From positions 1 to 33,122 of the forward strand of contig JACPSE010000211.1 of assembly GCA_016193465.1 (NCBI GenBank): a stretch of DNA of 33,122 bases, in the 5' to 3' direction. The position numbers and the translations under genes are program-made. This DNA comes from Deltaproteobacteria bacterium. GTDB taxonomy: Bacteria > Desulfobacterota > Binatia > UBA9968. This document shows, piece after piece, positions 1 to 33,122 of this stretch. The notes beneath the pieces are model-generated. The model had not been told where the DNA came from and did not search any database. It was given only the letters and a program-made list of their open reading frames with translations. Each line of letters opens with the position of its first letter. The first letter of the stretch is position 1.

Positions 1-375
1 GAGCGCCGGGGGCGGATCGAAAGATCGATGCACCAGACGTGGAGGTTCAAGCGTGTCAACGGTACAGCGTACCCGGACTCTATTGCATCGAGCTTGAGAG
101 ACGCCTCCGGCGCGGAGGTCGCTCGGCTCGCAGAGAGTTCCGACGCCTCCGAGCCGATGTTCGCTTACGAGGACAGGAAGGTCCCTGGGAGAAAAAGTAA
201 GCTACTGGCTCGGAGGGGGCGAGGCTAGAGAGCGCAGACGTAGGAGTTGGAAGCTTCGGATTAAGCACAGGCCCATCGGCTGCGCTCGGAAGAGTCGTCC
301 CCGAGGAGTTGCTATTCCGAGGGTCGCTGCGTGAGGCCGTGGAGCGAGGGGAGTCCCGAAGCCCGCTTCTCGGGG
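1..375. other. Unassigned leading region with an inverted repeat
   Basis: No convincing gene is visible here. A plus-strand frame is open from the window edge to about 228, and an arginine/serine-rich minus-strand frame covers 80-382, but neither looks like a known protein. The DNA carries a 10-bp inverted repeat (GCCTCCGAGC at 145-154 against GCTCGGAGG-type sequence at 207-216) and a small CCTCC/GGAGG hairpin at 104-118. There is no T-run after either. It could be a degraded gene end, a structured RNA or plain intergenic DNA. I looked for tmRNA, RNase P RNA and SRP RNA signatures and found none. Confidence 0.25.
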
Positions 376-403
376 TGGACAATTTTTCTCGTGGGGCTAC
401 AAT
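376..403 (+). promoter_or_regulatory. Putative sigma-70 promoter of aat
   Basis: TGGACA (376-381) and TACAAT (398-403) are separated by 16 bp. Transcription would start near 410, giving a leader of only about 8 nt before the ATG at 418. The -10 matches five of six consensus bases. Confidence 0.5.
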
Positions 404-417
404 GCTATCCGGAAGCC

Positions 418-1107
418 ATGCCCGTTTATCGTCTGATTGACGAGATCGTCTTCCCCCCGCCGGATCATGCTGAGCCGGACGGGCTGCTGGCGGTGGGCGG
501 AGATTTAAGCAGCGAGCGGCTGCTGCTCGCCTATAAGCTGGGTATCTTTCCGTGGTACAGCGAGGGACAGCCTATCCTCTGGTGGTCTCCGGATCCCCGG
601 TTGGTCCTTGAGCTTGAAGAGTTTCACATTTCCCGCCGGCTCCGTCAGATCCTCAAGAAGGGGGGCTTCAAGGTAACATTCGATAAAGCCTTCAAGTCTG
701 TGATCGAAGCCTGCGCTTCTGTGCCGCGCGAAGGACAGGACGGAACCTGGATCACGCCAGAGATGCAAGCGGCCTATATTCATCTCCACAGGCTTGGCTT
801 TGCCCACTCCGTAGAGAGCTGGTTTGATGGGGAACTCGCGGGAGGGATCTACGGCGTTTCGTTGGGAAGATGCTTCTTTGGTGAATCGATGTTCTCTTAC
901 AAATCTAATGCATCGAAGGTAGCCTTAGCTACTCTGGTCGAGCAATTAAAGGCCTGGGAATTTCATATGCTTGATGCCCAGGTGACGACGCCTCACCTCC
1001 TCAGCCTGGGCGCCAAAGAAATACCCCGTTCCATTTTTCTTAAGCGGCTTGGGGAAGCTCTCAGCTTCCCTACTGTGAAAGGGCGCTGGCGCTCTTCCCA
1101 GGTTTAA
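418..1107 (+). CDS. aat: Leucyl/phenylalanyl-tRNA--protein transferase
   Basis: The 229-residue product belongs to the Aat family, which transfers Leu or Phe from aminoacyl-tRNA to the N-terminus of proteins with Arg/Lys ends, marking them for ClpS/ClpAP degradation in the cytoplasm. Visible family marks are the opening F-P-P-P-x-x-A segment, the LLAVGGDL block, GIFPWY followed by LWWSPDPR, the GGIYGVSLG stretch and FGESMFS. The length is normal for the family. I chose ATG 418 because the protein begins at the usual family start (MPVYRLID) there; the frame is open further upstream, but the extra residues are not conserved-looking and would overlap the promoter. clpA/clpS, its usual neighbours, are not in the window. 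The gene stands alone, 122 bp before an aminotransferase. Confidence 0.95.
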   Translation: MPVYRLIDEIVFPPPDHAEPDGLLAVGGDLSSERLLLAYKLGIFPWYSEGQPILWWSPDPRLVLELEEFHISRRLRQILKKGGFKVTFDKAFKSVIEACASVPREGQDGTWITPEMQAAYIHLHRLGFAHSVESWFDGELAGGIYGVSLGRCFFGESMFSYKSNASKVALATLVEQLKAWEFHMLDAQVTTPHLLSLGAKEIPRSIFLKRLGEALSFPTVKGRWRSSQV

Positions 1108-1229
1108 TATTTTGCCCGCGCGAGAAGAGGATCTTATGCGCTCGCTGGTCATATTGACAGCTATAGCCGGATTGGATAGCGTCAGCCCGAATAGCTGGTT
1201 AATGCGCGTTTTCAAAGTAAGGGAACAGG

Positions 1230-2513
1230 ATGACAAAACAGGAGATCATTGAGAAGCACAGGAAGTATCTTTTTTCCTGCATAGCCAACTACTACGAGGA
1301 GCCGCTCGTTGTTGATCATGCCAGGGGCTGCACCGTGGTCGACGTAGAGGGGAGGGAATACCTCGATTTCTTCGGCGGCATCGTCACGATCAGCGTCGGC
1401 CATTGCAACGAGAAGGTCACCCAAGCAGTCGGGCAACAGACCAACAAGCTCCAGCATGTCTCGACCCTCTACCCGAACGAGCCCCACGTCCGCCTGGCAG
1501 AGAAACTGGCCCACATGACGCCAGGACAGTTGCAAAAATCCTTTTTCACCAATAGTGGCACAGAGGCGAACGAGACCGCGGTCTTGCTCGCTCAGCTCCA
1601 TACCAAATGCCAGGATATCATTGCGCTGCGCCATAGCTACAGCGGGCGCTCTCATTTGGCGATGAGTCTCACCGCGCATGCTTCCTGGCGTCTTACGCCC
1701 ACGCCGGTGCCCGGAATTCACCACATTCCCAATGCCTACTGCTACCGCTGTCCCTTCGGCCTTGCCTACCCGAGCTGCGATCTCAGATGCGCGAAGGACA
1801 TCGAGGAGGCGATCCAGACCACGACTTCCGGCCGCATTGCGGCCTTTCTTGCCGAGCCGATTCAAGGCATCGGCGGTCTCATCACGCCCCCAAAAGAGTA
1901 TTTTCGGGAGATCGTTTCGATCGTGCGCAGGTACGGAGGACTTTTTATCTGTGACGAAGTGCAAACAGGCTGGGGCAGGACCGGCGGAAAGATGTTCGGC
2001 ATCGAGCACTGGGGCGTGGAGCCGGACATCATGACCTTCGCCAAGGGCATGGCCAACGGTGTTCCGGTCGGCGCGACCATCGCCACGGCGGAGGTTGCGG
2101 ACAGCATGAAGGGAATGACGATCTCTACCTTCGGCGGAAATCCTGTAACCAGCGCTGCGGCCTTGGCTACTATTCAAGTTATTGAAGAAGAGAATCTGGT
2201 CGAAAATGCCCGCGTGATGGGTCAGCAGTTGAGGGAAGGCTTGGAGGCCTTGAAGCAGAAATATCCCGCGATTGGCGATGTTCGCGGCATGGGATTGATG
2301 CAGGGGTTGGAGCTTGTGGGGGAAAATAAGAGGCCGGACGGCGAGGCCGTGCGTAGGCTTTTCGAACGGACCAAGGCAAACGGGCTTCTGATCGGCAAGG
2401 GCGGACTGATGGGAAATGTGATCCGCATCACCCCGCCGCTCAACGTCACCAAGGATCAGGTCGATCAAGCATTAAAAGCGTTCGATCAGTCCTTTGCGCA
2501 GTTGGGTCTCTAA
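1230..2513 (+). CDS. Class III (fold type I) PLP-dependent aminotransferase, AGXT2/GABA-transaminase-like
   Basis: This 427-residue protein has the full class III aminotransferase layout: SGTEAN near residues 109-114 (phosphate binding), the DEVQTGWGRTG block with the PLP-binding Asp at 242, and FAKGMANG with the Schiff-base lysine at 272. A cysteine-bearing segment (YCYRCPFG, around 170-177) resembles the alanine-glyoxylate aminotransferase 2 / beta-amino acid:pyruvate branch of the family. It should move an amino group from an omega- or beta-amino acid to pyruvate or glyoxylate; the exact substrate cannot be read from sequence. The ATG at 1230 has a purine-rich AAGGGA about 8 nt upstream. 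It is followed by a secreted solute-binding protein on the same strand, which might import a substrate, but the 143-bp gap makes a shared operon uncertain. Confidence 0.9.
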   Translation: MTKQEIIEKHRKYLFSCIANYYEEPLVVDHARGCTVVDVEGREYLDFFGGIVTISVGHCNEKVTQAVGQQTNKLQHVSTLYPNEPHVRLAEKLAHMTPGQLQKSFFTNSGTEANETAVLLAQLHTKCQDIIALRHSYSGRSHLAMSLTAHASWRLTPTPVPGIHHIPNAYCYRCPFGLAYPSCDLRCAKDIEEAIQTTTSGRIAAFLAEPIQGIGGLITPPKEYFREIVSIVRRYGGLFICDEVQTGWGRTGGKMFGIEHWGVEPDIMTFAKGMANGVPVGATIATAEVADSMKGMTISTFGGNPVTSAAALATIQVIEEENLVENARVMGQQLREGLEALKQKYPAIGDVRGMGLMQGLELVGENKRPDGEAVRRLFERTKANGLLIGKGGLMGNVIRITPPLNVTKDQVDQALKAFDQSFAQLGL

Positions 2514-2656
2514 TGGCACCTTGGCAGACCCCCGTGACATGAGTCCGGGAAAGTTTACTGAGAGGTTGGACTGCTTGGGGATAGCTACCGGGCAGGAGTG
2601 GACATCTCCCTTGCATTGAGGTAATAGGATATTGATACCTACAGAGGAGGTCTAAC

Positions 2657-3781
2657 ATGAACGCCATTTTTTCCACGTTCGTCGCCCTTTCCTTCGTCTT
2701 GGCATCCTGGGGAGTTCAATCTCCCGTCCTCGCTGCTGCAGCCAGTCCTGCCTTGCAGAAGGCCAAACAGGAGGCGGAGGCCAAAGGGCTCATCTTCGAG
2801 ACGAGCCGCGACGAGATCGTCGCCAAGGCCAAGAAGGAAGGAAGTGTGCGCATCCTGACCTCGCTCGATACGGACACCTATAAGCCTATGACGGACTCCT
2901 TCAAAAAGAAGTATCCCTTCTTGGATGCGCAAATACAGGAAATCACCGGCACCGAGGCCACCCAGCGGTTTCTCTTAGAGCTGAAAGCAGGAACGGTGAG
3001 GGAGTGGGATGTAGCCCACGCCTCCGAAGACTTCTACGACCAGTTCAGGGGCCAGGCCAAGAAATTCGATATCTTGGGAATGGCCGAGCAGGGAGTGCTG
3101 AGAATTCCTCCCAAGATGGTTGACCCCGATTCCCGGCATTTCGTCTCCATGGCTAGCGCCGCCGGCTCTATTGCCTACAACAAAAACCGTGTCCCGCCGG
3201 AGAAGGTCCCCAACAGTTGGGAGGACTTTTTAAAGCCCGAGCTCAAGGGAAGGAAGTTCGTCGCCGACATCCGACCCCACGGCATGGCCTCTTTGACAGT
3301 TGCCATGGGCGAGGAATGGGTCATGAGCTACGCCCGGAAGTTGAAGGAGCAACAGCCCATCTGGGCCCGTGGCCACACCCGGGTGCTCACTTCGATTACT
3401 GCGGGAGAATACGCCCTGCACCAGCTCACGAACTACCACTCCTGTGTGCGGGCCGCTCAGAAAGACGTCACAAAGTCCTTGGTGTGTAAGGTTATCGAGC
3501 CAGTGCCGGTAAGGCTCACGGAGCATGACTTCGTAGTCAATTCAAGCTCCCGCCCCTATACCGCTCTCCTTTGGCTTGAGCACGTGGCCAGCCCTGAGGG
3601 CCAGAAGGTTATAGATGATTATGAACCCGTCAAGTCCAGCTTATTTGCCGACGGGGAGATAGCCAAGCTTGTTAAAGGAAAAAAGATATCCCTCAATGAC
3701 TACAAGACCTTCCACAGCACTCCCAAGAGGATGCAGATGGTTTTGGAGGCCTACGGATTCCCCAAGGCCGATGTGAGATAA
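2657..3781 (+). CDS. Periplasmic ABC transporter substrate-binding protein (Fbp/PotD-like, family 1)
   Basis: The 374-residue product starts with a classical Sec signal peptide (hydrophobic core about residues 5-26, cleavage likely after VLA around residue 26-27). The mature part has the pattern of extracellular solute-binding family 1 proteins such as iron(III) or polyamine binders: RILTSLDTDTYKPM near the N-terminus, ATQRFLLELKAGT, IAYNKNRVPPEKVPNSWEDFLKPELKGR in the middle, and a C-terminal region with ASPEGQKVI. The start is set by a strong Shine-Dalgarno site (AGAGGAGG, ending 7 nt before the ATG). No ABC permease or ATPase lies nearby, so it is an orphan binder here. The ligand is unknown; a metal, organic acid or phosphonate are all possible. 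Confidence 0.85.
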   Translation: MNAIFSTFVALSFVLASWGVQSPVLAAAASPALQKAKQEAEAKGLIFETSRDEIVAKAKKEGSVRILTSLDTDTYKPMTDSFKKKYPFLDAQIQEITGTEATQRFLLELKAGTVREWDVAHASEDFYDQFRGQAKKFDILGMAEQGVLRIPPKMVDPDSRHFVSMASAAGSIAYNKNRVPPEKVPNSWEDFLKPELKGRKFVADIRPHGMASLTVAMGEEWVMSYARKLKEQQPIWARGHTRVLTSITAGEYALHQLTNYHSCVRAAQKDVTKSLVCKVIEPVPVRLTEHDFVVNSSSRPYTALLWLEHVASPEGQKVIDDYEPVKSSLFADGEIAKLVKGKKISLNDYKTFHSTPKRMQMVLEAYGFPKADVR

Positions 3782-3842
3782 GAGGGCGAAAAGAGATCCC
3801 GAATTTTTCTCATATCTATCTGAACCTGCCCCTCTACTTGAG

Positions 3843-5105
3843 TTAGCTCTGGGGGCAGCGGCCGTTAGCCAGGTGAAACTCAAAATCGGGGCGGAAAAGC
3901 CTGAGGGCGCTCTCGATCGGCGGCCCGGGCATATTGATGAGGTTGCAAAAGCCCTTGCCCTTGTTGAAGCTGATCACTTTGCTGAACTGCTCCAAGAGGG
4001 GTTGTCCCCCCTGTCCTTGCTGGACCTTTTTTAGCATGACAGCCAGCGTATTCGTTTCCATCCGGCAGGCCGGGCACTGGCCGCAGGACTCGGCGGCGAA
4101 AAAGTCGGCGATGCGAAGGATCTCCTCGACTATGCAGGAGCCCTCTGTAACAATGTGGACCACGCCACAGCCAATCGAGGAACCGGCGGCGCGCACAGAG
4201 TTGTGATCCAAAGGGATATCGATCTTATCAGGAGGTAAAAAGGCCGAAGAGGGTCCTCCTGGCATGATGGCCTTAATGGATTTTCCACCCTTAACCCCGC
4301 CCCCACGCTCTTCAATTAAGAAGCGCAGCGTCGAGCCAAAGGGAAGCTCGTAGATTCCCGGGCGATTAACCTCGTCATTCAGAGAAAAGATCATTGTTCC
4401 CGGGCTCTCAGGCGTGCCGAAGCTGCGGTACCACTTTGCCCCGCTAGCGATGATAGCGGGCACGTTGGCCAGAGTCTCTACATTGTTGACTGCGGTGGGT
4501 TTTCCGAAGAGGCCGGCGGTCGCAGGGAAGGGAGGCTTCTGGCGGGGCAAAGGCTGTTTCTGCTCAATGACCTCTAGTGCGGCTGAATCTTCTCCGGCGA
4601 CGTAATTGGGAGGCGCGGCGACAAAAAGAATGTCGAGATTAAAGTCGCTACCAAGAATTTTTTTTCCGACAAGGCCGGCCTCTTGAGCCTCCGCTAGGGC
4701 CTGCGCCATGCTGTCTTTTGCCTTGTTGTATTGGCTATTAACGTAGAGATAAGCAGTAGAGGCGCCCACCGCGTACGAGGCTAGAATCACCCCTTCCATC
4801 ACAAGATGGGGTAGATTCTCCATGAGAAGCCGGTCTTTCTTGCTCCCCGGCTCATCTTCTCCCCCATTGAGCACGACATAATGTGGCTGCTCAGCGCATT
4901 CACGTGTAAAGGCCCATTTTTTGCCGGCGGGGAAACCCGCGCCGCCTCTCCCCTGTAGACCCGACTCTGTGATCTCCTGGATGACAGTCTCGGGAGCTAA
5001 ACCTTTCAGGGCTTTCTCCAAAGCAGTATAGCCCCCGCGCGCCCGGTACTCCTGTAAACCCTCCCTCTCCTCTACCACGCCGCGGGGAAAAAGGATGCCC
5101 TGCAT
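3843..5105 (-). CDS. NuoF-like NADH-binding flavoprotein (FMN, [4Fe-4S])
   Basis: The 420-residue protein has the NuoF/HoxF core. The FMN/NADH loop GRGGAGFPAGKKW sits at 52-64, NGGEDEPGSKKDR at 80-92 (matching NADEGEPGTFKDR of complex I), and the N3-type [4Fe-4S] motif is C341-x2-C344-x2-C347 with C387. It lacks the extra N-terminal ferredoxin domain found in some fused forms. It should take hydride from NADH to FMN and pass electrons to iron-sulfur clusters. The gene is last in a three-gene minus-strand operon, 8 bp after a thioredoxin-like [2Fe-2S] ferredoxin that plays the NuoE role, and behind a BoxB-like oxygenase. No other complex I genes are present, so this is probably a soluble NADH-dependent electron donor rather than part of a respiratory complex. 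Confidence 0.88.
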   Translation of the reverse strand: MQGILFPRGVVEEREGLQEYRARGGYTALEKALKGLAPETVIQEITESGLQGRGGAGFPAGKKWAFTRECAEQPHYVVLNGGEDEPGSKKDRLLMENLPHLVMEGVILASYAVGASTAYLYVNSQYNKAKDSMAQALAEAQEAGLVGKKILGSDFNLDILFVAAPPNYVAGEDSAALEVIEQKQPLPRQKPPFPATAGLFGKPTAVNNVETLANVPAIIASGAKWYRSFGTPESPGTMIFSLNDEVNRPGIYELPFGSTLRFLIEERGGGVKGGKSIKAIMPGGPSSAFLPPDKIDIPLDHNSVRAAGSSIGCGVVHIVTEGSCIVEEILRIADFFAAESCGQCPACRMETNTLAVMLKKVQQGQGGQPLLEQFSKVISFNKGKGFCNLINMPGPPIESALRLFRPDFEFHLANGRCPQS

Positions 5106-5113
5106 TTTTCCTC

Positions 5114-5437
5114 CTAAAAGACTCCAGTGTCGAGGAGCTGGTAGATCAACTCTTTCAAAGAGGAGTCGATTTTATCGAGACGCTTGACGTCAGGACCGCC
5201 AGCGAGGCGGTCCGCGATGTCTTTCAAATCCTCCGTCTTCACCCCTGCATACCAGCTCTTTTCCGGGTAGAGGACAATGTTGGGCCCATCCTGACAGGCG
5301 CCAAAACAGATATAAGGCCGGACTTCCACGTCGGTCAGAGCCCGTTCCGCCACCAGTTTCGCCAGCTCTTTCATGAGCTGTTCGGAGCCGCGACTCTTAC
5401 AATCGACATTCTGACAGACAAGGCAAAGCCGTTTCAC
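5114..5437 (-). CDS. Thioredoxin-fold [2Fe-2S] ferredoxin (NuoE-like)
   Basis: This 107-residue protein has the NuoE-type cluster pattern: C8-x4-C13 and C44-x3-C48 in ICFGACQDGPN, plus an additional C5. It fits the stand-alone thioredoxin-like [2Fe-2S] ferredoxins that partner NuoF-like subunits. The start is a GTG at 5437; AAGGAG lies 7 nt upstream, which supports it. An out-of-frame ATG 5 nt earlier runs straight into a stop. It lies 45 bp after the oxygenase gene and 8 bp before the NuoF-like gene, so it very likely relays electrons between the NuoF-like flavoprotein and the oxygenase. That last step is inference. Confidence 0.85.
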   Translation of the reverse strand: MKRLCLVCQNVDCKSRGSEQLMKELAKLVAERALTDVEVRPYICFGACQDGPNIVLYPEKSWYAGVKTEDLKDIADRLAGGPDVKRLDKIDSSLKELIYQLLDTGVF

Positions 5438-5482
5438 TCCATCTCTCCTTCCACGTCGGATGCTTGAGGACGACCGGGCGGG

Positions 5483-6583
5483 CTAGTTCATTTGTAGGAC
5501 CCAATCCTTCTCCTTAAAGATCTCGTCTAAGAGACGCTCATCTTGGGGAGACGGGAGCACGCCGGCAAGGTGTTTGTCGTACTCTGCGGCAGAGAGAGGC
5601 TCGCCTTCCACGCTGTAAGTTTTGCCGGCGAGGTCACCGATGGATCGATGGAATTTCATATCCGGCACAAAAAGCTGAGGCTGGCCCTCTGGTACGTATT
5701 GGTTGAGGCCGTCAACGAGCTTCTGGCATTCAGCCAGGTAGTGGGTTCTGGCTAGATCATTGAGGCGGTCCTTTTCCGCCGGCTGCGCCGCCTCATGTTC
5801 ATCGTAGCGCCCCTTGAGTCCCCAGACATAGGCCCAATGGGCCGAAGAGGAGTGGTCCGTGCCAAACAGATCATAGGCAGTGGAAAGCCATCTGTTGAAG
5901 TACTTCTGAATAATAGGAATAGGAACCTTTCCCGCTCGAACGATGCGTGTCAATCCAGTATTTCCGGTGAACATGTGGAAAAACTCTTCCTTTAGCATAG
6001 CGGTTACACTTTGTGCCAACGGACCAAAGGCGGAATGGCTTAACATAGTCAGTTGATACTTTCCGTCCCGATCAATGAATTGAGTGTAGGTAAAGAAGTC
6101 AAGCCAGTTTTTCACGGGCTCATTGAAGGAACCCAAGAGCCTGTTACCCTTAGACGCCCGACGCTCCAGGAGTTTTTGCGCCTCCAGCCTGCCTGAGTCG
6201 CCAAAATAGTTCACCAGCAGATAACACATCTGCCATCCGTGGCGCATTTCCTCACGATTGACCCGAATCAAAGACTGGCGATCGTAGTCCGTGGGCGCGG
6301 TGTCCAAAAGGTTTCTTTGCTGTTCCACAGAGGCGAATTCCGTATCACCCTGATAGACAATCAGGTTCAGCAACCCGTCACGGATGGATTGATTGGGGAT
6401 CTGTCCTATTTTTTCCCACTTGGGCTGGCCTTTAAAATCCCCAAACTCAATCTCTGGGTGATGGAGCTCGCCAAGCTTGGTCTCGAATTGGTAGTCACTC
6501 AAAAGGTCGGCGCCGTAGCCGATATCCCTTTGCCATTCTTGAAAGCAGTTAATCCAATCATCAAAAGTAGAAATCTTAGCCAT
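5483..6583 (-). CDS. BoxB/PaaA-superfamily di-iron oxygenase
   Basis: The 366-residue product is a ferritin-like carboxylate-bridged di-iron oxygenase closest, by eye, to BoxB (benzoyl-CoA 2,3-epoxidase). Shared segments are QGDTEFASVEQQR (E82), NREEMRHGWQ with the ExxH pair E112/H115, a DRDGKYQL segment at 171-178, LKEEFFHMF with E200/H203, and GLKGRYDEHE. It is about 100 residues shorter than BoxB, which has roughly 470. The usual BoxA reductase is missing; instead NuoE- and NuoF-like genes follow. The substrate may be an aromatic or other acyl-CoA. The start is supported by an AAAGGA site 8 nt upstream. No CoA ligase or ring-opening enzyme is nearby, so assignment to benzoate breakdown is not supported. 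Confidence 0.85.
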   Translation of the reverse strand: MAKISTFDDWINCFQEWQRDIGYGADLLSDYQFETKLGELHHPEIEFGDFKGQPKWEKIGQIPNQSIRDGLLNLIVYQGDTEFASVEQQRNLLDTAPTDYDRQSLIRVNREEMRHGWQMCYLLVNYFGDSGRLEAQKLLERRASKGNRLLGSFNEPVKNWLDFFTYTQFIDRDGKYQLTMLSHSAFGPLAQSVTAMLKEEFFHMFTGNTGLTRIVRAGKVPIPIIQKYFNRWLSTAYDLFGTDHSSSAHWAYVWGLKGRYDEHEAAQPAEKDRLNDLARTHYLAECQKLVDGLNQYVPEGQPQLFVPDMKFHRSIGDLAGKTYSVEGEPLSAAEYDKHLAGVLPSPQDERLLDEIFKEKDWVLQMN

Positions 6584-6626
6584 GTAGCGTCCTTTCCAGG
6601 AGAGATTTATTCGAACGAACGTTAGA

Positions 6627-6655
6627 TTAATACCTCATAAAGGTAAAAAAATCAA
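6627..6655 (-). promoter_or_regulatory. Putative sigma-70 promoter of the oxygenase operon
   Basis: On the minus strand TTGATT (6655-6650) and TATTAA (6632-6627) are spaced by exactly 17 bp in an AT-rich stretch. The start would be near 6620, leaving a leader of about 37 nt with a Shine-Dalgarno site. It is placed to drive the oxygenase, ferredoxin and NuoF-like genes together. Confidence 0.5.
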
Positions 6656-6682
6656 GTCCCAGCACTGGGTTGGTCTCTCCGG

Positions 6683-9085
6683 CTAATGGTAAAGCTCCAT
6701 GAGTTCCACCATGCCCATCTCACGCATCTGCTCGAACAGGTATTTCTTGATCTCCCCCACTGTGTCCATTTGCAGGACTATTTGGGTGCAAGTTTTAGCC
6801 GCCTGGTAAGTCACCGAGCGGATGATCTTTTTGATCACAGGGATAAAAAGGGACCCCATGCTGAACTCCTCCAGCCCCATGCCAAGAAGAAGCAAAGCAC
6901 AAAGGGGATCACCAGCCATTTCGCCACACATCGCCACCCGCCTGCCCGCTTTTTTGGCTACCTCGATGACGTGCATCAGAGCCGAGAGCACCGCTGGATG
7001 GAGCGGTTCGTAGAGCCCTGCGACCTTGCGGTTGCTCCGGTCCACAGCCAAGAGATACTGGATGAGATCATTGGTGCCGATACTAAAAAAGTCCACTTCA
7101 CGCACGATCCGAGAGGCCAGTTGCACCACGGACGGCACCTCTACCATGATTCCCAATTCCATTTGGTGGTCGAACGGAACCTCCTCGTGTTCCAACTCCT
7201 CTTTAACTTCCGCAAGGATCTCCTTGACCTTTAGGATCTCTTCCAGGCTCGATACCATCGGAATCAGCAATCTCACCCGGCCCGAAGCCCCTGCCCGCAA
7301 GATAGCTCGGAGTTGGGTCTTGAAGATCTCCGCTACCTCTAGGGAGATGCGGATAGAACGCCAGCCCAGAAAAGGATTCGGCTCCAGGGTTGCTCTGCGA
7401 ACATAGGTAGGGTACTTGTCGGCTCCTATATCGAGGGTGCGAATGGTTACAGGCTTTCCTCCCATTCCCTCCACGACACGGCGGTAAAGCGCGTACTGCT
7501 CCTCTTCTGCCGGGAAATCCCGATAGGTCAGAAAAGGAATCTCGGTGCGGTAGAGTCCGATCCCCTGGCCTCCGTGAAGCTGGGCAAAGGCGATGTCGCT
7601 CAGAAGGCCGATGTTAGCGTAGAGGGAGACGCGGTGACCATCCTGGGTCTCTGCGGGGAGATCTCGGAGCTCATCCAGTTCCCGGTTAAAGGCGCGATAT
7701 TCCCGTTCCAACCTCTCATATTCGCGTAAGATCTCGTGGCTGGGTTTAATATAGATGACCCCGGAGTTTCCATCGACGATAAGTGAATCCCCGTGACGAA
7801 CGTTTTCCATCAGCCCGTCCACTGCGACAACGCTTGGGATTTCAAACGACTTGGCCAGAATGGAGGCGTGGGAAGTTACTCCGCCGGTAGCGAGAACGAT
7901 GCCGCGAAAGTGATCACCCTCCAGGAGCGTAAGGTCTGCCGGAGAAATGTCCTCTGCCACGAGAATGGCCTCCTCGGGAAGATCCGCTCTTTCTTCTTTG
8001 ATCCCGGAGAGGTTTTCTAGAAGCCTCTGGGCTACGTCTTTGACGTCCGCGGCTTTCTCCCTCAGATATTCGTCCTCGATCTGTGCGATGGAATTGAGAT
8101 GTTGATCAAAGACACTGCTGATCGCGTACTCAGCCACGTATCCCTCTTTATGGATCTTTGCCTCTATTTGTTCAATGATCGCTGGATCCTCAAGGATCAT
8201 GCGGTGGACATCAAACAGCGCCCCTTCCTCCCTGGAGATGAGACTGGTCATGCGCTGTTTAAGATTATTGATTTGCTCAATCCCCCTCTCAACTGCCGCG
8301 CGAAATCTCTCCCCCTCCCTCTTGGGATTCCTGGTTCGTTCTTTCTTGACAGAGGTTAAATCCAGACGTGGCCTTAAGACATAGGCGGTGCCGCGGCCAA
8401 AGCCGGGCGCCACCGAGAGGCCGGTCAGGCGACCCCTCCCTTTGTGCCATGCGCCGCGCTCGGCACGCTCCCGGCGTCTTCCCTCGTAGGAACGGAGTCT
8501 TTTCAGGGCATCCACCAGACGCTTATGATATTCCTTGCGCTCCCGCTCCTTGTCTTTCAGTGTATCCAAGAGGCGCGCCTGGATTATGATGCTCGACACC
8601 TGGGCAGAGATGGTTTTGAGGAGACGGATCTCATCGCGCGAAAACTCCCGTCGGCGCGAAGTCTGGACTACGAGCACACCCAGAGGGTTCCGTTTTTCGA
8701 TCAGGGGCACCCCCAGGAAGGAATGAAAACGCTCCTCGCCCGTCTCGGGAAAGTATTTGTAGCGGGGGTGCGCCAAGGCGTCGACCACCGTAACCGGGCC
8801 CATTTTTTCTATTACCAGACCGGTGAGACCCTCGTTTATCCCCATGGAGACTTTTCCCACGGATTCTTGATCCAGCCCCATGGTGGCGCACAGGGTAAGG
8901 CGGTTTTTCTGGCGCTCATAGATATAGAGCGAGCAAACTTCCGTCTCCATGCGTTCAGCCACAATGGCGACGATGCTTTTTAGGCTCTCTTGGAGATCCT
9001 GCGAGTGGCTGATAAGGGTGCTGATGTCCTCCAGGATCACCAGGTGGGGAACAGTCCCCTTCTCAGATTTTCGCTCCTTTACCAT
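6683..9085 (-). CDS. ptsP: Phosphoenolpyruvate-protein phosphotransferase with GAF domain (enzyme I-Ntr)
   Basis: The 800-residue protein has an N-terminal GAF domain (about 15-170), a basic coiled linker (175-215), the PEP-utilising enzyme N-terminal region, the swivelling phospho-histidine domain with GGVTSHASILAKSF (H406), and a C-terminal PEP-binding TIM barrel with GTNDLIQYLLAVDR and the conserved AMCGEMAGDP cysteine. This is the PtsP architecture that starts the nitrogen PTS phosphorelay from PEP through NPr to PtsN, controlling rather than transporting. No HPr, NPr or PtsN gene is in this window. The 5' end has a -10 element only 12 nt before the ATG and no Shine-Dalgarno, so the leader is very short. 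Downstream the gene ends about 100 bp from the oxygenase operon's start codon. Confidence 0.94.
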   Translation of the reverse strand: MVKERKSEKGTVPHLVILEDISTLISHSQDLQESLKSIVAIVAERMETEVCSLYIYERQKNRLTLCATMGLDQESVGKVSMGINEGLTGLVIEKMGPVTVVDALAHPRYKYFPETGEERFHSFLGVPLIEKRNPLGVLVVQTSRRREFSRDEIRLLKTISAQVSSIIIQARLLDTLKDKERERKEYHKRLVDALKRLRSYEGRRRERAERGAWHKGRGRLTGLSVAPGFGRGTAYVLRPRLDLTSVKKERTRNPKREGERFRAAVERGIEQINNLKQRMTSLISREEGALFDVHRMILEDPAIIEQIEAKIHKEGYVAEYAISSVFDQHLNSIAQIEDEYLREKAADVKDVAQRLLENLSGIKEERADLPEEAILVAEDISPADLTLLEGDHFRGIVLATGGVTSHASILAKSFEIPSVVAVDGLMENVRHGDSLIVDGNSGVIYIKPSHEILREYERLEREYRAFNRELDELRDLPAETQDGHRVSLYANIGLLSDIAFAQLHGGQGIGLYRTEIPFLTYRDFPAEEEQYALYRRVVEGMGGKPVTIRTLDIGADKYPTYVRRATLEPNPFLGWRSIRISLEVAEIFKTQLRAILRAGASGRVRLLIPMVSSLEEILKVKEILAEVKEELEHEEVPFDHQMELGIMVEVPSVVQLASRIVREVDFFSIGTNDLIQYLLAVDRSNRKVAGLYEPLHPAVLSALMHVIEVAKKAGRRVAMCGEMAGDPLCALLLLGMGLEEFSMGSLFIPVIKKIIRSVTYQAAKTCTQIVLQMDTVGEIKKYLFEQMREMGMVELMELYH

Positions 9086-9097
9086 AGGGTGTCGTTC

Positions 9098-9127
9098 ATT
9101 CTAAGCGGATTTAGAGACAAATTACAA
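9098..9127 (-). promoter_or_regulatory. Putative promoter of ptsP
   Basis: TTGTAA (9127-9122) and TAGAAT (9103-9098) on the minus strand are 18 bp apart. The expected start, near 9091, is only about 6 nt from the ATG at 9085, and no ribosome binding site precedes the ATG. Confidence 0.4.
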
Positions 9128-9162
9128 ATGTTGCCCGGAATCGCGTTGGGGAGGGAGAGATT

Positions 9163-10224
9163 TTACTGCGATTGCAGGATGGATCGCCTCCCTAAATGCG
9201 GGGAGGCCTTTTCCTGCACGGCGAAATAACCGGGAATCTTTTGTCCGCAGGGACAGCGGTCTCCGACAAGATGGTACTCCGAGATATCATGCCAGGAGCG
9301 GCGGATGAGGACACGGCCGCAGCTAGGACAGTAGGTTGCCTGCCCCTCCTCGTCAAAGACATTTCCCACGTAGCAGTATTTAATCCCCGCTGAGAGGGCG
9401 ATCTGCCGCGCTCGCCTTAGAGTGGCCGCGGGAGTGCTGGGCTTATCCATCATCTTGAAATCGGGGTGAAAGGCCGTGAAATGAAGAGGCACACTGTCCC
9501 CCAAATTCTTGAGCACCCAGTCGCAGAGCTGCTCGGTCTCTTCTGGATCGTCATTTTCTCCGGGAATCATGAGGTTGGTGATTTCGAACCAGATGTCGGT
9601 CTCGTTCCTAAGCCATTTGAGCGTATCTAGGACAGGATTGAGATGGGAAAAAGTCAGCTTATGATAAAATCGTTCCGTGAACCCTTTGAGGTCCACGTTA
9701 GCGGCATCAATGTAGCGGTGAACCTCCCGCCGGGCTTCGGGCGTGATGTAGCCGGCTGTTACCATGACGCTTTTGAGACCGCGCTCGCGCGCGATGCGCG
9801 AGATATCGATCACAAACTCCCCCCAAATAACCGGATCATTATAGGTAAAGGCGATGCTCGGTACGTTGTGTGCCAAGGCCAGCTTCACGACCTCCTCAGG
9901 ACTGGCGCTCAGGCTGTGAGCATCGTCCAGTTTGGCCTTGCTGATGCTCCAGTTCTGGCAGAAACGGCAGCCCAGGTTGCAGCCCGCGGTGCCGAAGCTC
10001 AAGATGCCGGTGCCAGGGAGAAAATGGTTAAGAGGTTTTTTCTCGACGGGATCAATGGCAAAGCCGGTCGGTTTGCCGTATCCCAAGGAATAGAGTTTGC
10101 CCCCTATATTCTTGCGGATGTAGCAGAAGCCGGCTTGTCCGTCGCCGATCCGGCAGTAACGTGGGCAGAGGGTGCAGAGAATCCGGCCGTCCTCCTCGGT
10201 TTTCCACCAAAGGGCCTCTTTCAT
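9163..10224 (-). CDS. amrS: AmmeMemoRadiSam system radical SAM enzyme
   Basis: The 353-residue protein carries the radical SAM motif CNLGCRFC (C82, C86, C89) in GTAGCNLGCRFCQNWSISK, a typical AmmeMemoRadiSam enzyme context. An N-terminal cysteine set (C17, C20, C24, C34 in CTLCPRYCRIGDGQAGFC) and a C-terminal zinc-ribbon-like region (YCPSCG ... CPCGQKIPGYF) match the family. The system is conserved with the AMMECR1 and Memo proteins, neither of which is in this window. Its reaction has not been settled from sequence. The gene follows ptsP's promoter region on the same strand (77-bp gap), and is first in its own direction with the heptad-repeat region behind it. Confidence 0.92.
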   Translation of the reverse strand: MKEALWWKTEEDGRILCTLCPRYCRIGDGQAGFCYIRKNIGGKLYSLGYGKPTGFAIDPVEKKPLNHFLPGTGILSFGTAGCNLGCRFCQNWSISKAKLDDAHSLSASPEEVVKLALAHNVPSIAFTYNDPVIWGEFVIDISRIARERGLKSVMVTAGYITPEARREVHRYIDAANVDLKGFTERFYHKLTFSHLNPVLDTLKWLRNETDIWFEITNLMIPGENDDPEETEQLCDWVLKNLGDSVPLHFTAFHPDFKMMDKPSTPAATLRRARQIALSAGIKYCYVGNVFDEEGQATYCPSCGRVLIRRSWHDISEYHLVGDRCPCGQKIPGYFAVQEKASPHLGRRSILQSQ

Positions 10225-10305
10225 GCCTTAAAATATCCCCCGTTTTCCGGCGCGATGCAAGGGGGTAAGAGGCGGGAGGCGTATTGTCTCGCGCCTGTTG
10301 CCTCG

Positions 10306-10347
10306 TAGCTGAAAGCTGACGCCGATGGCTGACGGCTACCAGCTATG
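10306..10347. repeat. Degenerate heptanucleotide repeat cluster (GCTGA family)
   Basis: Six consecutive 7-bp units of the form TAGCTGA, AAGCTGA, CGCCGAT, GGCTGAC, GGCTACC, AGCTATG fill the space between the divergent amrS and VOC genes. The same family recurs at 14307-14334. It resembles the short tandemly repeated repetitive (STRR) sequences of cyanobacteria in design, not in sequence. Confidence 0.55.
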
Positions 10348-10348
10348 G

Positions 10349-10354
10349 TATAAA
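10349..10354 (+). promoter_or_regulatory. Extended -10 element of the first VOC gene
   Basis: TATAAA preceded by TGG gives an extended -10 (TGnTATAAA). It ends 7 nt before the ATG at 10362, so the transcript would be leaderless or nearly so. No good -35 box is seen 16-18 bp upstream, where the heptad repeats lie. Confidence 0.45.
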
Positions 10355-10361
10355 TCCGTTT

Positions 10362-10772
10362 ATGAGCGGCGTCAAAGGTCTTAAAGGTATGCGCCACGTT
10401 GCCTTGAAGGTGAGGGATATCGGTCGCTCAAAGGCGTTTTATCAGGAGCTTCTTGGGATGGGGGTCGTGTGGCAGCCTGACCCGGGAAACGTCTATCTCT
10501 CCTCCGGCTGCGATAATCTTGCCCTGCACGAAGTGCCGCAGGGAACAGAGCATTGGTCCTCCGCTCAGCAGCTAGACCATTTCGGTTTTGTCGTGGAGAG
10601 CATCGAGAGGGTAAAGGAGCTGGAACAGGAGTTTCGCGCTAAAGACATTAAGATTGTCCATCCCTTTAAAGTCCATCGGGATGGGAGCGCCTCCTTTTAC
10701 TGCGCGGATCCGGATGGGATCATTATCCAAATGCTTTACGAGCCACATCTAAGCCCACAGGAAATAAAATAG
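10362..10772 (+). CDS. VOC (glyoxalase/bleomycin-resistance/dioxygenase) family protein
   Basis: The 136-residue single-domain protein shows the beta-alpha-beta-beta-beta repeats of the vicinal oxygen chelate fold: MRHVALKVRDIGRSKAFYQELLGMG at the front, QLDHFGFVVESIERV in the middle and DPDGIIIQMLYEP at the end. His12 and the His of LDHFGF are likely metal ligands; the end of the second repeat has Gln/Glu as the third or fourth. Proteins of this size may be lyases, isomerases, dioxygenases or resistance proteins, and I cannot tell which. The start codon follows an extended -10 element with no Shine-Dalgarno. It converges with the solute-binding protein gene 45 bp downstream. Confidence 0.82.
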   Translation: MSGVKGLKGMRHVALKVRDIGRSKAFYQELLGMGVVWQPDPGNVYLSSGCDNLALHEVPQGTEHWSSAQQLDHFGFVVESIERVKELEQEFRAKDIKIVHPFKVHRDGSASFYCADPDGIIIQMLYEPHLSPQEIK

Positions 10773-10817
10773 CTTCCTTGCCGGCAGGGGCTTTCTCGGA
10801 AACGCCCGGCAGAATCG

Positions 10818-11786
10818 TCAAACCCGAGTGGCATAAAGATCCTCGATAAAACCCGAGTCCTCAATCTCCCGCATGCAACGGGTATCCCAAACCGAAACCG
10901 GGTTCAAATCCTTTAAATTCGGGATTTCTGGATGGAGGTAAACCGCTTGCGCATGAATGTGGTAAATGGCCAATGCAGTTGGATAGGGCCTGCTCTCGAG
11001 TATTTCGATCTGCCTGTTGAAGGCATAACGAAAATATTTATCATCAACCTTGACGCCTTCGTTATCGCGAGCAAGCTTGGTAAGGATGGATAGACATTCT
11101 TCTGGATGCGTCTTTAGAAACCAAATCCCGTAGATCATGGCCTTAATGAGCTTTTCCACCGTTGCCGGGTGGGTTTTTATAAAGTCCCCGAGCATCGTCA
11201 GGGTTGCACCCATAATGTTGGGAAGGAAGCGAGTCTCTTCCAGAGCAACAAAACCGGCTTCCTCAGCCTGCATATCGAACGGGGGCTGTAGAAATGCCGC
11301 GTCCGCCTCCCCCTTCCGTAGCTGCTCCAGCATTCCCTCATAAACCGTCCCGCTTGCCGGCCTCTTGATGAACTCTACCTCTCCGTCCTCCACTTTGATT
11401 CCCTCCAGCATCAGTATCCGCCAGACGCTGGATCGGGGATGGTAGCCCTGCACGGCAATCCGTTTCCCCCGGAGGTCCTTAACGCTCTTAATGGAGGGTT
11501 TCACGCAGAGGACATCCGGGCATTTGTTCGAGATGCTCGCGACACAAATGTACTGGACCGCGCCTTTCTTGGCTCGAGCCACATAAGGTATGTGGTGATA
11601 GCCAAAGATAAGATTCAGCTTTCCTTCTTTCATATGCTGGTCCACTGTGTCATGATCCATCTCCCCGGAGGGTATGTATCGACCCTCCAAATCGATGTCG
11701 AACTTAGCCCATATTTCTTTTTCCCTCATGATGTTGATTAATATGTCGTGGGTTTTCGACCGCTGACAGGCTACGATTTTTTCCAT
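10818..11786 (-). CDS. ABC transporter substrate-binding protein-like (NMT1/THI5/SsuA type)
   Basis: The 322-residue product matches the periplasmic binding fold used for thiamine-precursor, sulfonate, nitrate and taurine binders: SVKDLRGKRIAVQGYHPRSS, LEQLRKGEADAAFLQPPF, and THPATVEKLIKAMIYGIWFLKTHPEE. I placed the start at 11786 because GAGGAGG lies 8-14 nt upstream; an ATG 42 nt earlier is also in frame but has no such site. With this start there is no signal peptide, so either it works in the cytoplasm, as in the related enzyme-like members, or the export signal was lost. No permease or ATPase gene is nearby. Confidence 0.8.
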   Translation of the reverse strand: MEKIVACQRSKTHDILINIMREKEIWAKFDIDLEGRYIPSGEMDHDTVDQHMKEGKLNLIFGYHHIPYVARAKKGAVQYICVASISNKCPDVLCVKPSIKSVKDLRGKRIAVQGYHPRSSVWRILMLEGIKVEDGEVEFIKRPASGTVYEGMLEQLRKGEADAAFLQPPFDMQAEEAGFVALEETRFLPNIMGATLTMLGDFIKTHPATVEKLIKAMIYGIWFLKTHPEECLSILTKLARDNEGVKVDDKYFRYAFNRQIEILESRPYPTALAIYHIHAQAVYLHPEIPNLKDLNPVSVWDTRCMREIEDSGFIEDLYATRV

Positions 11787-11875
11787 TGCCTTAGATCCTC
11801 CTCTTTCATCCAGAGCCTTAAACGCCAAACAAATTACTTTCGACCCTTCCGTTACCCTGTTAGTTGAGATCTCCT

Positions 11876-11903
11876 ATTATCCCAGGCCGGAGCAAATGTC
11901 CAA
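11876..11903 (-). promoter_or_regulatory. Weak putative promoter of the solute-binding protein gene
   Basis: On the minus strand TTGGAC (11903-11898) and GATAAT (11881-11876) are 16 bp apart. The -10 fits well, the -35 poorly. It lies between the hemY stop and the Shine-Dalgarno site of the next gene, giving a leader of about 80 nt. Confidence 0.3.
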
Positions 11904-11908
11904 TCAAT

Positions 11909-13327
11909 TCATTTGAGCTGCCGCACAATTCTCTCAGCCGCTTCCTCCCCGCTGTGAATGCAATCGGCGATGCCGACCCCATGATAGGCATTGCCCGCGA
12001 GGGCGAGCCCATGAAGTTTATCGAGTTGAGTCTCAATCCGCTCGATGCGCTCCCCATGGCCGACATGGTACTGCGGCATAGAGCGTGCGTGCCGATGGAT
12101 GCGGCAGAAAAGAGGCTCATTGCTGATGCCCAACAGCTCAGCCAGCTCTTGGCGTACGCCGTTTTCCATCGTGTGATCATCCTGCGTGAGGAGATGAGGC
12201 TGCAATGCCCCACCGACGAAGGCCCTGAGCAGGAGATGTCCAGCCGGAGCCCTGCCAGCATATTTTATGCTGCTGAAAGTGCAGGCGATGATCTTGCGCG
12301 ACTCGACGGCGGGAACAACAAACCCGAAACCGCTAACTGCCTGAGGGATATCGGTCTGGCGATAGGCCAAGCTCACTGTGGCGGCGGAAGAATAGGAGAT
12401 GGCGCGCAGTTCCTGTGCGATTTGAGGGGCAAGCGAGGAGAGGAGCTCGGCGGAGCTGTAAGAGGGCGCCGCCAGGATGATGCCGTCAGCGTGGAATTTT
12501 TCGGATTTGTCGGTGGTTGCTGTCCAGACTCTTTTCCCCTCGTTCCACTCCAGCCCGGTGACCCTGGCACCCAGATGCACGCTCCCCGAGGGAAGATGTT
12601 GGGTGATGGCATCCACAAGCTCCTGCATGCCGCCAAGCAGCGTCACGAAAAGACTCCAGCGCGCCCCGCTCCCCGGCTGACGGTTGCGGCGGCGCCACTG
12701 TTCCAGCCACATTGCCCAAATAACGCTTCGTCTGGAGCGTTCCATCTCCAACATACGGGGCATGGTGGCAGCCAGGCTGAGACTCTCAGGATCGGCAGCA
12801 TAAATCCCGCCGATCAATGGCTGGGCCACGCGCTCCAAGACTTCCGGGCCGAAGCGGCGGCGCACAAATGACGCCAGACTTTCATCGCTATCCGCGTCTC
12901 CCCGAGGCAGGAAGGGCTCGCACGCCACACGGAGCTTCCCCCTCCAGGAAAAGATCGGTGTCTGAACGAAGGGCCACAGACGCGTCGGGGCCAGCAGGAA
13001 AAACCCTTCAGGAAGGGGCTGCAAAGCCCCTTTGTGGACAATGTAGATGTTCTGGTTCGTCGCATTGGTAGAGACCAATCGCGAGCCGAGGCCGAGCCGC
13101 TCACACAGACGAAGCGCCCAGGGCTTTTCCGAGATAAATGAGTCAGGTCCCGCCTCTATGAGAAAGCCGCCAATCCGCTCCGTGGCGATATTGCCGCCGG
13201 GGTGGTGACTCGCCTCCAGTAACTGGATTTCCAGACCCAGCTTTCTTTCCCGGCTTAGCTCCGCCAGGCGATGGGCTGCCGCCAGACCGGCAATGCCTCC
13301 GCCTACGACGACGATGCAGTGTGTCAT
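11909..13327 (-). CDS. hemY: Oxygen-dependent protoporphyrinogen oxidase
   Basis: The 472-residue flavoprotein opens with the FAD-binding VVVGGGIAGLAAAHRL and continues with the family blocks LEASHHPGGNIATERIGGFLIEAGPDSFI, RFGPEVLERVAQPLIGGIYAADPE, and a C-terminal GLALAGNAYHGVGIADCIHSGEEAA that closes the FAD site. It oxidises protoporphyrinogen IX (or coproporphyrinogen III in the coproporphyrin route) using oxygen. Start at 13327 puts the Rossmann motif at the usual position; the reading frame upstream of it has no family resemblance. hemE and hemH lie just upstream on the same strand in Bacillus-like hemE-hemH-hemY order, but a toxin-antitoxin pair now separates hemY from hemH, and hemY seems to have its own weak promoter. 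Confidence 0.93.
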   Translation of the reverse strand: MTHCIVVVGGGIAGLAAAHRLAELSRERKLGLEIQLLEASHHPGGNIATERIGGFLIEAGPDSFISEKPWALRLCERLGLGSRLVSTNATNQNIYIVHKGALQPLPEGFFLLAPTRLWPFVQTPIFSWRGKLRVACEPFLPRGDADSDESLASFVRRRFGPEVLERVAQPLIGGIYAADPESLSLAATMPRMLEMERSRRSVIWAMWLEQWRRRNRQPGSGARWSLFVTLLGGMQELVDAITQHLPSGSVHLGARVTGLEWNEGKRVWTATTDKSEKFHADGIILAAPSYSSAELLSSLAPQIAQELRAISYSSAATVSLAYRQTDIPQAVSGFGFVVPAVESRKIIACTFSSIKYAGRAPAGHLLLRAFVGGALQPHLLTQDDHTMENGVRQELAELLGISNEPLFCRIHRHARSMPQYHVGHGERIERIETQLDKLHGLALAGNAYHGVGIADCIHSGEEAAERIVRQLK

Positions 13328-13393
13328 TCTCTTACAAGCCCTTCGAGCTGCGACAAAAGAGAATCGGGCCGACTTGAACGGTCTCTTGAGAGA

Positions 13394-13423
13394 AAAGTAT
13401 CCGATCAAGGGCTATAAGGTCAA
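13394..13423 (-). promoter_or_regulatory. Putative separate promoter of hemY
   Basis: TTGACC (13423-13418) and TACTTT (13399-13394) on the minus strand are 18 bp apart. It lies between vapC and hemY and would give hemY independent expression. The -10 is weak (three of six bases). Confidence 0.3.
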
Positions 13424-13461
13424 ACTATAGAAAGGTATATGAAACCGACCCGCCCTCATTT

Positions 13462-13923
13462 TTACCGGTATTGGCTGGGCAGGATGGACTTGAGTTCCGT
13501 GACGCCCAGCAGGTGTGGGTCCGTGGTGATGATGAGGTCGGCGTGTTCGGCCAGTCCGGAGGCCAGGTAGAGACCATCATTGTAAGAAAAAGCGTTTTTC
13601 TTTGAGTAGTAGTGTCTCCTGAGCTCGGCCGCATGAACGGCAAGCGGCACGGTGATGGGCAATATCCGCAGGTTTGCTTCCGCCTCGATAGCAGCCCGAG
13701 CAATTTCAAAGCCCAATTGGTCCTCCCGCAGATAGACATACCGGACTTCTCCGAGGAGAATAGCCGTGGAGATCCCTCGCAATCGTCCTTCCTCAAGCGC
13801 TTTGAGAACCCGTCCGGCGCCAGAAATTTCTTCTTTGGGAGCCTTCGTCGCCTCGGGGATCAGTACGGCGAGGAATACGTTGGCGTCAAGGCAAGCCAGA
13901 GAAGCAGACTCACCTCTGCTCAT
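13462..13923 (-). CDS. vapC: PIN-domain ribonuclease toxin, VapC type
   Basis: The 153-residue protein has the PIN-domain acidic set: D13 in CLDANVFLAV, E59 in ILLGEVRYVY, D116 in YNDGLYLASG and D135 in ITTDPHLL. These residues hold Mg or Mn for RNA cleavage. The gene overlaps the preceding AbrB-type antitoxin by 14 nt, the common arrangement for translational coupling. The pair sits between hemH and hemY, which are normally adjacent, so it looks like an insertion into the heme cluster. The RNA target cannot be predicted. All four acidic residues are present, so the toxin is probably active. Confidence 0.88.
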   Translation of the reverse strand: MSRGESASLACLDANVFLAVLIPEATKAPKEEISGAGRVLKALEEGRLRGISTAILLGEVRYVYLREDQLGFEIARAAIEAEANLRILPITVPLAVHAAELRRHYYSKKNAFSYNDGLYLASGLAEHADLIITTDPHLLGVTELKSILPSQYR

Positions 13924-14158
13924 CTTCCCACCCTTCCTCGAACTCCCGGTGCGCCTTGCGGAAGTCTCCGGGCGACAACTGGCTGCCTGCCAATCGGAGG
14001 GCTTCGGTCAGGCGAGGCGGTAGCGCCCGAATCCGGAAGGTGCCGTCCGGCTGTTGAACAAACACTAGGAGGTCCCCAACCTTGGCCTTCAAGGCTCGAC
14101 GGACGTCGCGCGGCAATGTGACCTGATACTTGGCAGTGATCTTGGTGACAGCGGGCAT
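13910..14158 (-). CDS. vapB: AbrB/MazE/SpoVT-fold antitoxin
   Basis: The 82-residue product has the swapped-hairpin DNA-binding domain at its start (VTKITAKYQVTLPRDVRRAL, about 4-23, then GDLLVFVQQPDG), followed by an acidic, hydrophobic tail (about 50-82) of the type that binds and blocks the PIN toxin. A good Shine-Dalgarno site, AAGGAG, lies 6-11 nt before the ATG. It is the first gene of the pair, overlapping vapC. Such antitoxins usually repress their own promoter, and an inverted repeat overlaps the -10 box upstream. Confidence 0.85.
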   Translation of the reverse strand: MPAVTKITAKYQVTLPRDVRRALKAKVGDLLVFVQQPDGTFRIRALPPRLTEALRLAGSQLSPGDFRKAHREFEEGWEDEQR

Positions 14159-14197
14159 GGTATTCTCCTTACAAATGTTTTTTGTCAGATAAGATTC

Positions 14198-14226
14198 ATA
14201 TTATCGGATAAAGTTTACTAGTTCAA
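14198..14226 (-). promoter_or_regulatory. vapBC promoter with overlapping inverted repeat
   Basis: On the minus strand TTGAAC (14226-14221) and TAATAT (14203-14198) are spaced by 17 bp. The perfect palindrome TTATCGGATAA-type sequence at 14201-14211 (TTATC/GATAA arms around one base) overlaps the -10 and is a plausible operator for the VapBC complex. Confidence 0.5.
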
Positions 14227-14278
14227 GCGCTTAGTGAAGCTTCCGACAACCATGCCCTCGTCTGCATGGATACCGCGC

Positions 14279-15247
14279 CTAATAAGAATGGCCCTTGTCT
14301 TTCCTTGACTGACCGCTGATAGCTGAAAGCTTAGCTTCAATGACATCTGCTATCATTTGTATGAACGTTGGGTGGTCGTTTAAAGAACCTGCTCTGACAA
14401 AGCGCATGCCCAGCCCTGCGGCGATTTTTCTCGCCTCGATGTCGAGGTCGAAGAGGACTTCGACGTGATCGCAAACAAAGCCGATAGGAGCGACGATGAC
14501 CTCTCCCGCGCCTTCTTGTGCCAACCTCCGAAGGACTTCGCCGATGTCGGGTTCTAACCAGGGATCGCCTGGCTTCCCGCTCCGACTCTGATAGGCGATC
14601 GACCAACGCCGATGGCCCAGACGATCAGCCACCAGGCGGGCGGTCTCCTGAATTTGGTCAACATAAGGGGAATGCGCCGCCATCGGTGTCGGCACGCTAT
14701 GCGCCGTGAAGACAAGCGGAGTAGTTTGCCGTTTTCTAACCGGGATCTTTTCCAGCGCCCATCGAGTCTGCTGGGCAAGCGCCTGAACGAAGAGAGGGTG
14801 GGCGTGCCAGCCTGGACAGTAGTCGACATCGGGGGCTCCGGCCCCGAGCTTGGCGCGTGCCTCCGCCACGTTTTTCTGATAGCGCTCCCAGCTTGCCTCT
14901 GTCTGGTGCGGAGAAAGGATAAAGCCGAGAGCTCTCTTTACGCCTTCAGCCCCCATACGCGCCAGTGTTTCTCTCAGAAAAGGGCTCGAATGGCGCATCC
15001 CCACGTACACTGGCAGCTCGATGCCATGCCCCTTGAGCATTTTCTCCAGCGCATGCGCCTGGCGAAAAATGATCCCGTTCAATGGCGATCGGCCGCCTAT
15101 AGCCTCATAGTGGTGCGCCACTTCTTCAATGCGTTCCGGCGCCACAGGGATGCCCCGCAGCACGCGACCGATGAAGGGTCGGATTTCCTCGGATGAAGTG
15201 GGTCCGCCGAAGGCGATCAGGAGAACAGCGTCATGAGAGAACGACAT
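14279..15247 (-). CDS. hemH: Ferrochelatase
   Basis: The 322-residue protein has the ferrochelatase active-site pair H183 (VFTAHSVP) and E263 (DHVEVLFDLD), plus the early block LLIAFGGPTSSEEIRPF and the QSRSGKPGDPWLEPD segment. It inserts Fe(II) into protoporphyrin IX, or into coproporphyrin III in the alternative route, at the end of heme synthesis. It starts 8 nt after hemE and has an AAGGCGGGA-like site, so the two form an operon. The last 15-20 residues overlap a heptad-repeat cluster and are not family-like, so the natural C-terminus may have been altered there. Confidence 0.93.
   Translation of the reverse strand: MSFSHDAVLLIAFGGPTSSEEIRPFIGRVLRGIPVAPERIEEVAHHYEAIGGRSPLNGIIFRQAHALEKMLKGHGIELPVYVGMRHSSPFLRETLARMGAEGVKRALGFILSPHQTEASWERYQKNVAEARAKLGAGAPDVDYCPGWHAHPLFVQALAQQTRWALEKIPVRKRQTTPLVFTAHSVPTPMAAHSPYVDQIQETARLVADRLGHRRWSIAYQSRSGKPGDPWLEPDIGEVLRRLAQEGAGEVIVAPIGFVCDHVEVLFDLDIEARKIAAGLGMRFVRAGSLNDHPTFIQMIADVIEAKLSAISGQSRKDKGHSY
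14307..14334. repeat. Heptanucleotide repeat cluster inside the 3' end of hemH
   Basis: Four units (GACTGAC, CGCTGAT, AGCTGAA, AGCTTAG) of the same GCTGA family as 10306-10347. Here they encode part of the hemH C-terminal tail (the ISGQS region). Confidence 0.5.
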
Positions 15248-15255
15248 GTCCCGCC

Positions 15256-16290
15256 TTACCGCGCGCTAAGCTCATGAACGGCCTCTACCATCGCAATCAC
15301 ATGTTCCACTGGAGTATCGGGGAGGACTCCGTGGCCCAAGTTAAAGATATGGCCCGGCCTCCCGCCGGCGCGCCTGAGAATTGCCGCGACTTTGCGGCGA
15401 ATCTCATCGGGTGGGGCGAGGAGGGCGGCCGGATCCAGGTTTCCCTGTATCCCGACATCATATCCAACCTGCTCCCAAGCCTCGTCCAGATTTACCCGCC
15501 AATCCAATCCGATGATATCTCCTCCCGCGGCCCGTATCAGCTTGAGGAGCCCCGCTGTGCCGGTGCCAAAGTGGATCACCGGAATCCCCTGAGTCAGCCC
15601 TCGAATAGTAGCTCGCGTATGCGGCAGGACGTATTGCTGATAGTCCTCCGGGCTCATGCATCCGACCCAGCTATCGAAAATCTGCACCGCCTGTGCGCCT
15701 GCTGTTATCTGTGCGTTGAGATATTCGACGATGGCCTGGGAGAGACGCTCCATCAGTGTTCGCCACGCACCCGGATCTGAGTACATCAGCCGCTTGGTAT
15801 GAACGTAGCTGCGCGAGCCGCCACCCTCGACAAGATACGAGGCTAGAGTAAAGGGCGCGCCGGAGAAACCTATGAGTGGGACCTTGCCGTTTAGGGCAGC
15901 GCGACTCTTGCGGATCGCGTCGAAGACGAAGGAGAGCGATTTTTCGGGATCAAACTCCTTCAGCCGGTCCACGTCTGCGCCGGTGCGCACAGGACGGTGG
16001 ATCAAGGGCCCATCCTCGCTGCTATACTCTAATGGCACTCCCATAGGCTCAAGGAGCAGCAGGATATCGGCAAAGAGGATCGCGGCGTCAACCCCCAGAC
16101 GTTCCACCGGAGTCACCGTGATCTCGGCGGCCAGGTCCGGCCGCTTACAGAGATCGAGAAAGCTGAACTTGGCTCTAAGCTCGCGGTACTCTTCCATGTA
16201 ACGGCCAGCCTGCCGCATCAGCCATACAGGCGTATAGGGAGTTTTCTCCCGTCTGCAGGCAGCGAGGAAGGGATGGTTAGGGTTGGTCAT
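15256..16290 (-). CDS. hemE: Uroporphyrinogen decarboxylase
   Basis: The 344-residue product begins with the family signature [17 protein letters not shown] and continues with [44 protein letters not shown] and the late [12 protein letters not shown] ... [12 protein letters not shown] ... [16 protein letters not shown] blocks. It removes four carboxyl groups from uroporphyrinogen III to make coproporphyrinogen III in the cytosol. I set the start at ATG 16290 ([15 protein letters not shown]), the normal family N-terminus. The longer in-frame reading to 16401 runs into a heptad-repeat region and is not plausible. hemH follows after 8 bp. Confidence 0.95.
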
Positions 16291-16374
16291 AGGCGATGTG
16301 AGCTGTCGCACGTAGCTTAACTTTGCTTCCAACTGTAAGGGGGTTCGTCGTAGAAAGTCAATCGGCCACAAGAC

Positions 16375-16462
16375 AGGCATTAGGCAATAGGCAACAGGCA
16401 ATAGTAAGAAGGTTTAGGTGCGGGAGTTTTTTCTACTGCCTAATGCCTACTGCCTATTGCCT
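16375..16462. repeat. Inverted pair of heptanucleotide repeat arrays (AGGCAAT family)
   Basis: The left array (16375-16402) has four direct units AGGCATT, AGGCAAT, AGGCAAC, AGGCAAT. The right array (16435-16462) has the reverse complement units ACTGCCT, AATGCCT, ACTGCCT, ATTGCCT. They are separated by about 32 bp and could fold into a long hairpin between hemE and dinB. The right array supplies the last codons and the stop of dinB. Confidence 0.65.
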
Positions 16463-17575
16463 TCTTGAATGGGGGGTGGCGACGCCGATGGCTTCGTCGC
16501 CGTATTTGCGGCGCAGGCGGTCGATACCTCGGTAGAGCTTTTCCCAGGAGAGACGCTTCTCAATATCGAACATGGATTCCTGCCAGCCCGAGCTTAAAAG
16601 AGTGCTTGCGCTTATACCCAAGAGACGGACCGATCCGCCGGGAGTGAGATTTTTTCTTAGCAGTTCCCGCCCTGCCTCGAAGATCTCGCGGTCAAAACAG
16701 GTAGGCGTGGCAAGGGTACGCGAGCGGGTGATGGTTTTGAAGTTGGTGTAGCGGATCTTTACGGTGATGCAGCGGGCATACAACTCTTGCTTACGCAATC
16801 TGCCTCCCACCTCCTCAACCAGCTCCCACAAAACCTCCTCCATCTTTTTCCTATCTTTTAGCGGCGCGTCCAAAGTGGTCTCGTTGCCGATGGAGTGGTC
16901 GTGGCTCCGCTCACCGCTTTGCGCTTCGTCGAAATCCAGGTAACGGCGCGTGAGCTCCGGATGCTTTAAGAGGTCCGCAATCGTTTTTATCCCTCGCCGC
17001 TGCAACTCCTCGTAGGTTTTTGGCCCTACTCCTGGGATTCTCTGGACGGGGAGCGGAGAGAGAAAGTCCGGTTCTGAGCCGGCGGGCACATGGATCAGGC
17101 CGTGAGGCTTCGCCAACGTAGCCGCGATCTTCGCTACCACCCGGCTGGTTGAGAGTCCACCAGAGGCGGAAAGCCCCAACTCTTTTTCTAGTCTAGCAAG
17201 AATCTCATTGGCAGTCTTCAACGGCGGGCCAAGGAGCCGCTCGGTTCCCGTGAGATCCACCACGCCCTCGTCAATCGAGATGGCGTGAACCTCCGGCGAA
17301 TATTGCTCTAGGATGGCGAAGACCTTGTGCGAAAATTCACTATAAACCTTGTGGCGATTGGGGAGAAAGATGCCGTTCGGACAGAGTTTTCTCGCCTGGA
17401 AGCCCGGCATCGCCGAATGAACCCCATATTTTCTCGCCTCGTAAGAGGCTGAGGTTACCACCCCTCTGCCGCTCGCTCCACCGACAATCACCGGCTTGCC
17501 TCTCAACGCCGGATTCAGCACCTGCTCGACAGAAGCAAAAAAGGCATCCATGTCCACATGGAGATACCAGCGCAT
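16454..17575 (-). CDS. dinB: DNA polymerase IV (Y-family)
   Basis: The 373-residue polymerase has HVDMDAFFASVEQ (metal-binding Asp and steric-gate Phe), the PVIVGG ... GVVTSASYEARKYGVHSAMP block, SIDEGVVDLTG (catalytic Asp-Glu), the helix-hairpin-helix region RIPGVGPKTYEELQRRGIKTIADL and the little-finger domain. It is an error-prone lesion-bypass polymerase. The extreme C-terminus (HSRRQ and the stop) comes from a heptad-repeat array, and no beta-clamp-binding motif of the QLxLF type is seen, so the natural tail may have been cut off. The start has AAGGA about 10 nt upstream. No copy of the lexA operator palindrome is seen in its upstream region. Confidence 0.95.
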   Translation of the reverse strand: MRWYLHVDMDAFFASVEQVLNPALRGKPVIVGGASGRGVVTSASYEARKYGVHSAMPGFQARKLCPNGIFLPNRHKVYSEFSHKVFAILEQYSPEVHAISIDEGVVDLTGTERLLGPPLKTANEILARLEKELGLSASGGLSTSRVVAKIAATLAKPHGLIHVPAGSEPDFLSPLPVQRIPGVGPKTYEELQRRGIKTIADLLKHPELTRRYLDFDEAQSGERSHDHSIGNETTLDAPLKDRKKMEEVLWELVEEVGGRLRKQELYARCITVKIRYTNFKTITRSRTLATPTCFDREIFEAGRELLRKNLTPGGSVRLLGISASTLLSSGWQESMFDIEKRLSWEKLYRGIDRLRRKYGDEAIGVATPHSRRQ

Positions 17576-17609
17576 GCGGCTTGCATCCTTACTTAGTCCT
17601 CCGACTTTG

Positions 17610-17768
17610 CTAAGGACTTGATGACGCCTGAAAGCTCCACGACCTCAAGGTGTGGTGGACAATCAGGCCAGTTGTGACGCCAGCAAACAATGTAGGTTTC
17701 AGGTTTTCTTTTTTGATCGGACTGGCAGGTTTCTTAAAAAGCTCCACAAGCCTGCTAAGTAACTCCAT
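17610..17768 (-). CDS. Possible small protein (52 aa), unrecognised
   Basis: A minus-strand ORF starting MELLSRLVELFKKP with a GGGAGG Shine-Dalgarno site 4-9 nt before its ATG. It has an amphipathic start, a basic patch (PIKKENLK) and a short hydrophobic stretch (TLFAGVTTGLIV). It lies between the sigma-54 activator and dinB, where nothing else is found. It may be a true small gene or chance; no family is recognised. Confidence 0.3.
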   Translation of the reverse strand: MELLSRLVELFKKPASPIKKENLKPTLFAGVTTGLIVHHTLRSWSFQASSSP

Positions 17769-17814
17769 TTGCCCTCCCGGCTTCGATGGTCCAGTTTGTG
17801 ACCACCTTTTTCAT
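17755..17814 (-). other. Possible leader ORF of 19 codons overlapping the small protein gene
   Basis: MKKVVTNWTIEAGRANGVT followed by a stop. A G-rich site (GGGGGG) precedes its ATG by about 7 nt. It overlaps the start of the 52-aa ORF in another frame, an arrangement typical of translational coupling, but the evidence is only positional. Confidence 0.2.
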
Positions 17815-17847
17815 ATGGGACCCCCCAATTACTCCAAGTCATCGGTC

Positions 17848-19377
17848 TCAGTCAATTAATCCGTATTTCTCTAGCCTGTGCCTGAAAGAGCGGTAATTGA
17901 TCCCTAGTAACTCCGCAGCCCTCTTTTGCACTCCGTTGGCTTTCTTTAATGCCGCCAAGAGCAAAGACCTTTCATGAATGGCCAGCTCGCTGTCTAACGA
18001 TATCGGCTCACTAAGCAAACCAATTCCTTCTTGCGGAACAGTTTTTTTGAGAAGCTTCACCTCCTCCAAGATGGAGGGACCTCCGACTTCCGGTGGCAGG
18101 TCCTCCACGGTTATAATATTTTTCATCGTAATAACCACTGCATGGTTAATAAAATTTTCCAATTCCCATATATTCCCTGGATAACTATAGCTCTTGAGCC
18201 ACATCAATGCTTCACTCGATATTCCCTCGACCTGCTTGTTATGGACGTTAGCAAATTTCCTGATAAAGTAATGGGCCAAAAGTGGTAAGTCATCTTTTCT
18301 TTCTCGCAGCGGAGGCAGTGCTATATGAACTACATTCAGGCGGTAAAACAGCTCTTGGCGGAAGTGTTCGCTTTCCACTTCCCTTTGGAGATCCTTAGTA
18401 GAAGCGGCGATTACTCGCACATCGGCTGTAATCCCTTTGTTCCCACCGACCGGAATTACGGCTTTCTCTTCCAAAACTCTAACTAGCTTGAGCTGAATGT
18501 GAAGAGGAAGTTCTCCAATGTCGTCCAAAAAAAGTGTTCCCTTGTCGGCTTGTTTAATGAGTCCTGCGCGGTCTGAAACAGCGCCCGTGAAAGCTCCACG
18601 CACATGACCAAAGAGTTCATCCTCAATGAGGGTTTCTAATATCGCACCACAGTTCACTTCCACGAAGGGTTTGTCTCGACGCGGGCTATTTAAGTGAATG
18701 GCGCGGGCAAGGGTCTCCTTGCCGGTTCCTGTTTCTCCCGTAATCAAGATGGCGGTACTGGTTGATGCCACTCTTTTGATTAACCGATAGACCTTGCCCA
18801 TCTCCTGGCTCTGTCCAATCAGCCCCGTAGATTCAAACTCTCCTCCGAACAGATCCCTTTGTTCCTCTACCAGCACACGCTCCTTTGCAGTGCGTAACTC
18901 TTCCTCAACACGGAGCTTCTCCTGAATCTGTTTCTGCTCTGTGATGTCCTGAAAAATCAGGGCAAAACCGACAGATCCCTTAAGAGGGTCATTTAACGGA
19001 CCTAGAGTTGACCTAAAATACTTTTGTTTTCCTTGATAATCAGTGAAAGAGAGTTGCCTTGCGACTGATTTTTTCTCATCCAATTGTGCTTGAAAATCGT
19101 AGGACAGGGTAGGGAATATAGCGGCTACGTGTTTTGCCTTTGCCGCGTTTTCAGTGATAGAGGTAAGCGCCTGTGCTTCTGCGTTGAAATGCTTAATGAT
19201 TCCCTTACGGTCGGTGATGACAACCCCGACCCCCCTTAAATTATCGTAGACCCATCCACCAACTAGTTCTTTGTACTCAGCATCTTTCGTAGGGCTCGGT
19301 GTGGATGTTTCTTTACCAGGGGATTTAGGCGAGTTTTTCTTCGCACGATTGAGGAATCTCCAAAACTCTTTATACAT
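17848..19377 (-). CDS. Sigma-54-dependent transcriptional activator (PAS, AAA+, Fis)
   Basis: The 509-residue regulator has a PAS domain (about 40-150, with ITDRKGIIKHFNAEAQALTS and FQDITEQKQIQEKL), a short coiled linker, an AAA+ domain with Walker A GETGTGKE (214-221), an intact GAFTGA loop (261-266) for contact with sigma-54, and a C-terminal Fis-type helix-turn-helix (GVQKRAAELLGINYRSFRHRLEKYG). Two residues are unusual: the Walker B ends LFLDD (D285-D286) where the catalytic residue is normally Glu, and sensor II reads PGNIWELEN where Arg is normal in place of Trp. There is no receiver domain, so a ligand or partner probably acts through PAS. No -24/-12 promoter was found in the window, so its targets are probably elsewhere. 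Confidence 0.9.
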   Translation of the reverse strand: MYKEFWRFLNRAKKNSPKSPGKETSTPSPTKDAEYKELVGGWVYDNLRGVGVVITDRKGIIKHFNAEAQALTSITENAAKAKHVAAIFPTLSYDFQAQLDEKKSVARQLSFTDYQGKQKYFRSTLGPLNDPLKGSVGFALIFQDITEQKQIQEKLRVEEELRTAKERVLVEEQRDLFGGEFESTGLIGQSQEMGKVYRLIKRVASTSTAILITGETGTGKETLARAIHLNSPRRDKPFVEVNCGAILETLIEDELFGHVRGAFTGAVSDRAGLIKQADKGTLFLDDIGELPLHIQLKLVRVLEEKAVIPVGGNKGITADVRVIAASTKDLQREVESEHFRQELFYRLNVVHIALPPLRERKDDLPLLAHYFIRKFANVHNKQVEGISSEALMWLKSYSYPGNIWELENFINHAVVITMKNIITVEDLPPEVGGPSILEEVKLLKKTVPQEGIGLLSEPISLDSELAIHERSLLLAALKKANGVQKRAAELLGINYRSFRHRLEKYGLID

Positions 19378-19423
19378 TGTAAGGGCGCTTTCCTCAAATA
19401 TAGTTTCCTTACTCCGCGATCAC

Positions 19424-19826
19424 CTACGCTGCGATTTTCCATTCCATAAACTCTGTCTGCTCTAGAACCGTCGGCGGCGCTTTCTCCTGCTTGTCTGGCG
19501 GGTATCCATATCGACTGTCAAGCCAGACACTGAGGTCTTGTCGTCCTTGGGGAAAGAGTTCGGTTACCCCCTAATCGTTCCGCTCCCGTCTGAACCACAT
19601 CCACTACTTGAAAGGGCAGTTCGATACGAGGATAGTGACCTTCGAAGCGTCGTTCCTTGTCATAGCCGAGAGGCTCCTCAGCTACCGGCACGTGCCCGAA
19701 CCGAGCCGGAATTTTGAAGAACTCCTTCTGCTGCGGGATCTCAGGGCCGTAAACGGGCCTTGGCTCGGCCACTAAGCCTTCGCCACTCGATTCTAGCTCT
19801 TCTGTAGGTTTCTCACTTTCCGCCAT
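19424..19826 (-). pseudogene. Fourth gene of the lexA cassette, interrupted by a frameshift
   Basis: The uninterrupted frame gives a 102-residue product ending at 19518. A second coding-like frame continues just after it (ELFPQGRQDLSVWLDSRYGY and on, ending in EWKIAA with a stop at 19424). Removing one base from the C5/G5 run at 19567-19571 joins the two into a 133-residue protein, which suggests an indel in that homopolymer (real mutation, sequencing error or programmed slippage). The protein is acidic at its start and has a compact RRFEGHYPRIELPFQVVDVV core. I do not recognise the family. It starts 20 bp after tcmP, so it probably belongs to the same transcript. Confidence 0.6.
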
Positions 19827-19846
19827 ATTCTTTTACTCTACTTGAA

Positions 19847-20947
19847 TCACAAAAATTTTACACGTGTACCTTCAGGAAAATTGCCTCTTTTCCGTCCTGG
19901 CTTCGCCAGAATGACTTTAAGCTGCGGTGGTCTTGCTTCTTCCATAGGCTTCAGAATCTGACGTTTGAAGTGGGTTTCACGAAACGGTGTAGAAGCAAGG
20001 ACAAACCCCTCAATCTCCTCAACAGAGACCTCCTTCCCCATGAAATTTCCTAGCAGCTCTTTTTTCAATAGAGCGTAATTGGGTTCAGCTTCAAACAAAA
20101 GTGGCTGGTTTGGATTGGCCGTTGCGTCAGAAAATTGAAACCTACCGCCTTTGTCAACATCCCACATCGCAGCCTTCATTTTTTGCAGACCCGTTAAGCT
20201 ATTGGTCCCAAAGAAAAGGAAATATTCGGTGTGATTGCCTGAATCGATCATTTCAAAGGACCGGATATACTTGATCCCTGCTGGTGCTTCTAATTGGTTC
20301 TTGTAGATGTCATGAATCCGTCGTCGCCGTTCGGCTGGATTCGTTTCTGAAACGACTTCGCGCCACTTGTTGGTACCAAATAGCGCGTCGTAAGTTTCTG
20401 GAAGCTCAGGATGATCGATAAATCTGTTAATGGCCTCGTACATAAAGGTGATTAGGACTTCGCATCGAGGGTTTGTCATGAACCTTTGGATGAGGGTAAA
20501 GGGAGTATGCGAGAAGCCAAAAGGATCAATAAAAACGAAGGCGGGCGCGAGGCGGACTTTCTGCTCGTCCACATAGTTGAGCAACCCGGTAACGGTCTCA
20601 TCAAACTTTCCGTGGATTGTTTTCGCCGTGAAATTACGAGGTAGGGGCATCTCCTTAACCAAACCATCCAAATGTAGATATCTTTCGCTCACCGCCTCCA
20701 CAAATAAAAATACCAGTTCAGCTTTCAAGCTGGCTTTATGATGGAGAGCAGACTTTAGAGCGATGATCGGAGAACCATCCTCGCCCTCTTGATACTTACC
20801 TGGTCCTGCGAAACCGTCAATGTAAAGAACACGACCATGCCATCGTGTCATTATTGGAAGCCAGGCATCTAGATATCTCTTGAGGATAATATGTTTAGCC
20901 TGAGTATGAGGATCAATCTTCCAAATAGTTGGCAAACGGTCTGCCAT
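19847..20947 (-). CDS. tcmP: Three-Cys-motif partner protein TcmP
   Basis: The 366-residue protein fits TcmP, a family named for its gene pairing with proteins that hold a CxxxCxxC motif. It has a methyltransferase-like layout: YIDGFAGPGKY (44-51), which resembles the SAM-binding motif I, and FVFIDPFGFS (138-146), which resembles the DPPY-type catalytic motif. The rest is alpha/beta with a likely winged-helix tail (about 300-366). A role in modifying nucleic acid is a reasonable guess but unproven. Its start overlaps the end of the radical SAM gene by 35 nt, so the two are translationally coupled, and lexA precedes both. Confidence 0.85.
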   Translation of the reverse strand: MADRLPTIWKIDPHTQAKHIILKRYLDAWLPIMTRWHGRVLYIDGFAGPGKYQEGEDGSPIIALKSALHHKASLKAELVFLFVEAVSERYLHLDGLVKEMPLPRNFTAKTIHGKFDETVTGLLNYVDEQKVRLAPAFVFIDPFGFSHTPFTLIQRFMTNPRCEVLITFMYEAINRFIDHPELPETYDALFGTNKWREVVSETNPAERRRRIHDIYKNQLEAPAGIKYIRSFEMIDSGNHTEYFLFFGTNSLTGLQKMKAAMWDVDKGGRFQFSDATANPNQPLLFEAEPNYALLKKELLGNFMGKEVSVEEIEGFVLASTPFRETHFKRQILKPMEEARPPQLKVILAKPGRKRGNFPEGTRVKFL

Positions 20948-21986
20948 GAAGGACCTCCGGTCCCTTGGTACCCACTCTCGCCCTAATTTTCGTGACCTGA
21001 TGGTTCGCTGTTATGCGGGCGGCGTCTTGCTTGTCCTTCCTCTCGAATACCACGGGATCGTCCGCGCCTAACAGACAATGGCACCCCTTGAATTTAAGTC
21101 CGACCTCTTTCCAGAGACTGATGTCCTCCTTGCATAAAGCTGGCGTAATACTCCCCTTCAGCTTCTTCACCGCAAACCGGAATAACTCAACCTGCTTCTC
21201 AAACGGCAGTCGGTACTTGAAGCCAGCAGGGTCTTTTTCTTCGGTAAGGTAGTCAAAGATAGAATCGTTCCTCCCATTAGCTTTAGCCGCAGTACGGAGA
21301 GACTTGCCTGAGGTCGCCCGCAGAGACCCGATTGTAACCATCTCAGGCCCTATGGAATTTATCTTATCGATCGCTTCTGCGTAGCCATTCTGCCAGTCCT
21401 CGTATGGGATCATCGGATCAAGACGAAATCGGATTGGCCATCCGGCGCGCTTCATTTGTTCTGCGGCTGCGAACCGTTCTGACGGCAAGGGAGCGCCGTG
21501 TTCCCATCGGCGTGCCACTTCCTCAGCATTAACGGACCAAGAGAAAACTACACGGTCGGTGGGTTCAAGTTTTACGGCATGTTGGATCTCAACGGACTTC
21601 GTAAGAAATATAAGTCTGTGGCGCTTCTGAGCTGCGAACAGCGGAACAATCCAGTGAGTCAACGGCTTACCCGTAACTTTCTTGAATGCCGTGTCAAAAA
21701 CGAGCCCGTCCTGAAGCTCACCGACAATGAGCATCTTCGGCACAGCATCTTGAAGCCACTCCTCCAACTCTTCAAGCATGTCATCAACGTTGGTATAGAC
21801 AAGGCCGTAAAGCTCATCCGGTCTAAAGCGGAACCACGGCACTGTTTGTAGAAAACAGTAGGCACAGCGGAAAGGGCACCCGCCGGCGGGGACCAGTTGC
21901 CAAAACTTAAAACAAACAATGCTGGAATCTTCTCCCGGACCGGAAAATCTTCTAATAAAGCTCGATGCTCTCTGACCGTATTTCAT
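20913..21986 (-). CDS. SPL-like radical SAM protein (three-Cys-motif protein)
   Basis: The 357-residue protein has the radical SAM motif C37-x3-C41-x2-C44 (GCPFRCAYCFLQ), with the CFLQ ending seen in spore photoproduct lyase. Further SPL-like segments are YTNVDDMLEELEEWL, FSWSVNAEEVARRWEHG and RFRLDPMIPYEDWQNGY. However, there is no cysteine between residues 45 and 284 (the next are C285, C302 and C304), so the hydrogen-donating cysteine of true SPL (Cys141 in Bacillus) has no counterpart. It is therefore likely to do another radical reaction, perhaps on DNA. Its ATG overlaps the lexA stop (ATGA) and its end overlaps tcmP, which makes a tight operon. Confidence 0.85.
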   Translation of the reverse strand: MKYGQRASSFIRRFSGPGEDSSIVCFKFWQLVPAGGCPFRCAYCFLQTVPWFRFRPDELYGLVYTNVDDMLEELEEWLQDAVPKMLIVGELQDGLVFDTAFKKVTGKPLTHWIVPLFAAQKRHRLIFLTKSVEIQHAVKLEPTDRVVFSWSVNAEEVARRWEHGAPLPSERFAAAEQMKRAGWPIRFRLDPMIPYEDWQNGYAEAIDKINSIGPEMVTIGSLRATSGKSLRTAAKANGRNDSIFDYLTEEKDPAGFKYRLPFEKQVELFRFAVKKLKGSITPALCKEDISLWKEVGLKFKGCHCLLGADDPVVFERKDKQDAARITANHQVTKIRARVGTKGPEVLHGRPFANYLED

Positions 21987-22603
21987 AGAGCCCTCCGTTT
22001 CTCCAGAGATCGCAAGGCCATAAGCGCCTTACCAAGAATTCGGATGTCCTTCGATCTGTCAAAGTAGAGCGGCTTATATTTTTTGTTTGCGGATTCCAGA
22101 TAGTTTTTGCTTCCTTTGATGCGGAATATCTTTAACGTCGCTTCCTCACCAATTAAAACAGCAGCAACTTCGCCATTTTCTACAGCAGGTTGTTGACGGA
22201 TGAGAACTAGATCCCCCGGATTGACCCCTCTTTCTATCATACTGTCCCCACTCACCCTCAAGAGAAAAAGGTTGCCCTCGTGCCCGTTCAGGATGTCCTC
22301 TAATGCCAGACGCCCCTCAACGTTTTCCTCCGCTAAGATGGGAATTCCCGCGGCGATCCGTCCAAGAATGGGCAACCCTCGGGGCAGCATGTATGAGGGA
22401 AGTAGCTCGATACCCCGGTGTCCTGCTGCCCTTTTGAGTATTTCTTTTCGCTCAAGCGCGACTACATGCTGGTAGGCCGATCTGACAGTGACTCCCAGGT
22501 GAGAAGCTATTTCGCGATGAGTAGGTGGAGATCCAGTTTTGCTGATTACGAATTGGATGTAGGAGAGGACTTTTTGTTGCCTGTTGGTAAGACTGGCTGC
22601 CAT
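21983..22603 (-). CDS. lexA: LexA-type SOS repressor
   Basis: The 206-residue repressor has an N-terminal winged helix (TNRQQKVLSYIQFVI ... PPTHREIASHLGVTVRSAYQHVVALE), a cleavage site A85-G86 in RIAAGIP, and the S24 peptidase dyad S121 (VSGDSMIERG) and K158 (EEATLKIFR). It should self-cleave when RecA is activated. I chose ATG 22603: the 13 residues upstream would be read through the operator, and the promoter ends at this ATG. The gene has no Shine-Dalgarno site. It overlaps the SPL-like gene by 4 nt, so induction would raise that gene and tcmP together. Confidence 0.93.
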   Translation of the reverse strand: MAASLTNRQQKVLSYIQFVISKTGSPPTHREIASHLGVTVRSAYQHVVALERKEILKRAAGHRGIELLPSYMLPRGLPILGRIAAGIPILAEENVEGRLALEDILNGHEGNLFLLRVSGDSMIERGVNPGDLVLIRQQPAVENGEVAAVLIGEEATLKIFRIKGSKNYLESANKKYKPLYFDRSKDIRILGKALMALRSLEKRRAL

Positions 22604-22643
22604 TGATAACTGTATATCAACAGAATGTTGATATGTCAACATT
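22603..22643 (-). promoter_or_regulatory. lexA promoter embedded in two operator-like palindromes
   Basis: Operator A is AATGTTGA/TCAACATT with a 4-bp spacer (22624-22643), a perfect 8-bp inverted repeat. Operator B is TTGATA/TATCAA with a 6-bp spacer (22603-22620). On the minus strand the -35 TTGACA (22639-22634) lies in A and the -10 TATACA (22616-22611) lies in B, 17 bp apart. The start falls at 22604 or 22603, so the mRNA would be leaderless. LexA binding is inferred from position and symmetry, as for other autoregulated lexA genes. Confidence 0.75.
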
Positions 22644-22686
22644 TATTGCCGAGGATGGCTAGAGATCAGCAAGACGAGCCCGGCTC

Positions 22687-24120
22687 TCACCTTTTGGCTC
22701 CCCTCACCGCTGAGAAGAGGACCGATAACAGGGTAAAAAAATTGATGACGTGGATGGTATGGCTGAAAGTCTGGTTGAAGATCTCCGGCACAGCACCCCA
22801 CGACTGAGGCGACTCGATCTCCATCTGAGTGAGCCCCGCCGTCGCCAATCCGTGAGTGAAGAGGGTTGCGGAAACGGCCGTGCCCGTGGCCGCTCCGATG
22901 CGGGCCGTAGTTACCGTCATCCCGGAAGCGGCCCCCGCTTTGTCCTTTGGCACCGATCCCATTATCGCGCTCTGATTGGGCGCGTTGAAGATGGCCCAGC
23001 CGAGCCCGGAAAGGGCCAAGGGAAGTATGATTCTAACCGCTGTCGCGTCGGGCGCGAGGGAGGCAATAAAATAATAACCCGTGGCCATTAAGCCAGCGCC
23101 GATGGTGCAGAGCAGCCGTGATCCGAGGCGGTCGGAGAGCCGTCCCGCTGCGGGCGCCACCATGACGATGACCGCGGAGTTGGCGATGATAATCCAGCCC
23201 ATCCTGGTCGGGGTAAAGCCCATCATAATCTGCAGGTAAAAAGGCATGAGGAAACTGATCGCGGACTGCGTCGTGGCGACAAAAAATAGGCTTAGATTAG
23301 CTGCGCTGAACAGCCTACTGCGAAACAGCGAGAGGCTTAAGATAGGCGTTTCCGCTCTGAGCTCGGCCCGAATAAATAGAGCAAGGGCAATCATAGAGAG
23401 CAGCATGATAGAAAGCACCGTCGGATGATGCAGACCAAGATGGGGAACGCGGTTCATCGCGTAGAGAAAGGAGGCATTCGTGACGAGAAGCAAAAGCGCC
23501 CCTTGAATGTCGATTTTAAATGCCTTCCTCTTTCTCCCTGCCTCCGTCAGGGTTTTCCACGTCAGATAGACCCCCAAAAGCCCGACCGGAATGTTGACGA
23601 AAAAGTTCCAGCGCCATCCTACCGTATCGATGAGAAACCCTCCTAGTGTCGGCCCGGTCAGGAAGCCTACGTGGAAAGCCATTGAGGAGACGCCCAGGGC
23701 TTTTCCACGCTGCTCCGTGGGAAACACCACGCTGAGAATGGCCCGGCCGTGCGCGAGCAGCATGGATCCACCGATGCCTTGGACGACGCGAAAGGCGATA
23801 AGCTGGCTGGGGGATTGAGCGAGGCCGCACAGAGCAGAGCCGCCGACAAAGAGAAGATAGCCGCTGGCATAGATCCGTTTGCGGCCGAAGAGATCGCCCA
23901 GGCCGCCCAGAGTGAGAACAAGCCCGATGAGGGTGAGATCATAGGCCAGCACGGCCCACTGAATTGTGGCGAGGTCCGTCTGGAAATCGCGCGTTAATGT
24001 GGGCAAAGAGACTAGCAGCGCCCTCTGGTTCATGGCGGTCATAAAGAGGCCGAGACAGACGTTAAAGAGAACCAGTTGCAGGTTTGGCTGTTGTTCCATC
24101 GCGCCGTTTGTCTCAGTCAT
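22687..24120 (-). CDS. MFS multidrug exporter, DHA2 (EmrB/QacA) type, about 14 helices
   Basis: The 477-residue membrane protein has the motif A variant GGLGDLFGRKRIYASG after helix 2, motif C as GFLTGPTLGGFLIDTVGWRWNFFVNIPVG (helix 5), and a long run of hydrophobic segments consistent with 14 helices. It would export drugs or other hydrophobic compounds in exchange for protons. It ends 84 bp before the lexA start codon (toward the minus-strand upstream side), so the lexA promoter lies in that gap. No TetR or MarR regulator is adjacent, and the substrate is unknown. Confidence 0.9.
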   Translation of the reverse strand: MTETNGAMEQQPNLQLVLFNVCLGLFMTAMNQRALLVSLPTLTRDFQTDLATIQWAVLAYDLTLIGLVLTLGGLGDLFGRKRIYASGYLLFVGGSALCGLAQSPSQLIAFRVVQGIGGSMLLAHGRAILSVVFPTEQRGKALGVSSMAFHVGFLTGPTLGGFLIDTVGWRWNFFVNIPVGLLGVYLTWKTLTEAGRKRKAFKIDIQGALLLLVTNASFLYAMNRVPHLGLHHPTVLSIMLLSMIALALFIRAELRAETPILSLSLFRSRLFSAANLSLFFVATTQSAISFLMPFYLQIMMGFTPTRMGWIIIANSAVIVMVAPAAGRLSDRLGSRLLCTIGAGLMATGYYFIASLAPDATAVRIILPLALSGLGWAIFNAPNQSAIMGSVPKDKAGAASGMTVTTARIGAATGTAVSATLFTHGLATAGLTQMEIESPQSWGAVPEIFNQTFSHTIHVINFFTLLSVLFSAVRGAKR

Positions 24121-24184
24121 GACGGTCTTTTCAGGTGAGATAGGCTGGTTCGGGATTTGTCGCGCGCTGCGGGGCTGTTGCGAG

Positions 24185-24387
24185 TTACGAGGAGACCTTC
24201 CCCTTTATTCGTGGAGATGAGTTCGCATAGAGAGACCTCTCTCTTAGTTCGGGTTCCAGCTCCTGTTTGGCTCTCTTCCGATCGTATTTTTTCCTCTCTT
24301 GGAAGCGCCGGCTGGGGCGGGGGATCTCTTTGCGCACCCGTTTTATAGGTAGGGGGATTTTTTTCTTTGGCCTATTCTGGGAGGAAG

Positions 24388-24412
<25 letters not shown>
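24185..24412 (-). CDS. Possible small basic protein (75 aa) overlapping clpB
   Basis: The product is rich in Lys/Arg ([35 protein letters not shown]), which would suit RNA or ribosome binding. The frame overlaps the last 25 nt of clpB. The ATG at 24412 has only a very close GAAGAGG sequence as ribosome site. It may be a real small gene or chance, and it fills most of the space between clpB and the MFS gene. Confidence 0.35.
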
Positions 24413-27018
<2,606 letters not shown>

Positions 27019-27044
27019 GGTTTTCTATTCCGCACAGTGAGCAG

Positions 27045-27073
27045 AATTTAACCACCGCTGTGGGGCGTGTCAA
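27045..27073 (-). promoter_or_regulatory. Putative sigma-70 promoter of clpB
   Basis: TTGACA (27073-27068) and TAAATT (27050-27045) on the minus strand are 17 bp apart. A heat-shock sigma-32 site was considered, since CTTGACA is followed by CCCCA, but the spacing is too short for that. Confidence 0.5.
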
Positions 27074-27102
27074 GAAATGAAATCGTCAGGCGAGATGCAG
27101 GC

Positions 27103-28467
27103 TTAGACGGGGAGCAAGATAGTTAAGGTGGTGCCCTCGACCGGGTTACTTTGAACGTCGATCCTGCCGCCGTGCATGCTCACGATGTGGCGGGCGACGA
27201 AGAGGCCTACCGTGTTGACATCCGCCCCGCGCCGGCGAAGTTTTTTCTTCCTGTTGAAGAGCAGGGGAATCTCCTCCTGGAAAATGCCGGCGCCGCTGTC
27301 TTTTATGGCGATTGCAACCTCGCTGTCTTGGCGCCGCAAACTTACGGTGACGCCGCTTCCGAGGGGCGAGAGATTAATAGCGTTGCTGATGAGGATGCCA
27401 ACGGCACGCTCGATCTGCACGGCGTCGATAGAGATCATCGGGAGGTCATTGGGTGACTCGAGAGCGAGGTCGATGTTTTTCGCGCTCGCCTCGCTCTGCC
27501 TGTCCTGGACTGCCAACTCCAGGATCTGTTTGATCTCGAAGGGGTTCTTCTGTATTTCCAATTTTCCCGCTTCGATGTCCAAGGCCCCGGTGTGATTCAT
27601 GACCAGATCGAAAAGGCGCCTGGCGAGCGCGTCAACCCGTTGTATCGAGAGAATCTGGGATGCTTCTACCCGCTCGGGGCTGATTGAGGAGGCGATCTCC
27701 AAGTAGCCGATCATGGCTGCTAAGGGGGATTTCAAATCCTCGGCAATATCCGCGAGGACCTCGTCCGCGGCCTCCTCTTTGGGGCTTTCATCGCGACTCT
27801 CCTGCAAAGCGCTTCTCAACCTGCTCGCCTCTTCCCGGAGGCGCTCGGCTTCCGCCTGGAGGCTGGCGGTCTCCTCCTGGCGCGGTTCGGATTCCGCTTG
27901 GAGTTTTCTGACCGCATCCCTATAGCGTTCGATTTCTTGTTGGAGCTTGCCGGTTTCTTCCCGGAGGCTCTGGGCCTCGTTGCGGTAACGCTCGCTTTCC
28001 GCTTGGAATTTCTGAGCTTCCTCCTGGTAACGCTGGGCTTCAGTCTCTAGCCTCTTCGCTTGCTCTTGATAATGTTCGCTCTCTGACTTAAACCTCTTTC
28101 TTTCCTCGCTTCTGGCTATGGCCTGGGGAATTTCCTGGAGGTGGGAGAGATCCGGCTGCTTGATGACAAAATCCCAGGCGCCTTGCCTGAGCGCTTCGTC
28201 CACAACCGTCAGCCTTTCCAAAGATGCCATCACAATGACAGCGACGTCGGGAAACAGGCTGGAGATCTTCTGCAGCGTTTCGATCCCGGCCCGATGTAGA
28301 TCCAGGTCCAGGATCACGCTGTGCTTCCTATCGGCTTCCAGGGCAGCCAGGCAGCTCGGCAAATCTTGAACCACAGTGACCTTGATGCCTTTGGCATCAA
28401 GTTCCCGCCGGGTTTGATGCGAGGGCCTCTTGCCTCCCTCCAACAAAACGACCTTCATCTCTCCCAT
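27103..28467 (-). CDS. Receiver-coiled coil-degenerate histidine kinase
   Basis: The 454-residue protein has a receiver-like domain (4-120) with phospho-acceptor Asp54 (VILDLDLH) and Lys103, but without the usual acidic pair at its start (it reads LLEGGK). A long coiled coil follows (about 120-225), built of repeated Tyr/Gln/Glu-rich units. The HisKA-like region reads IAEDLKSPLAAMIGY with Glu243 where the phosphorylated His would be. The HATPase region keeps the N-box (ISNAINLSP) and DSGAGI, but the second glycine box is poor (NTVGLFVARHIV). It is probably not a working kinase and may act as a phospho-sensing scaffold. It is the last gene of the KaiC-like operon. A second ATG, 9 nt downstream, is an alternative start. 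Confidence 0.75.
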   Translation of the reverse strand: MGEMKVVLLEGGKRPSHQTRRELDAKGIKVTVVQDLPSCLAALEADRKHSVILDLDLHRAGIETLQKISSLFPDVAVIVMASLERLTVVDEALRQGAWDFVIKQPDLSHLQEIPQAIARSEERKRFKSESEHYQEQAKRLETEAQRYQEEAQKFQAESERYRNEAQSLREETGKLQQEIERYRDAVRKLQAESEPRQEETASLQAEAERLREEASRLRSALQESRDESPKEEAADEVLADIAEDLKSPLAAMIGYLEIASSISPERVEASQILSIQRVDALARRLFDLVMNHTGALDIEAGKLEIQKNPFEIKQILELAVQDRQSEASAKNIDLALESPNDLPMISIDAVQIERAVGILISNAINLSPLGSGVTVSLRRQDSEVAIAIKDSGAGIFQEEIPLLFNRKKKLRRRGADVNTVGLFVARHIVSMHGGRIDVQSNPVEGTTLTILLPV

Positions 28468-28494
28468 AGACCGGTTCCCGACGCTCCGTTAGGC

Positions 28495-29685
28495 TCAGGC
28501 TTGGGTGATATCGACCCACTCGGACATGGCGGTCCCCCACTTCATGCTCTGCGCCCGACCCAGGAATCTCTGCTCCTCGTTCCTGAATTCCAACACCCCA
28601 TCCATGATGTATTTGATGTTATTCAAGGTTTGATCATTACAAGCCCCTTGCTCGACGACGAAGATCGTTGAGACCCCGGCAAAGTGGCCCGAGCGCGCCA
28701 AAAAAGCGATAAAGCGCTGAACATAAGGAAGCTCGAAGTTGAGAAAAAGGCTTGAGATGGAATCCACGACTCTCTTCCCGCCCGTTTTCGTTTGGTCTGT
28801 CTGTCCCAGTTCAGCCCCCGCTTCACTGATGAGCGCGGAGAGATCGGAGAGTTCAAGGCTCCCCGTAATGGCGAACTTCTCCTCAGGGGCGGTTCGCCCT
28901 CCGCTCCAGGAATAGGCATCCACGAAGCGTATTTGGTTTTGGCCTTCACAGGTAGAGAGATCCAAGCTGTATTTTGAGTTCAGTTCTCTGCGCACCATGG
29001 ATGGATCGTCGTCCATGCAGATGAACATGCATTTTTCGCCCTTCTTCAGCCCTTGGGCCAGGAAAAGACGGCAAAAAAAAGATTTGCCGCTTCCGAGAGA
29101 GCCCAGGGCCAGGATGCTGGAGCCCGGCGGAATCGGGGCGCCGAAAAGCTGCTCGAGCACATCCTCTCCAAGGCTAAGGCTCCTGACGGGAGCGATCGGC
29201 CTGGCAGGAGCGGCGGTCATTTCTTCCTTCAACACAATGGGTTGTGCCACCTGGATGATAGGCTGGGCGGTCTGCGGCGCGGCTGGGACCACTTCGACCT
29301 TTTTTGCTACGGCTCTCTCCAGGATGTTGGCCACGCGGGCCTTAAGGACCTTCAAGGAGAAGGGCTTGGTGAGGTAGTCATCTGCCCCCACCTGGTATCC
29401 TCTGATCCGGTCCTCATCCGTAGATAGAGCCGTCAGCATGATCACAGGGGTGAGGGCAAACCGGGGCAGGTCGCGTAGTTTGTGGCACACCTCATACCCG
29501 TCCATCTCCGGCATCATGACATCGAGGATGATGAGATCCGGGGTCACGGTGGGGATTTTGTCCAGCGCCTCTTTGCCATTATAAGCAAAATGGACCTCAT
29601 ATCCTTCCGCGCCCAAGGCCATCCGGTATAGCTCGCAGAAGTGCTGATTGTCCTCAGCGATAAAGATTTTTTTTCCGTTGGCCAT
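28495..29685 (-). CDS. Response regulator receiver fused to KaiC/RAD55-like ATPase
   Basis: The 396-residue protein has an intact receiver domain (about 5-125): acidic pair E11/D12, Asp55 in ILDVMMPEMDGYEV, Thr85 and Lys107 in LTKPFS. A proline/alanine linker (about 130-165) leads to a RecA-fold domain with Walker A GSLGSGKS (195-202) and a Walker B-like RVVDSISSLFL (D308). The ATPase part is similar in plan to the next gene. An AAAGGA site lies 7 nt before the ATG. Phosphorylation of the receiver probably controls ATP binding by the RecA-fold part. The kinase that phosphorylates it is not visible nearby, since the adjacent one lacks its histidine. Confidence 0.85.
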   Translation of the reverse strand: MANGKKIFIAEDNQHFCELYRMALGAEGYEVHFAYNGKEALDKIPTVTPDLIILDVMMPEMDGYEVCHKLRDLPRFALTPVIMLTALSTDEDRIRGYQVGADDYLTKPFSLKVLKARVANILERAVAKKVEVVPAAPQTAQPIIQVAQPIVLKEEMTAAPARPIAPVRSLSLGEDVLEQLFGAPIPPGSSILALGSLGSGKSFFCRLFLAQGLKKGEKCMFICMDDDPSMVRRELNSKYSLDLSTCEGQNQIRFVDAYSWSGGRTAPEEKFAITGSLELSDLSALISEAGAELGQTDQTKTGGKRVVDSISSLFLNFELPYVQRFIAFLARSGHFAGVSTIFVVEQGACNDQTLNNIKYIMDGVLEFRNEEQRFLGRAQSMKWGTAMSEWVDITQA

Positions 29686-29703
29686 AACTTTTCCTTTAAA
29701 GAA

Positions 29704-30426
29704 TCAGAGAACCGGTTTCAAGACGATTCCCTTTTCTTTTACAATGTTAAACTGATGTTCCATTAGATCAATTGCCGTACCCCGCATCTTACGCACCAGG
29801 AGAGTGCGGACTAGCCGGCTTTGCACCCTGACAAAGCTAAGAATGATAACCCCTGCGACCAGAAACTCCTCCACCCCCCCCTCGCCTGCTCCTGCTATTG
29901 CTGGAACAGCGTAGGAAGTAAGAAGGTTGGTCGTTCCCATATTGTCTTGGAGGGAATGAACCAGGGTGCGCACATGTTCCTGAGCGCGTGCGGAGGAATC
30001 GCGGGAGAGGATCAGCGGTCCGACCGGGTCGATGACTACCCGCGTGGCCCCCATTCTCCTGACATGGCTGGCAAGATCCCCCACCGTCTTCTGCACATCC
30101 ACCTCTTTTTCCTTCCCTCCGGCGCCCATTCGGGCGCTGAATAGGGGAGAGGCGTCCAAGATAAGCAAACTTTTTTGTTCGATGTACTTGAGCAGGTCCC
30201 ATCCCAGAGCGGCAGCCTCTTCCAGGATGTCGGACGGCCTCTCATCCACGGCTACGTAAACCGCTTTTTCGCCATCCGTCAGCCCTTTCAATATAAATTG
30301 CATGCAGAATATGCTTTTGCCGGTGCCCGACTCCCCGGTGATGAGGTAAGACTTTCCTTCTGTAAGCCCCCCCTCGATCAGCGGATCAAGACCCAGGATC
30401 CCGGTAGAAAGCCTTTTTTTTTCCAT
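29704..30426 (-). CDS. Single-domain KaiC-like (RAD55 family) ATPase
   Basis: The 240-residue protein has one KaiC-type RecA fold: STGILGLDPLIEGGLTEGKSYLITG leading to Walker A GESGTGKS (31-38), VDERPSDILEEAAALGWDL with a conserved acidic residue (E62), and Walker B TRVVIDPVGPLIL (D133). The C-terminal RKMRGTAIDLMEHQFNI segment is typical of KaiC-like proteins. Unlike cyanobacterial KaiC it has only one domain and no partner kaiA or kaiB nearby, so a clock function is not suggested. It is the first gene of a three-gene operon, 18 bp before the receiver-KaiC fusion. Its fourth to sixth codons hold a run of nine A. Confidence 0.87.
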   Translation of the reverse strand: MEKKRLSTGILGLDPLIEGGLTEGKSYLITGESGTGKSIFCMQFILKGLTDGEKAVYVAVDERPSDILEEAAALGWDLLKYIEQKSLLILDASPLFSARMGAGGKEKEVDVQKTVGDLASHVRRMGATRVVIDPVGPLILSRDSSARAQEHVRTLVHSLQDNMGTTNLLTSYAVPAIAGAGEGGVEEFLVAGVIILSFVRVQSRLVRTLLVRKMRGTAIDLMEHQFNIVKEKGIVLKPVL

Positions 30427-30479
30427 AGCCTCAAGGTATGATTTTTAACACTTTTTTTCCCTGTTTGAAAGCTTTGCAT

Positions 30480-30508
30480 TTGAATTGACAAAAAGGCACA
30501 GTTAGAAT
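30480..30508 (+). promoter_or_regulatory. Putative promoter of hisC
   Basis: TTGAAT (30480-30485) and TAGAAT (30503-30508) are 17 bp apart. The start would be at 30515-30517, right at the ATG, so the mRNA would be leaderless. A better -35 match, TTGACA at 30485, is only 12 bp from the -10 and is discounted. Confidence 0.45.
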
Positions 30509-30516
30509 CCGTTGCC

Positions 30517-31578
30517 ATGTCTCGTTACGTAAGGAAAAATATCGCCGCCATAGAGGGTTATATTCCCGGCGAGCAGCCGCAAAATAGCGGCTTCGTCAAG
30601 CTGAACACCAACGAAAATCCCTATCCGCCCTCGCCGCTGGTTCGCTCGGCATTGCGCCGGGCGGCGGATGGGTCGCTCCGTCTTTACCCAGAGCCCCTAA
30701 GCAACAGCCTGAGATCATTGGCGGCAGAGAGATTCGGGCTTCGGGCCGAGAACATTCTCGCGGGAAATGGCTCCGACGAACTGCTGTCCATCCTGGCGCG
30801 CTGCTTTGTGGGACAGGGAGACCGCGTGGTCTATCCGGTACCCACCTACACCCTTTACGACACCCTGATTGCTATCCAAGAAGGGGAAAGGGGAGGCGTT
30901 GATTATCCGCCTGATTTTTCCCTTCCCGAAGCGCTCTACTCCGAAAGAGCAGTTTTAACATTTCTCTGTAATCCCAACTCTCCTTCGGGGACCCTGGTTT
31001 CCCTAAAGGAGATCGAGAGATTGGCGGGATCGGTCTCAGGCATCCTGGTTGTGGACGAAGCTTATATCGATTTTGCCGAGGGCGAGGGAGTATCCTCTAT
31101 TCCCCTGATTCGGAATTTCCCGAACCTCGTCGTGCTGCGCAGCTTCTCCAAATCTTTTTCCCTGGCCGGCATGCGCATCGGCCTTGCCTTCGCAGCCGAA
31201 GAGATTATCGCCGACATGATGAAGGTCAAAGACTCCTACAATTTGAGCCGTTTGAGCCTCATCGCCGGAGTGGCAGCGCTCCAGGACCTTCCTTGGATGA
31301 GACGCAATGTCGCCAGGATCCAGCGGAGTCGCAAGAAGTTAGCCCGCAGGCTGAAGAAGCTGGGCTTCCGAGTTTATCCCTCCCAGGCGAATTTTGTGAT
31401 GGCGCGAAGGGAAGGCCAAAATCTGCGCGGACTTTACGAGGGACTCAAGCGGCGAAAGATCCTGGTACGCTATTTTGACGTGCCTGGGCTCCAGGACAGT
31501 CTCAGGATTACCGTCGGCACGCCTCAGGAGGTCGGTGCGCTCTTAAAAGAGCTGGAGTCGATTGAGATGGATACCTAG
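30517..31578 (+). CDS. hisC: Histidinol-phosphate aminotransferase
   Basis: The 353-residue class I/II (fold type I) enzyme has KLNTNENPYPPSP at its start, GNGSDELL, YPVPTYTLYDTL, CNPNSPSG, VVDEAYIDF and the PLP lysine K212 in SFSKSFSLAGMRIG. It converts imidazole acetol phosphate to histidinol phosphate in histidine synthesis; some homologues act on aromatic amino acids. The other his genes are not here. The ATG has no Shine-Dalgarno site. A VOC gene follows after 37 bp on the same strand. Confidence 0.93.
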   Translation: MSRYVRKNIAAIEGYIPGEQPQNSGFVKLNTNENPYPPSPLVRSALRRAADGSLRLYPEPLSNSLRSLAAERFGLRAENILAGNGSDELLSILARCFVGQGDRVVYPVPTYTLYDTLIAIQEGERGGVDYPPDFSLPEALYSERAVLTFLCNPNSPSGTLVSLKEIERLAGSVSGILVVDEAYIDFAEGEGVSSIPLIRNFPNLVVLRSFSKSFSLAGMRIGLAFAAEEIIADMMKVKDSYNLSRLSLIAGVAALQDLPWMRRNVARIQRSRKKLARRLKKLGFRVYPSQANFVMARREGQNLRGLYEGLKRRKILVRYFDVPGLQDSLRITVGTPQEVGALLKELESIEMDT

Positions 31579-31615
31579 GTCTGAAGGCTTCCGCCGCGGG
31601 CGAAGGAGTCGAAGT

Positions 31616-32032
31616 ATGAAATCGATAAAAATAACCGAGTTAGATCACATCGTACTCAACGTGAGAGACATCGGCCGCTCCCTGGCCTTCTATACCAGAG
31701 TGCTGGGCCTTAAGGGGGAGCGCGTGCAGCAGTTCAAGAAAGGCAAGGTCGGATTTCCCTCGGTGCGCATCAACGAGCATACCATCATCGATCTCTTGCC
31801 CTTGAAGGAATCGGACGTGCGGGGGAAAAGCGCGGAGAAGACAAAAACCAATCTCAATCACTTCTGCCTGGTCGTGGAGAAAGAGGATTTTTCAGGGATT
31901 GTGGACTATTTGCAGGGGCACGGTATCTCGATACGGCAAGGGCCGATTTCCCGCTGGGGCGCGCGCGGCAGAGCAACATCGGTCTATTTCCTGGATCCGG
32001 ACGGGAACGAGATAGAGGCTCGGTGCTATTAG
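31616..32032 (+). CDS. VOC family protein (glyoxalase/dioxygenase fold)
   Basis: The 138-residue protein shows the VOC pattern: ITELDHIVLNVRDIGRSLAFYTRVLGLKG, NHFCLVVEKEDF and YFLDPDGNEIEARCY. His10, the His of LNHFCL and Glu in GNEIEAR are likely metal ligands. ATG 31616 has AAGGAG about 8 nt upstream, whereas the longer in-frame reading from 31562 has none. It shares the VRDIGRS segment with the other VOC protein in this window, so both belong to the same broad subfamily. It follows hisC closely and may be cotranscribed. The substrate is unknown. Confidence 0.82.
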   Translation: MKSIKITELDHIVLNVRDIGRSLAFYTRVLGLKGERVQQFKKGKVGFPSVRINEHTIIDLLPLKESDVRGKSAEKTKTNLNHFCLVVEKEDFSGIVDYLQGHGISIRQGPISRWGARGRATSVYFLDPDGNEIEARCY

Positions 32033-32068
32033 CCTGGGGGCGGTTTCCGTAGAAAATGTACACCTGGT

Positions 32069-32281
32069 CTACAAGTCCTCTGGTCTAAGTCCGGTTCGCT
32101 TGGCGATTCGGGCAAGCACTCGAGGACCAAGCTCTTCATCGTCGTGAAAGGCAAAGACAAAGTCGGGCCAACCGGGACGGGAAAGCGTGCGGTGAGAACC
32201 AGTCTGCCGCTTAATGGTCCAGCCGATTCGAAGGAGCGCTGCTAAGACACGTCTTGCACGAGTGCTTGGCCACTGGCTCAT
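32069..32281 (-). CDS. hicA: HicA-family mRNA interferase toxin
   Basis: The 70-residue protein is typical of HicA in size and pattern: a dsRNA-binding-like fold with GWTIKRQTGSHRTLSRPG, in which the His of GSH is the catalytic residue, and a tail VLARIAKRTGLRPEDL. It overlaps hicB by 4 nt (ATGA). It should cleave mRNA when not bound by its antitoxin. The gene ends 36 bp from the oppositely oriented VOC gene, with no attachment site visible there. Confidence 0.88.
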   Translation of the reverse strand: MSQWPSTRARRVLAALLRIGWTIKRQTGSHRTLSRPGWPDFVFAFHDDEELGPRVLARIAKRTGLRPEDL

Positions 32282-32484
32282 GCGGCCGCAAAGGAGATGC
32301 TAACAAGGTCAGGGCCAGCTTCACCGTGTTCGAGGCGGTCCGCTATCACGCGCAGCGCAAGGGCCTGCACCTTTGCGCGAGCCTCTTCAGGGGTCTGCCC
32401 ATACGCAAGGACCCCTGGCAGATCCATTACCTCAGCGATCCAACGCCCATCTTCCTCTTGTTCGATCTCGACCTTAAACGTCAC
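32278..32484 (-). CDS. hicB: HicB-family antitoxin
   Basis: The 68-residue protein has the partial RNase H-like HicB fold: FKVEIEQEEDGRWIAEVMDLPGVLAYGQTPEEAR. It is the short form without a C-terminal ribbon-helix-helix domain. I place the start at GTG 32484, because GAGGGAG lies just upstream; the longer in-frame ATG at 32547 would run into the attC-like site. In this operon the antitoxin gene comes first. The neighbouring attC-like site suggests arrival as an integron cassette. Confidence 0.83.
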   Translation of the reverse strand: MTFKVEIEQEEDGRWIAEVMDLPGVLAYGQTPEEARAKVQALALRVIADRLEHGEAGPDLVSISFAAA

Positions 32485-32541
32485 AGCCGCTCCCTCTCTC
32501 GTTGAAACGCATTTTACACCTTGCCGCCTAGGTTGCAAAGC

Positions 32542-32627
32542 GCCCAACGCTATGCCGCTGAGCCGTCTTTCGGAAAGTGACTGTAAAGAACCGTAATCAA
32601 TTATCGGCTCCAGCGGCGGGTTAGCGC
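32542..32627 (-). other. attC-like integron recombination site
   Basis: On the minus strand the sequence runs from CGCTAAC (imperfect R'') to GTTGGGC (a match to the R' core GTTRRRY). Between them the arms GCCGCTGGAGCC (32617-32606) and GGCTCAGCGGC (32564-32554) pair perfectly over 11 bp except for one extra base, the hallmark of an attC with an extrahelical nucleotide. The central spacer of 41 nt contains a small hairpin. The total of about 86 nt is in the normal range. It begins just after the stop codon of the ORF remnant upstream, as cassette sites do. Confidence 0.6.
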
Positions 32628-32629
32628 TC

Positions 32630-32731
32630 TCAGTCTTGAGCGGAAAGCTCCTCGCGTACGATCTTACGCACCATCTCTGCCGTAAGAGGTTTCTCCATCA
32701 GACCAAGATAGGCATTGAGTGCATCGTTGCC
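32630..32731 (-). pseudogene. Remnant of a cassette ORF next to the attC-like site
   Basis: A 33-residue frame (GNDALNAYLGLMEKPL and on, ending ELSAQD) is read on the minus strand with its TGA immediately before the attC-like site. A stop codon and then the group II intron fragment lie upstream of it; the frame before that stop also looks coding (LNYDAPLPYST). It is probably the 3' end of a truncated cassette gene. No family recognised. Confidence 0.4.
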
Positions 32732-32763
32732 TCATGTCGAGTAGGGCAATGGCGCGTCATAGT

Positions 32764-33122
32764 TTAGGTCGAGCTTAATCTGTTGCTGTCCCTTTCGGTT
32801 GACAGTGCCTCAGTATCTCTACCCTGCTCCGTTTCCATTGCCCCCTCTAAAATTCCGTAGGTAGGGTTTTCCCCTCTACGGCTTCAAGCCATGGGCACTG
32901 GTTCTGATTTCAGCTATGGCCTTCCCTCACCGGTTTACTATAGCCTTCGTTCATCTACTTCTGTCCAGCCTTAGATTCACAATCTCGCGATTGCTTCTGT
33001 CCATCACAGCCTTTCGGCAATCGGACCCGCCAGCTCATTTTCAATGAACCACCCATGTCCAGAGGTGCTTTGCTCGGTAAAGTTATATTGTCTTTACCTT
33101 CGTCGCCACTACCACCTCATCC
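32764..33122 (-). mobile_element. Group II intron, 5' part (truncated)
   Basis: On the minus strand this matches the domain I pattern of bacterial group II introns as I know it: a GNRA (GCGA) tetraloop stem at 32980-32993, then GTGAATC, AAGGCTGGACAGAAG, AACGAAGGC, TAGTAAACCGGTGAGGGAAG and a GGCTTGAAGCC stem. After it comes a GAGGGGG ribosome site and the start of the intron-encoded protein at 32838, read as METEQGRDTEALSTERDSNR, which stops at 32764 after 24 codons. The reverse transcriptase body and domains V/VI are absent, so the intron is broken. Its 5' end lies beyond the window. Confidence 0.7.

Follow-up and report, generated by a model that had tools for sequence, protein, structure and literature searches.

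What does a KaiC-family ATPase do when its gene stands in a row with those of a second KaiC domain fused to a receiver and of a kinase-like protein? KaiC-like ATPases are common outside the cyanobacteria, and their functions are mostly unknown. The row in question lies within 33,122 nucleotides of contig JACPSE010000211.1 (assembly GCA_016193465.1), a stretch referred to as the window. From the letters alone, an earlier note had described three minus-strand reading frames, separated by gaps of 18 bp (KaiC1/REC-KaiC) and 27 bp (REC-KaiC/pseudokinase), and had read them as encoding a single-domain KaiC-like ATPase, a fusion of a receiver with KaiC, and a receiver/coiled-coil/kinase-like protein. 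Both the frames and, by Pfam searches, the domain calls were confirmed (Table 1).

Table 1 Features of the KaiC locus and of related loci. Coordinates are those of the window unless a locus is named
Feature	Coordinates	Strand	Evidence
KaiC1, single-domain KaiC-family ATPase	29704..30426	-	240 aa; PF06745, solved KaiC match, residue table
REC-KaiC, receiver + linker + KaiC domain	28495..29685	-	396 aa; Pfam, alignments, model, fold search, residue table
Pseudo-histidine kinase, receiver-like/coiled coil/DHp/HATPase	27103..28467	-	454 aa; Pfam, alignments, tree, model, fold search
hisC/KaiC1 divergent intergenic region; presumed operon promoter site	30427..30516	.	Intergenic sequences side by side
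Promoter-like TTGACA-17-TAAATT ahead of clpB; unit boundary, outside unit	27045..27073	-	Consensus scan, intergenic sequences
Long protein near KaiC, L076	3164-4957
Long protein near KaiC, L082	2568-4445
Long protein near KaiC, L083	8585-11560	-
Long protein near KaiC, L086	2474-7528
Long protein near KaiC, L099	2397-5441	-

KaiC1 matched PF06745 at 1e-61 (208.7 bits; curated cut-off 26.6) and a solved KaiC at 5e-45. It keeps Walker A, D61-E62, D133 and a KMRG finger (K213, R215), and in the alignment to the solved KaiC its D-E pair sits where the CI domain has a pair of Glu residues. REC-KaiC matched both PF00072 (2.5e-30) and PF06745 (1.4e-17, 64.3 bits, cut-off 26.6) and is laid out as a receiver (residues ~1-125), a disordered linker (~128-174) and a KaiC domain (~175-396). 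Its AlphaFold model reached a mean pLDDT of 78.6, with residues 128-174 of the linker below 50, and a fold search matched it to receivers (VicR, Z 23.4) and to the KaiC-type ATPases PH0284 (Z 26.2) and KaiC (Z 24.0).

The receiver of REC-KaiC is complete: all five catalytic positions are occupied (E11/D12, D55, T85 and K107), and D12, D55 and K107 were invariant in 17 REC-KaiC receivers. Walker A is intact in both ATPases, as is the Asp of Walker B; the KaiC domain of REC-KaiC carries an altered catalytic Glu position (D226) and an altered finger (SMKW). This finger reads [STAH]-x-K-W in 18/18 REC-KaiCs, and the second residue of the Glu pair is Asp in 16 of the 18, Ser in genome G308 and Glu in genome G314. 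The sole exception to the kept catalytic residues among the KaiC1 proteins is also found in G314, where the Glu is replaced by Val. Such a reciprocal change, seen in this single case, would be compatible with complementary subunits. The finger of KaiC acts across the subunit interface. Because Walker A and the Lys of the finger region are kept, REC-KaiC may nevertheless be fully active despite its altered residues. The genome of the window encodes a further single-domain KaiC of 317 aa (L095 7681-8634, G000:C193), in which D-D stands in place of the Glu pair and the finger reads KMRA; its orthologues occur in G297 and G299 (L091 and L088).

A REC-KaiC of the window's type was found in 9/148 genomes of the class, directly preceded by KaiC1 in all nine. 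The pseudokinase gene follows downstream in seven of them, which belong to three genera, so that the trio recurs in six genomes besides that of the window. A failure of the genes to stay together in related genomes, which the earlier note had named as evidence against a unit, was not what these genomes showed. G308 and G321 hold the KaiC1 + REC-KaiC pair without the pseudokinase, the pair of G308 occupying the same slot between hisC and clpB. In G314, the complete trio stands in a different neighbourhood, adjoining the gene of a solute-binding protein, and the hisC-clpB slot contains one lone KaiC. This indicates that the trio holds together when its context changes. All three genes are under purifying selection, with the pseudokinase the least conserved (dN/dS 0.10-0.26), these ratios being approximate since dS approaches saturation in most comparisons. 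Judged from gene order and sequence, KaiC1, REC-KaiC and the pseudokinase are a conserved unit, the third gene of which is a family-restricted addition. The three-gene unit proposed in the earlier note thus stood as conserved, refined into two layers, a widespread pair and a pseudo-histidine kinase specific to one family. At locus L068 (2422-3087, minus strand), the KaiC1 of G297 loses its reading frame at about residue 186, and its correct C-terminus follows in another frame, the result of either a small deletion or an error in the assembly.

Upstream, the trio is bounded by the divergent hisC and downstream by clpB. The hisC/KaiC1 intergenic region contains A/T-rich stretches that looked similar in relatives when compared by eye, and the scan found no minus-strand sigma-70 site above its threshold there. 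Ahead of clpB, a predicted promoter (TTGACA-17-TAAATT, a 10-of-12 match to the consensus) occurs at the same place in the window and in loci L069, L070 and L071 of the relatives G298, G299 and G305, and visual inspection suggested a weaker counterpart at two loci that are more distant. Therefore, clpB has its own promoter-like site and probably lies outside the unit; membership of ClpB was judged unlikely, given this conserved site and the existence of pairs unlinked to clpB.

Across the family, the order hisC, KaiC gene set, clpB is constant (window 24388-31578, loci L068-L099), and the KaiC genes in between vary in number and kind: there are sets in which none has a receiver, tandem sets and sets with REC-KaiC (L068-L099). 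In sister genera, proteins of ~600-1700 aa that lack Pfam matches are encoded just upstream of KaiC genes, which in most cases are tandem KaiC-KaiC pairs between hisC and clpB. Four of these long proteins were inspected and were coiled-coil-like.

Beyond the class, a single pattern-based scan, covering 84,980 species genomes, yielded nine distant REC-KaiCs, a lower bound for the cross-phylum count, with best-segment identities of 40-52%. Their hosts are Margulisbacteria, UBP8, a metagenome-assembled genome labelled Rickettsiales, Planctomycetota and other bacteria. A phylum-wide search with full-length REC-KaiC as the query returned ordinary receivers. KaiC1 lies directly upstream at 6/9 of the distant loci, the frames touching or overlapping at several. 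Of the others, REC-KaiC of the Termititenax locus stands between two KaiC genes, the upstream one being divergent, and the planctomycete locus has a kinase and a single receiver upstream of REC-KaiC in place of KaiC1; one distant locus ends at a contig edge. The pseudokinase was absent at all nine, and the downstream genes tested there were unrelated. In the KaiC tree, built with a quick method that leaves some long branches and an unsure deep branching order, the REC-KaiC domains formed one clade (SH-aLRT 99) apart from KaiC1. The second KaiC of the tandem pairs in sister genera was rejected as the source of REC-KaiC, since those copies branch within the KaiC1 group and REC-KaiC forms a separate cross-phylum clade.

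At the planctomycete locus (L117 6149-9693), the genes of a protoglobin-PAS histidine kinase with its His present, a single receiver and REC-KaiC stand in a row, which makes this locus a candidate for a REC-KaiC with a linked active kinase. Further His-bearing kinases, relatives of the pseudokinase with the motif ALAHDIKNPLG, adjoin single-domain receivers in two genomes (L131 2-1509; L133 239-2016, minus strand) and are candidates for acting on REC-KaiC.

The third protein of the trio matched HATPase_c (2e-17), more weakly REC (6e-11), and HisKA below the threshold. At the phosphoacceptor position it has Glu (E243), and the orthologues have E, E, E, D, D and Q; all 14 other histidine kinases in the tree have His, including the nearest relatives. 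The pseudokinases form a fully supported clade on a long branch. Their N box and G1 box are kept, and the GTGLGL of the G2 box is replaced by xTVGL. The degeneracy that the earlier note had ascribed to this kinase is thus borne out, and on sequence grounds the third protein is a true pseudo-histidine kinase, with a histidine kinase fold that lacks the phosphoacceptor His. Without this residue it cannot be the ordinary kinase for the receiver of REC-KaiC. As the His is missing from 0.9% of HisKA domains (PMC12632262), such a protein is of an uncommon yet known kind. Its own receiver keeps D54, S82 and K103, but the second acidic position is occupied by Gly in 7/7 sequences; under the definition given in PMC12632262 it would be a pseudo-receiver, for which weak phosphorylation is possible.

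In comparisons with the window, the DHp was the most constrained domain of the pseudokinase (dN/dS about 0.06, approximate like the ratios above) and the coiled coil, which is long and varies widely in length, the least. The structural model, built from seven sequences (pLDDT 76.8), had DivL as its top fold match, by a small margin over ordinary kinases, HK853 among them; LvrB was matched as well. The top NCBIfam match was PRK09303, which we take to be SasA. As an identification of the protein this match was given no weight, because it reflects a general similarity of DHp and catalytic domains.

Taken together, the results point, with a probability of roughly 0.4, to a phosphorylation-gated KaiC-type ATPase in which KaiC1 fires, REC-KaiC is its gated partner and the pseudokinase acts as a DivL-like reader. 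KaiC1 and REC-KaiC would assemble into a single ring, mixed or stacked, in which KaiC1 does the firing and REC-KaiC is a regulatory subunit that fires poorly. A kinase encoded elsewhere would phosphorylate the receiver of REC-KaiC and thereby alter the ATPase activity or oligomer state of KaiC1. The pseudokinase, as a dimer, would dock on this receiver through its conserved DHp surface in the way that DivL reads DivK~P. Consistent with gating are the position of KaiC1 upstream of REC-KaiC in 9/9 genomes of the class and at 6/9 distant loci, the intact trio of G314, the complete receiver, the asymmetry of the catalytic residues and the His-bearing kinase beside the planctomycete REC-KaiC. The role as a reader is favoured by a DHp that is strongly constrained although its acceptor His is gone, and by DivL as the best match of the model. 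Against gating, two of the REC-KaiC genomes in the class and all nine distant loci lack the pseudokinase, and one locus has a REC-KaiC but no KaiC1. We regard as doubtful the fuller proposal of a composite ring, in which a receiver-bearing, altered KaiC gates a canonical KaiC and is read by a pseudo-histidine kinase with a usually acidic acceptor residue, so that the output of a two-component system would be an ATPase ring instead of transcription.

Several other explanations have to be weighed. Solved KaiC-family proteins are often homohexamers, and KaiC1 and REC-KaiC might likewise form separate homohexamers with separate jobs, merely co-expressed, the pseudokinase controlling one or neither; Walker A and Walker B are kept in both ATPases, and the planctomycete REC-KaiC does without an adjoining KaiC1. 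The tight cross-phylum pairing and the clade-wide difference in catalytic residues instead suggest mutual dependence, which makes this unlikely. The conserved DHp surface would also suit a phosphatase for REC-KaiC~P in which Glu, Asp or Gln has replaced the His, giving a phosphatase-gated ATPase, and the conserved His is not essential for HisKA phosphatase activity (PMC12632262). The same study, however, argues against phosphatase activity as a role that pseudo-histidine kinases share in general. As the residue at the acceptor site is not constant (E, D or Q) and the G2 box is degenerate, we consider a phosphatase quite unlikely.

That the third gene is simply a decaying kinase, its linkage to the functionally important pair being without meaning, could account for its being the least conserved of the three and for its widely variable coiled coil. 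Yet the frame is open and under purifying selection in seven genomes of three genera, the DHp is its most constrained part, and the gene has stayed with the pair in the new neighbourhood of G314; decay is therefore improbable. SSO2452 binds single-stranded DNA, and the model of REC-KaiC matches this RecA-family paralogue with Z 22.9, as might be expected if the pair were a receiver-regulated, DNA-acting RecA-type system like SSO2452 or RadA. However, all KaiC-type ATPases share this fold, and within the family the pair was not seen linked to repair genes, UvrD genes following it at two distant loci only, so that a DNA-acting system appears very improbable.

Returning to the phosphorylation-gated ATPase, we compared the trio with known systems. 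The KaiABC clock was rejected because KaiB is missing and each KaiC protein has a single KaiC domain: no KaiB match was obtained in the genome, which is rated 100% complete, by a search whose control recovered that of Synechococcus, and KaiC1 and REC-KaiC have one KaiC domain each, with no CI-CII double domain in one protein. SasA is an active kinase. The cyanobacterial clock resembles the trio in joining the KaiC ATPase fold with two-component proteins, and differs in its KaiB and in the thioredoxin-like KaiC-binding domain of SasA (PDB 6x61).

DivL of Caulobacter (PMC4211667; PDB 4q20) binds DivK~P without kinase activity and, like the proposed receiver reader of the trio, has a histidine kinase fold without the phosphoacceptor His. 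It carries Tyr or Ala at the acceptor site, PAS domains and an intact G2 box, whereas the pseudokinase has Glu, Asp or Gln, a degenerate G2 box and no Pfam match to a PAS domain, its DHp being preceded by the receiver-like domain and coiled coil; moreover, the proposed partner receiver is here fused to an ATPase. LvrB of Leptospira (PMC13269768; PDB 8vc9) has a REC, coiled coil, DHp and catalytic domain in the same order as the pseudokinase, yet its kinase is active and its REC is phosphorylated, whereas the pseudokinase lacks the acceptor His and has Gly at the second acidic position of its receiver.

Archaeal KaiC-family signalling hubs and KaiC-REC fusions have been described by Makarova, Galperin and Koonin in 2017, according to Galperin et al. 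2018 (PMC5847659), where the fusions are reported only from six genera of Methanosarcinaceae. As described there, they likewise fuse a KaiC-family ATPase to a phosphoacceptor receiver and link KaiC to two-component proteins; the trio differs in being bacterial, in its dedicated single-domain KaiC partner gene and in the pseudo-histidine kinase of one family. For archaeal or bacterial REC-KaiC fusions, a literature text search with subscription literature outside its scope returned PMC5847659 only and no account of such a bacterial fusion, in keeping with the earlier note's suggestion of an undescribed system. Within the literature searched, a bacterial REC-KaiC paired with KaiC1, and the pseudokinase added to this pair, seem to be undescribed, the parts being known and the combination not.

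With its complete receiver, the cross-phylum pair offers a handle on a possible control of KaiC ring activity or assembly by phosphorylation. Where the family has added the pseudokinase, this protein may be a second case, besides DivL, of a reversed flow of information in a two-component system.
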